From Salinigranum marinum (GTDB lineage: Archaea > Halobacteriota > Halobacteria > Halobacteriales > Haloferacaceae): 64,000 nt of DNA. The notes beneath the pieces were generated by a model. The model saw nothing but the letters and a program-made list of their open reading frames with translations. It searched no databases and had not been told where the DNA came from. The first letter of the stretch is position 1; each line of letters begins with the position of its first letter. Positions 1 through 64,000 of this stretch are shown here, one piece after another. The position numbers and the translations under genes were made by a program. The stretch lies in assembly GCF_024228675.1 (NCBI RefSeq), contig NZ_CP100461.1:1860001-1924000 (forward strand), given 5' to 3'.

Positions 1-346
1 CGTTGATGAGGTGCTGTATCTCCTGTTTCTTCCACGGTTGGCCCTCACGGAGCAGTTCCAAGAGGCGTTCCTGTTGTTCTTCGCCGAGCTTCGGGGGCCT
101 GCCGCCCCCGAAGTTCGGCATCAAAAGTCCGAGGCCACCCTTGTTCCATCGGCGGGCCCAACGTGTTCCTGTTGCGGAGGACCTGCCGACATCGTCGGCA
201 GCGTCCTCCAAGGTCGCACCCTTGTACAACCGCTTGATGAAGATCAGCCGCTCAGTGAGTTTTTCATCTGTAGACTCCGTGAGGAGTCGATCGAGATCGT
301 CCTCACTGAGGTGACGGACGATCTCTTTGCGGCGATCTCCAGACAT
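1..346 (-). CDS. IS630-like transposase, N-terminal part (runs off the window)
   Basis: Reading frame open from ATG at 346 to the window edge, 115 residues visible. It begins MSGDRRKEIVRHLSEDDL and holds a homeodomain-like helix-turn-helix (residues about 30-65, with GATLEDAADDVGRSSATGTRW), then a Gly/Pro turn with GGGRPPKLGEEQ, typical of the DNA-binding head of IS630-type transposases. The catalytic DDE part is not in view, so whether it is intact is unknown. Such proteins bind the element ends and catalyse cut-and-paste movement. An overlapping ATG at 357 is in another frame. The family is inferred from the head domain alone. Confidence 0.6.
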   Translation of the reverse strand, partial: MSGDRRKEIVRHLSEDDLDRLLTESTDEKLTERLIFIKRLYKGATLEDAADDVGRSSATGTRWARRWNKGGLGLLMPNFGGGRPPKLGEEQQERLLELLREGQPWKKQEIQHLIN

Positions 347-394
347 ACCTCAGACATCAGATTCCACCTTCATAACTTCCACTAGGCACTATAC
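1..394 (-). mobile_element. End of an IS630-family-like insertion sequence
   Basis: The left edge holds the 5' part of a transposase-like reading frame on the minus strand (start at 346). The neighbouring membrane-protein frame (711 down to 382) runs into this segment and stops within a few codons. IS630 elements insert at TA dinucleotides, and TATA lies at 391-394 region on the minus strand, so the outer end of the element is placed near 391-394. The other end lies outside the window, so terminal repeats could not be compared. The family assignment rests on the N-terminal helix-turn-helix of the frame. Confidence 0.6.
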
Positions 395-711
395 GCCACC
401 GTCCAGTCGACGTAGAAGTCCTTGAACAGGTACTCGTACACCTCGAAGCCCGCCCCGATGGCGAGGACGGCGAGCGGGAGCGCGACGAACTGGCGCGAGT
501 CGAACGGCGTGACGCGGACGAGACAGAGCCAGGCGGCGACGCCGAAGCCCGACAGCGAGTGGGTGAGCAGATCCCACCACCAGACGCTGGTGTACACCTC
601 GTACGCGAGGCCGCCGAAGTGAAGCGCACAGACGACGAGAGAGTACGCGACGAGGGCGGGCCAGACGATGCCGAGGGCGGGGGAGTCAGTGGCTGCGTAA
701 CGTGACGACAT
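382..711 (-). pseudogene. Small multi-pass membrane protein (YjdF/DUF2238-like), 3' end probably cut by the IS
   Basis: 109 residues with about three hydrophobic segments. The motif DLLTHSLSGFG followed by FEVYEYLFKDFYVDWTVAY resembles YjdF/DUF2238 or VanZ-like small membrane proteins, where a His/Glu-bearing helix precedes a conserved DxxxD segment and further helices. Here the frame stops right after DWTVAYSA, at the junction with the IS630-like element, so the normal C-terminus seems lost. A TATA-like ATTTAAC lies near 783-790. No function is known. It could still be expressed as a truncated protein. Confidence 0.5.
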
Positions 712-894
712 GGGTGGGGACCGTCCCGCGAGGGTGGGCGCGTGGAGGAGTGCGGGACTACGTCGTGGCGTCGACCTATCACGTTAAATCCTTTGTGAAC
801 TTCGCCCGATCCGGCGAATCGGCCCCCGACCGCGTCGTCGACCGTGGCCGCCGGACGGCGTCGACCGTCGACGACCCACGCCCACGGCGGTCGG

Positions 895-2499
895 TCACCG
901 CTGCCAGTACTCGGGGGTGAACAGCACGAGCACGGGGATGATCTCCAGGCGGCCGGCCCACATCAGGGCGATCATGAACAGCTTGCCGAGGTTCGAGAAG
1001 TCGATGTACGACCCCATCGGGCCGACGGTCCCGAAGCCCGGGCCGACGTTGCCGAGCGTCGACGCGGCGGCACTCATCGCCTCCAGCACCGACAGCTCTT
1101 GGCCGATGCGCGTCGCGTCGGCGAACAGCAGCGCCGTCGCCACGAAGAACAGCACGATGTAGAGGAGCGTGAAGGCGTAGATCCCGCGGATCGCCCGCTC
1201 GTCGATCGTCCGGCCGCCGAGACGAACGGGGCGGATCGCGTCGGGGTGGGCCGTCGTGAACAGCTCCCGCCGCACGGACTTCAGGATGACGTACCAGCGG
1301 ACGATCTTGACCGACCCGCCGGTCGACCCGGCGGAGCCGCCGATGAACATGGCGAACAGCAGGAGGTACTGGGCGGGTGCCGACCACGAGTTGAAGTCCA
1401 TGCTCGCGTAGCCCGTGGTGGTCACGATGGAGACGGCCTGGAACGCGGCGTGTCTGAGCGCCGGTTCGGCCCCGCCGACGATCGTGCCGCGGAACGCGTC
1501 GAGGTACGCCGCGTCGTACGTCTCGCCCGGCGGGACGCTCGTCACGAGCCCGCTCCCGGTGAACAGGAGCCCCGCCCCCAGCGCGGTGATGACCGCCAGC
1601 GTGCCGGCGTAAAAGCGGAACTCGGCGTCGCGGAACAGCCGGCCCGAGTCGCCCGTGAGGACGTGCCAAAACAGCGCAAAGTTGGTCCCGGCCGCGACCA
1701 TGAAGGGGATCACGAGCCACTGGACCGCCGCCGAGAACGCCTCGATGCTCCGCGCTTCGGGCGAGAACCCGCCAGTGGGCATCGTCGTGAGGCCGTGGGC
1801 GATGGCGTTGTACGCGCTCATGTTGGGCGCGAGCCCGCCGACGTGCAACGCGTAGAGGAGCCCGATCTCCAGGATCGTGAAGCCGAGGTACGCCCCCCAG
1901 AGCGCTCGGGCGGTCTCGGCAATCCGCGGCGTCAGCTTCTCGATGCCCGGGCCGGGGGCCTCGGCGTCCATGAGCTGTGCGCCGCCGACGGAGAGCTCCG
2001 GGAGGATCGCGACCGCGAGCACGACGATCCCCATCCCGCCGAGCCACTGGGTGAGCTGTCGCCACATCATGATCCCGCGGCCGTGGCTCTCGAAGGAGAT
2101 GTCGCCGAGGACGGTCGCCCCGGTCGTGGTGAAGCCCGACATCGACTCGAACAGCGCGTTCGCGGGGTTCGCGAGCGTCGATTCGGGGTGGGTGGCCGCG
2201 AGGACCGGCGGGAGGCCGTGCGCCTCGACGAGATATGGGACGGCCCCGACGAGACTGACCGCGAGCCACGTCGCCCCGACCATCAGAAAGCCCTCGCGGG
2301 CGAGGATGTCGGGGTCGGGCTCGAGCCGTTCGAGGCCGACGCCGACCGCGACGGTCAGGGCGATGGTGACGACGAACGGGGCGACCGCCTCACCGTACGC
2401 CAGCGCGGTCACGACGGGGATACAAAGCGGGACCGCGAGATACTTTAGCACGCTCCCCACGAGGCTGAGGCTCGCCCGGTAGTTGACGCGGAGTTTCAC
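895..2499 (-). CDS. trkH: TrkH-type potassium uptake membrane subunit
   Basis: Integral membrane subunit of Trk/Ktr-type K+ uptake, 534 residues. Four pore-loop repeats are visible, with filter-like motifs SGFTTTGATV, MPTGGFSPE, TTTGYASMD and TLGNVGPGFG, each between hydrophobic helix pairs, as in the MPM fold of TrkH/KtrB. K+ moves through the central pore under control of a cytoplasmic TrkA-type NAD-binding subunit, such as that encoded at 4948-6285. The start is GTG at 2499. Haloarchaea hold molar K+ inside, so K+ uptake is central to osmoadaptation. It is separated from trkA by the HTH_10 and HemAT genes, so the pair is not one operon. Confidence 0.93.
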   Translation of the reverse strand: MKLRVNYRASLSLVGSVLKYLAVPLCIPVVTALAYGEAVAPFVVTIALTVAVGVGLERLEPDPDILAREGFLMVGATWLAVSLVGAVPYLVEAHGLPPVLAATHPESTLANPANALFESMSGFTTTGATVLGDISFESHGRGIMMWRQLTQWLGGMGIVVLAVAILPELSVGGAQLMDAEAPGPGIEKLTPRIAETARALWGAYLGFTILEIGLLYALHVGGLAPNMSAYNAIAHGLTTMPTGGFSPEARSIEAFSAAVQWLVIPFMVAAGTNFALFWHVLTGDSGRLFRDAEFRFYAGTLAVITALGAGLLFTGSGLVTSVPPGETYDAAYLDAFRGTIVGGAEPALRHAAFQAVSIVTTTGYASMDFNSWSAPAQYLLLFAMFIGGSAGSTGGSVKIVRWYVILKSVRRELFTTAHPDAIRPVRLGGRTIDERAIRGIYAFTLLYIVLFFVATALLFADATRIGQELSVLEAMSAAASTLGNVGPGFGTVGPMGSYIDFSNLGKLFMIALMWAGRLEIIPVLVLFTPEYWQR

Positions 2500-2569
2500 G
2501 GCCCCCCACCGTCCATCGGATACACACCCGGACGTGTCCCGAGCGCGTCTTCAACTTACTGAAGTACCG

Positions 2570-3244
2570 TCAGGGCCGACTGTCGGCGGCACGGACGGGG
2601 TCGCCGTGCCCGGACGCGCCGGGGAGACACTCGTCAAGGAGCGCTCGCTCGGCGGCTCGAAGCGTCTCCGCGAACGCCGACGGTGAGACGCCCAGCGCCG
2701 ACGCGACCGCCTCCGCCGTGGCTCCCCTGGGGTACTCGAAGTAGCCCATCCGGTGGGCGGTCTCGACGACCTCCCGCTGGCGGTCGGTGAGCCGCCCCCG
2801 GTCGACGACCGTCGCGTCTCCCGCCCGGCCGGCCGCACCGTCGCCCGCGACCAGTCGCCGCAGGCTGACATCGAACGACTCGGAGAGCGCGTCGACGACG
2901 CGTCGAACCGTCGCCCGGCCCGGGGCGTAGAAGGCGACGACGAGCCGTCCGTCGACGCCCCGAACGCCGGCGACCGGACAGCCCTGTGCCTCGATCACCT
3001 CACAGGGACAGCCCGTCCCGCACGGCTGGGTGGTGCGGTACACGACCGCCTCGCGCGTCTCGAACACGGGCGTCCCGACCGGGTCCCGTGCGTCGCGTCC
3101 CACGCGATACTCGTCGACGCGGTGGCCGTCGACGACCGCCCGCGACACGTCGGTGATCTCGCCGTCGACGTCCCGGGAGGCGGCGGCGACCGGACAGTGG
3201 CTGTCGCACGCGACGGCGAGTTCCACGCGGATCCCCTCAGTCAT
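2570..3244 (-). CDS. HTH_10 (Bat-type) regulator with N-terminal cysteine motif, NarO/DmsR-like
   Basis: 224 residues. The C-terminal 60 residues (LTDRQREVVETAHRMGYFEYP, then a Leu/Ala-rich helix-turn-helix) are the HTH_10 domain of haloarchaeal bacterio-opsin-activator regulators. The first 90 residues carry Cys13, Cys17, Cys75, Cys79, Cys81 and Cys89 (CDSHC and CGTGCPC), a pattern suited to a metal or iron-sulfur centre. In Haloferax, NarO and DmsR are HTH_10 regulators with N-terminal cysteines that switch on anaerobic respiration genes. By analogy this is probably a redox- or oxygen-responsive regulator. It is divergent from the HemAT gene across a shared AT-rich promoter. The exact target is unknown. 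Confidence 0.8.
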   Translation of the reverse strand: MTEGIRVELAVACDSHCPVAAASRDVDGEITDVSRAVVDGHRVDEYRVGRDARDPVGTPVFETREAVVYRTTQPCGTGCPCEVIEAQGCPVAGVRGVDGRLVVAFYAPGRATVRRVVDALSESFDVSLRRLVAGDGAAGRAGDATVVDRGRLTDRQREVVETAHRMGYFEYPRGATAEAVASALGVSPSAFAETLRAAERALLDECLPGASGHGDPVRAADSRP

Positions 3245-3306
3245 GACTCACGGCGGACGGGGATCGGTGAAAAGCGTTCACGTCCGGCTCTCAGCGATGA
3301 TACCCA

Positions 3307-3316
3307 ATATATAAAA
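3307..3316. promoter_or_regulatory. AT-rich box between the HTH_10 and HemAT genes
   Basis: The run ATATATAAAA is the only strong TATA-like element in the 132-bp gap between the two divergent genes. It is about 65 bp from the regulator start (3244) and about 70 bp from the GTG at 3377, so it could serve either direction with a short leader. Its orientation cannot be decided from sequence. Confidence 0.5.
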
Positions 3317-3376
3317 CACCGTGATACTGCGGCCGAGCAGTGAACTAGAACGACGTCGGATCGGTACACACCACAA

Positions 3377-4939
3377 GTGGTCCGCCTCGGGGGCGGGCCG
3401 ACGGGACTACAACGCGTGTCACGAGCTACTACAGATTCGACGGACCGAACCGGTGTGACGGACGCCGACAGACGGAATCTCGACGGCCAGGCGCTGGCTG
3501 CCGACATCGGTATCGACCGACAGGAACTCGCGCGGCGCGAGGAGTTTTTCGACCTGACGGACGCCGACGTCGACCGGCTGGCGGGGATGGACGGCGTCGT
3601 CGACGGGGTCGCGGCCGACCTCGTCGACGACTTCTACGACCGACTCCGAACCGACGAGGAGGCGGCGGGGATCTTAGAGCGGTCGTCGCTCCCGATGGCG
3701 GCGTTGAAGCGCTCGCAGGAGGCGTATCTCAGGGGGTTGGTCTCCGGGACGTACGACCTCGACTACGTGGCCCGCCGCGCGCGGATCGGTAAGATACACG
3801 ATATGATCGGGCTCGGGCCGGAGCTGTATCTCGGCGCGTACACCGTCTACACGGAGGGACTCGTCCGGGCGATCGGCGACGACGCCGTCTCCCGGCACGA
3901 GGGCGAAGACGCCGTCGAACGGGCCGTCGGGGAGGTCGTCGACCGCGTCACGTCGCTTCTGAAGATCGTCACGCTCGACCAGGCGATCGCGATGGAGACG
4001 TACATCGACTCGTACGCCTCGCGGCTGGAGACCGCCCTCGACCGCCACGAGCAACTGGCGCGGGACGTCGAGCGCGAGGTAGAGACGCCGATCGAGGAGC
4101 TCCGCGAGGCGTCGGCGCGCGTCGCTGACCGGTCGGGGCGGATCGACGACCACGCCAGCGCGCTCACCGAGCGCGCGGGGACGGTCACCGCGGAGGCGTC
4201 GAACCTGAGCGCGACGGTCGAGGAGATCGCCGCGACCGCCGACGAGGTCGAGACGACGAGCACCCACGCGGAGGAACTCGCCGAACGGGGCCACGAGTCG
4301 GCGACGGCCGCCGCCGACGCGATGGCGGACGTGAGCGACGCCGCCACCGACGTGGCCGCCGACGTCGAGGCGCTCGAAGAGCGCGTCGACCACATCGACG
4401 ACGTCGTCGAGGTCATCGACTCGATCGCCGATCAGACGAACATCCTCGCGCTGAACGCCTCGATCGAGGCCGCTCGGGCGGGGGAAGCGGGCGACGGCTT
4501 CGCCGTCGTCGCCGACGAGGTGAAGAACCTCGCCGGGGAGGCACAGTCACAGGCGCGGCGGATCGAGACGACGGTCGCGGAGATCCAGACGGACACGGCC
4601 GAGACGGCGGCGAGCCTCGACCGTGCCACCGAGCGCGTCGAGGCGGGGCTCGACCAGGTCGACGGGGTGCAGTCCGACCTCGACGACATCGCCGACGCCG
4701 TCCGCGAGACCGCCGACGGGATCCGCAACGTCGCCGAGGCGACCGACGAACAGGCGTCGAGCACCGAGGCGGTCGCGAGCATGGCCGACGACGTCGCCGA
4801 GACCGCCGCGGAGGTGTCGTCGGGCGTGACCGACATCGCGGCCGCGAACGAACAGCAGGCGTCGACGATCGAAACGGTCCGGACGGCGACCGCGCGGCTC
4901 ACCGACGGAACCGACGACGACAGCGACAGAGGGACGTAG
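3377..4939 (+). CDS. hemAT: HemAT-type globin-coupled aerotaxis transducer
   Basis: Soluble chemotaxis transducer, 520 residues from GTG 3377 (an in-frame GTG at 3416 is an alternative start). Residues about 55-215 are a globin-coupled sensor domain; the motif [21 protein letters not shown] places the proximal haem ligand at His141. A coiled coil follows, then the conserved methyl-accepting hairpin tip with [19 protein letters not shown] near residues 350-370. No membrane segment is present. HemAT proteins bind O2 and signal through CheW/CheA to the archaellum; in Halobacterium HemAT gives an aerophobic response. No che genes are in view. It converges on trkA with only 8 bp between the stops. 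Confidence 0.92.
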
Positions 4940-4947
4940 GAGACGGC

Positions 4948-6285
4948 CTACAGGAGCGACGCCACGCGGTCGCTGACGGCGGTGTCGACGAAGACGACGA
5001 CGTGGTCGCCGGGTTCGATGACGGTATCCCCACGCGGAACGACGAACTCGCGCTCGCGGGTGATCGCCCCGATGACGACGCCTTCGGGGAGCTCCGAGAC
5101 CGAATCGCGGATCGCGTGGCCCGCGAGGACGCTGTCGGCGTCGATCTCGATCTCCAGCACTTCGGCCTTGTCCGACTCGATGAGCGCGACGTTCTCCGCG
5201 CCACCCTCGCGGGTGAAGCGAGTGATCTCCTCGGCGACAACCTCGCGCGGGGAGACGCCGACGTCGATGCCGACCGCCTCGAACAGTTCGACGTACGTCG
5301 GCGTGTCGATGACCGCCACCGTGCGCTCGACACCGAGTCTGGCGGCCAGAAGCGAGACGAGCAGGTTCTTCTCGTCGGAGTCGAGGGTGGCGATGAGCAT
5401 GTCGGCCTCGCCGACGTGTTCGCGTTCGAGGAAGTCCAGATCCGTCGCGTCGGACTCCATCACGACCGTTTTCGGGAGTTCCTCGGCGAGTTCGCGGGCG
5501 CGTTCGCCGTCCTGTTCGATGAGTCGCGGGCTGAAGCCACGTTCCTCCAGAAGGCGGGCGACGTGGTAGCCGATCTCCGATCCCCCGACGACGACCACCT
5601 CCTCGGCGGTGCCGGGCGACTCCTCGGGGGCGACCGACGCGGCAAACTCCTGGACGGATTTGGGCGAACCGATGACGACCACGCGGTCGCCGGCGCGGAT
5701 CGTCGTCTCGCCGCGAGGGATCTCGACGCAGCCGTCGCGGAGGATGGCCGCGAACGTGAGCGCGTCGAAGCGGTCGGCCTCCTGGACGGTCTGGTCGGCG
5801 ACGGGACTCCCCTCGTCGACCTCGAACTCGGCCATCTGGACGCGACCGCCGGCGAAGGGGTCGACGTCCCGCGCCGCGGGCAATCCGACGACGCGGACGA
5901 TGGCCTCGGCGGTGAGCAGGTTCGTACACACCATGAAGTCGACGCCGAAGGCCTTCTCCGAGCGCCGCCACGTCCAGAGGTACTCGGTGTTCTTGACGCG
6001 GGCGATGGTGAAGGCGTCCGAGACCGCCTTCACCGTCGAGCAGGCGACGATGTTGGTCTCGTCGTTGTCGGTCGAGGCGATGACCATGTCCGCTTCGTCG
6101 ACGCCGGCCTCCTCGAGCGTCGAGACGGCGGTCCCGTCGCCCCGGATCGCCAGCACGTCGAGCGAGTAGTTGAGTTCCTCGGCCCGCTCGGGGTCGCGTT
6201 CGACCACGACGACGTCGTGCGTGTCGTCCAAGTCGGCGGCGATCGACGACCCGACCTGTCCGGCACCGATAATGACTACGCGCAC
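4948..6285 (-). CDS. trkA: TrkA-type potassium channel regulator, tandem RCK protein
   Basis: Cytoplasmic NAD-binding regulator of TrkH, about 445 residues from GTG 6285 (VRVVIIGAGQVGSS); the frame could extend seven codons upstream to an ATG at 6306. Two RCK units follow each other: Rossmann motif IIGAGQVGSSIA with a TrkA_C domain (ATTTIRAGDRVVVIG region), then VVGGSEIGYHVARLL with a second TrkA_C domain ending EPGDHVVVFVDT. This tandem arrangement is that of classic TrkA. Nucleotide binding gates K+ flux. The partner is probably the TrkH at 895-2499. Confidence 0.92.
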   Translation of the reverse strand: MRVVIIGAGQVGSSIAADLDDTHDVVVVERDPERAEELNYSLDVLAIRGDGTAVSTLEEAGVDEADMVIASTDNDETNIVACSTVKAVSDAFTIARVKNTEYLWTWRRSEKAFGVDFMVCTNLLTAEAIVRVVGLPAARDVDPFAGGRVQMAEFEVDEGSPVADQTVQEADRFDALTFAAILRDGCVEIPRGETTIRAGDRVVVIGSPKSVQEFAASVAPEESPGTAEEVVVVGGSEIGYHVARLLEERGFSPRLIEQDGERARELAEELPKTVVMESDATDLDFLEREHVGEADMLIATLDSDEKNLLVSLLAARLGVERTVAVIDTPTYVELFEAVGIDVGVSPREVVAEEITRFTREGGAENVALIESDKAEVLEIEIDADSVLAGHAIRDSVSELPEGVVIGAITREREFVVPRGDTVIEPGDHVVVFVDTAVSDRVASLL

Positions 6286-6400
6286 CGGCTGCCACCCATG
6301 CCACATCCATCATCGGGGCCGGTGTATGAGTATTTCCTTTCGACACGCGACCGCCTGGATGGAGCGCGGGCGACCCGATCGGGTCACGCCGCCGGACGGT

Positions 6401-6808
6401 TCATACGTCGGTTCCCCGGCCGTACGAGAGGTACGCGGTGAGGTCCGTCGTCGACAGCAGCCCGACGACGCCCGCGTCCACGTCGACGACCGGGAGATGT
6501 TGGATGTCGTTGGTGATCATCGTGGCCGCCGCGTCGCCGACATCGTCTTCGGCACCGACGGTGACGACCTGGTCGGTCATGTACTGCTCGACGGTCGCGT
6601 CGGGTCGGGCCCGGCCGGACGCGATGATGTCCAGGAAGTCGGTCCCCGTCAGGACGCCGACCAGCCGTGCGTCGTCGTCGACGACCACCAGCGACCCGAT
6701 CCCGTGCGCCAGCATCGTCTCCGCGGCGTCGGTGAGACGCGTCCCGGGCGTCACGGTGACGACCTGGTCGGTCATGAGCCTGTCGACGGGGACGTCTTCG
6801 AGCTCCAT
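6401..6808 (-). CDS. Two-CBS-domain protein
   Basis: 135 residues from ATG 6808, chosen because MELEDVPVDRLMTDQ is the usual beginning of such proteins; the longer frame to 6925 adds a segment with no family resemblance and overlaps an AT-rich promoter region. Two CBS motifs form one Bateman module, each opening with the same residues MTDQVVTV and holding GSLVVVDDD and HLPVVDVDA cores. Such modules bind adenine nucleotides or S-adenosylmethionine and regulate partner enzymes or channels. The partner is not evident. The two units share a 24-bp exact DNA repeat. Confidence 0.85.
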   Translation of the reverse strand: MELEDVPVDRLMTDQVVTVTPGTRLTDAAETMLAHGIGSLVVVDDDARLVGVLTGTDFLDIIASGRARPDATVEQYMTDQVVTVGAEDDVGDAAATMITNDIQHLPVVDVDAGVVGLLSTTDLTAYLSYGRGTDV

Positions 6809-6959
6809 AGTCGAACAGTGTTGAATACAACGCAAAAGCGTGTCGGACGGCAGATATTTTGCGACAGATCGTGTAAAATATATCGAGTGAGTGATTATAT
6901 CGGAGTTGGCTGGCTGTATGGTCAACTACCGTCGGTGGCGGACGGACTACTCCGGTGTC

Positions 6960-7493
6960 TCACGACGGTCGGCGTTCGACCACCAGTTCGACCTCGCGGC
7001 TCCGCCCTTCGATGTCGGCGACGATCCGTTCGACGACCCGCTGGGCTTCCTTCACGAGGACCGGTTTTATTTTTCCGACCACGAAGTCGAACGAGACGAA
7101 CCGGGGGAGGTCAAGCGTGCCGTCCCGCGCGGTCTGCGCGTCGAACTCGACGCCGAGGGTGACGCGACAGGCCACGTCGGCGTCGGCCGGCGCGTCGGCC
7201 GGGAGGTCGTCGAGTTCCTCGACGCGCCATTGGCCGTGGGCGTGGAGGTCCTTCACGATGCGCCAGTCGATCCGCCACGGCGGGTCGACGTCGGTGACTT
7301 CCGAGCGGGCGGTGTAGGTGAGCTTCCACCACGCGAAGCGCAGGTCGTAGCGCGTCCCCGGTCCACCGTCGCCGCGCTGGTGCACGTTCTTGAGGTACTC
7401 GGAGTACCGCGCGTACCGAGGGAAGTCCTCGAGGAACTCGTACACCTCGTCGGGCGGGAGGTAGACGACGGTGCTGACGACGATCTCGTCCAC
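6960..7493 (-). CDS. SRPBCC (START-like) ligand-binding family protein
   Basis: About 177 residues. The start is taken as GTG 7493 (VDEIVVSTVVYLPPDEVYEFLEDFP); a TTG at 7499 is also possible. The opening strand and the PPDEVYEFLEDF helix, followed by alternating strands (GTRYDLRFAWWKLTYTARSEV, WRIDWRIVKD), fit the polyketide cyclase/coenzyme Q-binding Coq10-type branch of the SRPBCC superfamily. These form a hydrophobic cavity for lipids or quinones. No catalytic residues are apparent, so the ligand is unknown. It is divergent from the flavoprotein gene at 7612. Confidence 0.75.
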   Translation of the reverse strand: MDEIVVSTVVYLPPDEVYEFLEDFPRYARYSEYLKNVHQRGDGGPGTRYDLRFAWWKLTYTARSEVTDVDPPWRIDWRIVKDLHAHGQWRVEELDDLPADAPADADVACRVTLGVEFDAQTARDGTLDLPRFVSFDFVVGKIKPVLVKEAQRVVERIVADIEGRSREVELVVERRPS

Positions 7494-7611
7494 GACCAAG
7501 GGTAGGCGTCCGGGGACAAAACCCTGTGGGCCTCCGGCGGGTGGGTGTCGGAGCGGCCCGACGGCCGGCCGACGACGGTACGCACATCACGGTCCCCCAC
7601 CAAGCGTGGGT

Positions 7612-8397
7612 GTGACCGTCACCGAACCCACCACGGACGTACTCGTCGTGGGCGGTGGCGTCGCCGGCCTCACTGCGGCGACGTTCACCGCTCGGGCGGA
7701 GCTCGACACGCTCGTGCTGAACGACGGCGAATCGATCCTCCGGCGGAACGCACACCTCGAAAACGTCCCCGGCTTCCCCGCGGGGGTGAACCCGCGGCTG
7801 TTCGCGGATCTCCTGACCGAACAGGCCGAGCGGAACGGCGTCGTGATCGAGTCGGCCCGCGTCGCCGCGATCGAACCGGGCGACGACGACCCCTGGATCG
7901 ACGTCCGGACGGCCGCGGGCGACAGCCGCCGGGCGAGATACGTCGTCGCGGCCTCCTGGAGCGACGCCTCGTACCTCCCCGCGGGGGTCGACCGACGCAC
8001 CGCCGGCTCGAAGACGTTCGTCGACGAGGACGGCGTCGGCCGGACCTCGGTGGCGGGGCTGTACGCCGCCGGCCGCCTCGCCGAGACGTACCACCAGGCG
8101 GTCGTCGCCGCCGGTCACGGTGCCCAGGTGGGGATCACGCTCGTCCACGACTCCGACACCCCCTTCTACCACGACTGGGTCACCCCCGAGGGCTACTTCA
8201 CCGACCGCGGGCGGGAGGTGCCACCGGGGTGTGAGGAGATCGGTCCAGCCGAACAGCGGCGGCGACAGGCCGCGTCCCGGGAGCTGATGCGCGAACGCTT
8301 CGCCGAGCCGCATCGGGAGCGACAGCGGACCCACCCGTCGCTCGTCGGCGACGAGAAGGGGAGAGTCGACGAGGCGTGGGAGATCGAGGGCTCGTAG
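7612..8397 (+). CDS. Short FAD-dependent oxidoreductase, thioredoxin reductase-like but lacking the disulfide and NADPH domain
   Basis: 261 residues from GTG 7612 (another GTG at 7606). The N-terminal dinucleotide fold VLVVGGGVAGLTAA and the C-terminal SVAGLYAAGRLAETYHQ, where the FAD-binding Asp/Gly segment of thioredoxin reductases normally lies, are present. The CxxC redox centre and the second GxGxxA NAD(P)H fold are absent, and the protein is about 50 residues shorter than thioredoxin reductase. A C-terminal extension of about 75 residues is rich in charged residues. It is probably a haloarchaeal flavoprotein that receives electrons from an unknown donor. Confidence 0.75.
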   Translation: MTVTEPTTDVLVVGGGVAGLTAATFTARAELDTLVLNDGESILRRNAHLENVPGFPAGVNPRLFADLLTEQAERNGVVIESARVAAIEPGDDDPWIDVRTAAGDSRRARYVVAASWSDASYLPAGVDRRTAGSKTFVDEDGVGRTSVAGLYAAGRLAETYHQAVVAAGHGAQVGITLVHDSDTPFYHDWVTPEGYFTDRGREVPPGCEEIGPAEQRRRQAASRELMRERFAEPHRERQRTHPSLVGDEKGRVDEAWEIEGS

Positions 8398-8493
8398 ACA
8401 GCGAGTCCGCACGATAGTCACCGACACGACAGTCACGAGACGCCGCCGCTCGCACCGGGCGGCTTTTACTCGCCACCGGCCCAACGTGGCCGC

Positions 8494-9693
8494 ATGCTCG
8501 AAGGAGTCAACGTCGCGCTCGGGGTCTCGGGGTCCATCGCGGCGGTGAAAGTCGTCGAACTCGCCCACGAACTCCGGCGACACGGGGCCGCGGTCCGCGG
8601 CGTGATGACCCCGGCGGCGCAGGGCATCATCCACCCGTGGGCGCTAGAGTTCGCCACCGAGCGCGACGTCGTGACGGAGATCACCGGCCGCGTCGAGCAC
8701 GTCGACCTCTGCGGCCGGGAGGGGTGGGCCGACGTCCTCCTGCTCGCGCCCGCGACGGCGAACACGGTCGGCAAGATCGCCGGCGCGGTCGACGACACGC
8801 CCGTGACGACGTGTGCGACGACGGCGCTCGGCGCGGACGTCCCCGTGGTGTGTGCGCCCGCGATGCACGAGCCCATGTACGACCACCCGGGCGTGCTCGA
8901 CGCGCTGGCCCAGTTGGAAGAGTGGGGGGTCGCGTTTGTCGACCCCCGGCTGGAGGAGGGCAAGGCGAAGATCGCCACCGAGGCGGCGATCGTGACGGGC
9001 GTCGCGCGGGCGGTCTCGGGGGGCGGACTCGACGGCCGGCACGTCGTCGTCACCGCGGGAGCGACCGCCGAGCCGCTCGACCCGGTCCGCGTGCTGACGA
9101 ACCGCTCGTCGGGGCGGACGGGTCGGGCGCTCGCCCGCGCCTGTCACGTGCAGGGGGCCGACGTCACGCTCGTCCACGGGACGGGGAGTTCGAGACCCGA
9201 CGTCGACACGCACTACGCCGACACGGAGTGGGTCGAGACCGGCGCGGAGATGCTGGCGGCGACGCGCGCCGCCTGCGACGACGCCGACGCCCTCCTGTCG
9301 GCGGCGGCCATCTCGGACTTCACCGTCGACGCGAGCGCGGAGAAGATCCGCTCGGGCGAGCCGCGAACGCTCGACCTCCGGCCGACGCCGAAGCTCATCG
9401 ACCGCGTCCGCGACGATGACCCGGCGCTGCCGATCGTCGGCTTCAAAGCCGAGACGTCGGGCGACGACGAGGCCATGGCGCGGGAGGCGAGACGGATCAT
9501 GTCGCGGGCCGACCTCGCGTTCGTCGTCGCCAACGACGCGAGCGTGATGGGCACCGAGGAGACGCGGGCGCTCGTCGTCTCGGGAGCGTCGTCCGACACG
9601 TTCGTGGGGTCGAAGCTGGCGCTCGGAGAGCGGATCGCCGACGAACTGGTCGGCGTCCTCACGGAGGACGTGACCGGGGACGACGAGCCGTGA
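8494..9693 (+). CDS. coaBC: Bifunctional CoaBC: phosphopantothenoylcysteine decarboxylase and synthetase
   Basis: Coenzyme A synthesis enzyme, 399 residues. The N-terminal flavoprotein half (1-175) has GSIAA, LLAPATANTVGKIA and CAPAMHEPMY, the FMN and substrate motifs of 4'-phosphopantothenoylcysteine decarboxylase. The C-terminal half (about 183-399) has VVVTAGATAEPLDPVRVLTNRSSG and DLRPTPKLID, typical of phosphopantothenate-cysteine ligase; archaeal ligases use CTP. Together they convert phosphopantothenate to phosphopantetheine. ATG 8494 follows a short leader. Length is as expected for the fused family. Confidence 0.93.
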   Translation: MLEGVNVALGVSGSIAAVKVVELAHELRRHGAAVRGVMTPAAQGIIHPWALEFATERDVVTEITGRVEHVDLCGREGWADVLLLAPATANTVGKIAGAVDDTPVTTCATTALGADVPVVCAPAMHEPMYDHPGVLDALAQLEEWGVAFVDPRLEEGKAKIATEAAIVTGVARAVSGGGLDGRHVVVTAGATAEPLDPVRVLTNRSSGRTGRALARACHVQGADVTLVHGTGSSRPDVDTHYADTEWVETGAEMLAATRAACDDADALLSAAAISDFTVDASAEKIRSGEPRTLDLRPTPKLIDRVRDDDPALPIVGFKAETSGDDEAMAREARRIMSRADLAFVVANDASVMGTEETRALVVSGASSDTFVGSKLALGERIADELVGVLTEDVTGDDEP

Positions 9694-9706
9694 CGCGGCG
9701 TGAGGG

Positions 9707-10132
9707 TCAGGGCTCGATCGGGGCATCGCCGTCGGCATCGGGACCCTCTCTATCACCGTCGCTCTCGTCGTCCGCTGCGTTATCCACGTCTGCGTTATCC
9801 ACGTCGGCGTCCTCGACGTCGGTGTCGCTCTCGTCGGTCCCGCGGGGCCACCGGTAGAGCCCGTAGGCGGTCAGGACACCGCCGGCGACGAGCAGCCGGC
9901 TACCCGTCGTCCAGTCGTTGCGGAAATAGATCAACATCGCACCGAGGCTCACGAGCAGGACGACGGCGTTCCAGACGAACACGTGGAGGACGAACAGTTG
10001 CGCGACCTTCGACTGCTGGAAGATGTCCCCGGCCGCCGTCGGGACGTCGACCGACGGAGCCTCGATCGTCGGCCCGTCCATCCCGTCCGGATACAGGCTC
10101 TCGGAGTCGTCGAACCAGTCGTCGTCCATCAC
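9707..10132 (-). CDS. Small haloarchaeal membrane protein with acidic repeat tail
   Basis: 141 residues (ATG 10132, or the adjacent ATG 10129). An acidic N-terminus (DDDWFDDSESLYPDG) precedes two hydrophobic helices (about 46-66 and 80-98) and a long Asp-rich tail containing DVDNADVDNA, a short tandem repeat. I do not recognise a function. It lies just downstream of the Mrp antiporter operon on the same strand, 118 bp after the last antiporter gene, so co-transcription is possible but the gap is larger than those inside the operon. Confidence 0.7.
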   Translation of the reverse strand: MMDDDWFDDSESLYPDGMDGPTIEAPSVDVPTAAGDIFQQSKVAQLFVLHVFVWNAVVLLVSLGAMLIYFRNDWTTGSRLLVAGGVLTAYGLYRWPRGTDESDTDVEDADVDNADVDNAADDESDGDREGPDADGDAPIEP

Positions 10133-10160
10133 TGAGAGATGCCACGCGAGGATATTCAGG

Positions 10161-10184
10161 GTTCGGGTTCGGGTCCGGGTCCGG
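10161..10184 (+). repeat. Four tandem GTYCGG hexamers
   Basis: GTTCGG, GTTCGG, GTCCGG, GTCCGG in a row in the gap between the antiporter operon and the small membrane protein gene. It is a simple microsatellite-like run with no clear role, near the end of the operon. Confidence 0.6.
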
Positions 10185-10250
10185 TCGCCGGGCGACGAAC
10201 GGCGGTGACTGCCCCCGTCGGGCCGCCGTGGAGGTGCCGTGCCGCGTCGC

Positions 10251-12017
10251 TCACATCAGCAACACGGCGACCGTCGCCACGACGACGAGCGTCACGAGCA
10301 CGATGCTCGTCCCGATGTCGGCGCTCAGCCGCGTCGGCACCCGGCCGGTGACCCGCCCGATCGTCGAGCGAGGGTCGGTGACGACGCTGTTCGCAACGCG
10401 GGTCAGCGTCACCGCGGCCCGGTCCACTGCGGCGTACAGCTCCGTCGTCCCGACGACGAGGAGCCGGGTACCGTACAGCACGGCGGGGTTGTACAGGTCG
10501 TCGATGTCGGGGACCCGCCCCACCGCGGACAGTGGCTTCTTGACGAGGACGAACCCCACGAGCCCGACGACGGCGAGGGCGACTCCCTCGACGATGTGGC
10601 CGACGGTGTACGTGGTGTAGGCGTGCGAGACGATCGGTTCGGTGGTCACGTCGTACGGGAGCAGCGCGAACAGCGCCGAGTCGAAGACGCCGTAGAACAC
10701 ACAGAGCGCGGCGACCCCGACCATCGCGATCGACTGCCCGACGTTGGCGTCGGCGACGCTCTCGTCGTACTCGCCGTGGAAGAACGCGTAGTAGCCGAAC
10801 TTGATGAACGACATGAACGTCCCGACGCCCCCGACGAGGAGGAGCCACTCGAGGGTGGTGCGGCCGCCGAACGCGAGGGGCCCGTCGGCGAAGTCGTAGT
10901 GGCTGGCCGAGATGACGATCCCCTTGCTGACGAAGCCGTTGAACAGCGGGAAGCCCGCGATGGAGAGCGCGGCGACGACGAACGCGACCGCGGTCAGCGG
11001 CATCTCACGGCCAAGTCCGCCGAGCTTCTTGAGGCTCTCGGTCCCCGTCCGGTAGATGACGACGCCGGCGGTCATGAACAACAGCCCCTTGTAGAGGATG
11101 TGGTTGAACACGTGGGCGAACGCGCCGGCCTGTGCCAGCGTCGTGCCGATGCCGACGCCGGCGATCATGTAGCCGACCTGCGACTGGATGTGGTACGAGA
11201 GCAGCCGCCGCATGTCGTTCTGGAACAGCGCCATCGTCGCCCCGAAGACGGCCATGATCCCGCCCATGTACGCGATCGCGAGTTGCCCCTCGGGGAACGC
11301 CCGGTACATGCCGTAGACGCCCGTCTTCGTCGTGAACACGCAGAGGAAGACGCTCGCTGCGATGTGCGGCCGCGGATACGTGTCCGGCAGCCAGGCGTGG
11401 AGGCCGACGAAGCCGACGTTGACCCCGATGCCGACCGCCGCGAGGACGGGCGCGACGGGCCCCGCCATCCCGCCGTCGGCCGCGGTGAACAGGAACGACC
11501 CGACCTCGACGTAGTGCCAGACGACGGCACCGAGGAGGAGCGTCCCGCCGACGCCGTGCAGCAGGGCGTACCGGTAGCCCGCCCGCACCGCTCGCCCGCC
11601 GTAGTACCAGACGAGCAGCGTACTGGTGACCGCCATGAGCTCCCAGAAGAAGACGAGCGTCAGCCAGTCGCCGCCGAAGACCGCCCCGAGGCTCGTCCCG
11701 ACGTACGAGAGCGCGAAGGCGGTCTGGATCGGCGCTGCCTCCGAGTACCACGAGTAGAGCACGGCAACCGCCCCAATGAAGCCGAAGACGAGCCCCATCA
11801 GCGTCGAGAACGGGTCGACGTTGTACAGCACCGCGTCGAACCCGAACAGCGCGACCGGGAGGTGCGCTCCCTCGGGTGTGAACCAGACGTACGGGACGAC
11901 GACGCCCGTCGCGACGATGCCGAGGAGGTGGGCGGCCCGCCGACCGAGGAACGGGATCACGAGCGCCGCCAGCAACACCGGCACGAACGGCGGGACGAGC
12001 GGCTCGATCGCGACCAT
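10251..12017 (-). CDS. mnhD: Mrp/Mnh antiporter MnhD-like proton-conducting subunit (third D-like copy)
   Basis: 588-residue integral membrane protein of the NuoL/M/N-MrpA/D superfamily, about 14-16 helices. Conserved features are WLTLVFFWELMAVTSTLLVW (helix 5 Glu), HAWLPDTYPRPHIAAS (helix 7-8 region, normally with Lys), the broken helix with HIQSQVGYM, and AFAHVFNHILYKGLLFM. It moves H+ (or exchanges for Na+) within the Mrp complex. Its start at 12017 overlaps the end of the next D-like gene by one base, so translation is probably coupled. The last 100 residues form a long amphipathic tail. Confidence 0.88.
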   Translation of the reverse strand: MVAIEPLVPPFVPVLLAALVIPFLGRRAAHLLGIVATGVVVPYVWFTPEGAHLPVALFGFDAVLYNVDPFSTLMGLVFGFIGAVAVLYSWYSEAAPIQTAFALSYVGTSLGAVFGGDWLTLVFFWELMAVTSTLLVWYYGGRAVRAGYRYALLHGVGGTLLLGAVVWHYVEVGSFLFTAADGGMAGPVAPVLAAVGIGVNVGFVGLHAWLPDTYPRPHIAASVFLCVFTTKTGVYGMYRAFPEGQLAIAYMGGIMAVFGATMALFQNDMRRLLSYHIQSQVGYMIAGVGIGTTLAQAGAFAHVFNHILYKGLLFMTAGVVIYRTGTESLKKLGGLGREMPLTAVAFVVAALSIAGFPLFNGFVSKGIVISASHYDFADGPLAFGGRTTLEWLLLVGGVGTFMSFIKFGYYAFFHGEYDESVADANVGQSIAMVGVAALCVFYGVFDSALFALLPYDVTTEPIVSHAYTTYTVGHIVEGVALAVVGLVGFVLVKKPLSAVGRVPDIDDLYNPAVLYGTRLLVVGTTELYAAVDRAAVTLTRVANSVVTDPRSTIGRVTGRVPTRLSADIGTSIVLVTLVVVATVAVLLM

Positions 12018-13753
12018 CAGACGGTCACCCCCGTCGCGCCGGCGACGATGAGCCTGACGATCCGCAGGAAGACGGCGGCGTCAGGGACGATACCGAGCAC
12101 GATCGACCCGGTCGCCGCGAAGAGGATCGGTCCGAGCATGAACCAGGTCGACTCCGCCCCGTTCCACGCGCGGTGTTCCCACGCGGGGCTCGCGTCGTGT
12201 CCGTGGCTGGCGTCGATCTGTGCTGCGGCCTCCGCCTCGTCGATCGCACCCTGTCCCTCGTGGTCCGCGGCGTAGCCGTGATCGTCCCGGAGGGCGTCGG
12301 AGTCGTGCTCGTCGTCGGACGGAGCGCCGCCGTCGGCCGCCGCCTCGGACGTGCCGTAGCGGCCGCCGAGCGTGTTCTCGACGATGGGTTTCGGGTCCGA
12401 GTGGCCGGGCGACTCGAAAAAGGCCGTGTACACGACCGGCCAGAAGTACGCGATGTTGAGGACGCCCGAGACTAACAGCGCGGCAGTGAACACGACGTCG
12501 CCGGCCGACACCGTCCCGATGAGCAGGAAGTACTTGCTGACGAAGCCCGCGATCAGCGGGATGCCGGCCATCCCCAACGCGGCGACGCCGAAGGCGGTCA
12601 TCGTCAGCGGCATCCGTCTGCCGATCCCCGCCATGTTGCTGATGTCGTCGGTGTGGGTCTCGACGTGAAGCGCGCCGGCACAAAAAAAGAGGGTGAGCTT
12701 CATGAACGCGTGGGCGGGGATGTGGAGGAGTCCGCCGACCAGCGAGAACGGGTCGAGCACCGCCAGTCCGAGCACGATGTACGACAGCTGACTCACCGTC
12801 GAAAAGGCGAGCCGACGCTTGAGGTTGTCCTGTCGGAGCGCGATGACGCTCGCGGCGACGAGCGTGAACGCCGCGACGGTCGCCAGCACGACGCCGACGC
12901 CGAGGTCGGCGACGAGGTCGGGGCCGAACACGTCGAGGATCACGCGCGCGATGCCGAACACGCCGGACTTGACGACCGCGACCGCGTGCAGGAGCCCGGA
13001 GACGGGCGTCGGTGCGACCATCGCGTCCGGCAGCCACGAGTGCAGGGGCATGAGTGCGGCCTTCACGCCGAACCCCACGACCAACAGCGCGAACGCGGCG
13101 CGGGCGAACGTCGGGTCGGCCGTCGACAGCGCGGCGATCCCGCCGGGAGCGAACGCCGTCGTCCCCGGGGCCCCACCCGATCCCGTGAGCCAGAAGACGA
13201 GGAGCGCCCCCGCGAGGACCGCGACGCCGCCGCCGAACGTGTACGCGAGATACTTCCGGCCGGCCGCCCGCGCCTCGTCCGTCTCGTCGTGCGTGACGAG
13301 CGGGTACGTCGCGACCGTGAGCAGTTCGTAGAAGACGAACAGCACGAGCAGGTTCGAGGCGAACGCGACCCCGACGGCGGCCGAGAGGCTCCCCGCGAAC
13401 GCCGCGAAGTACCGCGTCTGGGCGTGCTCGTCGAGACCGCGCATGTACCCCATGCTGTAGAAGCTCGTCACGAGCCACAGGAGGCTCGCGAGCAGGCCGA
13501 AGAGGATCCCCAGCGGGTCGGCCCGGAGCGCGAAGTCCACCCCGGGGACGAACGTCCCGAGGTTCGTCACGTACACGTCGCCGGCGAGGACGCCGGGGAC
13601 CATGCTGGCGACGAGGCCGAGTTTCGTCACGGCCGCGAGAACGGTCCAGGCCTCCCGCAGGTTCGGCCGTCCGCGCGACGCGAGGATCGGGAGGATGATC
13701 ACTGCCGAGACGAGCACCGCGGCGAGCGGTCTGAGAGACGTGATTTCAGTCAT
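12017..13753 (-). CDS. mnhD: MnhD-like subunit with His/Asp-rich internal loop (second D-like copy)
   Basis: 578 residues, antiporter-like membrane subunit. Motifs VFYELLTVATYPLV, LHSWLPDAMVAPTPVSGLL, DNLKRRLAFSTVSQLSYI and HAFMKLTLFFCAGAL match proton-pumping subunits of complex I and Mrp. Between the penultimate and last helices (about residues 455-530) lies a soluble loop dense in Asp, Glu and His (DDEHDSDALRDDHGYAADHE, DASHGHDASPAWEHRAW), unusual among its paralogues and possibly cation-binding. The stop overlaps the start of the next gene. Confidence 0.88.
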   Translation of the reverse strand: MTEITSLRPLAAVLVSAVIILPILASRGRPNLREAWTVLAAVTKLGLVASMVPGVLAGDVYVTNLGTFVPGVDFALRADPLGILFGLLASLLWLVTSFYSMGYMRGLDEHAQTRYFAAFAGSLSAAVGVAFASNLLVLFVFYELLTVATYPLVTHDETDEARAAGRKYLAYTFGGGVAVLAGALLVFWLTGSGGAPGTTAFAPGGIAALSTADPTFARAAFALLVVGFGVKAALMPLHSWLPDAMVAPTPVSGLLHAVAVVKSGVFGIARVILDVFGPDLVADLGVGVVLATVAAFTLVAASVIALRQDNLKRRLAFSTVSQLSYIVLGLAVLDPFSLVGGLLHIPAHAFMKLTLFFCAGALHVETHTDDISNMAGIGRRMPLTMTAFGVAALGMAGIPLIAGFVSKYFLLIGTVSAGDVVFTAALLVSGVLNIAYFWPVVYTAFFESPGHSDPKPIVENTLGGRYGTSEAAADGGAPSDDEHDSDALRDDHGYAADHEGQGAIDEAEAAAQIDASHGHDASPAWEHRAWNGAESTWFMLGPILFAATGSIVLGIVPDAAVFLRIVRLIVAGATGVTV

Positions 13754-15291
13754 GCGAGAAGTCGTTGGATAGTCGGTTCGAGGAGCTGTCCGTACTCGAA
13801 CGCGGAGACGCCGAGGACGACCGCCAGGACGGCCGCCGCCAGCACCGTCGCCCGCATCCCGGTCGACACCGCCGAGGGCTCGGTGACGGGGTCCGTCCCG
13901 ATCCCGTCGGCGACGGCGGTCCGGGTCTGCGACCCGCTGTCGGCGTCCACATCGGTGTCAGCCCCGGCGGTCGACCCCGTCGACTCGCGGAAGTAGATCC
14001 GTTCGAGGATCCGCGCGAAGTACGCGAGCGTCAATAGCGTGCTCACGAGGATGACGACCGCGAGCGGCCACGCGCGTCCCTCGACCGCGCCCAGTGCGAT
14101 GTACCACTTGCCGACGAAGCCGACCGCGGGCGGCACGCCGACCATCGCGAGCGCGAGGACGCCGAAGGCGGCCGCGCCGATCGACGTGCGTTCGGCCAGC
14201 CCCTCGTAGGCGTCGACGGTTCGCGCGCCGGTCTCCTCGGCGATCAGCCCGCTCGTCAGGAACAGCCCGCCCTTCATGATGGCGTGGCCGACGAGGTGGA
14301 TCATCGCGCCCGTCAGGGCCGTGCCGTTGGCCACCGCGATGGCACCGACGACGAGGCCGAACTGCGAGACCGACGAGTACGCCAGCATCCGCTTGATCTC
14401 GCGTTGGGTCACCGCGAGGACGCTGCCGAGGACGATGCTCACCACGGCCCCAGCGACGAGGACGGTCCGTGCGAACTCGTTCGCCGCGAGGAAGTCGACG
14501 GTGAACACCGTGAACACGATGCGGATCAGCGCGTACGCCGCGACCGTCGAGACGAGCGCCGAGATGAGCCCGCTCACCGTGTCGGGGGCCCCGGCGTACG
14601 CGGCCGGCTGCCACGTGTGGACGGGGAAGACGGCGATCTTGACGAAGAGGCCGACGACGAGCAGCCCGAACGACGCGCGGACGAGCGTCGACGTGTACCC
14701 AACCGCCGCGAGCTGCGCCGAGAGGTCGGCCATGTTGAGCGTCCCCGTCGCGACGTACGCGTAGCCGATCCCGAGGAGGAACAGCGACGCCCCCACGGTC
14801 CCGACGAGGAGGTACTTCAGCGCGGCGCGGGCGGAGCGACCCCCCTCGCCGCTCGCGACGAGTGCGTACGCCGCGAGGCCGGTGATCTCTAAGAAGACGT
14901 ACATGTTGAACACGTCGCCAGTGATGCTCATTCCCGTCAACCCGGCGACCAACAGCAGGTACGTCGCGTAGAAGGCGTTCGACCGGGGGCCCGCACGTCG
15001 GGCGTAGCCGAGGACGCCGAGCGCGACCACGGCGACGAGGACGGCCATCGTGGCCGACAACCCGTCCACGACGAGTTCGATGCCGAAGGGTGCGGTGAAG
15101 CCGCCGACGACGTACCGGACCGGCTCGCTGCCGAACGCGTCGACGGCGAGCGTGACGGCCGCGGCGGTCTGGACTGCCGACGCGACGACCGCGATAGGCC
15201 AACCGGTCTCCGAGCGGACGAGCCCGACGAGCAACACCACGACGGAGCCCAGGATCGGGAGTGCGACCAGGAGGGCGGGGAGGTCATTCAT
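13750..15291 (-). CDS. mnhD: Mrp antiporter subunit D
   Basis: 513 residues, about 14 transmembrane segments. Motifs NMYVFLEITGLAAYALVA, FPVHTWQPAAYAGAPDTVSGLISALV, REIKRMLAYSSVSQFG and HLVGHAIMKGGLFLTSGL match MrpD/MnhD. As the first of three D-like genes after mnhC it is the most likely authentic MrpD. A short acidic loop (ADTDVDADSGSQ) lies before the last helix. It overlaps mnhC by 8 bases and the next D-like gene by 4 bases. Confidence 0.9.
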   Translation of the reverse strand: MNDLPALLVALPILGSVVVLLVGLVRSETGWPIAVVASAVQTAAAVTLAVDAFGSEPVRYVVGGFTAPFGIELVVDGLSATMAVLVAVVALGVLGYARRAGPRSNAFYATYLLLVAGLTGMSITGDVFNMYVFLEITGLAAYALVASGEGGRSARAALKYLLVGTVGASLFLLGIGYAYVATGTLNMADLSAQLAAVGYTSTLVRASFGLLVVGLFVKIAVFPVHTWQPAAYAGAPDTVSGLISALVSTVAAYALIRIVFTVFTVDFLAANEFARTVLVAGAVVSIVLGSVLAVTQREIKRMLAYSSVSQFGLVVGAIAVANGTALTGAMIHLVGHAIMKGGLFLTSGLIAEETGARTVDAYEGLAERTSIGAAAFGVLALAMVGVPPAVGFVGKWYIALGAVEGRAWPLAVVILVSTLLTLAYFARILERIYFRESTGSTAGADTDVDADSGSQTRTAVADGIGTDPVTEPSAVSTGMRATVLAAAVLAVVLGVSAFEYGQLLEPTIQRLLA

Positions 15292-15640
15292 CGGCGATCA
15301 CCTTCTGGATCCCCTCCTCGGTCAGCGTGCCGTACTCCCCGTAGATGCGGACGATCAGCCCGAGCGCGACGGCGGTGAGGCTCACGCCGACGACGATGGC
15401 GGTAAGGATCAACACGTGCGGAAGCGGGCTGACGTACGGCTCGGGAGCGGTCAACAGCGGCGGACTCCCCCCCTCGACGAACGCGGTCACGATGAAAAAG
15501 AGGAAGATACCGGTCTGGAACACGTTCATCCCGATTACCTTCTTGACGAGGTTCTGGCTCCCGATCATCGTGTACGTCCCGACGCCCAACAGCAGGAAGG
15601 CGACGAGGTAGTAGAGGCGGTCGACGACGAGGTCGATCAC
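15284..15640 (-). CDS. mnhC: Mrp antiporter subunit C (NuoK-like)
   Basis: 118 residues with three hydrophobic helices, the usual size for MrpC/NuoK. The opening LYYLVAFLLLGVGTYTMIGSQNLVKKVIGMNVFQTGIFLFF is the NuoK-type helix 1-2 pattern, and DPxxHxLILTAIVVG-type residues (SPLPHVLILTAIVVGVSLTAVAL) complete it. It is part of the membrane Na+/H+ antiporter. It overlaps mnhB by 4 bases (ATGA) and mnhD by 8. Confidence 0.9.
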   Translation of the reverse strand: MIDLVVDRLYYLVAFLLLGVGTYTMIGSQNLVKKVIGMNVFQTGIFLFFIVTAFVEGGSPPLLTAPEPYVSPLPHVLILTAIVVGVSLTAVALGLIVRIYGEYGTLTEEGIQKVIADE

Positions 15641-16161
15641 GCGGCGTCACCCCCGCGTTCGCGGTCGTGTTCGTTCTCGTACTCGTGTTCGTCGCCCCGC
15701 GAGCCGGCGGCGATGACGAACAGGAGGCCGGTGACGACCCCTGCGACGATGAGCCCGATAGCGAGTTCGACGAGTTCGATCCCGTACTTCGAGGCGTCCT
15801 TGATCCCGTAGGTGGTGTACTGCAGGAAGTCCCCCCCGAGCAGGACGGAGCCGAAGCCGATCAGGAGGAACACGAGGACGCCGAACCCGACGAGCGCGGC
15901 CGGGAGCTTCGGCCCGACCCACCGCCGCGTCGTTTCGATGCCGAACGCCAGCCCGAGCATGAGGACGACCGTCCCGACGATGACACCCCCCTGGAAGCCG
16001 CCGCCCGAGGAGTCCGCGCCGTGGAACATCACGAACAGCCCGAACGTGAAGACGAACGGCGTGATGACGCGGACCGTCGTCATGATGATCGGACTCTCGA
16101 CGTACGGGCTGATCGCGTCGTTCCCGGCGGAGTCGTCGGCGCGTCCCTCAGCGTCGCTCAT
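15637..16161 (-). CDS. mnhB: Mrp antiporter subunit B
   Basis: 174 residues, four hydrophobic helices. The signature FGLFVMFHGADSSGGGFQGGVIVGTV region is the hallmark of MnhB/MrpB (HG...GGGFQGG). A hydrophilic N-terminus of about 25 residues and a charged tail flank the core. The start overlaps the upstream MbhD/MbhE-like gene by 4 bases. Confidence 0.92.
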   Translation of the reverse strand: MSDAEGRADDSAGNDAISPYVESPIIMTTVRVITPFVFTFGLFVMFHGADSSGGGFQGGVIVGTVVLMLGLAFGIETTRRWVGPKLPAALVGFGVLVFLLIGFGSVLLGGDFLQYTTYGIKDASKYGIELVELAIGLIVAGVVTGLLFVIAAGSRGDEHEYENEHDRERGGDAA

Positions 16162-16694
16162 CCGAACACCTCCCGGTTGAGGACGAGCAACAGCCCGACG
16201 CCGGCCGCGTAGACGACGACGGCCTCCCCGAGTGTGTCGAACCCGCGGTACGCCGCCAACACGGCGGTGACGGCGTTCTCGACGCCAGCTTCGGAGTAGG
16301 CGTTGGCGAGGTAGTAGGCCGTCACCTCGTCGGTCGCGACCGCAGAGTCGTCGGAACCGACCGCCGGGAGCGCGAGGAGCGTCGTCGAGAGCACGGCGAC
16401 GAGGGTGACGGCCACGCCGGCTGCGGGGAGGTCGACGCGCTCGAACGTCTGTTCGCCGGCTGGGCGGACGGTCTTCGCGATGGTCAGGAGGAAGAGGATC
16501 GTCATCACCCCGGCCCCGACCGCGGCTTCCGTGAGCCCCACGTCGGGCGCTCGCAGGAACACCCAGATGATGGCGATCCCGAGGCTGTACGCGCTGAACG
16601 CGATGATCGAACCGAGCACGTCACGGAGCAGCGCGGCCGCGACCGCACAGCCGAGGACGAACACGAACAGCCCGATCTCCAGCGGCGTGATCAC
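16158..16694 (-). CDS. Mrp antiporter MbhD/MbhE-like subunit (equivalent of the MrpA C-terminus, DUF4040)
   Basis: 178 residues. The first 75 (RDVLGSIIAFSAYSLGIAIIWVFLRAPDVGLTEAAVGAGVMTILFLLTI) are the DUF4040/MbhD segment normally found inside MrpA. The C-terminal 60 (AYSEAGVENAVTAVLAAYRGFDTLGEAVVVYAAG) match the MbhE-like piece that follows it. The large antiporter-like N-terminal part of MrpA is absent here. The gene overlaps its neighbours by 4 bases on both sides, so it is translated as part of the operon. Confidence 0.85.
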   Translation of the reverse strand: MITPLEIGLFVFVLGCAVAAALLRDVLGSIIAFSAYSLGIAIIWVFLRAPDVGLTEAAVGAGVMTILFLLTIAKTVRPAGEQTFERVDLPAAGVAVTLVAVLSTTLLALPAVGSDDSAVATDEVTAYYLANAYSEAGVENAVTAVLAAYRGFDTLGEAVVVYAAGVGLLLVLNREVFG

Positions 16695-17086
16695 GACTCA
16701 GTCACCTCCCCCGCCGGCGTTCCGGTCGCGGAGTCGGACCCGGTGTCGGTCCCCGTCTCGGGTTCGGTCTCCGTCTCGGAGTCGGCGTCCGTAGTCCACG
16801 GCTCGATACCCTGTTCGGCGGCGGCCCGGGTGATCGCGTGGGCGGCGGTCGGGTTCGTGAGGAACATGAACAACAGTAACAGTGCGGCTTTCACCGTCGA
16901 CAGGCCCGTGTCGACGACGAGCGCGACGGCCGCGAGCGCCAGCACCGCCCCGAGCGTCTCGCTCTTCGAGGTCGCGTGGGCGCGGGTGTAGAGGTCGGGC
17001 AGGCGGACGAGCCCGATGGCCGCGACGGCGGCGAAGAAGACGCCGCCGACGGCGAGGATCACGACGGCGATCTCCTGCGGCGTCAT
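16691..17086 (-). CDS. mnhG: Mrp antiporter subunit G
   Basis: 131 residues, three helices, then a Thr/Glu/Asp-rich tail of about 35 residues (ETEPETGTDTGSDSATGT). The motif VRLPDLYTRAHATSKSETLGAVLAL is the PhaG/MnhG signature. It lies 3 bp after mnhF. The acidic repeat tail is unlike bacterial MnhG and probably a halophilic adornment. Confidence 0.9.
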   Translation of the reverse strand: MTPQEIAVVILAVGGVFFAAVAAIGLVRLPDLYTRAHATSKSETLGAVLALAAVALVVDTGLSTVKAALLLLFMFLTNPTAAHAITRAAAEQGIEPWTTDADSETETEPETGTDTGSDSATGTPAGEVTES

Positions 17087-17089
17087 CGC

Positions 17090-17365
17090 TCAGAGCACCC
17101 CCCCGCGTTCGACGGAGAACTTCGAGATGGCGATTGACAACACGAAGTTCAACAGCGCGTAGACGAGCGCGATGTCGAGCGCGCCCGGCTCGCCGATCGC
17201 GGCCGCGAGCAGCGCGATGATGATAACGGTGTTGGAGCCGATGACGTTGACGGCGATGACCCGGTCGGGCATCGTCGGTCCGCGGACGATCCGGTAGACG
17301 CCGACCAGCGAGGCGACGACGAACGCCGCGGCCGCGGCGACGAGGACGTCTCCGACGAGCGTCAT
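17090..17365 (-). CDS. mnhF: Mrp antiporter subunit F
   Basis: 91 residues, three hydrophobic helices. The motif YRIVRGPTMPDRVIAVNVIGSNTVIIIALLA is the MnhF/PhaF signature (GPTxxDRVxAxD). The typical size is 85-95 residues. It overlaps mnhE by 4 bases. Confidence 0.92.
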   Translation of the reverse strand: MTLVGDVLVAAAAAFVVASLVGVYRIVRGPTMPDRVIAVNVIGSNTVIIIALLAAAIGEPGALDIALVYALLNFVLSIAISKFSVERGGVL

Positions 17366-18414
17366 CGTTCACCTTGCTCCTCGCGGCGTTCGAGGGGGCT
17401 CGGGATGCGTGCGACCTCCCGCCCGTAGAACACGAACCGGACGGCACGCTCTAACGAGCCGGCGAAGAGGTCCTCGCGCGAGCTGGGAGTGAGCGTGTGG
17501 ACGGTGAAGTGGCTCCGGGAGACGTCGACGGTCAGCGTCCCCGGCGTGAGCGTGATGCTGTTCGCGAGCGTCGTGACCGGCAGTGCCGACCAGACGGCGG
17601 CGTCGAACTCGACCATCTCGGGGTCGATCGGCAGGGAGGGGTGGAGGACGACGTAGGCGATATCGACGTTCGCCTTCGCGATCTCCCACAGCAGGTACGG
17701 CACGTAGAGGCCGAACCGGGCGAGCTGTCGGATCGTCCGGAGCGGCTGGATCGGCGTGGTGAGCGACACGCCCCACAGCGCGACGGCGACGACGGCCGCG
17801 CTGATCGCGCCCGTCACCAGCTCGAACGTCGCGACCGACCCTGCGAGGAGCAGGTAGAACAGGAACGAGACCGCGAAGAGGCCGAGGAACTGTGTGATGG
17901 TTCCGGAGCGGACGAGCAGGGGGCTCCGCCGCTCTCGCTGGATCGGCGCTTCGTGGATGTCGAGGCCCGCCCGCCGCATCTCGTTTTCGAGCGGGGGGAG
18001 CAGCGGCGTCGTGCCGAGCGGCGAAAAGCCAGGGTCGACAACGGCGAGATCGAGGTCGTTCTCGCGAGCGTAGCGGGCGAGTACGTCGGCGTAATCGCCC
18101 GGGCTGAACAGGTACTCGCGCCCCCCGATCAGCGCCGTCTCTATGGCGACCGCGTCGGCGTCGTCCCCGCAGTCCTCGGTGGCCCAGACCACGGCCCGGT
18201 CGAGGAGAGTCCGGGCCGCCTCGAACTCGGCCGTCTCCGCGCCGGACATCGAGCGCTGAGAGACCGGGTAGACGAAGTGCACTGACGGCTCCTGGCCGGT
18301 CTCGTCCGCGCGTTCGAGCGCGTACCGGACGGCGTACGCGACTGCGTTCCGGAGGGTGCTCGACTTGGAGACTGGAACGAGTAACCGGGCGCCAGTCAGC
18401 GGGACCACCTCCAC
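17362..18414 (-). CDS. mnhE: Fusion of a universal stress protein-like domain with antiporter subunit MnhE
   Basis: 350 residues from GTG 18414. Residues about 9-155 form a UspA-like alpha/beta domain (ARLLVPVSKSSTLRNAVAYAVRYAL, VHFVYPVSQR, LDLAVVDPGFSPLG). The rest is MnhE (about 185-335): FLFYLLLAGS, WEIAKANVDIAYVVLHPSLPIDPEMVEFD and TLANSITLTPGTLTVDV. Free-standing MnhE is about 160 residues. The Usp part probably sits in the cytoplasm and may sense a nucleotide to tune antiporter activity (inference). It is the first gene of a nine-gene operon. Confidence 0.9.
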   Translation of the reverse strand: MEVVPLTGARLLVPVSKSSTLRNAVAYAVRYALERADETGQEPSVHFVYPVSQRSMSGAETAEFEAARTLLDRAVVWATEDCGDDADAVAIETALIGGREYLFSPGDYADVLARYARENDLDLAVVDPGFSPLGTTPLLPPLENEMRRAGLDIHEAPIQRERRSPLLVRSGTITQFLGLFAVSFLFYLLLAGSVATFELVTGAISAAVVAVALWGVSLTTPIQPLRTIRQLARFGLYVPYLLWEIAKANVDIAYVVLHPSLPIDPEMVEFDAAVWSALPVTTLANSITLTPGTLTVDVSRSHFTVHTLTPSSREDLFAGSLERAVRFVFYGREVARIPSPLERREEQGER

Positions 18415-18452
18415 GGTGAACGGACAGCAGTCCGAGCGTGAACGCTTGACAT

Positions 18453-18513
18453 CGATACCTTGTCTAGGGGTTCCCCCATACCAATTAAAGCGTTTCTTTT
18501 CCCCGTGGTATCG
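18453..18513 (-). promoter_or_regulatory. Promoter region of the Mrp operon with dyads
   Basis: Minus-strand TATA-like CTTTAATTGG lies near 18482-18491. Flanking it, CGATACC (18453-18459) and GGTATCG (18507-18513) are exact inverted repeats, and GGGG-TT-CCCC at 18467-18476 is a second dyad near the expected transcription start. This layout would suit a regulator, but none is known. Downstream the leader to GTG 18414 is about 45 bases. Confidence 0.5.
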
Positions 18514-18655
18514 GGGCTACAGTGGGTGCAGTTCTCGCCGCTGCCGAGGGAGGAGCGTCGGGGGGATCCACTCCGGTCGGCGTGTCGTTCACGGCTCCGC
18601 GAGACGGAGTGGTCCGGCACGACGGCGTCACCCGGTGCTCCGTGGTGCCCCCGCG

Positions 18656-19348
18656 TCAGGCACTCGGCGCTGCGACGTCCAGCTCCGCCAGAAGCGTCAG
18701 CGCCGCCTCGTGCGACGACGGCGGGCCGCGTGCGGTCACGAGGTCGCCGTCGACCGTGACGGAGGTGTCGGCGTCGAGTTCGGCGTCCCAGTTCGCGCCC
18801 ACAGTCTTCACCTCGTCTTCGACCCAGTACGGGAGCTTCCGGCCGTCGGGCATCCGGTCGAGGTCGTCGACGATCCCCTCCTCCCACGCGTTCGGGAAGC
18901 CCGTCACGTCCCGGCCGGCGGCGAGGAAACCACCCTCCGAGTCGCGGGCGAACGCGAGGAGGCCGACCGCGTGACAGACGACGAGCGCCTTCCCGCTGCC
19001 CTCGATCGCCTCACGCAGTGCGGCACGGGCGTGACGGTCCTGGTTGATGTCCCACTCGGTGCCGTGGCCCCCGGGGAAGACGACGGCGTCGTACGTCGAT
19101 GCGTCGACCGACGCCAGCGGCTCGGGGTCGTTCAGCCGCTCGTCGTTCGCGTCGCACTCCGTCACCCGTGTGGCCAACTCCTCGCCCACCTCGGCGGGGT
19201 CGACGGAGCGCTCGTCGACGACCGGCGGGTTCCCCGTCGGCGTCGCGACCGTGCAGTCGACGCCCGCGTCGGTGAGCGTCTGCAGCGGCTCGATGCACTC
19301 TTCTCCCCAGTACCCCTCCTCCGTAACGATGAACAGCGCGTTCGTCAT
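18656..19348 (-). CDS. DJ-1/PfpI-family protein (type 1 glutamine amidotransferase-like)
   Basis: 230 residues from ATG 19348. The fold signature is ALFIVTEEGYWGEECIEPLQTL, DAVVFPGGHGTEWDI and the nucleophile elbow GKALVVCHAVGLL (Cys near residue 127). This is the Hsp31/YhbO-type branch, with the Glu and His partners plausibly in EEGYWGEE and CHA. Possible roles are glyoxalase III or repair of glycated proteins. It is 77 bp downstream of the dppF-like gene on the same strand. The specific activity is not determinable. Confidence 0.85.
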   Translation of the reverse strand: MTNALFIVTEEGYWGEECIEPLQTLTDAGVDCTVATPTGNPPVVDERSVDPAEVGEELATRVTECDANDERLNDPEPLASVDASTYDAVVFPGGHGTEWDINQDRHARAALREAIEGSGKALVVCHAVGLLAFARDSEGGFLAAGRDVTGFPNAWEEGIVDDLDRMPDGRKLPYWVEDEVKTVGANWDAELDADTSVTVDGDLVTARGPPSSHEAALTLLAELDVAAPSA

Positions 19349-19425
19349 CGCCTCGAACGAGGGGGTCCACGCGCAAAAGCGACCGGGCCGCGGAAATCGG
19401 GGCGGTCGCGAGCGGGGCCGATCAG

Positions 19426-20757
19426 CTACTCGTCGGCACCCGGCGCTTTCGTGTCCGCCTCGCCACCGCGTCCCGGGTCGTCGGCCGGGGCGTAGGCGGG
19501 GTCGTGGAGGTGACAGGCCGCCTCGTTCTCTCCCCCGGTCGGGCCGAGCGCGGGCCGTTCGTTCGCGCAGACGGTCGGGAACGCCTTGACCAGTCGGTCG
19601 TGCGCCGCGGCGGGGTCGCCCGTGACCAGGTCGTCGAGCGCGTCGCGGAGCACGCGTTCGGCGCGCGAATCCGACAGCGTCTCCGGGACACCGAACTCCG
19701 CGCGCACCGCGGCGGCGACCTGGTCGTCCCCGACGGCGTCGGCAACACCGCCGGCCTCGGCGGCGACGAACTCCCGGACGGCGTCGACGTCGATTCCGTT
19801 CCCTCCGAGACGGATCCGGAGGTCCATCGTCGCGCGCCACTCCTCGCGCCCGAGGTCGTAGTCGTCGGGCGGGACGATCTCGGGACAGCGGGTGTGGAAC
19901 CGACAGCCGGACGGCGGGTTAGACGGGCTGGGGACGTCGCCGCTGAGAACGGTTCCCAGCCCGCGGGATCGGGGGTCCGGCTCGGGGATCGACGACAGCA
20001 ACGCCCGCGTGTAGGGGTGCTGTGGGTCGGTGAACACCGCCGCGGTGGAGCCGATCTCGACAATCTCGCCGAGGTACATCACCGCGACGCGGTCGCACAC
20101 CTCGCGGACGACGCCCATGTCGTGGCTGATGAAGACGATCGAGAGGCCGAACGCGTCCTGGACGCGCTCAATGAGCGTGAGGATCTCCGCCTGCACCGAG
20201 ACGTCGAGCGCGCTCGTCGGCTCGTCCGCGACCACGAGATCTGGGTTGACGACGAGCGCCCGCGCGAGCGCGATCCGCTGGCGCTGCCCGCCGGAGAACT
20301 CGTGGGGGTAGCGGTCGAAGTCGCCGGCCGAGAGGCCGACGCGTTCGAGGAGATCCGCGACGATCCGGCGGCGGCGCTCGCGACCGCGGATACCGTGGAT
20401 CACGAGCGGCTCCGCGACCGCTTCGCCGACCGACATCCGGGGGTCGAAGCTCGACGTCGGGTCCTGGAAGATCATCTGCGCCCGCCGGCGGAACCGCTTC
20501 AGCTCCCGGTCGTCGTAGCCGGTGATGTCCTCGCCGTCGAACAGCACCTGGCCGCCCGTGGGCTCTTCGAGCCGGAGGAGCGAGGTGGCCGCCGTCGACT
20601 TCCCACAGCCCGACTCGCCGACGATCCCCAGTGTTTCGCCGCGCTCGACCGTAAAGGAGACCCCATCGACCGCCCGCACCCGTCCGACCTCGGTCTTCAG
20701 GAGACCTTCGGTGATCGGGTAGTGCTTCTCGAGGTTCCGCACGTCGAGCAGGGGCAT
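19426..20757 (-). CDS. dppF: Peptide/nickel-type ABC transporter ATP-binding protein with long C-terminal extension
   Basis: 443 residues. Walker [10 protein letters not shown], signature [15 protein letters not shown] and Walker [13 protein letters not shown] are present; the oligopeptide-transporter C-terminal motif (CRFHTRCPE) is near residue 290. About 140 more residues follow, an acidic region of unknown fold with a Cys pair ([15 protein letters not shown]), not found in typical DppF (about 330 residues). It powers import with DppD, DppB and DppC. Its start overlaps the end of dppD by one base. Confidence 0.92.
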
Positions 20758-21890
20758 CAGTCGTCGTCCCCCGTGGGCGACCCCGTGCCAGTCTCTGTCC
20801 CTGTCCCTGTTCCTGTCTCGGTGTCCGACCCGGTGGGCCGTCCCGTGCCCGTGGCCGGGTCCGTCTCGCCGAGCACCACGCCCGGATCGCCGCCCGGGCC
20901 GAAGTGGACACAGGAGACCCCGTGGTCGGTGTCCGCGTGCGTCTCGCCGGCACCGTGGCCGTCCCCGACCTCGTACAGCGGCGGCTGGTCGCCCTCGGTG
21001 CAGGCGTCGACTGCGTGCGGACAGCGGTCGGCGAACCGACAGCCAAGCGGCGGCTCCGTCGGGTCCGGCAACGTCCCACCGATCGAGCGCATCCGCCCGC
21101 CGCGGCCGGGCAGGCAGTCGAGCAGGGCGCGGGTGTACGGGTGAGACGGGTGGTCGAAGAGGTCGTAGACACCGGCGGACTCCATCACTTTTCCCGCATA
21201 GAGGACCACGACGCGGTCGGCGACCTCGGCGACGACGCCCAGGTCGTGGGTGATGAGGAGGATGCTCATGTCGAACTCGTCTTGCAGTTCGACGAGGAGC
21301 CGGAGGATCTGTGCCTGGATCGTCACGTCGAGGGCGGTCGTCGGCTCGTCCGCGATCAGCAGTTTGGGGTTCGAGGCGAGCGCCATCGCGATGACGACCC
21401 GCTGTTTCATGCCGCCGGAGAACTCGTGGGGGTAGTCGTCGAACCGCGACGTGGCGTCCGGGATTCCGACGCGGTCGAGGAGTTCGAGCGCCCGCTCTTT
21501 CGCCGTCTGCTTCGAGCAGTCATCGTGGAGCCGGACCGCCTCGACGAGCTGCCAGCCGACGGTGTAGACGGGGTTGAGCGCCCCCTGCGGGTTCTGGAAG
21601 ACGTGGGCGATCTCGCCCCCGCGAACCGCGGTGAGTTCCTCGTCCGACATGGTGGAGAGTTCGCGTCCCTCGAAGCGGATCTCGCCGTCGATCTCCCCGG
21701 GTGGAGTGCGGATCAGCCGGGTGATCGACTCGGAGGCGACCGTCTTCCCGGAGCCGGACTCGCCGACGAGACAGACGGTCTCTCCCCGGTCGACGGTAAA
21801 GGAGACTCCGTCGACCGCGCGGACCACGCCGTCGTCGGTGCGGAACCGCGTGTGGAGGCTCTCGACTTCGAGCAGCGGCTCCCCGGTCAT
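20757..21890 (-). CDS. dppD: Peptide/nickel-type ABC transporter ATP-binding protein
   Basis: 377 residues from ATG 21890 ([16 protein letters not shown]), chosen over the longer upstream frame that overlaps dppC out of frame. Walker A GESGSGKT, signature [15 protein letters not shown], Walker [13 protein letters not shown] and the CRFADRCPH peptide-transporter motif near 315 are all visible. The tail is a low-complexity Thr/Gly repeat ([13 protein letters not shown]), encoded by a run of CTGTCC-like hexamers around 20790-20830. It overlaps dppC by 4 bases. Confidence 0.93.
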
Positions 21891-23125
21891 CTGTCGGCCC
21901 TCGGGTCGAGCGCGTCGCGGAGCGCGTCGCCCATGAAGTTGAACGCGAGGATAGTGAAAAAGAGGAAGAAGCCGGGGAACGTCGAGATCCACCACGCCGT
22001 GTCGAGATCGGAGCGGCCGGCGGCGATCACCTGGCCCCACGAGGGGATCGTCGGGTCGCCGAGTTGGAGGAACGACAGCGCCGCCTCGGCGAGGATGTAC
22101 CCCGGGATGGCGAGCGTCGCGGCGGTGATGACCGTCGAGGAGACGTTCGGGACGAGGTGTCGTCGGATGACGTAGGCGGCGTCCGCGCCGGCACTTTTCG
22201 CCGCGAGGACGTACTCCTCCTCCCGGAGCTGGAGCGCCTCCGACCGGACGAGGCGGGCGATGCCGCCCCACGACGTGAGCCCGAAGAGGACGATGAACAT
22301 GAACAGCGAGCCACCGAAGAGGAACACGAGCAGGAGATACAGGAGGAACGTCGGGAAGGTGAGCTGGATGTCGACGTAACGCATCAACAGCTCGTCGACC
22401 GTCCCGCCCGTGTACGCCGCGACCGTCCCGACGGCGGTGCCGATCGAGATCACCAGCAGAGTCGTGATGAGCCCAAGTTTCATGCTCACCTGCATGCCGT
22501 AGATCACGAGCACGAGGATGTCCTTGCCGTCGGAGGTGGTCCCCAGCGGGTGGGCGAACGAGCCGTGACAGACACCACCCGAAGCCTCGCCGACGCACTG
22601 GATCGGGACCGACGAGTCCACGGTAGTGAACACCGGCGGCTGGTACTGCTGGGCGAGCGCGAGTTCAGGTGCGGGGATGAACACGGGGCCGAGCGTGCCG
22701 ATCAGGAAGACGACGACGAGGTACGCGAGGCTCACGACGGCGAGGCGGTTCTTCCGGAACTGCCGCCAGTAGTACGCCGTGAGCCGGCGGTTGTCCGAGA
22801 GCGGGAGGGCCACGTAAAACACCATCGCGACGAGGGTGAGGAGGAAGAGCCAGTCGAGCTGGCTGACGTCCCAGACGAAGCGATCGCCGAACAGCGGCAT
22901 CCCCGGTGGGAGCGCAAACGCGACCGTGGCGGCGTTCGGCGGGACGACGAGGTAGTCGTAGGCGAGCGCGACCCCGAGGGCCGCGAGGACGCCGAGCATG
23001 CCGAGATCCCGCCGCGAGAGGACCGCGCGGCCGCCGTCCTCGGACCAGTCGATGTCCTCGAACGTCTCGGAAGTCGGACCCCGCTCGCCGCCGTACCCCT
23101 GTCGGGAGTCGGTCTCGGTCGCCAT
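21887..23125 (-). CDS. dppC: Peptide-type ABC transporter permease (DppC-like)
   Basis: 412 residues with about seven hydrophobic segments. The EAA-loop [20 protein letters not shown] and the [12 protein letters not shown]-like motif ([14 protein letters not shown]) define the BPD/DppC permease family. The N-terminal 110 residues hold two extra hydrophobic segments beyond the usual six. It pairs with the DppB-like protein and overlaps it by one base. Confidence 0.92.
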
Positions 23126-24099
23126 CAGCGATCACCGTAGTCGATTCTCGGGTCGAGGACGGTGTACGCGAGGTCCTGAAACAGGTTGCCGACGATGGCG
23201 ATGAAGACGCCGATGAGCACCGTTCCCAGGACCAACGCGGTGTCCTGTGCGATGATGGCCCGGAACGACAGCTGTCCCAGGCCGGGGATGCCGAAGACGA
23301 CCTCGACGAGATACGACGCCGCGATGAAGATACCCAGGAGGTCGGAGATGAGGATCGTCACCAGCGGCGGGGAGGCCGGGCGGAGGATGTGGCGGGTGAG
23401 GACACGCCACTCGCTCGCGCCCTTGGCGCGGGCGGTCTTGACGAAGTCCGCCTGGACGAACTCCAGCGTCCGTGCGCGCGAGTAGCGCATCAGGCCGGCG
23501 ATGGTGCCGGTCGTGAGGACGATCACCGGAAGGACCAGCTGCCGGGCCATCGCCAGCGAGAAGAAGGGCACGTCGGGGTCGAAGACGACCGGGAACCAGC
23601 CCAACTGGACGCCGAACACCAGCAAGAGGATGATGCCGAACCAGAAGTTCGGGATCGCGAAGCCGAAGAAAGCGAAGAACGTCGCCGCGTAGTCGGTTTT
23701 GGTGTACTGGTGCGTCGCCGAGTACAGCCCGATGGAGAGGCCGAGGAGGATCGAGAGGATCGTCGTCGGGACGGAGTAGATGGCGGTGTACGGGAGCGCC
23801 GCCCAGATCGCCTCGGTCACCGGTTGCGACCGGCTGTCGGACCACCCCCAGTTGAGTGTCACCATGTTCGTCATGTACGTCGTGTACCGCTCCCAGAGGG
23901 GGCGATCGAGCCCTCGCGCCCGTCGGAACGCCTCCCCGGCAGCCTCGGCGTCCCCACCGCTCTGGGCCACCTGAAACTGGAGCTGGGCGGCCTGCTGGTT
24001 CGGGGTCGCCGCCAGCAGCCCCCAGGTGACGGAGAGGATGATGAACGTCGCCACGACGGTCCACAGCAGCCGGCGGACGACGTACCACCGCATGCTCAT
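23125..24099 (-). CDS. dppB: Peptide-type ABC transporter permease (DppB-like)
   Basis: 324 residues, about six hydrophobic segments. The N-terminus RWYVVRRLLWTVVATFIILSVTWGLL is typical of DppB. The EAA-like loop LEFVQADFVKTARAKGAS and the end FQDLAYTVLDPRIDYG complete the family signature. It lies 19 bp after the substrate-binding protein gene. With DppC it forms the transmembrane channel. Confidence 0.93.
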   Translation of the reverse strand: MSMRWYVVRRLLWTVVATFIILSVTWGLLAATPNQQAAQLQFQVAQSGGDAEAAGEAFRRARGLDRPLWERYTTYMTNMVTLNWGWSDSRSQPVTEAIWAALPYTAIYSVPTTILSILLGLSIGLYSATHQYTKTDYAATFFAFFGFAIPNFWFGIILLLVFGVQLGWFPVVFDPDVPFFSLAMARQLVLPVIVLTTGTIAGLMRYSRARTLEFVQADFVKTARAKGASEWRVLTRHILRPASPPLVTILISDLLGIFIAASYLVEVVFGIPGLGQLSFRAIIAQDTALVLGTVLIGVFIAIVGNLFQDLAYTVLDPRIDYGDR

Positions 24100-24118
24100 C
24101 GTCGGCCCTCTCGCACTG

Positions 24119-25993
24119 TCACTCGAAGTACCACGTCTGGGCGTCCCAGCCGCTTGCGAAGTCCTCGATCGGTCCCACGACCTGCGAGCGGTAGCCGCCG
24201 ATCGACGACGACATCGTCACGAAGCCGAAGGGCTGTTCCTCGTTGATGTAGCCGAACGCCTGGCCGAGGAGTTCCCGCCGTTCGTCCTCGTCGACCGTCC
24301 GGGAGGCCTCCTCGTAGAGCCCGGCGATATCGCGCTCGGGGACGTAGCCGTAGTAGTTGATGCCGCCGCGCTCCTCGAAGAACGCCTTCGACGACGTCGG
24401 CGTGTACGGGTACGTGTTGAATCCGAGGTTCACCGACATGTCCCACGGCTCGGGACTGGTCGAGACGTCGCGCGGGCCGCCGTTGAACTGCCCGCCGGTC
24501 CACGGTGCCTCCTCGCCTTCCGGCGGGCTGTTAGTGGCGAACTTCTCGATGAACGACGAGGTTGGGCTGAGCTCCACCGCGATGCCCGCGTTCTGCTGGA
24601 ACTCCTGGGCGATGAACTCCGCCGTCGTCCGCTCGGTCTGCTGGCCCTGGTCGAAGTACAGCGAGAGCTGGACCTGCTCGCCGTCGCCGTTCTGCAGCGT
24701 GTCGCCGTCGTAGCCGTAGTCGGTGTCGGACAGCGCGTCGGCGAGCGCCTGTCGGGTGACCTCGGGGCCGTAGCTCTCGCCGACCCCGTAGTCGGTGATC
24801 CGGTCGCCGACGTACCACTTCGTCCACTTCGGCTGCATCGTCTGAGCGACCTGCGCGTAGCCGCGGTAGATGTTCTCCGCGATGGACTGTTTGTCCACCG
24901 CGTGCGCCAGTGCCTGCCGGACCGCCTTGCGCCGGAACGGCTCCCAGCCGTTCGCGCGCTGGTTGTACGCGAGCACCGCGACGAACGGCTGGGGCGTGAC
25001 GTTGAGGTAGACGTCCTCGAGGTCCTGGAACTGGTTCGCCTTGTTCGGTGGGATGCCGGCGGTCGTGACGTCGCCCCGACGGAGCGCCCCGAGCCGAGCG
25101 CTCTCCTCTTTGATCACCCGGACGATCCGCCGGTCGAAGTACGGCGCGTCGGCCCACTCGTCGGCGAAGCCGTCGGGGATGCCACCGAGCCCCGAGAAGT
25201 CGAGTTCGCCGTTCTGCGCCAGCTCCCGCATGTAGTAGTCCTCGTTGCGCGTCACGACGAACTGCGACTCGCGGTCCCACGTCTCGTAGCTGTACGGCCC
25301 GAGGTTGCCGCTGTACGCGAGCGTGTTGACCTCCTCGTCCTGCTGGAGCCCCTCCACGTCGCCCGAGGGAGCGTACTTCTCGAGGATCCCCCTGGGCATA
25401 CAGTTCTGTCCCCACAACACCGGTTTGAACGGGAACGACGGGTCGACCTCCGGCAGCGAGAGCGTGAAGGTGAGGTCGCCGGTCTGTTCGACCGGAATGG
25501 GCTCGCCGTCGCGGATCCAGTCGTCGGCGTTTGGGTAGCCCGACCAGTTGTCCGGGTCCTGAAACACCTCCTGGATCAGGTAGACCCAGTCGTCGGCGGT
25601 CATCTGCCCGTAGCCGGCACCCCACTGGAGGTTGTCGCGGAGCTGGACCTCGTAGACGCGGCCGTCCTCGGTGGAGATGTCGGCCCAGAGCGGGAACACC
25701 TCCTGTTCGGGCGTGATGACCCAGGTGGCGTCGAGCGTGAGCCCGATGAAACTGCCCGACGTCTGGTCGGCGATCGAGATCCAGTTGAGCGAGGAGGCGT
25801 CGACCGACGAGGCACTCACGTAGTCGTTGCCGGTGCCCTGAGTATCGGTTTCCGACGAGGTCGAGCCACCCTGGTTGCTCGAACAGCCCGCAAGCGCGGT
25901 TGCACCCCCCAGTCCGAGAATCTTCAACAGGTCCCTTCGACCCGGCCGGTACAGGGCGTCCGGGCGATCGTCGCCGCCGGAGCCGGATGGCAT
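24119..25993 (-). CDS. dppA: Extracellular solute-binding protein of the peptide-type ABC transporter (Tat lipoprotein)
   Basis: 624 residues from ATG 25993; a TATA-like box lies 27 bp upstream, so a leaderless start. Residues 19-37 hold the twin-arginine motif RRDLLKILGLGGATALAGC with a lipobox LAGC (Cys37), so it is Tat-exported and lipid-anchored. The rest is family 5 binding protein (TPEQEVFPLWADIS, RKAVRQALAHAVDKQSIAENIYRG). It captures a substrate, likely peptide-like, for DppBCDF. The true ligand is unknown; related genes also take nickel or sugars. Confidence 0.93.
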   Translation of the reverse strand: MPSGSGGDDRPDALYRPGRRDLLKILGLGGATALAGCSSNQGGSTSSETDTQGTGNDYVSASSVDASSLNWISIADQTSGSFIGLTLDATWVITPEQEVFPLWADISTEDGRVYEVQLRDNLQWGAGYGQMTADDWVYLIQEVFQDPDNWSGYPNADDWIRDGEPIPVEQTGDLTFTLSLPEVDPSFPFKPVLWGQNCMPRGILEKYAPSGDVEGLQQDEEVNTLAYSGNLGPYSYETWDRESQFVVTRNEDYYMRELAQNGELDFSGLGGIPDGFADEWADAPYFDRRIVRVIKEESARLGALRRGDVTTAGIPPNKANQFQDLEDVYLNVTPQPFVAVLAYNQRANGWEPFRRKAVRQALAHAVDKQSIAENIYRGYAQVAQTMQPKWTKWYVGDRITDYGVGESYGPEVTRQALADALSDTDYGYDGDTLQNGDGEQVQLSLYFDQGQQTERTTAEFIAQEFQQNAGIAVELSPTSSFIEKFATNSPPEGEEAPWTGGQFNGGPRDVSTSPEPWDMSVNLGFNTYPYTPTSSKAFFEERGGINYYGYVPERDIAGLYEEASRTVDEDERRELLGQAFGYINEEQPFGFVTMSSSIGGYRSQVVGPIEDFASGWDAQTWYFE

Positions 25994-26016
25994 GGTGTGT
26001 GAAAACAGCCTCCAAA

Positions 26017-26024
26017 GTAAATAT
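26017..26024 (-). promoter_or_regulatory. TATA-like box of the peptide ABC operon
   Basis: Minus-strand ATATTTAC, centred 27 bp upstream of the ATG at 25993, matches the spacing for a leaderless haloarchaeal transcript. The operon then runs through five genes to 19426. Confidence 0.6.
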
Positions 26025-26169
26025 CCATCGGTGGGGTGAGTCAGTCGCGTGAAAACGTCCACCTCACCGGGTCGTACGTGGGTGAAGACGGGAGGCCGCA
26101 TCGGGGTCGGCGACCGCCCGTCCGATCGTCGCGAACGAGTCTCGTGTGACGTGTCTCGTGTGTCGCAGG

Positions 26170-26736
26170 TCAGCCGTCGCCCTGCTCGTCGACGATGACG
26201 ACCTCGCCGTCCTCGACGGTGACGTTGATGAGCGTCTTGACCGAGTGGTCGGTGTCGTCGAGCTTGTTCGGCCCCGCCTTCTTGATGACGGCGACCACGT
26301 CGACGACCTCGGCACCGATGTGCGACAGCGCGTCGAGGATCGCCGTCATCGTTCCGCCCGTCGAGAGCACGTCGTCGAGGACGAGCACCTTGTCGCCCTC
26401 GTACACGTCGTTGATGTACATCGCCGAGTCGGAGTAGCCCGTCGTCTGGTGGAGCGACACCTCGCCTTCGAGGCCATACTGCCGCTTGCGGATGACCACC
26501 AGGGGAATGTCGGTCATGAGCGACACCGCGGTCGAGATGTGGATGCCCATCGCCGCCGGCGTGACGATCTTGTCGACGTCCTCGATCTCGGCCTTCCGGA
26601 TGATCCGGATGACGATCTCGCGGAGCAGCTCCGGTTCGAGCATCGGGACCCCGTCGCTGATGGGGTGGACGAAGTACTGATACTCCTCTTTCTCGATGAT
26701 TGGTGCGTCGAGGAGCGACTGCCGCAACTGGTCCAT
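26170..26736 (-). CDS. Hypoxanthine/adenine phosphoribosyltransferase-like protein (HGPRTase-like)
   Basis: 188 residues from ATG 26736, with minus-strand TTTTATT centred 26 bp upstream. The PRPP-binding loop is [17 protein letters not shown] (about 120-136) and the hood/flexible part [14 protein letters not shown]. Such proteins transfer phosphoribosyl to a purine base in salvage. It belongs to the archaeal HGPRTase-like group (about 188 residues), for which annotation as hypoxanthine or adenine phosphoribosyltransferase remains uncertain. Confidence 0.85.
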
Positions 26737-27201
26737 GCCGTCGGTACCAGAGGGGGGGAATAAAACGTGGCGGTTCGCGGGCTCCGCTGATTCGTCGGGA
26801 CGGTTGATGCTCGTGGTCGAACTCCTGCGCCGAGGAATCCCAGCGAGAAAGTACCGCCGAACGGCGAGAGGCGTGCGGACCGAGCGGTCACCAGAGTGGC
26901 GACGCCACGTCCTCCCCAGCCGGCTGCGGTCCTCGCCGCCCGCTCCGCTCGCGGCTCCGTTCCTCTCCCCTCGCGCGCGTCGCGGACGAGAAGTACTGCG
27001 ACGCCACGCGCCACCCCCACACGGCTGTGCCGGTCGGTGTGCGGGTGGCGAGTGGACGAGTCGGCTGGAGGGGAGATCACGAGCGGAGCGTGGAGACTCG
27101 AAGCGTCGCGGGTGCATGAGCGAACCCGCGCCACGGTCCCCGTCGGCGACGGCCATGCTGTCGGACGCTCTCGTCCCCACGAAACCCCGGTCGACGTGTC
27201 G
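26737..27201. other. 465-bp gap without a supported gene
   Basis: The stretch starts with the promoter of the phosphoribosyltransferase gene (TATA-like 26759-26765). The open frames across it (Arg/Ser-rich on both strands) lack the acidic bias of the neighbouring proteins. Around 26920-26990 there is a CCGCTCGCGGCTCCGTTCC-like GC-rich segment of the kind often seen between haloarchaeal genes. No tRNA or stable RNA was recognised. Confidence 0.6.
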
Positions 27202-27486
27202 TCACTCGATCTTGAACACCGCCTCTTCGATCCCCTCGCTCCGGCAGTCCGGACAGCGCGAGGGGTAGTTCACGGGGTCGTCGAAGGCGCTGAACCCGCA
27301 GTTGCGACACTCGGGCGGGGCGACCAGGAACCGTTCGTCGTCGCCGTCGAGCGAACGTGCGACGTGTCGGAGGTGGTCGTACACCGTCGAGGCGGGGACG
27401 CCGACGCGGGTCGACAGCTCGCTCGCGGTCGCCTGCTCGGTTCGGAGTTCCTCGGCGATGCGTTGTCGCGTCGTGTCGGGGGGCAT
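27202..27486 (-). CDS. Winged-helix regulator with zinc ribbon
   Basis: 94 residues from ATG 27486. The first 50 residues form a helix-turn-helix (RQRIAEELRTEQATASELSTRVGVPASTVYDHLRHV). The second half is a zinc ribbon with CRNCGF and CPDCRS. This combination is that of a small archaeal predicted transcription regulator family. No target is known. It is divergent from the NDP-sugar gene at 27602. Confidence 0.8.
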   Translation of the reverse strand: MPPDTTRQRIAEELRTEQATASELSTRVGVPASTVYDHLRHVARSLDGDDERFLVAPPECRNCGFSAFDDPVNYPSRCPDCRSEGIEEAVFKIE

Positions 27487-27601
27487 ACGCCGACTCGGCG
27501 ACGGACGGGCAAACGTCTTACCCCGGGCAACGGCACGGCGAGACGTATCAGGAGAACATAGCAAAGACGAAAACACCCCGGAGAGAAGTGATGGACGGAT
27601 C

Positions 27602-28567
27602 ATGAAAGCAGTCGTCCTTGCAGGCGGGTACGCCACACGGCTCTGGCCGATCACGAGGCACCGACCGAAGATGTTCCTCCCGATCGGCGACGGGACGGTC
27701 ATCGACACCATCTTCGAGGAACTGGAGGCGGACGAGCGGGTCGACGAGGTGTTCGTCAGCACCAACGAGTACTTCGCCGACGAGTTCCGGACGTTCATCG
27801 ACGAGAGCGACTACGAGAAGCCGACGCTCTCTGTCGAGGAGACCGTCGCCGAGGACGAGAAGTTCGGCGTCGTCGGTGCGATGGCCCAGCTCATTGACCG
27901 CGAAGAGGTCGACGACGACCTGCTCATCGTCGCCGGTGACAACCTCATCAGCTTCGGGCTATCGAACTTCATCGACTACTTCGAGGAGAAGCAATCGCCG
28001 TCGCTCGTCGCCTACGACGTCGGCTCGAAGGAGAAGGCCAAATCGTACGGGCTGGTCGAACTGGAGGGCGACCGCGTGGTGAACTTCCAGGAGAAGCCCG
28101 AGGACCCCGCGAGCACGCTCGTCTCGATCGCGTGTTACGTCTACCCCGCCGACACGCTCCCGCTGTTCGACGAGTACCTCTCGAACGACAACAACCCCGA
28201 CGAGCCCGGCTGGTTCGTCCAGTGGCTCCAGGAGCGCGAGGACGTGTTCGCCTTCACCTTCGACACCGCCTGGTACGACATCGGGACGCCCGAGTCGTAC
28301 CTCGAAGCGGTCGCCGGCTACCTCGAAGGCGACAACTACATCCACGACGACGCGGTCATCGAGAACTCCGAACTCGGCGAGAACGTCCACGTCATGGCCG
28401 GCGCACACATCGAGAACTCGACGATCGACCGCTCGGTCGTCTTCCCCAACGCGACCGTCGTCGACTCCGACATCCGTGACTCCATCATCGACGAGGAGAC
28501 GCACGTCGAGGACCTCGACCTCTCCGGCGCGCTCATCGGTGCGCACTCCCGTCTGCAGCCCGAGTAA
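27602..28567 (+). CDS. NDP-sugar pyrophosphorylase (nucleotidyltransferase)
   Basis: 321 residues. The N-terminal nucleotide-binding loop VVLAGGYATRLWPITRHRPKMFLPIGDG is the RmlA/GlmU-type glycosyl-phosphate nucleotidyltransferase signature, with the catalytic Lys in RPKMFLP. VAGDN holds the metal-binding Asp near residue 118. The last 70 residues are a short left-handed beta-helix (IENSELGENVHVMAGAHIENSTIDRSVVFPNATV). It makes an NDP-sugar for S-layer or archaellum glycosylation; the base and sugar are not fixed. It stands alone with no glycosyltransferase nearby. Confidence 0.9.
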   Translation: MKAVVLAGGYATRLWPITRHRPKMFLPIGDGTVIDTIFEELEADERVDEVFVSTNEYFADEFRTFIDESDYEKPTLSVEETVAEDEKFGVVGAMAQLIDREEVDDDLLIVAGDNLISFGLSNFIDYFEEKQSPSLVAYDVGSKEKAKSYGLVELEGDRVVNFQEKPEDPASTLVSIACYVYPADTLPLFDEYLSNDNNPDEPGWFVQWLQEREDVFAFTFDTAWYDIGTPESYLEAVAGYLEGDNYIHDDAVIENSELGENVHVMAGAHIENSTIDRSVVFPNATVVDSDIRDSIIDEETHVEDLDLSGALIGAHSRLQPE

Positions 28568-28765
28568 CGAACCGACTACGACTGCCGGCCCACCGGGTCT
28601 CGAGGAGACTCAGCGCCGGTACATCCCCGTTTTACCACCCCGACCAGCCGGTCTGCGGGGGGACGAACGCCGTGTGGGGGGACGGCGGCCGCGTGTCAGC
28701 GTTTCACACAAATCGGTCGTTGAGCCTTAGGTACCTTTTGATGACCGCCACGAGTAGGGGTGGGT

Positions 28766-29023
28766 ATGTCAGAGTACGCTCGCATCGCCTCCCCGCTGGT
28801 GACGCGGTCGGTCGACCGGGGCATCGCACTCGTCCGGTGGAGTGCCTTCTGGAGCGCGATCGCCCTCCCACTGGTCCACGTCCCGCTGCTGGTCGCCGAC
28901 GGGATCCCCCCGTCGTCGCCGCTCGTCCTGTCGCTGTGGCTCGTAAACGTCGTCGCGCTGGTGCTCGGTCGTCACCACGCCCCCCACGGCCGGCCGCGAC
29001 GCCCGCGAGGTGAGCGTCGGTGA
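28766..29023 (+). CDS. Small two-helix membrane protein
   Basis: 85 residues from ATG 28766. Two hydrophobic segments (WSAFWSAIALPLVHVPLLVADG and LVLSLWLVNVVALVLG) with a basic tail (RHHAPHGRPRRPRGERR). I do not recognise a family. It overlaps the start of the next gene by 4 bases (GTGA), so the two are probably translated together. A link to the cytochrome oxidase genes nearby is possible but unsupported. Confidence 0.65.
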   Translation: MSEYARIASPLVTRSVDRGIALVRWSAFWSAIALPLVHVPLLVADGIPPSSPLVLSLWLVNVVALVLGRHHAPHGRPRRPRGERR

Positions 29024-29262
29024 GCCGAGCCGAGTCGGCGACGGCGAGCAAACGGGACCGGCTGGAGTCGTACCTCCGCCGGCGCGCCGAAGAGGGAGAG
29101 TTCTACTTCAAGAGCAAGTTCATCGCAAGCGAGGTGGGGCTCTCGACCAAGGAGATCGGCGCGCTCATGCCCGAGGTTCGGCGGTCGGCGACCACGGTCG
29201 ACATCGACGAGTGGGGGTACGCGAACGCCACGACGTGGCGGGTCGTCCCGACCGAGGACTGA
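29020..29262 (+). CDS. Conserved 80-residue winged-helix-like protein
   Basis: 80 residues, start GTG 29020 overlapping the stop of the membrane protein gene. The pattern RDRLESYLRRRAEEGEFYFKSKFIASEVGLSTKEIGALMPEVRR resembles a small helix-turn-helix, followed by a short beta part (TTVDIDEWGYANATTWRVV). Such proteins recur in haloarchaea and have no assigned function. It may bind DNA or RNA. Confidence 0.7.
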   Translation: MSRAESATASKRDRLESYLRRRAEEGEFYFKSKFIASEVGLSTKEIGALMPEVRRSATTVDIDEWGYANATTWRVVPTED

Positions 29263-29326
29263 CCAGGTAGGGCACGGATCGGCCGGAGGCACGTGGATAT
29301 TTGTCACGCCGCGCACACTGACGGGT

Positions 29327-30139
29327 ATGGACGGCACACCCGACGTAGCGACGCACGGCGAGGGCGGGCAGACGCACCACGCCAGCCGGTGGCCGATCGT
29401 CGCCGCCGTCGGCGCGGCGACGCTGTACGGCGGCGGTGGCCTGGTGCTCGCCGGCGGATCGCTGCTCCCGCGGCTCCCACTGCTCGGTCTCGCCGGCGTG
29501 GGCGTTGTGGTGCTGTTCGTCGGCCTGGCGGGGTGGGCGTACGAGGCGTTCGTGGCCGATTACTGGGCCACACAGGCGGACCGCTCGCGCATCTACATGG
29601 GCGGGATGATCCTCTTTCTCGTCTCCGACGTGGCGACGTTCGCGGCGGGGTTCGTCTACTACGCGTTCGTCCGGGTGGGCTCGTGGCCGCCGGGGGAGTT
29701 GCCGCCGCTCGTCGGGTCGCTCGTGCTCGCGAACACGCTCGTGTTGGTCGTGAGCAGCGGGACGATCCACCTCGCACACGGCGCGCTCGAAGCCGGCCGA
29801 CGGCGGCGGTTCGTCCGGTGGCTCGCGGTGACGGTCGGGCTCGGCGTCGTCTTCGTCGCCGGGCAGATATACGAGTACTACGAGTTCGTCGTCCACGAGG
29901 AGTTCGCTCTGTCGAGCGGCGTCTTCGCCAGCGCCTTCTTCGGGCTCACGGGACTGCACGGGCTCCACGTGACCCTCGGGGTCGTGATGCTCGGGACCGT
30001 GCTCGTGCGTGCGCTTCAGGGGCAGTTCGTCGAGGGCCGCGACACGGGCGTCCGGACGGTCGCGCTCTACTGGCACTTCGTCGACGTCGTCTGGGTCTTC
30101 CTCGTCGCCGTGCTCTACGTCGGCGCGGTCGTCGGCTGA
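29327..30139 (+). CDS. coxC: Haem-copper oxidase subunit III
   Basis: 270 residues with seven hydrophobic helices. The motifs SDVATFAAGFVYYAFVR, VAGQIYEYYEFVVHEEFAL, FFGLTGLHGLHVTLGVV and ALYWHFVDVVWVFLVAVLY are the subunit III signature. It is part of the terminal oxidase that reduces O2 to water and pumps protons, with subunits I (30697-33042) and II (33155-33904). It is on the opposite strand from subunit I and stands about 15 bp from the convergent gene ending at 30155. Confidence 0.92.
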   Translation: MDGTPDVATHGEGGQTHHASRWPIVAAVGAATLYGGGGLVLAGGSLLPRLPLLGLAGVGVVVLFVGLAGWAYEAFVADYWATQADRSRIYMGGMILFLVSDVATFAAGFVYYAFVRVGSWPPGELPPLVGSLVLANTLVLVVSSGTIHLAHGALEAGRRRRFVRWLAVTVGLGVVFVAGQIYEYYEFVVHEEFALSSGVFASAFFGLTGLHGLHVTLGVVMLGTVLVRALQGQFVEGRDTGVRTVALYWHFVDVVWVFLVAVLYVGAVVG

Positions 30140-30154
30140 CCGCCCTCGCCCTCG

Positions 30155-30697
30155 TTACTCCGACCGCTCGTTCTCGCCGGCCTGCCGTTCGAGCGCGACG
30201 AGCTTCCGGTAGGCCGGCGGGGTGAGCACGGCGACGGTTCCGAGGCCGATGGCGAACAGCCCGAGCGGGAAGCCGAGCGCCGGGGCCCGGAAGCAGGTGT
30301 TCTCCGCGACGATCGTCGCGTAGTAGCGCGAACCCTCGTACGTGACGACCGTGCCGTTCTCGAACGCCGGGCGGTTGGGGAACGATCCGTAGACGTGGGC
30401 CTCGCCGCGCGGGGCGTCGAGCGCCTCGGTGAACGCCGTCCGCTCGGCCGGGCTCAGCTCCGCGAACGAGAGGGTGGCCACGCGCGGGCCGCCGTCGTCG
30501 ACGAGTTCCGCGACGCGTTCGGGCGACTCGACCGCGATGGTGGGCTCGTCGCAGTCACGGAGTTCGTCCTGGATGAGTGCGTAGCCGCCGGGGACGGCCC
30601 CGCCGATCCCGATCGCGATCAGCAGGACGCCGACGAAGGGGGCCACGTACGTGAACAGCAACGATCCGGTCTCGGAGTCGTCATCGTCGTCGGCCAT
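30155..30697 (-). CDS. Haloarchaeal membrane protein coupled to cytochrome oxidase subunit I
   Basis: 180 residues, hydrophobic helices at about 15-37 and 140-162 flanking a soluble domain of about 100 residues (VATLSFAELSPAERTAFTEALDAP, TVVTYEGSRYYATIVAEN). Two cysteines (RDCDEP and ENTCFRA) sit at the ends of the soluble domain and could pair outside the membrane. I do not know its function. Its start overlaps the stop of the oxidase subunit I by one base (TGATG), so it is made with the oxidase and may be an accessory or assembly factor. Confidence 0.7.
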   Translation of the reverse strand: MADDDDDSETGSLLFTYVAPFVGVLLIAIGIGGAVPGGYALIQDELRDCDEPTIAVESPERVAELVDDGGPRVATLSFAELSPAERTAFTEALDAPRGEAHVYGSFPNRPAFENGTVVTYEGSRYYATIVAENTCFRAPALGFPLGLFAIGLGTVAVLTPPAYRKLVALERQAGENERSE

Positions 30698-33042
30698 CAG
30701 GCGTCACCCGCCTCGAGCCGGTCGCGCCGTCGCGTCTGGAGGTAGCGGAACGTCACGGTCAGTCCGAGTCCGTACGCCCAGTGCGCAACGAGCACGAACG
30801 CGAGGTAACCGACGAGCGCCAGGCCGCTCTGTCCCGTGTAGAACGCGAGTATGAACCCCGAGGAGATGATCGTCGCGAAGACGAGCCCCGTCTCGAACAG
30901 CATGCGACCGGGGAGGTAGTCCGAGAAGGCGAGGAACAACAGCGGCCAGGTGACCGTCCCGCCGACGAGGAACAGCCCGACGCCCAGGATCGGGTTCGGC
31001 GGCAGGCCGACCAGTTCGGCGAGTTCGATGAGCGAGACGAGGTCGAAGACGCCGACGAGCGCCGCCGTCCCGAGCCCGCCCGCCATGAGAACGGTGCCGA
31101 CGAAGCCGCCGATGGCCGCGAGCGAGGCGTTCGAGGCGACGATCCGCCACGTTGAGCCGACCGCCCCCGACGAGAGCGAACTGGCCGCCTCGGCCTCCGG
31201 CGCGTACGACCGGCGGACGGTCTCGGGTTCGGTCGGGGTCATGTCGTAGCGGTCAACCATGCGCGCCTCGAACCACTGCCACTCGTTGGTGAACTGGTTC
31301 GTCTTCTTCAGGTTCCAGGGGTCGGTGCTCTCCACCCGGTCTCCCTGCCAGTACGACGCGAGCATGTTGTACAGCCAGAGGAGCGCGCTGATGCCGACGA
31401 CGTACGAACCGACGGTGGCGATCTGCTGGGCCAGTTGGAACTCCGCCGGGTAGATGGCCTGTCGACGGGGCAGGCCAAGCCCGCCGATGACCAACAGCGT
31501 CATGAACGCGACCGTGCCCCCGAACACGAGGAGCACGGACTGGAATCGGGCGAGCCGGCGGTCGTACCACCGGCCGGTGATGAGCGGATACCAGTAGTAG
31601 CTCGCCGCGATCATCATAAAGGGGATGATGCCGACGACGATGAGGTGGAAGTGGCCGACCACGTAGTAGGTGCCGTGGTAGAGGATGTCGATCGGGATCA
31701 CGGCCAGGAAGACGCCGGTGACCCCGCCGATGATGAACGTGCCGATGCCGCCGGCACAGAGGATCAGCGGCGCGGTCATGCGGATGTTGCCGTCCCACAT
31801 CGTCGTGAGCCAGTTGAACACCTTGATCGCACTCGGCACGGCGATGGCGATCGAGACCGCCATGAACGACGCGCCGATCCGCGGATCGATCCCCGTGACG
31901 AACATGTGGTGGGCCCACACACCGAACGAGAGCACGCTCAGCCCGAGCGTGGAGTAGACGACGGCGCGGAAGCCGAACAGCTTCCGGCCGACGAACTTGG
32001 GCAGGAGGAGGCTCATCAGCCCCGTCGCGGGGAGGAAGAGGATGTACACCTCGGGGTGGCCCCAGAACCAAAACAGGTGTTGCCACAGCAGGGCACCACC
32101 CCCGTCGCTGGTGAAGAAGGTGGTGCCGAAGTTGCGGTCGAGAAGCAGCATGACGATCGCACTGCCCAGGAGGGGGAAGGCGAACAGCGCGAGGCCGCTG
32201 GTGACGAGCATGTTCCACGAGAAGATGTCGAGCGACGCCCAGGTGACGTCGTCGGCACGCTCGTAGAAGACGGTCGCGATGAAGTTGATCGCGCCGATGG
32301 TGGTCGCGATCCCGCTCAGATGCAGGCCGAGAAGCAGCAGGTCGAGCTGTGGGTTCGGCGACTGGATCGACAGCGGCGCGTACAGCGTCCACCCCACGCC
32401 CACCTCCCGAACCGTGAGGAGAAAGCGGATCGGCTCCGCGGGCAGGACGAGGTTCAGGAGTTGGCCGCCAACCTGGATGAACAGCCCGGCCCGGGCGAGC
32501 AACAGCGCCGGTGGGAGGAGCCAGAAGCCGATGGCGTTCACCCGGGGGAACGCCATGTCGTCCGCGCCCAAGAGGAGAGGAAGGACGTAGTTCCCGATGC
32601 CGAAGAAGACGGGTGCGGCGAAGAAAATGAGCATCGTCAGCCCGTGGGTCGTAAAGAGCGCGTTGTACGTCTCCGGGGTCCAGATGTCCGCGGCCGGCGT
32701 CAGGAGTTCCGTCCGCATCATCATGGCGTCGATCCCGCCCCACACCCCAGCGACGGTGCCGAAGACGATGTACAGCAGGCCGACGTCCTTGTGGTCGGTC
32801 GTCGTGAGCCACCGGAGCGCGGCCCGCTGGAGTCGGTCGAACTCGTTGCGGATCGACTCCCGCTCGACGACACCGCCGTCGCTCAGCACGCGGCGACCGC
32901 GCGCCCCCCACCACACCGCGAGGCAGGCCGCGAGGAGGACACCGAGCGCCGTCGCCTCGACGATCGCACGGTTCATCATCGGGGCCGACCTCCGCCGAGC
33001 GGTCGAGTTTGGCTCCGGAGTCGCATTGACACTGACTGACAT
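30697..33042 (-). CDS. coxA: Haem-copper oxidase subunit I with extended C-terminus
   Basis: 781 residues. Haem and copper ligands are visible: THGLTMLIFF (His133), WGHPEVYILFLP (CuB His and crosslinked Tyr, about 328), AHHMFV (about 379) and VGHFHLIVVG (about 462). Residues past about 620 add four more helices, so it is longer than the canonical 550. The start is uncertain: ATG 33042 gives 21 extra residues, but the minus-strand TTTTATAC at 33051-33058 sits only 9-16 bp above it; ATG 32979 fits that box better. It reduces O2 and pumps protons. Confidence 0.92.
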   Translation of the reverse strand: MSVSVNATPEPNSTARRRSAPMMNRAIVEATALGVLLAACLAVWWGARGRRVLSDGGVVERESIRNEFDRLQRAALRWLTTTDHKDVGLLYIVFGTVAGVWGGIDAMMMRTELLTPAADIWTPETYNALFTTHGLTMLIFFAAPVFFGIGNYVLPLLLGADDMAFPRVNAIGFWLLPPALLLARAGLFIQVGGQLLNLVLPAEPIRFLLTVREVGVGWTLYAPLSIQSPNPQLDLLLLGLHLSGIATTIGAINFIATVFYERADDVTWASLDIFSWNMLVTSGLALFAFPLLGSAIVMLLLDRNFGTTFFTSDGGGALLWQHLFWFWGHPEVYILFLPATGLMSLLLPKFVGRKLFGFRAVVYSTLGLSVLSFGVWAHHMFVTGIDPRIGASFMAVSIAIAVPSAIKVFNWLTTMWDGNIRMTAPLILCAGGIGTFIIGGVTGVFLAVIPIDILYHGTYYVVGHFHLIVVGIIPFMMIAASYYWYPLITGRWYDRRLARFQSVLLVFGGTVAFMTLLVIGGLGLPRRQAIYPAEFQLAQQIATVGSYVVGISALLWLYNMLASYWQGDRVESTDPWNLKKTNQFTNEWQWFEARMVDRYDMTPTEPETVRRSYAPEAEAASSLSSGAVGSTWRIVASNASLAAIGGFVGTVLMAGGLGTAALVGVFDLVSLIELAELVGLPPNPILGVGLFLVGGTVTWPLLFLAFSDYLPGRMLFETGLVFATIISSGFILAFYTGQSGLALVGYLAFVLVAHWAYGLGLTVTFRYLQTRRRDRLEAGDA

Positions 33043-33154
33043 ATCCGGACGTATAAAACCATATGCTGAGGCGCGTGACGCTCGTCGAGTCGAGACGACA
33101 CCACCCGTGTCACGGTACTAACCTATAACACGAGGGGAGCCGAACAGACGGCCG
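33043..33154. promoter_or_regulatory. Divergent promoter region of coxA and coxB
   Basis: Plus strand: TATAAC at 33124-33129, 29 bp above the coxB start. Minus strand: TTTTATAC at 33051-33058 for coxA, close to its longest start. Between them GTGAC (33075 region) and GTCAC (33109 region) form a loose dyad. One regulator could control both oxidase genes. Confidence 0.5.
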
Positions 33155-33904
33155 ATGCGTCGTAGTCGCGCCAGTCGGATCGCAGAGGTCGCCGCTCCGC
33201 TCGCTGTCGCCGTGGTCGGTGTCGTCGTGGTCGCGGTGTTGCTCTCGACGCCCGCGGCCGCCCAGTCGGCCAACCGGAGCGCGATCGACGACCTCAACGA
33301 GCAGTTGCTCTACGTCGCGCTCCCGCTCGTGCTGTTCGTCGAGATCACGCTGGTGTACGCGCTCTACCGCTTCCGGAACAACGACGACCCACAGCCGACG
33401 ACGAAAGACCCGGCGCTCGAGATTACGTGGACCGCCGCGACCGGCGTCATCCTGCTGTTCGTCGGGCTCTCGGCCTTCTTCGTGCTGGCGAACCCGTACA
33501 TCAGTCCCGCTGCCGCCGCCGGAGCGCCGGACGCCGCGTCGAACCCGGGCGGCGCCGTCGAAATCGAGGTCGTGGCGTACCAGTGGGGCTGGGAGTTCCG
33601 CTACCAGGGCGAGAACGTCACCAGTCAGTCGCAGTTGGTGTTGCCGAACGACCGCGACGTCCGCTTCTCGCTCGTCACACGGGACGTCATCCACTCGTTT
33701 TACGTCCCCGAGTTAGGCCTCAAACAGGACATCATCCCCGGTCAGAGCACACAAGCACGGACCCGCGCGACCGAGACCGGCGAGTACACCCTCTACTGCG
33801 CGGAGCTCTGTGGCGTGGGCCACACCCGAATGCACGGGACGGTCACCGTCCTCCCGCAAGAGGAGTACGACGAGTGGCTCGACGAGCAACGTGCGGAGAA
33901 CTGA
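33155..33904 (+). CDS. coxB: Haem-copper oxidase subunit II with CuA site
   Basis: 249 residues from ATG 33155. A hydrophobic segment near residues 10-30 and cleavage-like AAAQS suggest a signal region; two further helices lie at about 52-68 and 92-113. The cupredoxin part carries all CuA ligands: VIHSFYVPE His, then CAELCGVGHTRMHG with two Cys, Glu, His and Met. It accepts electrons from a blue copper donor or cytochrome and passes them to subunit I. It is divergent from coxA. Confidence 0.93.
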   Translation: MRRSRASRIAEVAAPLAVAVVGVVVVAVLLSTPAAAQSANRSAIDDLNEQLLYVALPLVLFVEITLVYALYRFRNNDDPQPTTKDPALEITWTAATGVILLFVGLSAFFVLANPYISPAAAAGAPDAASNPGGAVEIEVVAYQWGWEFRYQGENVTSQSQLVLPNDRDVRFSLVTRDVIHSFYVPELGLKQDIIPGQSTQARTRATETGEYTLYCAELCGVGHTRMHGTVTVLPQEEYDEWLDEQRAEN

Positions 33905-33959
33905 ACGGCACGCTGCGTTCGTTTTACAGCCCCGACCCCGACCTGCCTGCGACCGCGCG

Positions 33960-34676
33960 TCAGGCCAGCCGTGCGTCGGTCACCCTGATGCGTCCCCGCG
34001 TCCCCTCCCACTCGGTCTCGTACTCCAGTTCGATCCGCCGGGACATGTGCGGTCCGTTCGTGACGAACGTCTCGAACTCGCCGCCCTCGCCGAGCAGGTG
34101 GACGCCGTACCGTTCGTTGAGCTCACGGAGTTCGGCCAGCGCGTCCGCGTCGAGCGTCCGGCCGAGCCACGACTCGTCTAGGCCGGCCGCGGCGACCTGG
34201 AGGATGGTGATCTCGAAGCCGGCGTCGAGCATCTCGCGGGCGAGCGCCTCGGGGTCGCGCTGCCACAGCGGGGCGAACAGGTCGACCCCGAGCCGGTCGC
34301 ACATCGCGCGGATGCGGGAGGTCTGAAACTCGCTCTCGATGGCCCCGGCCGTGACGCCGGCGAGGTCGACCTCGTCACCGAGATCACGGAGCGCCGCTTC
34401 GAGCGGTTCGAGTTCGGCGTCGCCCTGTGCGGCCGAATCCGACGCCGCCGTCGCCCGGAGGTCGCCCGGGTCGACCTCGACGATCTCGATCCCGATGCTC
34501 TCGGCCGCGAGTCTCGCCAACCCCGTCTCGGGCACGTGGTACATGTACGAGTCCGAACCCTCGCCGGGGTGGACGGTGAGGAGTCGCGTCACGTTCAGCC
34601 CCGCTTCGAGCGCGCGGTACAGCGCCCACGAGGAGTCCTTGCCGCCGGAGAAGAGACTGACCCAGTCGTCCGTCAT
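33960..34676 (-). CDS. dph6: Diphthine-ammonia ligase (Dph6)
   Basis: 238 residues. The PP-loop ATPase motif SLFSGGKDSSWALY at the N-terminus and the C-terminal GEGGEFETFVTNGPHM are the signatures of the ATP pyrophosphatase-type Dph6/ATPBD4 family. It amidates diphthine to diphthamide on the His of elongation factor 2, the last step of that modification. Length matches the family. Two further PP-loop genes follow at 35029 and 36118. Confidence 0.9.
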   Translation of the reverse strand: MTDDWVSLFSGGKDSSWALYRALEAGLNVTRLLTVHPGEGSDSYMYHVPETGLARLAAESIGIEIVEVDPGDLRATAASDSAAQGDAELEPLEAALRDLGDEVDLAGVTAGAIESEFQTSRIRAMCDRLGVDLFAPLWQRDPEALAREMLDAGFEITILQVAAAGLDESWLGRTLDADALAELRELNERYGVHLLGEGGEFETFVTNGPHMSRRIELEYETEWEGTRGRIRVTDARLA

Positions 34677-34719
34677 TGCACGGGGTAGACGCGAGGCGGG
34701 TAAACGCTCGTCGGTTCCG

Positions 34720-34854
34720 CTACTCCTCGCCGCCGTCGGGGCGCGGCTCGACGTCGTACATCTCGGCGTACACTGACGCCCACGCGTTCGCCCGGCAGCG
34801 GCGGGGGACCGGACGGGGAGCGATCCGCGAGACGATCGAGAGGATTCGGGACAT
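34720..34854 (-). CDS. 44-residue protein with DtxR/SirR-like operator at its start
   Basis: Open frame from ATG 34854 to TAG 34720. The protein starts MSRILSIVSRIAPRPVPRRC and ends in AWASVYAEMYDVEPRPDGGEE. Third codon positions are almost all G or C and the C-terminus is acidic, as in real haloarchaeal genes. A TATA-like CTTTATG (34881-34887) sits 30 bp above the ATG and the palindrome GTTTAGG-TATG-CCTAAAC lies directly before it. It has a basic N-terminal amphipathic stretch, one Cys and no membrane segment. I do not recognise it. The operator implies repression by a metal-dependent DtxR/MntR/SirR-type protein, so the gene is likely induced by iron or manganese shortage. Confidence 0.7.
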   Translation of the reverse strand: MSRILSIVSRIAPRPVPRRCRANAWASVYAEMYDVEPRPDGGEE

Positions 34855-34872
34855 GTTTAGGTATGCCTAAAC
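34855..34872 (-). promoter_or_regulatory. DtxR/SirR-like operator
   Basis: Perfect inverted repeat GTTTAGG / CCTAAAC with a 4-base spacer (TATG). It resembles the TTAGG...CCTAA boxes bound by DtxR, IdeR and the haloarchaeal SirR/Idr proteins. It touches the ATG at 34854 and overlaps the expected transcription start (about 25 bp below the TATA-like box at 34881-34887), the classical place for repression. Confidence 0.7.
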
Positions 34873-35028
34873 CGTCGGAGCATAAAGCCGTGCCGGTCAG
34901 TGTCACGGAGAGCGAGCTGTGTTCGGTCGATACGACCGACACCGTGGTCGAACCGGGGGGCACGAAACGGGAGGCGTGGACTTGGGGACGTGGGGACGGC
35001 ACGGACGGACGCCGGCCGGGTCGGTCCG

Positions 35029-35979
35029 TTACATGTAGCCCAGGTCGCGGAGGCGTTCCATCAGGTTCTCCTTGTCCTGGGCGCGGCCGGCGCGTTCGGT
35101 CGTGTTATCGAGGTCCTGGACCCACGCAGGGCGGTCGCCGGACTTCTCGGAGCCGGTTTCGGTGCCGAGGGAGCGGAATCCCTCGAAGTACTTCTCCGGG
35201 ACTGGGACGTCCGCGAGGGCGACTCCCGCGGGAAGGTCTCCGCGGGACTGCGGGACGTGCCCCGCGGGGTACCCCGCTACCGAGTCGGGCACCACGAAGC
35301 TCCAGAACGCGTCCCAGAGGTCCGCCTCGGTGAACTGGAGGATGGGGTTGACGCGGTCGTGCGGCGGGTACTTTGCGGCGTCGTGCCGCGGCGAGAAGAA
35401 CGTCTCGTCCGCACGGGAGGCCTGTTCGTCCCAGCGGACGCCCGAGAAGACGCCGTCGAAGCCGTACTCGACGATGGCGTCGTTCAGCGCGACCGTTTTC
35501 AGCAGGTGGTTCCCCTCGAAGGAGTCGGGGTCGACGACGAGTGTCTCGGCGTCGTAGTCGATGCGGGCGAGTTCCCGGCGCGTGTCCTCGCTCAGTTCCG
35601 CGACCGGAACCTCGTCGCCGAACGCCCAGCCGCGGTCGAAGAAGTCCTCGTTGCGGGCGACGACGAGGTCGAGATCCCACGCGTCGACCCAGCGGTCGAC
35701 GAACGCGCGGACGTCGTCGAGCCCCTCGAAGTGTTCAATGTAGACGACGGGGGGGACCGGCACGCCGAGGTCGGCGGCGACCTCGCGGACGACGTACAGG
35801 ACGAGCGTCGAGTCCTTCCCGCCGGTCCACATCACGGCCGGCCGGTCGTACTGTTCGAGCGCGGTGCGGGAGACTTCGGCGGCCCGTTCGAGTTTGGCGT
35901 CGAGCGTGGGGTAGTCGGCGGCGCGCTGTCCCGCTCCGAGCGCGTAGTCGACGGAGACGTGAGCCAGAGCTGAGTTCAT
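35029..35979 (-). CDS. CysD-like PP-loop ATP pyrophosphatase, copy 1
   Basis: 316 residues from ATG 35979, with minus-strand ATCTATATCC centred 26 bp upstream. The PP-loop AVMWTGGKDSTLVLYVVREVA and the C-terminal end TTERAGRAQDKENLMERLRDLGYM resemble sulfate adenylyltransferase subunit CysD (which ends TSERQGRA...GYF) more than PAPS reductase, which ends in a catalytic Cys motif missing here. The usual partner CysN GTPase is not in view. Its neighbour at 36118 is a close paralogue. Possible roles are sulfate activation or another adenylation reaction. Confidence 0.75.
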   Translation of the reverse strand: MNSALAHVSVDYALGAGQRAADYPTLDAKLERAAEVSRTALEQYDRPAVMWTGGKDSTLVLYVVREVAADLGVPVPPVVYIEHFEGLDDVRAFVDRWVDAWDLDLVVARNEDFFDRGWAFGDEVPVAELSEDTRRELARIDYDAETLVVDPDSFEGNHLLKTVALNDAIVEYGFDGVFSGVRWDEQASRADETFFSPRHDAAKYPPHDRVNPILQFTEADLWDAFWSFVVPDSVAGYPAGHVPQSRGDLPAGVALADVPVPEKYFEGFRSLGTETGSEKSGDRPAWVQDLDNTTERAGRAQDKENLMERLRDLGYM

Positions 35980-36117
35980 CGGTGAGGGGACGCGCAGACC
36001 GGATATAGATATGAACGGACTACACGTCTCGCGGGAGCGGTAGGCGATACCTACCGCATCCACGTCCGTCGGTTCCGCCGACAGAAGAGGAGGGGCAAGA
36101 GGGGTACGGGACGTGCG

Positions 36118-37083
36118 TTACATGTAGCCCAGGTCGCGGAGGCGCTCCATGAGGTCCTCCTTGTCCTGGGCGCGGCCGGCGCGCTCGGTCGTGTTCGCCA
36201 TGTCCTGCAGCCACGCGGGCTCGTCGGCGGACTTGTCGGTCGAGACCTCACTTCCCAGGGAGCGGAAGCCGGCGAAGTACTTCGGCGAGACGGGGATGTC
36301 GGCCATCTCCAGTCCCTCCGGCAGGTCCTCGTCGTTCTGCGGGACGTGCCCGGCGGGGTACCCTTCCACGGTCTCGGGGACGACGAAGTTCCAGAAGGCG
36401 TCCCAGACGTCGGGTTCGGCGAACTGGAGGATGGGTTGGATCCGGTCGTGCGGCGGGTAGATGTCGGGGTCGTGCCGCGGCGAGAAGAACGTCTCGTCGG
36501 CGCGGGCCTCCTGTTCGTCCCAGCGGACGCCCGAGACGACGCCGTCGACGTCGTACTCCTCGAGCGCGTCGTTGAGCGCGACCGTCTTCAGCAGGTGGTT
36601 TCCGACATACGTGTCGAGCAGGAACGGGAAGGTGTCTTCCTCGTACTCCAGCAGGTTCCGGATGTGGTGCTGGTTGTGCTCCGACAGGGCCTCGACCGGG
36701 ATGTCGTCGCCGGGGGTGAGGCCGTTCTCGTCGACGTAGTCGCCGACGTCCGTGTTGCGCGCCCAGATGACTTCGAGATCCCACTCGTCGGCCCAGTGCT
36801 TGACGAAGTCGATGAGTTCGTCGAAGTGCTGGTAGTGGTCGATGAACACGACGGGCGGTACCTCGAGGTCGAAGCGGTCGGCGACCTCCTTGACGAAGTA
36901 CAGCGTCAGCGTCGAGTCCTTCCCACCGGTCCACATCACGACGGGGTTCTCGTACTGTTCGAGCCCCTGCTTCGTGACCTCGATGGCCTTCTCGATCTTG
37001 TGTTCGACGCTCGGGTAGTCCGCCGGTTCTTCGCCCTCACCGTCGGTGTAGTCGACGTCGAGGTAGTCGGGGAACGCTGACAT
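36118..37083 (-). CDS. CysD-like PP-loop ATP pyrophosphatase, copy 2
   Basis: 321 residues, tandem paralogue of the gene at 35029. The shared blocks are VMWTGGKDSTL, GNHLLKTVALNDA, GVRWDEQ with ADETFFSPRHD, and the CysD-like end ERAGRAQDKEDLMERLRDLGYM. In both, the GVRWDEQ segment differs from the sulfonucleotide-binding loop of PAPS reductases. The spacing between the copies is 138 bp, so they may be separate transcripts. The AT-rich promoter (37084-37105) directly precedes the ATG. Confidence 0.75.
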   Translation of the reverse strand: MSAFPDYLDVDYTDGEGEEPADYPSVEHKIEKAIEVTKQGLEQYENPVVMWTGGKDSTLTLYFVKEVADRFDLEVPPVVFIDHYQHFDELIDFVKHWADEWDLEVIWARNTDVGDYVDENGLTPGDDIPVEALSEHNQHHIRNLLEYEEDTFPFLLDTYVGNHLLKTVALNDALEEYDVDGVVSGVRWDEQEARADETFFSPRHDPDIYPPHDRIQPILQFAEPDVWDAFWNFVVPETVEGYPAGHVPQNDEDLPEGLEMADIPVSPKYFAGFRSLGSEVSTDKSADEPAWLQDMANTTERAGRAQDKEDLMERLRDLGYM

Positions 37084-37224
37084 CGTATAATGAGATATAA
37101 TTACAGCGCTTCAAAGGTTTTGTGACTGCGCGCCGTCGTGTACCTCGGTAGCACACGTTGAGACGTCAGTAGACGTTTACGCCACCCGTCCACGACCGAC
37201 GCGCTCGGCTTCGGGCTTCGCTCG

Positions 37225-38589
37225 TTAGACCTCGAGCGCGAGTAGCCCGCTTCTCGACTCAGCGAGGTACGCACGCTCCGTATCGACAACCGGCTCCGTC
37301 AGTCGGAAGCGTCCGGCGAACGTCCACCGTGCCTCGCCGGTGGCCGTATCGAGACAGACGAGGTGTCGACGCCGGTCGTCTGTGCCCAGCGACCCCCGGA
37401 GCAGTAGGTTGCCACGGGTGACCGCGACTGGTGAGACGAGCGCCAGGTCCGAGTCGTGTCGCCACTCGACGGTTCCAGCTTCAACCCCCACGGCGACCGC
37501 ATCGGGACCGCCGACGTACAGCGTTCCGTCGACGAGCGGTGCGTCCGAGAGGGCGTTCCGCCACGCGTCGACCCAGCGGTTGTCGTCGTAGCCGGGGAGC
37601 AGTCGGGCGACCGGACTGTCGACTGTCCACGTCGGCGTGCCGCTCGCCGGGTCGAGGCGAGCGAGACGCTCCCCACCGACGAACAGTCGACCCTCTTGCG
37701 CCCGGATCGTGAACGCGAGCCAGTCGTCGCCGAACGTCCACTGCTGTTCGCCAGTCGCCATGTCGACACCGTGGACCATCGGCTGCCGCTGAACCGGCTC
37801 GGTCACGAAAACGAGCGTGTCGACCGCCCGTCCCAGCGTTCCCAACTGGTAGGTGTCGACTGGGTGCGTCCACGCACGGGCGCCGTCTGTCTCGACGGCC
37901 ACCACACCTTCCGAGCCGGCGACGTACACGGTTTCGTTGGCGACGAGAGCGTCGTGTTCGCCGTTGACGTCGACTGACCACCGGATGCTCCCGTCTGCTG
38001 ACGCGAGCGCGAAGAGCGTCTCAGAGGCGGATACGCCCGCCTCGTTCGGAGGTGCCGTCACGACGAAGACGGTCTCATCGTCGCTTGCGAGTACGCGGAG
38101 CCGGTGGGAGCGTGGTTCGAACGTCCAGCGGCGCTCGCCCGTCTCGGGGTCGTAGCCGTGGACAGCGTAGTGCTCGCCGAACCGGCCGATGACAGCGACG
38201 AGAGTCTCCCCGACCAAGTGCGGCGGTGCCTGCACTGGCCAGTCGGTCTTCGTCGACCACTGCACGTCGCCGGTGGTCGGTGACAGGGTGGACACGCCTT
38301 TGGCGGTACCTGCGAATAGCCGTCCGTCGACTAGCGTCGGTTGGTTGGTCGCGCTGTACGCCACGTCGGTCTCCCAGCGGACGCGCTCGGTGCCGACGCG
38401 CTCGGGCGGGTCCTCGGTGTCGTTCAGTTCGCCGTCAGCCGGTGTCGGGTCACTGCTAGCTGGTGTCGGGTCACTGTCAGCTGGTGTCGGGCCAGTGTCG
38501 GTCGGTGTCGGGTCGCCGACGCTCACACAGCCCGCAGTCGCGGCGAGACCGGTCGCACAGACTCGGAGGTAGCGACGTCTGGAGGGCAT
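37225..38589 (-). CDS. PQQ-type beta-propeller lipoprotein, Tat-exported
   Basis: 454 residues. The N-terminus SRRRYLRVCATGLAATAGC holds a twin-arginine and lipobox, so it is exported folded and lipid-anchored. Next comes a Pro/Thr/Asp linker (PTPADSDPTPASSDPTPADG) made of 7-residue repeats, then about seven PQQ-like blades with AxDG/TGExxW patterns (SPTTGDVQWSTKTDW, DPETGERRWTFEP, MATGEQQWTFGD, DTATGEARWTFAG). Such propellers bind partners; a true PQQ enzyme site is not apparent, so dehydrogenase activity is unlikely. TATA-like ATATCT is near 38621. Confidence 0.8.
   Translation of the reverse strand: MPSRRRYLRVCATGLAATAGCVSVGDPTPTDTGPTPADSDPTPASSDPTPADGELNDTEDPPERVGTERVRWETDVAYSATNQPTLVDGRLFAGTAKGVSTLSPTTGDVQWSTKTDWPVQAPPHLVGETLVAVIGRFGEHYAVHGYDPETGERRWTFEPRSHRLRVLASDDETVFVVTAPPNEAGVSASETLFALASADGSIRWSVDVNGEHDALVANETVYVAGSEGVVAVETDGARAWTHPVDTYQLGTLGRAVDTLVFVTEPVQRQPMVHGVDMATGEQQWTFGDDWLAFTIRAQEGRLFVGGERLARLDPASGTPTWTVDSPVARLLPGYDDNRWVDAWRNALSDAPLVDGTLYVGGPDAVAVGVEAGTVEWRHDSDLALVSPVAVTRGNLLLRGSLGTDDRRRHLVCLDTATGEARWTFAGRFRLTEPVVDTERAYLAESRSGLLALEV
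38441..38524 (-). repeat. Four 21-bp tandem repeats inside the lipoprotein gene
   Basis: Units start at 38441, 38462, 38483 and 38504, each beginning GGTGTCGGG on the plus strand (copies 1-2 nearly identical, copy 4 degenerate). They encode the 7-residue linker repeats (PTPADSD-like) between the lipobox and the propeller. Slippage at such repeats would change linker length without breaking the frame. Confidence 0.75.
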
Positions 38590-38718
38590 CGCGTCTGCCC
38601 CTATCCTCGTCTTCGTTCACATATCTGACGGAACTCCAATCCCGGAGCGAGCGACCCGTTGAGAGGAGTTCTCGACAGTGGTCGCTACGTCGTCTCAAAA
38701 AACGTCGGCCGTCCCGGA

Positions 38719-39282
38719 CTAGCTGATGAATTTGTTGTCGCGCCAGTTGACCGTGTTGCCGCCGCCGTTGTTCTGCTGGGGGTTCTCGACGACTTCCACG
38801 GAGGCGGCGCGCTCGTCGCCCTCGACGATGCGGGTGGCGTGGAGTTCGCCGTCGTCCTCGGTGACGGCGGTGAGCGTCCCCTTCTCGGCGAGTCGCGCGA
38901 GGTCGACGAGGACGAGGAACATTGGGTACTGGAGTGCGGTGTTCTGGAGGACGGTCTCGCGGTCGCCCTTGAAGCAGGCGAACTCGACGAGTTCGGAGGG
39001 GATCTCCTCTTCTTCTTCGCCCCAGCGCGGCGCGCCGGCTCGGGGCGGCTCCTCCTCGTACACTCGGTTCTCTGTCACGCTCGCTTTCAGCTGGGCCGTG
39101 GGCGTGTACTTGCTGAGCGATTCGTCCGTGGCGACGGCCTTGATGATGAGGGTGTTGTTCCGTCGAGTGATGTCGATGTCCTCGATCTCGGGGGGTAACT
39201 CTGGGTCTCCCTCGAAGTAGTCTGTCACTGTTTCGAGCGGCAGTTCCAGCGTCGAATGGAGTCGGAATACGCGGCCTGACAT
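38719..39282 (-). CDS. Conserved haloarchaeal protein, unknown function
   Basis: 187 residues, soluble and acidic, starting MSGRVFRLHSTLELPLETV. The first 75 residues show a beta/alpha pattern (LELPLETVTDYFEG, IEDIDITRRNNTLIIKAVA). A Glu-rich turn (GEEEEEIPSELVEFACFKGDRETVLQN) and a C-terminal half ending NNGGGNTVNWRDNKFIS follow. Only one Cys. The composition is ordinary for this organism. I do not recognise a catalytic motif. TATA-like TTATATGG is near 39355. Confidence 0.7.
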   Translation of the reverse strand: MSGRVFRLHSTLELPLETVTDYFEGDPELPPEIEDIDITRRNNTLIIKAVATDESLSKYTPTAQLKASVTENRVYEEEPPRAGAPRWGEEEEEIPSELVEFACFKGDRETVLQNTALQYPMFLVLVDLARLAEKGTLTAVTEDDGELHATRIVEGDERAASVEVVENPQQNNGGGNTVNWRDNKFIS

Positions 39283-39441
39283 TGTTTGGCGGTGAGGGGT
39301 GGACAGCGGCCGGAGCGCACTGCGGTCGTACTCGTGTTACGGTAGGTCGTCCGGGTTTATATGGGCTATCCTTTCGTCGCGGCGCACGGGCGAGCCCACG
39401 AGACCCGGAGACGGCGGTGGTGTGAGTCGGCGGTCGGGCCG

Positions 39442-39783
39442 TCAGGTGGAGAGCGTCGGTTCGAGTTCGCCGCGTTCGTCCAGTTCGGCGAGGATGTCCG
39501 AGCCGCCGATGAACTCGCCCTCGACGTACGTCTGCGGGGTCGTCTCCCACCCGGAGTGTGACTCCAGCGCCGCGCGGAACTCCGGCAGCGCCGGTAGCAC
39601 GTCGACGGTCTCGAACTCGTCGACGTACTTCCCGACGAGTTCGACCGCACGCTTCGAGTAGCCACACTGCGGCATCAGCCGGTTCCCCTTCATGAACACC
39701 ACGACCTCGTTGTCCTCGATAGCCTGGTCGACGCGTGCCTGGACCTCCTCGGCGGAGAGTTCCGACTCGGGACTGAACGTCAT
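39442..39783 (-). CDS. grx: Glutaredoxin (monothiol type, CGYS)
   Basis: 113 residues from ATG 39783; a longer frame to 39840 lacks family resemblance. The motif VVVFMKGNRLMPQCGYSKRAVEL and TTPQTYVEGEFIGGSD give the thioredoxin-fold Grx core. The active site is CGYS, a variant of the CGFS monothiol glutaredoxins that carry or donate iron-sulfur clusters with glutathione (or gamma-glutamylcysteine in haloarchaea). A role in iron-sulfur assembly or disulfide repair is inferred. Confidence 0.88.
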   Translation of the reverse strand: MTFSPESELSAEEVQARVDQAIEDNEVVVFMKGNRLMPQCGYSKRAVELVGKYVDEFETVDVLPALPEFRAALESHSGWETTPQTYVEGEFIGGSDILAELDERGELEPTLST

Positions 39784-40040
39784 GCTCGTGTCTAAGACGA
39801 GCGCGTTCAAAGGCGTTGCGCCCTCGTCGAATTTGTGCACCGTCGGGCCGTGTGCGCCGCCGCCGTGACCGGCGCACTGGTCGACGGACAGCCGTGTGAG
39901 TGAAAAGAGAGTCGGCGTCGTCGTGGAGACCGCGGACTCTCGCTCCCCTCGCGGACCCGCCGCGGGAACCGCTCGGGTCGGTCTTCCCCCGTTACCCGCG
40001 TCCCGAGGAACGAGATCCGCCCGCTCGTCCGAACCGCCCG

Positions 40041-40685
40041 TTAGCCGTCCGCGCCGACGCGGACGACGTTGATGAGCGAGTAGACGGGCACGCCGTTCAG
40101 CTCGTCGACCCCCTGTTTGTCGACGAGCACGACGCAGGCGATGGGGTTGCCCCCCTCCTCGCGGATGGCTTCGATCGTCTCTTTCATCGTCGTCCCGGAG
40201 GTGACGATGTCGTCGACGACGTAGCAGTCACGGCCCCGAATGGTGGCGAAGTTGCGCGAGAAGGATCCGCCGAGTTCCTCGATGTCGCCCTCCTCCCACT
40301 GGTGTTTCGCGGGGGCGTAGCTCCCCATGTCCGTGTCGAGTTCGCGCGCGACGACCGTCGCGAGCGGGACGCCGGCCTTCTCGATCCCGATGGTGAGGTC
40401 GACCTCCTTGCCCTCCTTCGACAGGAGGTCGGCCATCGCTTGGCCGGCGTAGGTGAGTCGGGCGCTGTCGCGACCGAACGCGCTCCAGTCGACGTGGATG
40501 TCGTGGGGGCTGCCGTCGTTCCGTGGTTCAGTGACGACCGCGGTGTCGCCGCTGGCACCGCTCTTTTCGACGAGCCACGACGCGGTCTCCCGGGAGACGT
40601 TGAGTTCGTCGGCGATCTCGCCCTTCGAGAGCCCGCGGTTGGCCAGTTCCTCGGCGCTCTCGATGAGGTCGTTAACGTTCTTCAT
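40041..40685 (-). CDS. gfcR: GfcR-type regulator (HTH plus phosphoribosyltransferase fold)
   Basis: 214 residues. Residues 1-50 form an HTH (LANRGLSKGEIADELNVSRETASWLVEK). The rest is an orotate phosphoribosyltransferase-like domain with a PRPP loop VVDDIVTSGTTM at about 156-167. In Haloferax volcanii GfcR activates genes of glucose and fructose breakdown. The gene overlaps the 3' end of the glucose dehydrogenase gene by 14 bases, so the two are co-expressed. A catalytic role is unlikely. Confidence 0.88.
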   Translation of the reverse strand: MKNVNDLIESAEELANRGLSKGEIADELNVSRETASWLVEKSGASGDTAVVTEPRNDGSPHDIHVDWSAFGRDSARLTYAGQAMADLLSKEGKEVDLTIGIEKAGVPLATVVARELDTDMGSYAPAKHQWEEGDIEELGGSFSRNFATIRGRDCYVVDDIVTSGTTMKETIEAIREEGGNPIACVVLVDKQGVDELNGVPVYSLINVVRVGADG

Positions 40686-41742
40686 ATGCGCTGAATTCGA
40701 CGGCCGTTTTTATAACGGTGTTGTCGTCGACGAACGCGTTCCGGAAGTCGTCGACGGGGTAGATCCCCGTCACGAGATCGTCGAGGAGCCACTCCGGCAG
40801 GGCGTCGAGCGTGTCCGTCGCGGCCTCGAAGTGCCGCACGTGGGAGTTGACGCTACCGACCATCGCCTTGTTGTGCAGGACCATCTCGCCATGCATCGCG
40901 CCGACGTCGAACTCGTACTCCGTGGGGCCGGGAACGCCGAGGAGCGCGACGACGCCGTTCGGGGCGAGCGCGTGGATGGACTGCACTGCATGGGGAGCGT
41001 ACCCCGTCGCCTCGAAGACGAAGTCCATCGGCTCGAACGCCTCGCTCACCCCGTCGACTGGCGTCCGTCGGGAGTCGACGTACGTCGCGCCGAGTTCGTC
41101 CATGATCTCGATCGTCGGATCGGGGCGGTCCCGGCGGCCGAGACAGTAGACGCGGTCGTACACCCGGTCGAGCATCGCCAGGGTGAGGAGCCCGAGCGCC
41201 CCGTTGCCGAGGACGAGCGCCGACTCGGGGTCCCACTCGAACGACGACCGCGAGGCGTACGCGAGTTCGAGCGCCTTTTCGGTGATGGAGATCGGCTCGA
41301 CGAGAAAGCCCAGCGGCGTCTGGTGGTCGGGGATCCGCACGAGGTACTCCGCCGGCGACGTGAAGTACTCGGACATGTAGCCGTGCGCGCCGACGATACC
41401 GCGCTCGTGGTACGCCCCCTCGGGGGCCATGTCGGGTTCGCCACGCTCGAAGTAGGCGTTGGTGCCGTTCGGCGGTCGGCGCACGGTCGGCACGACGACG
41501 TCGCCGACCGCGAAGTCGGTCCCGTTTGGATCCTCGACGACCCCGACCGCCTCGTGGCCGAGGACGAGGTGGTCCTCGCCCGCGGGGAACCCGCCGTGTC
41601 CCCCCGCGATGACCTCGTGGTCCGTGCCGTCGACGCCGACACGGAGCGTCCGAACGAGGACCTCGCCCACGTCCGGGTCAGGGCGGGGCTTCTCGATGAC
41701 GACGGGCTCTGGGTCCTCCCGCCGGACTGCGATGGCTTTCAT
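40672..41742 (-). CDS. gdh: Glucose 1-dehydrogenase
   Basis: 356 residues, the length of the haloarchaeal zinc-dependent enzyme. Asp38, His63 and Glu64 match the zinc-site positions known for Haloferax glucose dehydrogenase (RVGVDGTD and VLGHEAVG). The NADP fold is ALVLGNGALGLLTLAML. It oxidises glucose to gluconolactone at the entry of the semi-phosphorylated Entner-Doudoroff pathway. The start ATG 41742 follows GGAGGAGT. Its promoter carries a palindrome (41783-41800) suited to GfcR. Confidence 0.92.
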   Translation of the reverse strand: MKAIAVRREDPEPVVIEKPRPDPDVGEVLVRTLRVGVDGTDHEVIAGGHGGFPAGEDHLVLGHEAVGVVEDPNGTDFAVGDVVVPTVRRPPNGTNAYFERGEPDMAPEGAYHERGIVGAHGYMSEYFTSPAEYLVRIPDHQTPLGFLVEPISITEKALELAYASRSSFEWDPESALVLGNGALGLLTLAMLDRVYDRVYCLGRRDRPDPTIEIMDELGATYVDSRRTPVDGVSEAFEPMDFVFEATGYAPHAVQSIHALAPNGVVALLGVPGPTEYEFDVGAMHGEMVLHNKAMVGSVNSHVRHFEAATDTLDALPEWLLDDLVTGIYPVDDFRNAFVDDNTVIKTAVEFSAYEER

Positions 41743-41782
41743 ACTCCTCCCGTTTGACCCGGAGCACCAAAAGATTTATTCT

Positions 41783-41800
41783 ATAGTGAGTAAACACTAT
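41783..41800 (-). promoter_or_regulatory. Candidate GfcR operator upstream of gdh
   Basis: ATAGTG and CACTAT arms around a 6-base centre lie directly upstream of a TATA-like AATAAATC (41773-41780 region), 41 to 58 bp above the gdh ATG. A site just upstream of the TATA box fits an activator such as GfcR. The match to the published GfcR site was not checked. Confidence 0.5.
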
Positions 41801-42052
41801 GAGCAGGTGAGCAGCCGACCGCGTCATCCAGCCCAGACGCGCCGCAGCACGCGGATTCCAGCCCAGTCCAGCCTAGCCATGTTCCGTCGGCGCTCACCGT
41901 TCTCACATTGCAGAGCGCGCCGCCTCTCGAACGGATCACGGGAGCCTCGGCTCCGACCCCTCGCGACCGAGCCACGTCTGTCCCCAGCCAACGGTGACTC
42001 CGCGTACCACGGGCCGACAGGCGGCGCGGATGGCGGGCGAAGGGCCGCGTCG
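41801..42052. other. Gap without a supported gene between gdh and purB
   Basis: 252 bases between the gdh promoter palindrome and the purB stop. Open frames here are Arg/Ser-rich and lack acidic bias. CCAGCCCAGACG and CCAGCCCAGTCCAGCC-like short repeats occur at 41827-41875. I see no RNA gene. Confidence 0.6.
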
Positions 42053-43480
42053 TTACCCGTCGAGGCCGTCGAGGTCGTCGACGAGAGCCGCGGCGATCCC
42101 CGTGTAGCCCGCGGGCGTGAGCGCGGCGAGTTCCGCGCGGACGTCGGGGGACACGTCGAGTTCTTCGAAGAGGTCCCGGAGGTCTGCGAGCGTCACCCGT
42201 TCGCCGCGGGTGAGCCGTTTCACCCGCTCGTACGCGTCCGTGTCGCCCTCCCGTCTGAGGATCGTCTGGATCGCCTCCCCGAGGACCTCTGGGGTCGCGT
42301 CGAGTTCCTCGCGCATCACCTGTTCGTTCGGCACGACCTTCGACAGCCCCCGTCCGGCCTTCGAGTAGCCGATGAGACAGTGTGCGAACGCCGCGCCGAC
42401 GTTCCGCTTCACCGTCGAGTCGGAGAGGTCGCGCTGGAGGCGCGAGGTGGTGACGTAGTCGGCGAGGAACGTGAGGTCGGAGTTGGCCTTCGAGAGGTTC
42501 CCCTCACTGTTCTCGAAGTCGATGGGGTTCACCTTGTGTGGCATCGTCGACGAGCCGGTCTCGCCCGCGACGGTCTCTTGGCCGAGGTAGCGGTCCGAGA
42601 CGTACAGCCACGCGTCGCGGTCGAGGTCGAGGAGGACGTTGTTCGCGCCCCGAACGGCGTCGAAAAGTTCGGCGAGGTCGTCACAGGGGTTGACCTGCGT
42701 CGAGAGCGGCTGATGGTCGAGCCCCAGTCCGGAGACGAACTCCCGCGCGAAGGCGCGCCAGTCGACGTCGGGGTACGCCGCGACGTGGGCGGCATAGACG
42801 CCGGAGGCCCCGGCGAGTTTCCCGGCGAGGTCGTCGGTCGCCCGCCGGATCCGGCCCGTCGCGCGTGCCAACCGGGCGGCGTACACCGCCATCTCCTTCC
42901 CGAAGGTCGTCGGCGTCGCGGACTGGCCGTGGGTGCGGGCGAGCATCGGGAGGTCGCGGTAGTCGTGGGCCATCTCGACGAGCGCGTCCCTGAGATCGGC
43001 CAACGCGGGGAGGACGACTTCCTCGCTCGCGCCGCGGACGAGGAGCCGCTGGGCGAGGTTGTTCACGTCCTCGCTCGTGAGACCGAAGTGGATCCACGGG
43101 AACAGCCGTTCGGCGTCGTCGACCGTCTCCGAGAGGCGGACGCGGAGAAAGTACTCGACCGCCTTCACGTCGTGGTTCGTGGCCTCGTACTCCTCGGTCC
43201 CGTCGACCTCGATCCGCTTCACCAGTCGGGCGTCGTCGGCACCGAACGACTGGAACAGCGAACGGAGGCGCTCCCGCGTCGCGTCGTCGACCGTGAGCGG
43301 GGTCGCGTCGAGGGCGGCGAGCGCGAGCAGGTACTCCACCTCGACTTCGACGCGAGCGCGCATCAGCGCCGACTCGCTGGCGTACGGGACGAGTGACTCC
43401 GTCCGTGACGCGTACCGACCGTCGAGCGGCGACACCGCCGCGAGCGGGTCCGTCCGGGGGAGTTCTGCGGGAAGGGTCAT
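42053..43480 (-). CDS. purB: Adenylosuccinate lyase
   Basis: 475 residues from ATG 43480. The fumarase/aspartase signature GSSTMPHKVNP lies at about 300. The PLDGRYASRTESLVPYASE N-terminus and ATNHDVKAVEYF (His catalytic region) are typical PurB. It splits adenylosuccinate and SAICAR in purine synthesis. It is divergent from the purN-purH fusion gene, sharing a 168-bp promoter region with a 10-bp palindrome. Confidence 0.93.
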   Translation of the reverse strand: MTLPAELPRTDPLAAVSPLDGRYASRTESLVPYASESALMRARVEVEVEYLLALAALDATPLTVDDATRERLRSLFQSFGADDARLVKRIEVDGTEEYEATNHDVKAVEYFLRVRLSETVDDAERLFPWIHFGLTSEDVNNLAQRLLVRGASEEVVLPALADLRDALVEMAHDYRDLPMLARTHGQSATPTTFGKEMAVYAARLARATGRIRRATDDLAGKLAGASGVYAAHVAAYPDVDWRAFAREFVSGLGLDHQPLSTQVNPCDDLAELFDAVRGANNVLLDLDRDAWLYVSDRYLGQETVAGETGSSTMPHKVNPIDFENSEGNLSKANSDLTFLADYVTTSRLQRDLSDSTVKRNVGAAFAHCLIGYSKAGRGLSKVVPNEQVMREELDATPEVLGEAIQTILRREGDTDAYERVKRLTRGERVTLADLRDLFEELDVSPDVRAELAALTPAGYTGIAAALVDDLDGLDG

Positions 43481-43581
43481 GGCGGCAACTGCCGCCGGCG
43501 CTGGCAAAAGGGTGTCGATGGCGTGTGACACTTCCGTGTATATTCGTCGGCCTTATACCCCGATTGTCGCCGAGTAGTACC

Positions 43582-43591
43582 CACAATTGTG
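43582..43591. promoter_or_regulatory. Palindrome CACAATTGTG in the purB/purNH divergent promoter
   Basis: A perfect 10-bp palindrome in the shared 168-bp region, 57 bp above the purNH ATG and 101 bp above the purB ATG. It is flanked by AT-rich boxes (GTATATTC 43537-43544 and GTATAGTATC 43591-43600). It could be a common operator for purine control. The regulator is unknown. Confidence 0.45.
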
Positions 43592-43648
43592 TATAGTATC
43601 CGGTGCCGGACCGCAACTGTTTTTCCGCCCGCACGAGGGGACTCACTC

Positions 43649-45223
43649 ATGCTCAAGATCGCGGGGCTGGCGAGCAACCGTGGACGGAACCTGCTGCACA
43701 TCGCCGACCGAGCGCCCGGCGGTGCCGAACTGTCGGTCGTGTTGACGAACCGTGAGGGAGCCCCGGTTCTCGAACGCGCCTCCGAGCGGGGGATCCCCAC
43801 GGAAGTCGTCGAGCGCGGTGACGACTCCCGGGAGGCACACGAGCGACGGGTGGTCTCGCGGCTGTCGGCGTACGACGTCGACCTCGTCTGTCTCGACGGC
43901 TACATGCGCGTCCTCACCGACGAGTTCCTCGATTCGACCCCGACGACGCTGAACGTCCACCCCTCCCTCCTCCCGTCGTTCCCGGGCATGGACGCCCACG
44001 AGCAGGTGCTCGACTCGGGAGTGAGAATGACCGGCTGTACGGTCCACGTCGTCACCGAAGCGGTCGACGGCGGTCCGGTCGTCACACAGGAGGCGGTCCC
44101 CGTCTACGAGGACGACGACGCCGCGAGCCTGAAAGAACGGGTGTTGTACGAGGCGGAGTTCACCGCCTACCCCCGGGCGATCCGGTGGTTCGCGGAGGAC
44201 CGCGTCGAGGTCGGTGACGGGAGCGTCCGGATCGGCGGCGACGCGGGCGGTGACTTCCCGGAGCGTCGGCTCGCCTCCGACGACCGCGTCTCTACCCTGC
44301 GGTACGGCGAGAACCCCCACCAGGAGGCCGCGGTGTACGCCGACGACGGCTGTGCGGAGGCGAACGTCGTTCACGCCACACAGCGGAACGAGGGCGCGAA
44401 GGCGCTGTCGTACAACAACTACAACGACGCCGACGCCGCACTCTCGCTGATCAAGGAGTTCGACGAGCCGGCGGCGGCGGTGATCAAACACGCCAACCCG
44501 GCGGGCTGTGCCACGGCGGGGACGCTCGCCGAGGCGTACGAGCGCGCGCTGTCGACGGACGCGATGAGCGCGTTCGGTGGCATCGTCGCGCTCAACCGCG
44601 AGTGCGACACCGCGACCGCCGAGGCCATCGTCGAGTCGTTCAAAGAGGTCGTCGTTGCACCCGCGTACACGGACGCGGCGCTGGACGTGCTCGGGGAGAA
44701 GACGAACCTCCGCGTGCTCGACGTCGGGCCGCTGGGCGAGGCGACGGACGACCTGACCGAGAAACGGCTCGTCGGTGGGCGACTCGTCCAGGAGCGCGAC
44801 CTGTGGGCGCCCGACGCCGACGACGTTGAGGTCGTCACGGAGCGCGAACCGACCGACGACCAACTGGCGTCGATGCTGTTCGCCTGGCGCGTCCTCAAAC
44901 ACGTCAAATCGAACGGGATCGTCTTCGCCGCGGAGACGGAGACGGTCGGGATCGGGATGGGGCAGGTCTCCCGGGTCGACGCCGTCCGGCTCGCGGCGAT
45001 GAAAGCCGACGAACACGCCGAGGGGAAGTCCGCCGAGGGGGCGGTGATGGCGAGCGACGCCTTCTTCCCGTTCCCCGACGGCGTCGAGGAGGCCGCCGAG
45101 GCGGGCATCGAGGCAGTCATCCAACCCGGCGGCAGTGTCAACGACGAGGACGTCGTCGCGGCGGCCGACGAACACGACATGGCGATGGTGTTCACCGGCC
45201 GGCGGTGTTTCCGCCACGACTGA
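43649..45223 (+). CDS. purH: PurN-AICAR transformylase fusion (phosphoribosylglycinamide and AICAR formyltransferase)
   Basis: 524 residues from ATG 43649. Residues 1-195 are PurN-like glycinamide ribonucleotide transformylase (IAGLASNRGRNL, LNVHPSLLPSFPGMDAHEQVLDSG). From about residue 207 comes the AICAR transformylase part of PurH (STLRYGENPHQEAAVYADDG, AVIKHANPAGCAT, VFTGRRCFRHD). The IMP cyclohydrolase head of bacterial PurH is absent; archaea use PurO for that step. So two folate-type transformylation steps of purine synthesis sit on one chain. Confidence 0.9.
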   Translation: MLKIAGLASNRGRNLLHIADRAPGGAELSVVLTNREGAPVLERASERGIPTEVVERGDDSREAHERRVVSRLSAYDVDLVCLDGYMRVLTDEFLDSTPTTLNVHPSLLPSFPGMDAHEQVLDSGVRMTGCTVHVVTEAVDGGPVVTQEAVPVYEDDDAASLKERVLYEAEFTAYPRAIRWFAEDRVEVGDGSVRIGGDAGGDFPERRLASDDRVSTLRYGENPHQEAAVYADDGCAEANVVHATQRNEGAKALSYNNYNDADAALSLIKEFDEPAAAVIKHANPAGCATAGTLAEAYERALSTDAMSAFGGIVALNRECDTATAEAIVESFKEVVVAPAYTDAALDVLGEKTNLRVLDVGPLGEATDDLTEKRLVGGRLVQERDLWAPDADDVEVVTEREPTDDQLASMLFAWRVLKHVKSNGIVFAAETETVGIGMGQVSRVDAVRLAAMKADEHAEGKSAEGAVMASDAFFPFPDGVEEAAEAGIEAVIQPGGSVNDEDVVAAADEHDMAMVFTGRRCFRHD

Positions 45224-45268
45224 GCGTCAGCGAGGGAGTGGTGGAAGCTCGCGGCGGCTCTACCGACG

Positions 45269-45351
45269 CGGTGCTTTCGCCACCAATCGTGACGAAAGCT
45301 CGCTGACGAGCGAGTAGAACGAGCGCTTCGGTGCTTTCGGAACCACTTGTG
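45269..45351 (+). repeat. Direct repeat pair and stem-loop in the gap before uspA
   Basis: CGGTGCTTTCGCCACCAATCGTG (45269-45291) recurs as CGGTGCTTTCGGAACCACTTGTG (45329-45351) with 19 of 23 bases equal, 60 bp apart. Between them CTCGCT-gacg-AGCGAG (45299-45314) is an exact hairpin. No gene lies in 45224-45484. Such motifs are common between haloarchaeal genes. Confidence 0.5.
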
Positions 45352-45484
45352 CCGACTGCTCGCCGCAAGCGGGTGCGGAGCGGAGAGCGGCGAACGGCCT
45401 CACACGGGCAGACGTCAGGACGGTCCGAACAACCGGGAACGACACCCCCCATTATAACGGGTGGGCCCGAGAGTGTCGCACGAG

Positions 45485-45922
45485 ATGTACGACGACATCC
45501 TCGTTCCGACCGACGGGAGCGCCGGCACGGACGAAGCCCTGACGCACGCACTCGACATCGCGACACTCCGCGACGGACGGATCCACGCCCTGTCTGTGGT
45601 CGACCGGCGGGTGTACCTCTCGGCGGACCGCGACCAGCAGGACGCGATCTTGGAGAGCCTGACCAGCGACGCCGAGGACGCCGTCGTGGCGGTGCGCGAT
45701 CGGGCGGCGGACGCGGGGGTCGAGACGACCACCACGATCCGCGACGGCGTCCCGCACTCGGAGATCCTGCGGTACGCCGACGAGGAGGGCATCGATCTGA
45801 TCGTCATCGGCACCCACGGGCGGACCGGCCGCGACAAGCTCGTCAACATGGGCAGCGTCACAGAACGCGTCGTGGAGAACGCCGAACAGCCGGTTCTCGT
45901 CGTCCACATCGGCGACGACTGA
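45485..45922 (+). CDS. Universal stress protein
   Basis: 145 residues from ATG 45485, TATA-like ATTATAAC 31 bp upstream. The UspA fold is seen with DDILVPTDGSAGTDEALTHALDIA at the start, and the nucleotide-binding motif GTHGRTGRDKLVNMGSVTERVVENAEQPVLVVH (GTHGR, G9xG region). It binds ATP or a related nucleotide and acts in stress tolerance or signalling. It is monocistronic-looking and followed by the folCP gene 112 bp downstream. Confidence 0.9.
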   Translation: MYDDILVPTDGSAGTDEALTHALDIATLRDGRIHALSVVDRRVYLSADRDQQDAILESLTSDAEDAVVAVRDRAADAGVETTTTIRDGVPHSEILRYADEEGIDLIVIGTHGRTGRDKLVNMGSVTERVVENAEQPVLVVHIGDD

Positions 45923-46034
45923 AGCGTCCGCGACCGTCGAATCGGGTCGGTTCGACCGGCCGACACGGCGTGTCTCCGCCGAGCGATCCGACCGAAAAAG
46001 AAGGGTTAACGGGAGGTCACCGCGTCTGGGAGGT

Positions 46035-48536
46035 ATGGAGTACCACGAGGCGGTGAACTTCCTCTTCGACCTGCGCCGCTTCAGGATGAACCCCGGGACC
46101 GAAGCGGTCGGGGGACTACTCGCTCAGCTGGGAGATCCCCACGAGGACGTCGCGTTCGTCCAGATCGGTGGGTCGAACGGGAAGGGGAGCACCGCCCGGA
46201 TGGTCGAGTCAGTCCTCAGGGAGTCGGAGCTCTCGGTCGGGCTGTACACCTCGCCACACCTCGACGACCTGCGAGAGCGGGTCACCGTCGACGGGCGGAT
46301 GATCCCGAAACGGGCCGTCGCGGCGTTCGTCGAGGAGGCGCGGCCGTATCTCGTCGACCGGGCGGCCGAGGGCGAGCCGCTCACGTTCTTCGAGACACTC
46401 ACCGCGCTGGCGCTCTGGCAGTTCGGCCGCGTGGGCGTCGACGTCGGCGTGCTCGAAGTCGGTCTCGGCGGGGAGTTCGACGCGACGAGCGTCGTCGATC
46501 CGATCGCAGCGGCCGTGACCAACGTCACGCTCGAACACACCGACGTCCTCGGCGACACCGTCGAGGAGATCGCAGCGACGAAGGCGGCAATCGCACCGTC
46601 GAACGGGCCGCTCGTGACGGCGACCGACGGGACGGCTCTCGCTACCATCCGCGACCGCGCCGGGGACGTCGTTCGCGTCGACACCGAGGGAGATGCCGAC
46701 GCCGACGTGCGGGCGACATACCACGGCCGCGAGACGCCGGTCGAAGCGCGCGTGGCCATCGACGGTGACGGGTGGCGGATCGACTCGCCGCTCCCGCTGA
46801 TCGGCGTCCATCAGGCCCGCAACGCCGGTGTCGCCGTCGCGCTGGTCCGGCAGGTCACCGACCGGCTCGGCGTCGATCTGACTGACGCGATGATCGTCCG
46901 CGGCCTCAGAGGGGCCCACTGGCCCGGCCGGTTCGAGGTGATGTCACGGGAGCCGTGGGTCGTCCTCGACGGCGCGCACAACCCGGGGGCGTGCGAGCAG
47001 GTCGCATCCGTGCTGGCCGAGTTCGACTACGACCGCCTGCACCTGGTGTTCGCGGCCATGAACGACAAGGACCACCGTGGAATGGTCGAGGCGCTGCCGA
47101 CGCCCGACAGCGTGGTGACGTGCCGGCCGAACCTCGAACGCGCGGAGACGCCCGAGCTCCTCGCGCGTGTGTTCGAGTCCCACGGCGTCGACGGCGTCGA
47201 GGCCGGTGGATCGGTCGCGGACGCCGTCGCGGCCGCTCGCGACCGGGCCGACCCCGGCGACTGCGTGCTCGTCACGGGGTCGTTGTTCTGCGTCGCCGAA
47301 GCGCGCCGGACGTGGACCCGTCGGGTGGTCCCGAAACGCGTCCGCGACGGCGACGAGGCGGCGACGGTTCTCTCGCACGCGGCGGTTCCGGAGCGCGAAA
47401 TCCGCGAGCACCGCGACGAGGCCGTCCATCGCGTGGTCGAGACGCGCCTCGAACGACGGCAGGCGGAGTTCGTCCGCCGGGAGACGATCCGGGCCGGCGG
47501 GCAGTGCGTCGTCTCCGGCCACGCGGACGATGGCGAACTCGTCTCAGTCGTCGTCATGGGGACGCTCGCGCAGTTCGCAACGCTCGTCGACGCGCTCGAC
47601 TCGGCTCCGTACGGGCTCGCGGCGGTCGGTGATCGGATCCGCGACCGGCTACTGTCCGGCGACGGGACAGGAGCGACGCCGACACGAGGCGGTGAGTCGG
47701 AGTACCCGTGGTCGGACGGGACCGTCGTCATGGGCATCCTCAACGTCACCCCGGACTCGTTTCACGACGGCGGCGAGTACTACGACGTCGACGACGCGGT
47801 CGCGCAGGCGGCGGCGATGGTAGACGCCGGTGCCGACATCATCGACGTGGGCGGGGAGTCGACGCGTCCGGGGGCCGAGGAGATCCCGGTCACCGAGGAG
47901 CGACGGCGCATCGTCCCCGTCATCGAAGCCGTCGCGGAACTCGACGCCCTCGTCTCCGTCGACACGCGGAAGGCCGCCGTCGCGGCCGCGGCGCTCGACG
48001 CCGGGGCCGACATCATCAACGACGTGACCGGCCTCGACGACCCCGAGATGCGCTTTCTCGTCGCCGAGCACGAGGTGCCGGTCGTCGTGATGCACTCGAT
48101 CGACGCCCCCGTCGTTCCGGACAAACCCGTCGAGTACGACGACGTCGTCGGCGACGTCGTCGACGAGCTCGCGGAGACGCTGCTTCTGGCCGAGAAGGCC
48201 GGCATCCCACGCGAGCGGGTCGTCGTCGATCCCGGCCTCGGCTTCGGCAAGAGCGCGGCCGAGAGCTTCCAGCTCCTCGACCGACTCGACGAGTTCCACG
48301 CGCTCGGCTGTCCGGTTCTCGTCGGCCACTCCCACAAGTCGATGTTCGGCCTCGTCGGCCGGGACGCAGGGGAGCGTGGACCGGCGACCGTCGCGGCGAC
48401 GGCGCTGGCGGCGGATCGCGGCGCGGAGATCGTCCGCGTCCACGACGTCTCGGAGAACGTCGCGGCGGTTCGGGTCGCCGCGACGACGAGAGGGACCCGG
48501 CCGCCGTCCGACGACGACCCGAACGAGGCGGCGTGA
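46035..48536 (+). CDS. folCP: FolC-FolP fusion (folylpolyglutamate synthase and dihydropteroate synthase)
   Basis: 833 residues. The N-terminal half (to about 420) is FolC/MurE-type ligase with GGSNGKGSTARMVESVL (P-loop about 45-60), TSPHLDDLRERV, LEVGLGGEFDATSVV and DGAHNPGACEQV. About 130 residues of unknown fold follow. From about 557 comes FolP: VVMGILNVTPDSFHDGGEYYD, GGESTRPGA, SVDTRKAAVA and DPGLGFGKSA. It makes dihydropteroate and adds glutamates. This gene type is characteristic of haloarchaea. Confidence 0.93.
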   Translation: MEYHEAVNFLFDLRRFRMNPGTEAVGGLLAQLGDPHEDVAFVQIGGSNGKGSTARMVESVLRESELSVGLYTSPHLDDLRERVTVDGRMIPKRAVAAFVEEARPYLVDRAAEGEPLTFFETLTALALWQFGRVGVDVGVLEVGLGGEFDATSVVDPIAAAVTNVTLEHTDVLGDTVEEIAATKAAIAPSNGPLVTATDGTALATIRDRAGDVVRVDTEGDADADVRATYHGRETPVEARVAIDGDGWRIDSPLPLIGVHQARNAGVAVALVRQVTDRLGVDLTDAMIVRGLRGAHWPGRFEVMSREPWVVLDGAHNPGACEQVASVLAEFDYDRLHLVFAAMNDKDHRGMVEALPTPDSVVTCRPNLERAETPELLARVFESHGVDGVEAGGSVADAVAAARDRADPGDCVLVTGSLFCVAEARRTWTRRVVPKRVRDGDEAATVLSHAAVPEREIREHRDEAVHRVVETRLERRQAEFVRRETIRAGGQCVVSGHADDGELVSVVVMGTLAQFATLVDALDSAPYGLAAVGDRIRDRLLSGDGTGATPTRGGESEYPWSDGTVVMGILNVTPDSFHDGGEYYDVDDAVAQAAAMVDAGADIIDVGGESTRPGAEEIPVTEERRRIVPVIEAVAELDALVSVDTRKAAVAAAALDAGADIINDVTGLDDPEMRFLVAEHEVPVVVMHSIDAPVVPDKPVEYDDVVGDVVDELAETLLLAEKAGIPRERVVVDPGLGFGKSAAESFQLLDRLDEFHALGCPVLVGHSHKSMFGLVGRDAGERGPATVAATALAADRGAEIVRVHDVSENVAAVRVAATTRGTRPPSDDDPNEAA

Positions 48537-48547
48537 GGCGACTGTTC

Positions 48548-48610
48548 GGTGGCGGACAGGTGGCACTCGGTGGCGGACAGACGGCACTCCGTGCCGGACG
48601 GACGGCGTGC
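48548..48610 (+). repeat. Three 21-bp tandem repeats downstream of folCP
   Basis: Units at 48548-48568, 48569-48589 and 48590-48610. The first two share GGTGGCGGACAG-GTGGCACTC/ACGGCACTC; the third is degenerate (CGTGCCGGACGG). They lie 12 bases after the folCP stop. Read in frame they would give GGGQVAL-like peptides, but no gene starts there. Confidence 0.65.
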
Positions 48611-48750
48611 CATCGGTTCGCGGGACGTCCGTCGGCGCTCGCTACGTCACCGAGCCAGAGTGGCCGCCGTCTCCTACCTAAACTCTAGCGTCGAACGGGA
48701 ACGAGAGCGGGGCGCCGTCGACGGTGGCCGTCGCGTCCGCCGAGCGGGGG

Positions 48751-48760
48751 GTTATTATCG
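48751..48760 (+). promoter_or_regulatory. TATA-like box of the NRDE gene
   Basis: GTTATTATCG centred 25-26 bp above GTG 48781, the standard spacing for a leaderless haloarchaeal transcript, and it decides the GTG start. Confidence 0.6.
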
Positions 48761-48780
48761 TCGCCGCCGTAGACGCCCGC

Positions 48781-49575
48781 GTGTGCACACTCACTATCGC
48801 GTGGCAGTCGTTCGCCGACGCGCCCGTCGTCGTCGCCGCGAACCGTGACGAGGCGCTGGATCGACCCTCGGAGCCGCCCGCACGGGTCGGGGGCACCCCT
48901 GGCTTCGTCGCTCCGCGCGACGCCGAGGCCGGCGGGACGTGGATCGGGGTGAACGACGCCGGCGTCTTCGTCGGTATCACGAACCGGTGGGTCTCCGTCG
49001 CGGGTGGCGGCGAGCGCTCCCGGGGACTGCTCGTCCGCGACGCCCTCGGGGCGACCTCCGCCGAGGCGGCCGCCCGGATCGTCGAGAACGCCCTCCGCGA
49101 GCACCGCTACGACGGTTTCAACCTGGTCCTCGCCGACGAGAACGCCGCGGTGCTCGTCGAGTGGGACGGCAAGGCACGGGTGCGGAACCTCTCACCCGGC
49201 GTCCACGTCGTCGTCAACGTCGGGGCCGACGGGGAGTTCTTCGAGCCCGAACACCGCCCCGAGATGGGTCCCGAACAGGCCGACAGCGCCACTCGGGTTC
49301 AGGAGACGCTCTGGCCGGAGCCCGGTGAACGACCCGGGGAGTGGCTCGACCGCGCATCGGTCGTCCTCGCCGACCACGACTACGGCGTCTGCGTCCACAG
49401 CGACGGCCCCGACACGGCCGGGGAGTACGGCACTCGCTCCTCGTCGCTCGTGACGGTCCACGACGACGGCCGCGTCGACTACCAGTTCGCGCATGGACCG
49501 CCGTGTGAGACGTCCTACGAACCGGTCGCGGCGGCCGTCGGCGAGCGGGCCGACGCCGGCGAAGGTCAAGTTTAA
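48781..49575 (+). CDS. NRDE/TANGO2-family protein
   Basis: 264 residues from GTG 48781, chosen because the next residue is Cys2 (VCTLTIAW), as in Ntn-hydrolase-like NRDE proteins, and because a TATA-like box lies 25 bp upstream. The family motif VVVAANRDEALDRP is clear, as is GGTWIGVNDAGVFVGITNR. The bacterial and eukaryotic relatives (TANGO2) have poorly defined roles, possibly in haem or lipid handling. No operon partner except the winged-helix gene 25 bp downstream. Confidence 0.9.
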   Translation: MCTLTIAWQSFADAPVVVAANRDEALDRPSEPPARVGGTPGFVAPRDAEAGGTWIGVNDAGVFVGITNRWVSVAGGGERSRGLLVRDALGATSAEAAARIVENALREHRYDGFNLVLADENAAVLVEWDGKARVRNLSPGVHVVVNVGADGEFFEPEHRPEMGPEQADSATRVQETLWPEPGERPGEWLDRASVVLADHDYGVCVHSDGPDTAGEYGTRSSSLVTVHDDGRVDYQFAHGPPCETSYEPVAAAVGERADAGEGQV

Positions 49576-49576
49576 A
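49571..49576 (+). promoter_or_regulatory. TATA-like box of the winged-helix gene
   Basis: TTTAAA 25-30 bp above ATG 49601, partly overlapping the end of the NRDE gene. It implies a separate leaderless transcript. Confidence 0.5.
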
Positions 49577-49600
49577 CGGGTCGCGGAACGTCCTACGTGT

Positions 49601-49960
49601 ATGAGCGCGGCCGAAGCCGAGGCGGACCTCTCCGACGACGAGCGCCAGGCACTCGAACTCATCCGCGAGGAGGGTGGGATCCACCAGAGCGACTTCTGGA
49701 AGGCGCTGGACATCTCCTCGCGGCAGGGGAGCCGGATCGCAGAGAAGCTCGAAGGGCTCGAACTCATCCAGCGCGAGGAGACCGTCTACCAGGGCCACAA
49801 CACCTACTACCTCGAACCGCCCGTCCGCGACCTCCAGTTCTCGCTGCTGATGGCCGGGGATCTGCTCTCGCCGTTCATCGGGGAGGAGGAAGTCAACGCG
49901 AACAGCGACGCGTTCTCGCAGTGGCTGATGAATCTCGCGTACGAGGAGTACGACCTCTGA
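49601..49960 (+). CDS. Winged-helix (MarR-like) protein
   Basis: 119 residues from ATG 49601. The pattern LSDDERQALELIREEGGIHQSDFWKALDISSRQGSRIAEKLEGLELIQREETVYQGHNTYYL is a winged helix with a beta-hairpin wing. The remaining 50 residues (QFSLLMAGDLLSPFIGEEEVNANSDAFSQWLMNLAYEEYDL) are helical and may dimerise. It resembles archaeal small HTH regulators of unknown target. Confidence 0.8.
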   Translation: MSAAEAEADLSDDERQALELIREEGGIHQSDFWKALDISSRQGSRIAEKLEGLELIQREETVYQGHNTYYLEPPVRDLQFSLLMAGDLLSPFIGEEEVNANSDAFSQWLMNLAYEEYDL

Positions 49961-50303
49961 GACCCCGTGCCGGGACGCGTGGTCCTCGTCTCGGGGGGCG
50001 GTGGTGGCCGCATGGGACCGAACCGATGAGCCACGGGCCGACACTGCCTCCGGTGGGCGACCGAATCAGCTGACCGGAGGTACGACGCCGCTCGGCGGCT
50101 CGCCGCGCTGTCTTCCCCCGTTCGTCCGTTCGTCTACTCCGACAGCGACCGCGACACGGCTGGTCCCGTCGTCACTCGAGTCGACTCCGGAGTCGTGCCG
50201 GGCACCGGTCGGTAGACGGGCTTCGAGCGCCGAAAATGGATGGGCCCGGGGCGAAAGAGATGGCAGCCTGCCACGGCCGGAACCGGTGTGGTATCTGCGG
50301 GAG
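49961..50303. other. 343-bp gap without a supported gene
   Basis: Convergent stretch between the winged-helix gene and psmA (both ends face it). Short open frames have no acidic bias. A dyad ACTCGAGTCGACTCCGGAGTC-like run is near 50176-50195. No tRNA or RNA gene recognised. Confidence 0.6.
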
Positions 50304-51077
50304 CTACTCGTCCGCGCCGTCGGATTCGTCGTCTTCGGCCTCCTCGTCGGGGAGGAGATCGAGCTCCGCGAGGTGGGTTTCGATGTGGTCGTTCGACAGC
50401 TGGACGAAAGTGGCGTCCTCGGCCGGTACCTTCGCCACGTCGACGCCCTCGGGCGCGAGCTCGTCGTCGTTCGTCGAGGCGATCGCCCGCAGCGCGAGTT
50501 CGACGCCCTGATCGAGCGAGAGATCGTCCGTGTACTGTTCTTCGAGGTACTCCTGGAGGTCGCCGCGGTTAGCGCCGATCGAGACGGCCTTCCACTCGTA
50601 CGGCGTCCCGGAGGGATCCGTCTCGTACAGCCGTGGCGTGCCGCTCTCGACGCCCGCGATCAGCAGTGCGACGCCGAACGGGCGGGCCCCGCCGACCTGC
50701 GTGTACTGCTGGATATGGTCGGTGATCTCCTTGGTGAGCGTCTCGATGCCGATCGGCTCGCCGTAGCGGAGGTGGTTGATCTGCGCCTGCCGGCGCGCGA
50801 AGTCGATGAGCTGTCGGGCGTCGGCGACGTGGCCCGCCGAGGCGATGCCGACGTGGTCGTCCGCCTTGTGGATCTTCTCGACGCTCGTCGGCTCCATCAG
50901 TGGCGAGCGAGAGCGCTTGTCGGCCGCGAGGACGACGCCCTCCGGCGTCCGGACGCCGATGCTCGCCGTACCCCGCTTGACGGCCTCCCGGGCGTACTCG
51001 ACCTGATAGAGGCGGCCATCAGGTGAGAAGATCGTGATTCCGCGGTCGTACGCCTGCTGTTGGGCTTGTCCCTGCAT
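50304..51077 (-). CDS. psmA: Proteasome alpha subunit
   Basis: 257 residues. The alpha-type signature GRLYQVEYAREAVKRGTASIG (residues about 20-40) and the N-terminal QGQAQQQAYDRGITIFSPDG are characteristic. No propeptide or catalytic Thr is expected in an alpha subunit. The tail is very acidic (DEEAEDDESDGADE). It forms the outer rings of the 20S proteasome that gate substrate entry. It ends the rnp3-methyltransferase-rnp2-psmA operon. Confidence 0.95.
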   Translation of the reverse strand: MQGQAQQQAYDRGITIFSPDGRLYQVEYAREAVKRGTASIGVRTPEGVVLAADKRSRSPLMEPTSVEKIHKADDHVGIASAGHVADARQLIDFARRQAQINHLRYGEPIGIETLTKEITDHIQQYTQVGGARPFGVALLIAGVESGTPRLYETDPSGTPYEWKAVSIGANRGDLQEYLEEQYTDDLSLDQGVELALRAIASTNDDELAPEGVDVAKVPAEDATFVQLSNDHIETHLAELDLLPDEEAEDDESDGADE

Positions 51078-51086
51078 GATGTCGTA

Positions 51087-51566
51087 TTACTCGAAATCGA
51101 GTTCAGTCGCACCCGAGAAGCCGCTCGGACCGGCCACGTCGACGACGGGGGGACGGGCGACGGCAGTCCGGACGTCCTCATCGACCACGACGGTTCTCTC
51201 CTCGAATCGTCCGGGGCCGTGATTTAAATACCTTTCCTCAGCGGAACGCACCGTTCCCGAGACGCCCCTGACACGCACCCCCAGAGGGTGGCCGTCGACC
51301 TCGTCGACGCACGCGAGCACGGCTCGGGCGACGCCCACCTCCGCTCGGCGGGCGCGAACCAGCGTCTCTCCCCGACCGCGGTCGAACCGAAACGAGAGCA
51401 CGCGCAGGTCCGCGTCCGCGCTTTTCACGTCGCCCACGAGGTTCTGCGCCGCGTACCAGAGTTCGCGCTGGAACGCGCCCCGCGACAGCGAGGCGTCGGG
51501 CCACGACTCCAGTTCCACGGCCAGATACCGCCACCGCGGCCGGACGTGTTTCGGGAGGTGTTTCAT
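51087..51566 (-). CDS. rnp2: RNase P protein component 2 (Pop5-like)
   Basis: 159 residues. PKHVRPRWRYLAVELESW, FQRELWYAAQNLVGD and RVLSFRFDRGRGETLVRARR match archaeal Rnp2/Pop5. It binds the catalytic RNA of RNase P together with Rnp3 and aids tRNA 5' maturation. It starts 11 bp after the methyltransferase gene and is followed by psmA 9 bp downstream. Confidence 0.92.
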   Translation of the reverse strand: MKHLPKHVRPRWRYLAVELESWPDASLSRGAFQRELWYAAQNLVGDVKSADADLRVLSFRFDRGRGETLVRARRAEVGVARAVLACVDEVDGHPLGVRVRGVSGTVRSAEERYLNHGPGRFEERTVVVDEDVRTAVARPPVVDVAGPSGFSGATELDFE

Positions 51567-51576
51567 CGCGCTCGTC

Positions 51577-52194
51577 TCACTCGTTCGTCTCGCCCGCGCG
51601 CTCGCCGACGAGCACGCCGACCTGGTCGTGGACCCGTTCGACGGCGGTCAGTGCGAAGCCACAGTCGGTGAAGATATCGGCGAGCGTACCGACCGTCGCG
51701 GGGTCGTCGACCTCGGGAGAATAAAATGGGTCGACGGGGTCCGGTTCGCCGAAGAACATGACATCGCCGAGAACCAGCCGTCGGGGGCCGAGGGCGGCGA
51801 TCACCTCGATCGCCGCACGCTTCTCGTCGTCCGAGAGGTGGTGCAGCGCGAAGTTCGAGGTGACGACGTCGACCGGAGCCTCGAAGTCGGGGTCGCGGAA
51901 CTCGCCGTAGCCGAACGCGACGTTGTCGACGCCTCCGTTGCGTGCCTTCTCGCGTGCGCGGTCGAGCATCCCCTCGCTGATGTCCCGGCCGACGACCCGC
52001 TTCGCGTCAGAAGCGAGCGCGAGCGCGATGGCTCCTGTTCCCGTCCCGAGGTCGAGGACGACGTCGTCGGGGGCGACGGCGGCGTGGTCGACGACGAGGT
52101 CACAGCAGGCGAGATACTCCGGCGAGGCGTCGTCGTCGTACGCGGCCGCGGCATCGGAAAAGCGCGCGGCGTGTTCCTCAATCGTCTTCTTCAT
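51577..52194 (-). CDS. SAM-dependent class I methyltransferase between rnp3 and rnp2
   Basis: 205 residues from ATG 52194, chosen because MKKTIEEHAARFSDAA starts the conserved region and overlaps the rnp3 end by 17 bases. Motif I is VVLDLGTGTGAIALALA; SNFALHHLSDDEK follows motif IV. It methylates a small molecule, RNA or protein; the substrate is unknown. The position inside the RNase P operon is shared with other haloarchaeal genomes as far as I recall. Confidence 0.88.
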   Translation of the reverse strand: MKKTIEEHAARFSDAAAAYDDDASPEYLACCDLVVDHAAVAPDDVVLDLGTGTGAIALALASDAKRVVGRDISEGMLDRAREKARNGGVDNVAFGYGEFRDPDFEAPVDVVTSNFALHHLSDDEKRAAIEVIAALGPRRLVLGDVMFFGEPDPVDPFYSPEVDDPATVGTLADIFTDCGFALTAVERVHDQVGVLVGERAGETNE

Positions 52195-52888
52195 ACCGAC
52201 CACGTTCGACCCCGCGCGCAATGAAAGAGTCGGAGCGCCGATGACGGTTCCGTGCCGCGAGTCGGCCCCACTCGCGGAGCCCCTCGGTGACCTGGTCGGC
52301 CGAAAAGCCCAGCGTCTCGCCGAGGGCGGCGAGTTCCCGCGGCGCTCGGAGCTGGAGGTGCGACCGCGGCGTCGCGCTGACGACGTACGGCGCGTCGTAC
52401 GCGAAGACGAGTTCGCGGAGTTTGCGGAGCTTTCGCAACGACTGGACCCGGCGGCCGCCGTCGAGACGGAGCACGGGCCCGAAGTCGAACGCCAGCCGGA
52501 CGCCGTTGTCGCGGGCGGCCTTCACGATGATGTGGTTCACGTCGCCACCATCGGAAAACGGCCGGGCGAGCACGTCGACGCGCTCCCGCTCGGCCGCGAA
52601 CCGGTTCATGCGATCCGTCCCGCCGCGGACGAGGACGAGCGTCGACGACGGGCGATGCGCGCCGATCGCGCCGACCGCCGACTCGGGGTCCTCGGCGACG
52701 ATCTCGACCGCGTCGACCACGTCGGTTCCGAAGCGCTCGCGGATCCGCTCGGAGTCGTCGGTTCCGAGCCCATCCTCCTCTCCCGTGGCTCGAACGACGA
52801 CGCCGTCGTAGCCGTAGCGGGCGGCGGCGTGCGCGAGGCGCGCGGGCGTCGACGCGCCGTCGGGCGTGGCGTAGACGGCTTCGTACAT
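52178..52888 (-). CDS. rnp3: RNase P protein component 3 (Rpp30-like)
   Basis: 236 residues. MYEAVYATPDGASTPARLAHAAARYGYDGVVVR and NHIIVKAARDNGVRLAFDFGPVL are the Rpp30 TIM-barrel signature. It is a protein subunit of RNase P. The 3' end (RRSDSFIARGVERGRYEEDD) overlaps the methyltransferase start by 17 bp, a strong sign of translational coupling. Confidence 0.92.
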   Translation of the reverse strand: MYEAVYATPDGASTPARLAHAAARYGYDGVVVRATGEEDGLGTDDSERIRERFGTDVVDAVEIVAEDPESAVGAIGAHRPSSTLVLVRGGTDRMNRFAAERERVDVLARPFSDGGDVNHIIVKAARDNGVRLAFDFGPVLRLDGGRRVQSLRKLRKLRELVFAYDAPYVVSATPRSHLQLRAPRELAALGETLGFSADQVTEGLREWGRLAARNRHRRSDSFIARGVERGRYEEDD

Positions 52889-52951
52889 GCGTCCGTCGAG
52901 ACGGGCCGTGGGTATCGAGTTTACGCTTCGGGCGGCGGAGAACGCGAGACG

Positions 52952-54064
52952 CTACGGAACGAGCGAGTCGAGCGCCGCCGTGAGCGCCTCGGCGGCCCGC
53001 CGGACCTCCGGGACGGAGACGTACTCCCGCTCGGCGTGTGCCACGGCCCCCGTGTCGTCCGCGAGGACGCCGGGACCGAACACCACGGTCGGGGCGGGCG
53101 CGAAGTACGACGCCTCTGTCGCGGCGGTGAAGGGCCGGACCGCCCCCGAGCCACCCGCCTCGCGCGACGCGGCCGAGAGCGTCTCCACCAGTTCGTGCTC
53201 GGGGGCGGTCGCGAACGCCTCCAGGAACGGCGTCGGGCGCTCGGTCAGCGCGAACGAGACGCCGACCTCGTCGGCGACGGCGTCGCGGACGGCCGCCTCG
53301 AACGCCGAGCGGAACCCCTCGGCGGTCTCGGGCGGCACGCTCCGCCGGTCGACGACGAGCGAACAGTCGGCCGGAACCTGGTTCGTGGCCGCGCCGCCGT
53401 CGACGACCGTGGGCGTGAGCGTCGCCGGGCCGAGGTCGGGGTGGGGGTCGCGGTCGGCGTCGAACGCGCGGATCGCTCCCAACGCCGGTTCGAGGGCGGC
53501 GACGGCGTTCGTCCCGGAGTCGGGTTCGGCCGCGTGTGCCGCCACGCCGGTGAGCGAGAGCGTCCCCTGGAACCGGCCCTTGGCGGCGGTGCAGACGTCC
53601 AGCCCCGTGGGCTCGCCGACGACGTACAGATCGCCGTCGAGGGCGAGCGCGGCCGCGCCGGTCGACAGCGCCTCCTCGTCGGGCGTGACCGCGAGCGTCA
53701 CGCGGGCGTCGCCGGGGTCGACGGCGAGAAACGCCGCGAGGAGCGCCGCGAGTGGGCCCTTCGCGTCGCACGACCCGCGCCCGCGGATCACGTCGCCGTC
53801 GCGCTCGAACCGGACGTGCGGCGGGACGGTGTCGATGTGGGTGTTGAGAACGACGTGCCGCGAGCAGTCCGCGGCGGCGGCCCCGCGCGAGGCGAGGGTG
53901 TTGCCGGCGTCGTCGACGGTCTCGGCGACACCGTGTGAGCCGAGCGTCTCCCTCAGGAAGGTGCGCATCGCCGTGACGTCCTCGTCGGTCGAGTCGATCG
54001 CGACGGCGCGTTCGAGGAACGCGATGGGGTCGAACGCGTCACTGGAAGCGGCCGAGCGCGTCAC
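52952..54064 (-). CDS. dapE: M20-family peptidase, probable succinyl-diaminopimelate desuccinylase
   Basis: 370 residues from GTG 54064, which overlaps the dapF stop (GTGA). Metal-ligand motifs VVLNTHIDTVPPH and GRGSCDAKGPLAALL, then TPDEEALSTGAAAL, are typical of the ArgE/DapE/ACY1 family, with the dimerisation domain inserted from about 175. Its place as last gene of the lysine operon identifies the substrate as N-succinyl-LL-diaminopimelate by inference. Related M20 enzymes such as acetylornithine deacetylase cannot be excluded by motif alone. Confidence 0.88.
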   Translation of the reverse strand: MTRSAASSDAFDPIAFLERAVAIDSTDEDVTAMRTFLRETLGSHGVAETVDDAGNTLASRGAAAADCSRHVVLNTHIDTVPPHVRFERDGDVIRGRGSCDAKGPLAALLAAFLAVDPGDARVTLAVTPDEEALSTGAAALALDGDLYVVGEPTGLDVCTAAKGRFQGTLSLTGVAAHAAEPDSGTNAVAALEPALGAIRAFDADRDPHPDLGPATLTPTVVDGGAATNQVPADCSLVVDRRSVPPETAEGFRSAFEAAVRDAVADEVGVSFALTERPTPFLEAFATAPEHELVETLSAASREAGGSGAVRPFTAATEASYFAPAPTVVFGPGVLADDTGAVAHAEREYVSVPEVRRAAEALTAALDSLVP

Positions 54065-54924
54065 GGTTCGGGCGTCGAGACGACCTCGAGTTCGCCCGCG
54101 AACTCCCGGACGACGGGACCCCGGAGCGTCGCCTCCGCCCCGTCGGGAACCCGGATGTGGAGACTCCCACCGGGCGGCGACACGCGCACCTCCTCGTCGC
54201 CGACGAGGCCGAGTCGCTTGGCGGCGGCGACGACGGCGACCGCGCCGGTGCCGCACGAGCGGGTCTCGCCCTCGACACCTCGTTCGAAGGTCCGCTGGCG
54301 GAAACCGTCGTCCGCGCGCGAGGCGACGGTGACGTTCGCGCCGCGCGGGAAGACGTCGGCGTGTCTGATCGGCGGGGCGACGGCGTCGAGGTCGACTCCC
54401 TCGACCGAATCGACGAACGCGACGGCGTGGGGGACGCCCGTGTTCACCGCGGTGACGGTGAGTCCCTCGACCCGCTCTTCGACGAGCGGCTCCTCGCGGG
54501 AGAGCGGGACGTCCCGCGGGGCGAACGAGGGGATGCCCATCTCGACCATGACCTCGTCGCCGTCGAGGGTGGCCCGTCGCGTTCCCGCGGGGGTGTCGAT
54601 CATGATCTCCTCCGCGCCGGTCCGCTCGCGGGCCCACGCCGCCGCGCAGCGCGCGCCGTTGCCGCACATCGCGGCGACGGAGCCGTCGGGCTGGACGAGC
54701 GTCATGACGACGCGGGGCGGATCGTAGCTCGACTCCAGCGCGAGAAAGAGGACGCCGTCGGCCCCGACGGTCTCGGAGTCGGCATCGGTTACGCCGCCGT
54801 CGCGGTCGCAGTAGGTCGTCGCGAACGCGGGTCGGTTCGGAACCGGATGGTCGGCGTCGACGACGATGAAATCGTTGCCGGTTCCGTGGTACTTCTCGAA
54901 CGGAATGGTGCGTGTGAGGCTCAT
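54061..54924 (-). CDS. dapF: Diaminopimelate epimerase
   Basis: 287 residues. Catalytic cysteines lie in MCGNGARC (Cys87) and RSCGTGA. KYHGTGNDFIVVD starts the protein as in all DapF. It converts LL- to meso-diaminopimelate. It overlaps lysA by 4 bases and dapE by 4 bases. Confidence 0.95.
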   Translation of the reverse strand: MSLTRTIPFEKYHGTGNDFIVVDADHPVPNRPAFATTYCDRDGGVTDADSETVGADGVLFLALESSYDPPRVVMTLVQPDGSVAAMCGNGARCAAAWARERTGAEEIMIDTPAGTRRATLDGDEVMVEMGIPSFAPRDVPLSREEPLVEERVEGLTVTAVNTGVPHAVAFVDSVEGVDLDAVAPPIRHADVFPRGANVTVASRADDGFRQRTFERGVEGETRSCGTGAVAVVAAAKRLGLVGDEEVRVSPPGGSLHIRVPDGAEATLRGPVVREFAGELEVVSTPEP

Positions 54925-56207
54925 ACGTCTAGCTCGGTCAGATCAGCAATCGTTTCGCGCCGGCGGGCGAGGCGTGGCTCCGGCTCGAGGACGACTTCCG
55001 CCGGTCGCGGCCGGGAGTTGTAGGTCGACGCCATTTCGTAGCCGTACGCGCCCGCGTTGCCCACCGCGAGGCGATCGCCCCGCGACGGGCGCGCGAGGGG
55101 TCGGTGCTCACACAGCACGTCGCTGGTCTCGCATATAGGCCCAGCGACGGTGACAGGGATTGCGCTCTCGTCCTCGTCCTCGGTCGAGAGGTTCCGGATC
55201 GCGTGGTACGCGTCGTACATCGCCGGTCGCAACAGCGTCGTCATGCCCGCGTCGATGCCGACGACCGTCTCGTACTCCTCGGCGTGTTTCACCGTGTTCA
55301 CCGTCGCGAGGAGGACGCCCGCGTCCGCGACGACGTAGCGCCCGGGTTCGATCGCCAACTGGGCGTCGACGTCTCCCAGGGCCTCGCGGGTCGCCTCGGC
55401 GACCGCCGCCAGGTCGAGCGGGGGTTCGTCCTCGCGGTAGGGGACGCCGAAGCCGCCGCCGACGTCGACGAACTCAAGGTCGACGAACTCGCCGACCGCA
55501 CGTGCGAGGTCGCCCATCCGCCGGACGACCTCCCGGTGTGCGGAGAGGTCATCGCCCGAGATGCCCGACCCGGCGTGGGCGTGGATCCCGACGACGTCGA
55601 AGTCGTCGCGGGCGTCGGCGACGACCGACTCGGCCTCGGAGTAGGGAACGCCGAACTTGGCGTGGCCCCCGGTGGTCACCTTCTCGTGGTGGCCCGCGCC
55701 GACGCCGGGGTTGACACGCACACACAGCCGACCGTCGAAGCCGCGGTCGCGGAGGCGGTCGACGGTGTCGCGCGCCCCGACGGTCACGGTGAGGTCGGGG
55801 GCGTCGCGCCACCGGTCGACGACGTGGTCGAGGTCCCCTCCGGGGGGGTTGACCGCGGTGTACTGCACCGCCGACCCGTGGGCACCGGCGGCGAAGGCGC
55901 GTTCGACCTCGCCGGCGGAGGCGCACTCGATGCCGAGCCCCGCCTCGCGGACCGTCTCCAGGACCGCCCGTCCGGCGTGGGCCTTCGCGGCGTACCGGAC
56001 ATCCGCGGCCGGAAACGCCTCGCGCAGGCGCTGGCAGTTCTCGCGAACCCGGCCGAGATCCATCACGTACAGCGGCGTGTCGTACTCGTCGGCGAGCCCT
56101 TCGAGTTCCGCCGCGTCCCACGCCGCCAGCCGGCGCACGGGCGGGTTCTCGGGGGCGACAGCCTCGTCGAAATCCGAACCTGCACCCGCACCCGCACCCT
56201 CGCTCAT
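54921..56207 (-). CDS. lysA: Diaminopimelate decarboxylase
   Basis: 428 residues. The PLP lysine lies in YAAKAHAGRAVL, and GSGISGDDLS, GVPYREDE and CETSDVLCEHR match LysA. It decarboxylates meso-diaminopimelate to lysine, the last step. It begins SEGAGAGAGSDF, a short repeat-rich head encoded by GCACCC repeats. Overlaps dapD and dapF by 4 bases each. Confidence 0.95.
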   Translation of the reverse strand: MSEGAGAGAGSDFDEAVAPENPPVRRLAAWDAAELEGLADEYDTPLYVMDLGRVRENCQRLREAFPAADVRYAAKAHAGRAVLETVREAGLGIECASAGEVERAFAAGAHGSAVQYTAVNPPGGDLDHVVDRWRDAPDLTVTVGARDTVDRLRDRGFDGRLCVRVNPGVGAGHHEKVTTGGHAKFGVPYSEAESVVADARDDFDVVGIHAHAGSGISGDDLSAHREVVRRMGDLARAVGEFVDLEFVDVGGGFGVPYREDEPPLDLAAVAEATREALGDVDAQLAIEPGRYVVADAGVLLATVNTVKHAEEYETVVGIDAGMTTLLRPAMYDAYHAIRNLSTEDEDESAIPVTVAGPICETSDVLCEHRPLARPSRGDRLAVGNAGAYGYEMASTYNSRPRPAEVVLEPEPRLARRRETIADLTELDV

Positions 56208-57046
56208 TCCCGCAGCGCCTCCTCCCGCCGCGTGGCGTCGCGGGTGTCGTCCTCGATGTCGAGGGCGACGACCGCCGGCTTGTACGCCCCGCCCGCGAAG
56301 AGGTCGTGGTCGCCGATCGACGACTCGACCATCCGGGTGAAGGCCCGACGCTCCGAGGGGAGGTGGCCGTAGATCACCTCCTCCTCGACGAGGTCGTACA
56401 CGGGGATCCGGGGTGTGAGGAGCGTGTTCTCGCCGACGATGGTGTTCTCGCCGACTCTAAACCCGCTCGTGACGCGACAGCCCGCCCCGAGCGAGACGCC
56501 GTCTTCGAGCACGACGGGCGCGTCCTCGACGGGTTCGAGCACGCCGCCGATGAGCGTGTTCGCGCCGAGTTTGACGCCCTCGCCGATCTGTGCGCAGGAG
56601 CCGACGGTGTCACAGGAGTCGACGAGCGTGCCGTCGCCCACGTACGCGCCGACGTTGACGAACGACGGCGACATCATGATGCAGTCACTCCCCAAGAAGG
56701 CGCCGCGACGGATCGCCGTCCCGTCGGGGGTGTTCCGCGTCCCCTTCGCGGCGAGGTCGTCCGTCTCTCTCAGGGGTAAGACGTCGTGGTAGGTGACGTC
56801 GCCGTACTCGCGGGGGTGGGTCTCTCGGAGGCCGAAGTTCAGCAGGATGCCCCGCTTGACCCACGCGTTCGCCTCCCAGCTCTCGACCCCCGAGCCGGTC
56901 TTCTCGGCGGCGCGGACCTCGCCGGCTTCGAGCGCGTCGAGGAACGCGTCGAGCGTCTCGGCCTCGGCCGCAGTGGTCGACGCCGCGTCGACCTCGCCCG
57001 CGTCGTACCGCTCCCACAGCGTCTCGATCTCGGTCTGCAGTGTCAT
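56204..57046 (-). CDS. dapD: 2,3,4,5-tetrahydropyridine-2,6-dicarboxylate N-succinyltransferase
   Basis: 280 residues. Left-handed beta-helix repeats are visible (SCAQIGEGVKLGANTLIGGVL, SLGAGCRVTSGFRVGENTIVGENTLL) with the PDGTAIRRGAFLGSDCIMMSPSFVNVGAYVGDGT active-site part. It succinylates tetrahydrodipicolinate with succinyl-CoA. The pathway here is therefore the succinylase branch. Confidence 0.93.
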   Translation of the reverse strand: MTLQTEIETLWERYDAGEVDAASTTAAEAETLDAFLDALEAGEVRAAEKTGSGVESWEANAWVKRGILLNFGLRETHPREYGDVTYHDVLPLRETDDLAAKGTRNTPDGTAIRRGAFLGSDCIMMSPSFVNVGAYVGDGTLVDSCDTVGSCAQIGEGVKLGANTLIGGVLEPVEDAPVVLEDGVSLGAGCRVTSGFRVGENTIVGENTLLTPRIPVYDLVEEEVIYGHLPSERRAFTRMVESSIGDHDLFAGGAYKPAVVALDIEDDTRDATRREEALRE

Positions 57047-57055
57047 GTCTCCCAG

Positions 57056-57832
57056 TCACTCCTCATCGTTGATTACGGCTCCGAAGTCGTACCGGCCGGC
57101 GTCCCGCCCGGCGAGCCACGCGGCCGCGTCAAGCGCGCCGTCGGCGAAGACGCCGCGGTCGAGCGCCGTGTGCGACAGCGAGAGGTACTCGTGGTCGCCC
57201 CCGAGGAGCACCTCGTGCTCGCCGGGGATGCCGCCGGCGCGGCGGGCGTGGACGCCGATCTCCCCGTCCTCGCGCGGCTGGTGGCCCTCGCGGCCGTGGA
57301 CGCGGGGGTGGTCGCCCCGTTCGGCGTCCAGATCGTCGAGGAGCGCGTTCGCCGTCCCCGAGGGGGCGTCGCGCTTGCCGTTGTGGTGTGTCTCGGTCAG
57401 TTCGACGTCGAAGTCGGGCAGCGCTCCGACCGCCTCGCGGACCGCCCGGCGGAGCGCGGCGATCCCCCGGGAGAAGTTCGACGCCTTCAGCACCGGGACG
57501 GTCTCGCTGGCCCGGTCGAGCGTCGCCTCCTGTTCGGCGTCGAAGCCCGTCGTCCCGACGACGGCGGCGACGCCGGCGTCCGCGCAGGCGGCGACGTACT
57601 CGGCGCTGGCGGCGGGGGCGGTGAAGTCGACGAGCACGTCGACCTCGCGCTCGACGAGCAGCCGAGGGAGGGTGTCGGCGTCGGCGACGGGAACCCCCTC
57701 GACCGCGTCTTCGGCGGAGCCGCTCACCGCGAGCGCGAGGTCGAGGTCGTCCCGCTCGCGCGCGAGCGCGATCAGTTCGCGACCCATCCGCCCGGTCGCT
57801 CCCGTCACCGCGACCTGTGGAGCCTCGCTCAC
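57056..57832 (-). CDS. dapB: 4-hydroxy-tetrahydrodipicolinate reductase
   Basis: 258 residues. The dinucleotide motif VTGATGRMGRELI opens the protein, and LTETHHNGKRDAPSGTA is the DapB signature (catalytic His, Lys). It uses NAD(P)H to make tetrahydrodipicolinate. It overlaps dapA by 4 bases; 9 bp separate it from dapD. Confidence 0.95.
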   Translation of the reverse strand: MSEAPQVAVTGATGRMGRELIALARERDDLDLALAVSGSAEDAVEGVPVADADTLPRLLVEREVDVLVDFTAPAASAEYVAACADAGVAAVVGTTGFDAEQEATLDRASETVPVLKASNFSRGIAALRRAVREAVGALPDFDVELTETHHNGKRDAPSGTANALLDDLDAERGDHPRVHGREGHQPREDGEIGVHARRAGGIPGEHEVLLGGDHEYLSLSHTALDRGVFADGALDAAAWLAGRDAGRYDFGAVINDEE

Positions 57833-58743
57833 TGGTCGGCCTCCGCGGCGACCCGTTCCTGTGCCAGCCCGTCGAGGATGCGCTCCAGTTCCGCGGCGTT
57901 CTCCTCGGACATCCGCGTCAGCGGCAGGCGGAGGTGCGCGGGGCTGTAGTCGCGGATCCCCATCGCCTCCTTCACCGGGATGGGGTTCGTCTCGACGAAC
58001 AGCTGGCGGACGAGCGGGGCGAGGCGGTGGTGGATCTCGCGGGCCTGTCCGTAGTCGCCGTCGAGCGCGGCGTGGACCAGCTCGACCGTGCGCTCGGGTT
58101 CGACGTTCGCGACGACGCTGATCGTCCCGGCCCCGCCGACCGAGAGCACGGGGAGAGTGAGGCCGTCGTCACCCGACAGCACCTGGAACGACTCGTCGCG
58201 GGTCCGCTCGATCACCTCGGAGATCTGGTTCAGGTCGCCGCTGGCCGCCTTGTACCCCTGGATGTTGGGGTGTGAAGCGAGTTCGACGGCGGTGTCGGGG
58301 AGGATGTTACGCCCCGTCCGCGAGGGGACGTTGTAGACGATCTGCGGGAGGTCGACTGCGTCCGCGATCGTCCGGTAGTGTTCGACGAAGCCTGCGGGTT
58401 CGGGCTTGTTGTAGTACGGCGAGATCAAGAGGAGGGCGTCCGCGCCCGCGTCGGCCGAGCGCCGCGAGAGTTCGAGCGCCTCGCGGGTGTTGTTCGAGCC
58501 GGAGCCGGCGATGACCGGCACCTCGTCGCCAACCTCGCTCACGACGCACTCGACCACCTCGATGTGTTCGTCGTGTGTGAGCGTCGCGGACTCGCCGGTC
58601 GAGCCGACGGGGACGAGCCCGTCGACGCCGGCGTCGACGAGTCGTCGAGCGTCCGCGCGGAGGGTTTCGAAGTCGATGCTGTCGTCGTCGTGGAAGGGCG
58701 TGCACATCGCCGGGTACACGCCGCGGAATTCGTCGAGTGTCAT
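57829..58743 (-). CDS. dapA: 4-hydroxy-tetrahydrodipicolinate synthase
   Basis: 304 residues. The Schiff-base lysine is in IQGYKAASGDLNQI, with GSTGESATLTHDEH for substrate binding and YYNKPEPAGFVEHY. It condenses aspartate semialdehyde and pyruvate at the start of lysine synthesis. It is the first gene of the dap operon; a dyad-flanked TATA-like element lies about 205-235 bp upstream. Related aldolases (such as KDG aldolase) have the same fold, but the operon settles the call. Confidence 0.93.
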   Translation of the reverse strand: MTLDEFRGVYPAMCTPFHDDDSIDFETLRADARRLVDAGVDGLVPVGSTGESATLTHDEHIEVVECVVSEVGDEVPVIAGSGSNNTREALELSRRSADAGADALLLISPYYNKPEPAGFVEHYRTIADAVDLPQIVYNVPSRTGRNILPDTAVELASHPNIQGYKAASGDLNQISEVIERTRDESFQVLSGDDGLTLPVLSVGGAGTISVVANVEPERTVELVHAALDGDYGQAREIHHRLAPLVRQLFVETNPIPVKEAMGIRDYSPAHLRLPLTRMSEENAAELERILDGLAQERVAAEADQ

Positions 58744-59414
58744 CGGATGTGAGTGTAGTGTGTGGTGTCTCGTCTGTGGTCGAACGTGTCGCTCTCCGAC
58801 TGTCGGAAACCGCCCGAAACGGGGTCGCCACTCCCGCCACGAGCGTCAGAAGACGCGTTTTTTCGGAACCGTCGGCGTCGACCCACGCGGCGCTCTCGAC
58901 GGACGAGCACTGGTGGGCGCGGGTCGGGTCACACCTGAGTCCACGCACGGGTCCCCTGTTATAGCTTGCGGGACCCGTTCGGCGTTCGTATCGTTGCTCC
59001 GATACTTCGCCGGGAGCGTTCCGTCTCGTCGGAGCGCCGGGGCGAGGGAGAGCGAACTGACGACGACACCGGCGGAAGCACGGCCGCCAGGGCGATTTGA
59101 CCCCGTCCTCCCCAGTCGATTCGGTCGTTTCGCTCCCGCGCGCCGGTCGCGGCGGTGTGTCGTGCGTGGCTCGTGATCGTGCGCACGCACGAGCGAGTCT
59201 GCCGGAGAGGTGTGGTCTCACTGTCCGGACGGTCGTCTCCGCACCACGCCCCCCGTGCGCATCTCGTGGGGACGGGTAGAGCGCCACTGGTTGCCGATGC
59301 GCCTCGTCGTCACCTGGCTTCCCGTGTCGACGCGCCGGGACATCCTCGCTGCCGGCTCCGTCCCCCCTCGTTCGGACCGATAACCGTTAGTCGGTGGACC
59401 ATCGTCATCTGATA
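58744..59414. other. 671-bp gap upstream of dapA
   Basis: The largest gap in the window. It holds the candidate dap promoter (58947-58978). Both strands have only Arg/Ser-rich open frames without acidic bias. A run of six T (58858-58863 region, AAAAAA on the minus strand) occurs at about 58858. Nothing resembling tRNA or another known RNA gene was recognised. The part near 59100-59390 has only GC-rich, low-information sequence. Confidence 0.55.
58947..58978 (-). promoter_or_regulatory. Perfect 9-bp inverted repeat around a TATA-like core, upstream of the dap operon
   Basis: ACGGGTCCC (58947-58955) and GGGACCCGT (58970-58978) are exact inverted repeats; the 14-base centre contains GCTATAAC on the minus strand. 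It lies 204-235 bp above the dapA ATG. Read as a promoter it would give a leader of roughly 190 bases. A regulator covering the TATA box would repress. Confidence 0.5.
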
Positions 59415-59912
59415 ATGACCGAGATCCATCCGCACCAGCGGGTCGCCGTCCTCGTCGACGCCCAGAACCTCTATCACTCCGCTCATAGCCTCTACTCGCG
59501 GAACATCGACTACTCCGCCCTCCTGGAGAAAGGCGTCTCCGGTCGCGAACTGGTCCGCGCCATCGCCTACGTCATCCGCGCGGACTCGCCCGACGAGGAG
59601 CGCTTCTTCGAGGCGCTGGTCGACATCGGCTTCGAGACGAAGATCAAGGACATCAAGACGTTCGGCGACGGGTCGAAGAAGGCCGACTGGGACGTGGGGA
59701 TGAGCCTCGACGCCGTCACGCTCGCCTCGCACGTCGACACGGTGGTGCTCTGTACCGGCGACGGCGACTTCTCGCGGCTCTGCTCGCACCTCCGCCACGA
59801 GGGCGTCCGCGTCGAGGTGATGGCGTTCGGCGAGTCGACCGCCGACGAACTCGTCGACGCGACGGACGCCTTCCTCGACCTCTCCGAACGACAGGAGACG
59901 TTCCTCCTGTAG
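59415..59912 (+). CDS. NYN-domain protein (LabA/PIN-like nuclease fold)
   Basis: 165 residues from ATG 59415. The opening QRVAVLVDAQNLYHSAHSL and CTGDGDFSRLCSHLRHEG give the acidic residues of the NYN/LabA (DUF88) nuclease fold; EVMAFGESTADELVDATDAFLDL ends it. Such proteins are probable metal-dependent RNases. No operon partner or antitoxin is present. It follows the large gap upstream of dapA and is oriented away from it. Confidence 0.88.
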   Translation: MTEIHPHQRVAVLVDAQNLYHSAHSLYSRNIDYSALLEKGVSGRELVRAIAYVIRADSPDEERFFEALVDIGFETKIKDIKTFGDGSKKADWDVGMSLDAVTLASHVDTVVLCTGDGDFSRLCSHLRHEGVRVEVMAFGESTADELVDATDAFLDLSERQETFLL

Positions 59913-59979
59913 CTCCCGAACGCGTCGGGTTGCACCGTCGGCCCTGCGGCAAAACAGTCGAAAGCGGGTCACGGCACCG

Positions 59980-60022
59980 TGCGCCTGAACGGTCTTGAGC
60001 GGCCCTACCTGCGCCTGAACGG
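59980..60022 (+). repeat. 13-bp direct repeat pair
   Basis: TGCGCCTGAACGG occurs at 59980-59992 and 60010-60022, 30 bp apart, in the gap after the NYN gene. Small and of unknown meaning. Confidence 0.5.
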
Positions 60023-60068
60023 CCGCCGAATGGTCGGTCCCCGTCAGTCCGCTGGCCCGTCTGCCCGT

Positions 60069-60236
60069 CTACGCGGCACCGCGCCCGATACTCGAGCGGG
60101 CGAGCGCGGCGGCGGCACCCACGACGGCGGCGACCGCGAGGACGAGCGGGACGCCCTGGGGCGCGCTGCTGGCGGCGAACAGGCCGCTACTCGTCAGCAG
60201 GAAACAGACGCCGACGAGCGCGAGTCTGAGGTTCAT
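60069..60236 (-). CDS. 55-residue two-helix membrane protein
   Basis: From ATG 60236, MNLRLALVGVCFLLTSSGLFA and LVLAVAAVVGAAAALARSS make two hydrophobic segments. A TATA-like TATATTGG box (plus strand 60261-60268) is 27 bp above the ATG on the minus strand, supporting it. The longer frame to 60353 is not supported. No known function. Confidence 0.6.
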   Translation of the reverse strand: MNLRLALVGVCFLLTSSGLFAASSAPQGVPLVLAVAAVVGAAAALARSSIGRGAA

Positions 60237-60351
60237 GTTCGTCACACGGTAATTCACCGGTATATTGGTTTCTCTCTCGCCCGACCGTGTGAGCAGTGGG
60301 CATGGCGACGGGATGAAAGAGGTTTTGTCCGCACCGCGGCGAGGGGTGCAC

Positions 60352-60846
60352 ATGAGCGACGCGGACGAGCGCGACCTCCGCCAGCTGCGGACGGTCGCCG
60401 ACTACCAGTTCGGCGAGGGCGCGGGAGCCGCGCTGTTTCCCGCCGACGAGGACCTGCGGATCGAGCGCACGTCGAGCGGCCGGCCCAGCCAGGTCCACGC
60501 CGACGCCGGCCGCCTGGTCACGTACGCCGTCGACGGGCGGTGTACCCTCGGCCTCGAAGGGGGGCGCCGCCTGACGGCCGCCCTCGACGCGCCCGCGTAC
60601 CGCGTCGTCGTCGGCGACGAGTCCGAGCCGTTCGTCCGCGACGGCAAGAACGCGTTCGCGAAGTTCGTCCGCGAGGTCGACCCCGTCGTTCGCCCCGGCG
60701 ACGAGGTGGCCGTGGTCGACGAGGGAGGGGCACTGCTCGCGGTCGGTCGTGCGGAACTCTCCGCCGATGCGATGGGCGACTTCGGGACGGGAATGGCGGT
60801 GAAGGTTCGGGAGGGCAACCCCGTCGCCTCGTCCGACGCCGCGTAG
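60352..60846 (+). CDS. PUA-domain RNA-binding protein
   Basis: 164 residues from ATG 60352. The N-terminal part (RQLRTVADYQFGEGAGAALFPADEDLRIERTSSGRPSQVHADAGRLVTYAVDGRCTLGLEGG) is a pre-PUA-like domain. The C-terminal 80 residues (YRVVVGDESEPFVRDGKNAFAKFVREVDPVVRPGDEVAVVDEGG) are a PUA domain. Such proteins bind structured RNA and resemble those linked to archaeosine or pseudouridine modification, but have no catalytic part. Confidence 0.85.
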   Translation: MSDADERDLRQLRTVADYQFGEGAGAALFPADEDLRIERTSSGRPSQVHADAGRLVTYAVDGRCTLGLEGGRRLTAALDAPAYRVVVGDESEPFVRDGKNAFAKFVREVDPVVRPGDEVAVVDEGGALLAVGRAELSADAMGDFGTGMAVKVREGNPVASSDAA

Positions 60847-60860
60847 CGCGCCACGCGGCC

Positions 60861-60895
60861 GAACGGACAGGACTCGCGCTCGAACAGACAGGACC
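60861..60895 (+). repeat. Near-perfect 14-bp direct repeat upstream of the PAS gene
   Basis: GAACGGACAGGACT (60861-60874) and GAACAGACAGGACC (60882-60895), 21 bp apart, 12 of 14 bases equal. They lie between the PUA gene and the PAS gene and could be a binding site. Confidence 0.45.
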
Positions 60896-60934
60896 TGAAC
60901 GGGTATGTGTCCGCGGGCACCACGGGACGTACGG

Positions 60935-61483
60935 ATGTCCCTCAGACGTGCGCTCACGGACCTGTTGCTCCTCGACGACCGGACGTTCCGAACGCGCCTG
61001 CCGGCGTTCCTCGACGAGAACGGTCTCGACGCCGAGCGACCGGACCGGGCGGTCGCGGACGGCTCCCCGGACGACGCGACCGCCGCGGTGGCCGGCCTCG
61101 ACGATCCGACGCCGCTCGAACGGGAACTGGTGTGGCGGGTCCGCGTGCTCGACGACGTCCCGTTCGGGCTCACGCTCTCGGGGCCGGCGTACGAGGACAA
61201 CCCCATCCGGTACGCCAACCGGACGTTCCGGCGACTGAGTGGCTACTCGATGGCGGAACTCCGCGGGGAGAACCCACGCCTGCTCCAAGGGCCGGAGACG
61301 GCGGCCGGTCCTGTCGCTGACCTCCGCGAGGCGCTCGACATCTGGGAGCCCGTCACCGTCACCCTCCGGAACTACCGGAAGGACGGCACCCCGTTCCGGA
61401 ACCGCGTGTCGCTCGTCCCCCTCGAGGACGACACCGGGACGGTCACCAACTGGATCGGGATCCAGGAGGCGATCGACGACTGA
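60935..61483 (+). CDS. PAS protein with LOV-like domain lacking the photoreactive cysteine
   Basis: 182 residues from ATG 60935 (ATG 60905 also in frame). The first 55 residues are a small helical head. From about 70 to 180 a LOV-like PAS domain is clear: FGLTLSGPAYEDNPIRYANRTFRRLSGYS, GENPRLLQGPET and NYRKDGTPFRNRVSLVPLEDDTG. In LOV photosensors the motif is GxNCRFLQG; here Pro replaces the Cys, so the flavin-Cys adduct cannot form. It may still bind flavin or another ligand. No output domain follows. Confidence 0.85.
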   Translation: MSLRRALTDLLLLDDRTFRTRLPAFLDENGLDAERPDRAVADGSPDDATAAVAGLDDPTPLERELVWRVRVLDDVPFGLTLSGPAYEDNPIRYANRTFRRLSGYSMAELRGENPRLLQGPETAAGPVADLREALDIWEPVTVTLRNYRKDGTPFRNRVSLVPLEDDTGTVTNWIGIQEAIDD

Positions 61484-61500
61484 AGCCGTCGCCACGCGCG

Positions 61501-62571
61501 TTAGAGGTACGACGCGAGGCCGAGCGCCTCGACCAGCGGGACGCCCGCGACGAGCGATCCGAGGAGGTAGCCGCCGACCGCGCCGCCGTTGAGGAGCGGG
61601 AGGCCGGCGTGGGCCCGCCCCTTCGTCACGGCCCACATCAGAATAAAAAAGCCGAGGAACGTGCCGATCATCGCCGTCAGAGCGGGGACGTTGAGCGCCG
61701 GGAGCGACGAGAGGCCGAACGAGGCGGCCGGCGAGAAGAAGGCGGCGCTGGCGACCATCACGGTCGGCATGACGGCGTCACCGAGGCCAATGAAGAAGGC
61801 GTCGCGGACGTCGTCTTCCTCGTTCTCGCCAGCCCCGTCGACCGCCGCAGGCGCGCTCCCGTCTGGGTCCGCCTCCGCGGTCGCATCCGTGGCCGTCGGC
61901 TCCCCGTCGGGCGTCTCCGGCGACCGGTCCCCGCCGTCGGCCGTCACCGTTTCGTCCTCGTCACCCTCGTGCACCTCGTTCGCGTCGGCGAACTCCGTGT
62001 CGAGAAGCGAGTACGAGAGGCTGGTCGGGATCACGAGCACGACGGGAACGCGGAGATCCATCACGCCCTCTGCGAGTTCGAGCATGTGTCGCGTCCCGTA
62101 GACGGAGATGGCGTCGTACACCGCGAGCACGAGCAGGAGGACGACGGCCGGGAGGACGCCGAAGCTGATCCCGAAGAGCGCGGCGGCTCCCGCGCCCATC
62201 AGCACGCCCGCAGTGTCGATGACGTACCACTCGGGGTACGCGAGGAGCGCGAGCGCGACGACGGCGGCGAGCACGACCGAGAGGAAACCGGGGACGAGCG
62301 CGCTGAAGACGTACCACGACAGGAGCCCCGAGGTGAAGATGACGAGCGCTCGGACGGCCCAGTCGAAGTCGTACTTGAACGCGGCGAGCATCACCGCCGT
62401 GGCGACGAGGATCGCGCCGATGTACAGGAGGCTGTTCGCCGGATCCGTCGGGTCCTCGACCTGCTGGTACCCCTCGGCGTAGAAGGTCGGAACGAGCGCA
62501 AGCGCCCCGAGTTGGACGAGGAGGAACAGCACGGCGGCGAACGCGATCCCGCCGTAGACGCGCGGTTTCAT
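61501..62571 (-). CDS. Presenilin/signal peptide peptidase-like intramembrane protease (A22, PSH family)
   Basis: 356 residues from ATG 62571. Catalytic Asp pairs lie in VLAVYDAISVYG (YD) and GLGDAVMP (GxGD), with GLPLLN as the PAL-like segment. About eight to nine helices. Between the YD and GLGD helices is an acidic loop of about 75 residues (DGDEDETVTADGGD, TDATAEADPDGS), longer than in the Methanoculleus homologue. It cleaves transmembrane substrates. Converges with the PAS gene, 17 bp apart. Confidence 0.9.
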   Translation of the reverse strand: MKPRVYGGIAFAAVLFLLVQLGALALVPTFYAEGYQQVEDPTDPANSLLYIGAILVATAVMLAAFKYDFDWAVRALVIFTSGLLSWYVFSALVPGFLSVVLAAVVALALLAYPEWYVIDTAGVLMGAGAAALFGISFGVLPAVVLLLVLAVYDAISVYGTRHMLELAEGVMDLRVPVVLVIPTSLSYSLLDTEFADANEVHEGDEDETVTADGGDRSPETPDGEPTATDATAEADPDGSAPAAVDGAGENEEDDVRDAFFIGLGDAVMPTVMVASAAFFSPAASFGLSSLPALNVPALTAMIGTFLGFFILMWAVTKGRAHAGLPLLNGGAVGGYLLGSLVAGVPLVEALGLASYL

Positions 62572-62991
62572 ACTCCCGCGTTTCGGCGGCAGGGCTTTGG
62601 GGCTTTTCGTTCCGTCGTGTGCGAAAACGAAACCCCAGGGGCAGACCAGCGGAGAGACCGTTCGGCACGTGTGCGCACCGCGATCCGTGGAGCGGAGCGG
62701 TATCGGGAGACGAGAGAAACGGAGACGTATCAGCATTGGAAGACGAGAGGGTCCGAAACCCGACACGGTGGCCGGGCGCACGAGCGGCCTCACACGCCGA
62801 AGCACCTGCGGCGCTCCGAGCCGCCACTCGCTTCGGTCGTGAAGTCCTCCCTAACCGGGTGCTCCCGGACAGAGCCGCGAGCAGGACCACCGAAACAACG
62901 CCGTCGCTCCGGGCCTTCGATCGCTCCCACTGGTCGCTCTCGAAGACCTCGCGCGAGTCGCTCGCCATCGATGCACGTCAGAGAACACGGA
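62572..62991. other. 420-bp gap without a supported gene
   Basis: Open frames here are Arg/Ser-rich without the acidic bias of real genes. It holds a hairpin at 62599-62636 and a GC-rich segment (GCGGCGCTCCGAGCCGCC, near 62808-62826) of the type often found between haloarchaeal genes. No RNA gene recognised. Confidence 0.6.
62599..62636. terminator. Hairpin with TTTCGTT/AACGAAA stem
   Basis: TTTCGTT (62605-62611) pairs with AACGAAA (62626-62632) around a 14-base loop, extended by GGGG (62598-62601) and CCCC (62633-62636) with a small bulge. It lies 27-65 bp above the A22 protease start, so it may be a promoter-leader hairpin, an operator or a terminator for upstream antisense transcription. 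Its role is not certain. Confidence 0.35.
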
Positions 62992-63216
62992 TCACCGCGC
63001 GTACAGCTTCGAGCCGACGAGCGACGCGGGCGTGACGCCGCTCGCGGGCGAGACGGCCACGTACGGTCGGTCGACTGGACCGAACACGTCGACGATTCGC
63101 CCCACGGTCGAAAGCGAGTCGTCGAGGACGGCCGTGCCGATCTCCGGTGGGTCGTCGTCGAGGCGAACGATCGCGACCCCCTGGGCGACCCGGGAGACGG
63201 TTCCGACGCGCTTCAT
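62992..63216 (-). CDS. gar1: Gar1/Naf1-like H/ACA RNP protein
   Basis: 74 residues. MKRVGTVSRVAQGVAIVRLDDD, VGRIVDVFGPVDRPYVAVSP is the conserved beta-barrel of Gar1, with the motif GxVxDVFGPVxxPY. It binds Cbf5 in box H/ACA RNPs for rRNA pseudouridylation. It lies 13 bp after srp19 on the same strand, as commonly seen in archaea. Confidence 0.92.
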   Translation of the reverse strand: MKRVGTVSRVAQGVAIVRLDDDPPEIGTAVLDDSLSTVGRIVDVFGPVDRPYVAVSPASGVTPASLVGSKLYAR

Positions 63217-63229
63217 TCTCCCCCCCGCA

Positions 63230-63508
63230 TCAGTCGCGCAGGATATTGACGTACGCGGCGACAGCCTGGACGAGGTCGTTCTTCGAGGCGTCGTCGGCCC
63301 CCTGAACCAGGACGCGGCCGCGACGTTCGTACTCCCGGGAGTACGCCTTGTCCCGTTCGATGACCGCGTCGTAGCCGACCTGCTGGACCGCCTTCGCGAG
63401 TTCGTCGACGGTCGGCTCTTCGACCGCCTGGTCCAGTGCGACCCGGCGACCCTCCGACCGGGAGCGGGCGGCGTCGAAGTACGCGGGCCAGATGACGTTC
63501 TCGACCAT
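63230..63508 (-). CDS. srp19: Signal recognition particle 19 kDa protein
   Basis: 92 residues from ATG 63508. [19 protein letters not shown] is the conserved start of SRP19; the length fits archaeal SRP19. It binds the 7S RNA and readies it for SRP54. Next in the operon is gar1, 13 bp downstream. A TATA-like element is not obvious in the gap. Confidence 0.93.
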
Positions 63509-63598
63509 ACACCGAGGAGGGAGACGACGCCGTAATACGGTTGTGGTCCGGTCGCCTCCGGCAGCCATTCGGTCGAGTGCCGGGACGCTCCCCCCGAA

Positions 63599-63636
63599 GT
63601 ACAACACGTATTTACGTACTGAAACTGCGGTTGTAC
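63599..63636 (+). promoter_or_regulatory. Nested inverted repeats in the promoter of the FecCD-type permease gene
   Basis: Outer arms GTACAAC (63599-63605) and GTTGTAC (63630-63636) enclose an inner dyad ACGTA-TT-TACGT (63606-63617). The TATA-like GTATTTAC (63608-63615) lies within the inner dyad, 28-35 bp above the ATG at 63643. The layout suits a repressor of a metal or corrinoid transporter, but it does not look like the DtxR-type box at 34855. Confidence 0.5.
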
Positions 63637-63642
63637 TCACGG

Positions 63643-64000
63643 ATGTCTCGGGACGTACGCGTCCGCGCCGTGGGCTGGTCGGCCGGCCTCGCGGCGGTCT
63701 GTGCGGTCGCGATGGTCGTCAGCGCCGGCATCGGCCCCGTTCGCCTCCCGCCGACGACGGTCGCGCAGGTCGTCCTCGACGCGCTCCCGGGGGTGGCGTT
63801 CGACGTCCCGCGGGAGGCGTCGATCATCGTCGGGCGGGTCAGGATGCCCCGAATCGCCCTCGCCGCCGTCGTCGGCTTCGCGCTCGCCACCGCGGGCGTC
63901 GTCATGCAGGGCTTCTTCCGAAATCCGATGGCCGATCCCTCCATCGTGGGCGTCTCGTCGGGAGCGGCGGTCGGTGCGGTCGCCTCGATCGCCCTGCCCG
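63643..64000 (+). CDS. FecCD/BtuC-family ABC permease, N-terminal part (runs off the window)
   Basis: 119 residues visible from ATG 63643. The opening helix, [16 protein letters not shown] and [47 protein letters not shown] are the signature of FecCD-type permeases (RLPR..A...G..LA..G...Q...RNPLA.P..LG...GA). These import iron-siderophore, haem or cobalamin with a binding protein and ATPase. The substrate cannot be told from this part. The gene is preceded by a nested dyad. Confidence 0.9.

Follow-up and report, generated by a model that had tools for sequence, protein, structure and literature searches.

Metal-starvation-induced micro-proteins are known in a few bacteria. In Bacillus, the small proteins FbpA, FbpB and FbpC, which are controlled by Fur, belong to the iron-sparing response. 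In E. coli, the 42-aa protein MntS is repressed by the DtxR-family regulator MntR and is a proposed inhibitor of the exporter MntP (PMC4361602). Our literature search found no described archaeal metal-starvation-induced micro-protein.

Here we describe a 44-aa ORF of Salinigranum marinum, located in a 64,000-nt stretch of the chromosome (the window; coordinates below are positions within it), which, on the evidence of comparison among genomes, is probably a real gene and represents an undescribed haloarchaeal micro-protein family. MntS provides the closest functional analogy, since the two proteins are similar in size and too small to be enzymes, a DtxR-family metal repressor would control both (here judged from the operator), and action on a partner is proposed for each. 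MntS responds to manganese, whereas the regulon described here is of the iron type, and host, peptide motif and gene neighbourhood also differ; the likeness would be one of design and regulation, not of membership or claimed homology. FbpA, FbpB and FbpC are also short and induced by iron starvation, an induction that is predicted for the haloarchaeal micro-protein, but their regulator is Fur and not a DtxR-family protein. Among the haloarchaea, the Idr/SirR/TroR regulons (PMC11349517) involve the same kind of regulator gene, and in the genome studied here TTAGG-N4-CCTAA lies at iron-uptake and Fe-S genes. The zinc-finger micro-proteins of Haloferax (C(P)XCG; PMC11241148) are likewise haloarchaeal and shorter than 70 aa, but the present family has no C(P)XCG motif pair and carries another conserved motif. 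No earlier mention of the family was found in a literature search that had the principal haloarchaeal DtxR-regulon papers outside its reach.

A conserved reading frame directly behind an operator

The ORF (MSRILSIVSRIAPRPVPRRCRANAWASVYAEMYDVEPRPDGGEE; 34720..34854, minus strand) runs for 44 codons from an ATG at 34854-34852 to a TAG at 34722-34720, and its G+C content at codon positions 1, 2 and 3 is 0.68, 0.57 and 0.91, a strong third-position bias. It ends 43 nt upstream of dph6 (33960..34676, minus strand), which encodes diphthine-ammonia ligase (TIGR03679, 269 bits, 1.7e-80), and two PAPS-reductase/CysD-like genes lie upstream. An 18-bp dyad of the DtxR/SirR type, GTTTAGG-CATA-CCTAAAC (34855..34872), directly abuts the ATG, reading from 34872 to 34855 in the direction of the gene. 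This exact dyad is the sole match to TTAGG-N4-CCTAA in the window even when up to two mismatches are allowed, and has none itself. A TATA-like element, TTTATG (34881..34886, minus strand), read directly from the sequence and presumed to act as a promoter element, occupies the positions 27-32 nt before the first base of the start codon; the aligned sequence in three relatives is TTTTGT. The initial annotation had claimed a 44-residue frame with GC-biased third positions, a location between a diphthamide ligase and two CysD-like genes, an exact GTTTAGG-N4-CCTAAAC dyad right before the ATG and a TATA-like box 30 bp upstream, and each of these was found to be correct.

At the TATA spacing of haloarchaeal promoters, the transcript is expected to start at or beside the ATG, implying that it is leaderless. 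The dyad fills the stretch between the TATA-like element and this start, so that a repressor bound there would block initiation, and the gene thus carries a TTAGG-N4-CCTAA operator that overlaps its promoter, as a member of a haloarchaeal DtxR-family (SirR/Idr/TroR) iron regulon would. The arms TTTAGG and CCTAAA are kept before the ATG in all four Salinigranum genomes, while the N4 spacer reads CATA, TAGG, TACA or CGGG, and fixed arms around a variable spacer are the pattern of a protein-bound palindrome.

Orthologues of the micro-protein were present in 4/4 Salinigranum genomes examined, at the equivalent position, flanked by dph6 on one side and a CysD-like gene on the other, with 70-86% amino-acid identity to the window ORF. 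Across all six pairs of these genomes pN/pS was 0.13-0.46, and codons 16-31 contained 0 nonsynonymous and 2-7 synonymous differences per pair, indicating that the frame is under purifying selection in Salinigranum.

The same operator at iron genes

When the exact box was counted in the 4.9-Mb Salinigranum genome, 7 sites were found, compared with 2 for the backward control pattern, and across 36 haloarchaeal genomes the box averaged ∼15 sites per genome and the control 1.9. The seven sites are distributed among a ferric-type ABC operon (2), the gene of a DUF5059/plastocyanin lipoprotein (3), sufS (1) and the micro-protein ORF (1). The first two flank the ABC transport operon together with the RGP-like gene next to it, and the sufS box is immediately 5′ of the gene, with sufU ∼3 kb beyond. 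Two clear DtxR-family regulators, of 237 and 144 aa, are encoded in the genome (PF01325 matches of 6e-19 and 8e-16, respectively). The micro-protein gene therefore shares its operator with iron genes (the ferric-type ABC operon and sufS) in a genome that encodes regulators of the corresponding family. As the signal, iron is favoured over manganese, solely from the genes that share the box.

Two other genes associated with these boxes were observed. Three consecutive TTAGG-N4-CCTAA boxes precede the gene of the 823-aa lipoprotein with DUF5059 and plastocyanin domains (L049:5400-7958), which suggests a strongly iron-repressed cell-surface copper protein. A 387-aa RGP-like protein is encoded between two iron boxes in two different haloarchaeal families (L048:8085-9313; L055:1679-2912, with PF03214 in the latter), its gene adjoining that of the solute-binding protein of the ferric-type ABC operon.

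A wider family of micro-proteins

A profile made from the four Salinigranum sequences gave weak matches in other haloarchaea that had the same core, two of them with the same box just upstream, and iterated profile searches from this starting point yielded 41 members, comprising the 4 Salinigranum proteins and 37 more distant ones from many haloarchaeal families. A separate search for relatives with the four-sequence alignment returned S. salinum only. Family members share the core PRxxRAxxWAxVYxxLFG followed by an acidic tail, matching the acidic end that had been noted in the window ORF, and R21, W25 and A26 are nearly invariant, as is Y29 in one alignment. The median net charge is +5 in the N-terminal part and -5 in the C-terminal part. 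Lengths were 29-74 aa (median 49) as called by a simple codon-usage script, whose start codons are approximate. The window ORF matched the family profile at 5.8e-14, being itself part of that profile. Several weak profile matches (L077, L078, L086, L088, L091 and similar) were judged by eye to be non-members, because they lacked the core motif or lay inside large frames, and L045 was discarded because its frame belongs to another gene.

The initial annotation had proposed that homologues and a conserved upstream box be sought in related genomes, and both were found, the exact box lying within 350 bp upstream in 26 of the 41 members, including the four from Salinigranum, and within 2.5 kb in 36. 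In five members, the available sequence showed no exact box within 2.5 kb; for two of them it extends only 1.5 kb, and in another of the five (G108) a box is located at -2.7 kb. Since the early rounds of the search involved judgement by eye, the fair test is the subset of 18 members newly added by the protein profile alone. A box lies within 350 bp in 14 of these 18; the chance expectation, taken from the box counts in the 36 genomes, is ∼0.0013 per locus. The subset spans nine genera, with near boxes in six, and members from the same genus cannot be counted as independent. Because the DNA box was not part of the protein query, its association with the family represents independent evidence.

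Of the 195 genomes of the order, 44 contained a member at E≤1e-4. The family is either patchy in distribution or often missed by the profile, and the true count is probably higher, because proteins this short readily escape detection. No member outside the order turned up in a phylum-wide sample, and a plasmid tblastn search with one relative as the query gave no match. Pfam, NCBIfam and PDB held no credible match for the window ORF or for 21 family members.

Gene neighbourhoods and the link to DtxR-type repressors

Adjacency to dph6 is kept within Salinigranum and not with other family members, and this neighbour is probably incidental. For the same reason, a function connected with dph6 or the CysD-like genes was rejected: the layout is seen only in Salinigranum, and so is uninformative about function. 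The tandem CysD/PAPS-reductase-like genes (35029-37083 in the window) score well below the CysD model cut-offs and probably have another ATP-pyrophosphatase function.

Two arrangements were seen among the family members. In the first, a box is followed by DUF7551, DUF7260, the micro-protein gene and a DtxR-type repressor gene (e.g., G086; the frames overlap in G016), and in the second the micro-protein gene is free-standing and preceded by a box of its own (G038, G051, G065, G107 and Salinigranum). A DtxR-type repressor gene is directly downstream in 18/41 members, and DUF7551 and/or DUF7260 genes are upstream in 12/41. The free-standing copies have varied neighbours, which argues for action in trans.

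The frequent pairing with a repressor gene raised the possibility of a dedicated partner role, in which the micro-protein would be produced alongside a haloarchaeal DtxR-type repressor and, as its adaptor or antirepressor, would modulate how it binds DNA. The 18 members whose next gene downstream encodes a short DtxR-type regulator, and the overlapping frames in G016, would fit such a role, and a helix with an acidic tail would suit a protein-protein or DNA-mimic function. However, 23/41 members are not adjacent to a DtxR-type gene, and at E≤1e-30 no repressor of the adjacent type is found in Salinigranum. Moreover, only ∼10/28 repressors of this type have the micro-protein upstream, while the other ∼18 have no recognisable small ORF there, yet most of them are preceded by a box. 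We therefore consider a dedicated repressor partner unlikely, and obligate companionship with one repressor type was rejected. The two layouts, together with the ∼10/28 figure, point instead to a separable module of the regulon.

Clusters of the first arrangement, in which a box precedes DUF7551, DUF7260, the micro-protein gene and a short DtxR-type repressor gene, were seen at L057:5800-7776 and, in similar form, at L093, L104 and L143. DUF7551 and DUF7260, domains of unknown function, appear from this arrangement to belong to the iron regulon, and neither was named in the papers found by our literature search. One genome (G240; L100 and L101) carries two copies of the micro-protein gene, and a DtxR-type repressor gene follows each of them. 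A second tiny ORF of 51-55 aa, with the motif PELSVCExxPGTxVFxExGNxDGWIA and its own iron box, lies downstream of the DtxR-type gene at L093:7498-7665 and L101:5851-6006 and is followed by a short conserved ORF.

Predicted structure and mode of action

AlphaFold2, run on a 25-sequence alignment, predicted one confident helix at residues 18-33 (mean pLDDT ∼91 for residues 21-30) and a weaker, lower-confidence helix at residues 4-11. The first of these, RRCRANAWASVYAEMY (codons 18-33; 34756..34803, minus strand), falls in the conserved core PRxxRAxxWAxVYxxLFG. Positions 18, 21, 22, 25, 26, 29, 32 and 33 (consensus R, R, A, W, A, Y, L and F) would share one side of an ideal helix, and this one-sided face looks like a docking surface.

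The reading that we favour, and regard as probable, is that the ORF encodes an iron-repressed, leaderless micro-protein that acts in trans in the iron-starvation response, with its conserved basic/aromatic helix docking on a partner. When iron is replete, a metal-loaded repressor of the SirR/TroR type would occupy the 18-bp dyad between the TATA-like element and the leaderless start, and transcription would be blocked. During iron (or manganese) shortage, the repressor would leave the dyad and the micro-protein would be made. Acting in trans, it would then dock on its partner through the R18/R21/W25/A26/Y29/L-F face of the helix, with a basic N-terminal half and an acidic tail that is presumably exposed, and would tune iron transport or functions that depend on iron, by analogy with MntS of E. 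coli or the Fur-controlled Fbp proteins. Comparison among genomes shows a conserved peptide, a conserved operator that overlaps the core promoter, the occurrence of this operator at genes for iron uptake and at Fe-S genes, and a repeated association of relatives with DtxR-type repressor genes. Regulation and family membership are well supported in this way, and the docking partner and the biochemical action are inferred. The short metal-starvation protein proposed in the initial annotation is likewise supported by the family, by the box at iron genes and by the 18/41 members beside DtxR-type repressors.

Alternatively, the protein could be an amphipathic peptide that associates with the membrane and acts as a modulator of an iron ABC transporter or exporter, in the way proposed for MntS and MntP. 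At their N-termini the Salinigranum members are extended by the stretch MSRILSIVSRI, whose hydrophobic moment is high (0.63) and within which the lower-confidence helix lies, and some relatives are near genes for solute-binding proteins. Most of the family lacks this extension, however, no transmembrane segment is apparent, and the conventional hydrophobic moment of the conserved core is low, making a membrane role doubtful. It is very improbable that the ORF is a cis-acting leader whose own translation controls the next gene, dph6 here and dtxR elsewhere; although the ORF lies just ahead of dph6 and many relatives are just upstream of a dtxR-type gene, the downstream gene varies by lineage while the peptide sequence is conserved, and the region contains no Rfam element. 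A chance ORF next to a genuine operator serving dph6, as might be suspected of so short a frame, since spurious frames abound in genomes of high G+C content, is already contradicted by conservation, given the purifying selection, the orthologues and the distant homologues with the same box, and can practically be dismissed.

Implications for the haloarchaeal iron response

Returning to the iron-repressed micro-protein acting in trans, a family that occurs across haloarchaea, usually has the same iron-type switch, and is often beside the gene of an iron-sensing repressor, makes it probable that a real but overlooked component of the response to iron shortage has been found. More tentatively, such a protein could, as a haloarchaea-wide micro-protein, form a built-in second layer of the iron response, with either DtxR-type repressors or the machinery of translation or transport as its docking partner, and would then be a protein counterpart of the bacterial iron-sparing regulators, for which our literature search found no archaeal precedent. 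The family has no match in the searched profile libraries, is found repeatedly in different haloarchaeal families with one recognisable operator, and in many cases shares a gene cluster with an iron-type repressor, so its role is directly testable by deletion in a tractable haloarchaeon that carries a member. These results suggest that the annotation of the haloarchaeal iron regulon may lack a conserved component.
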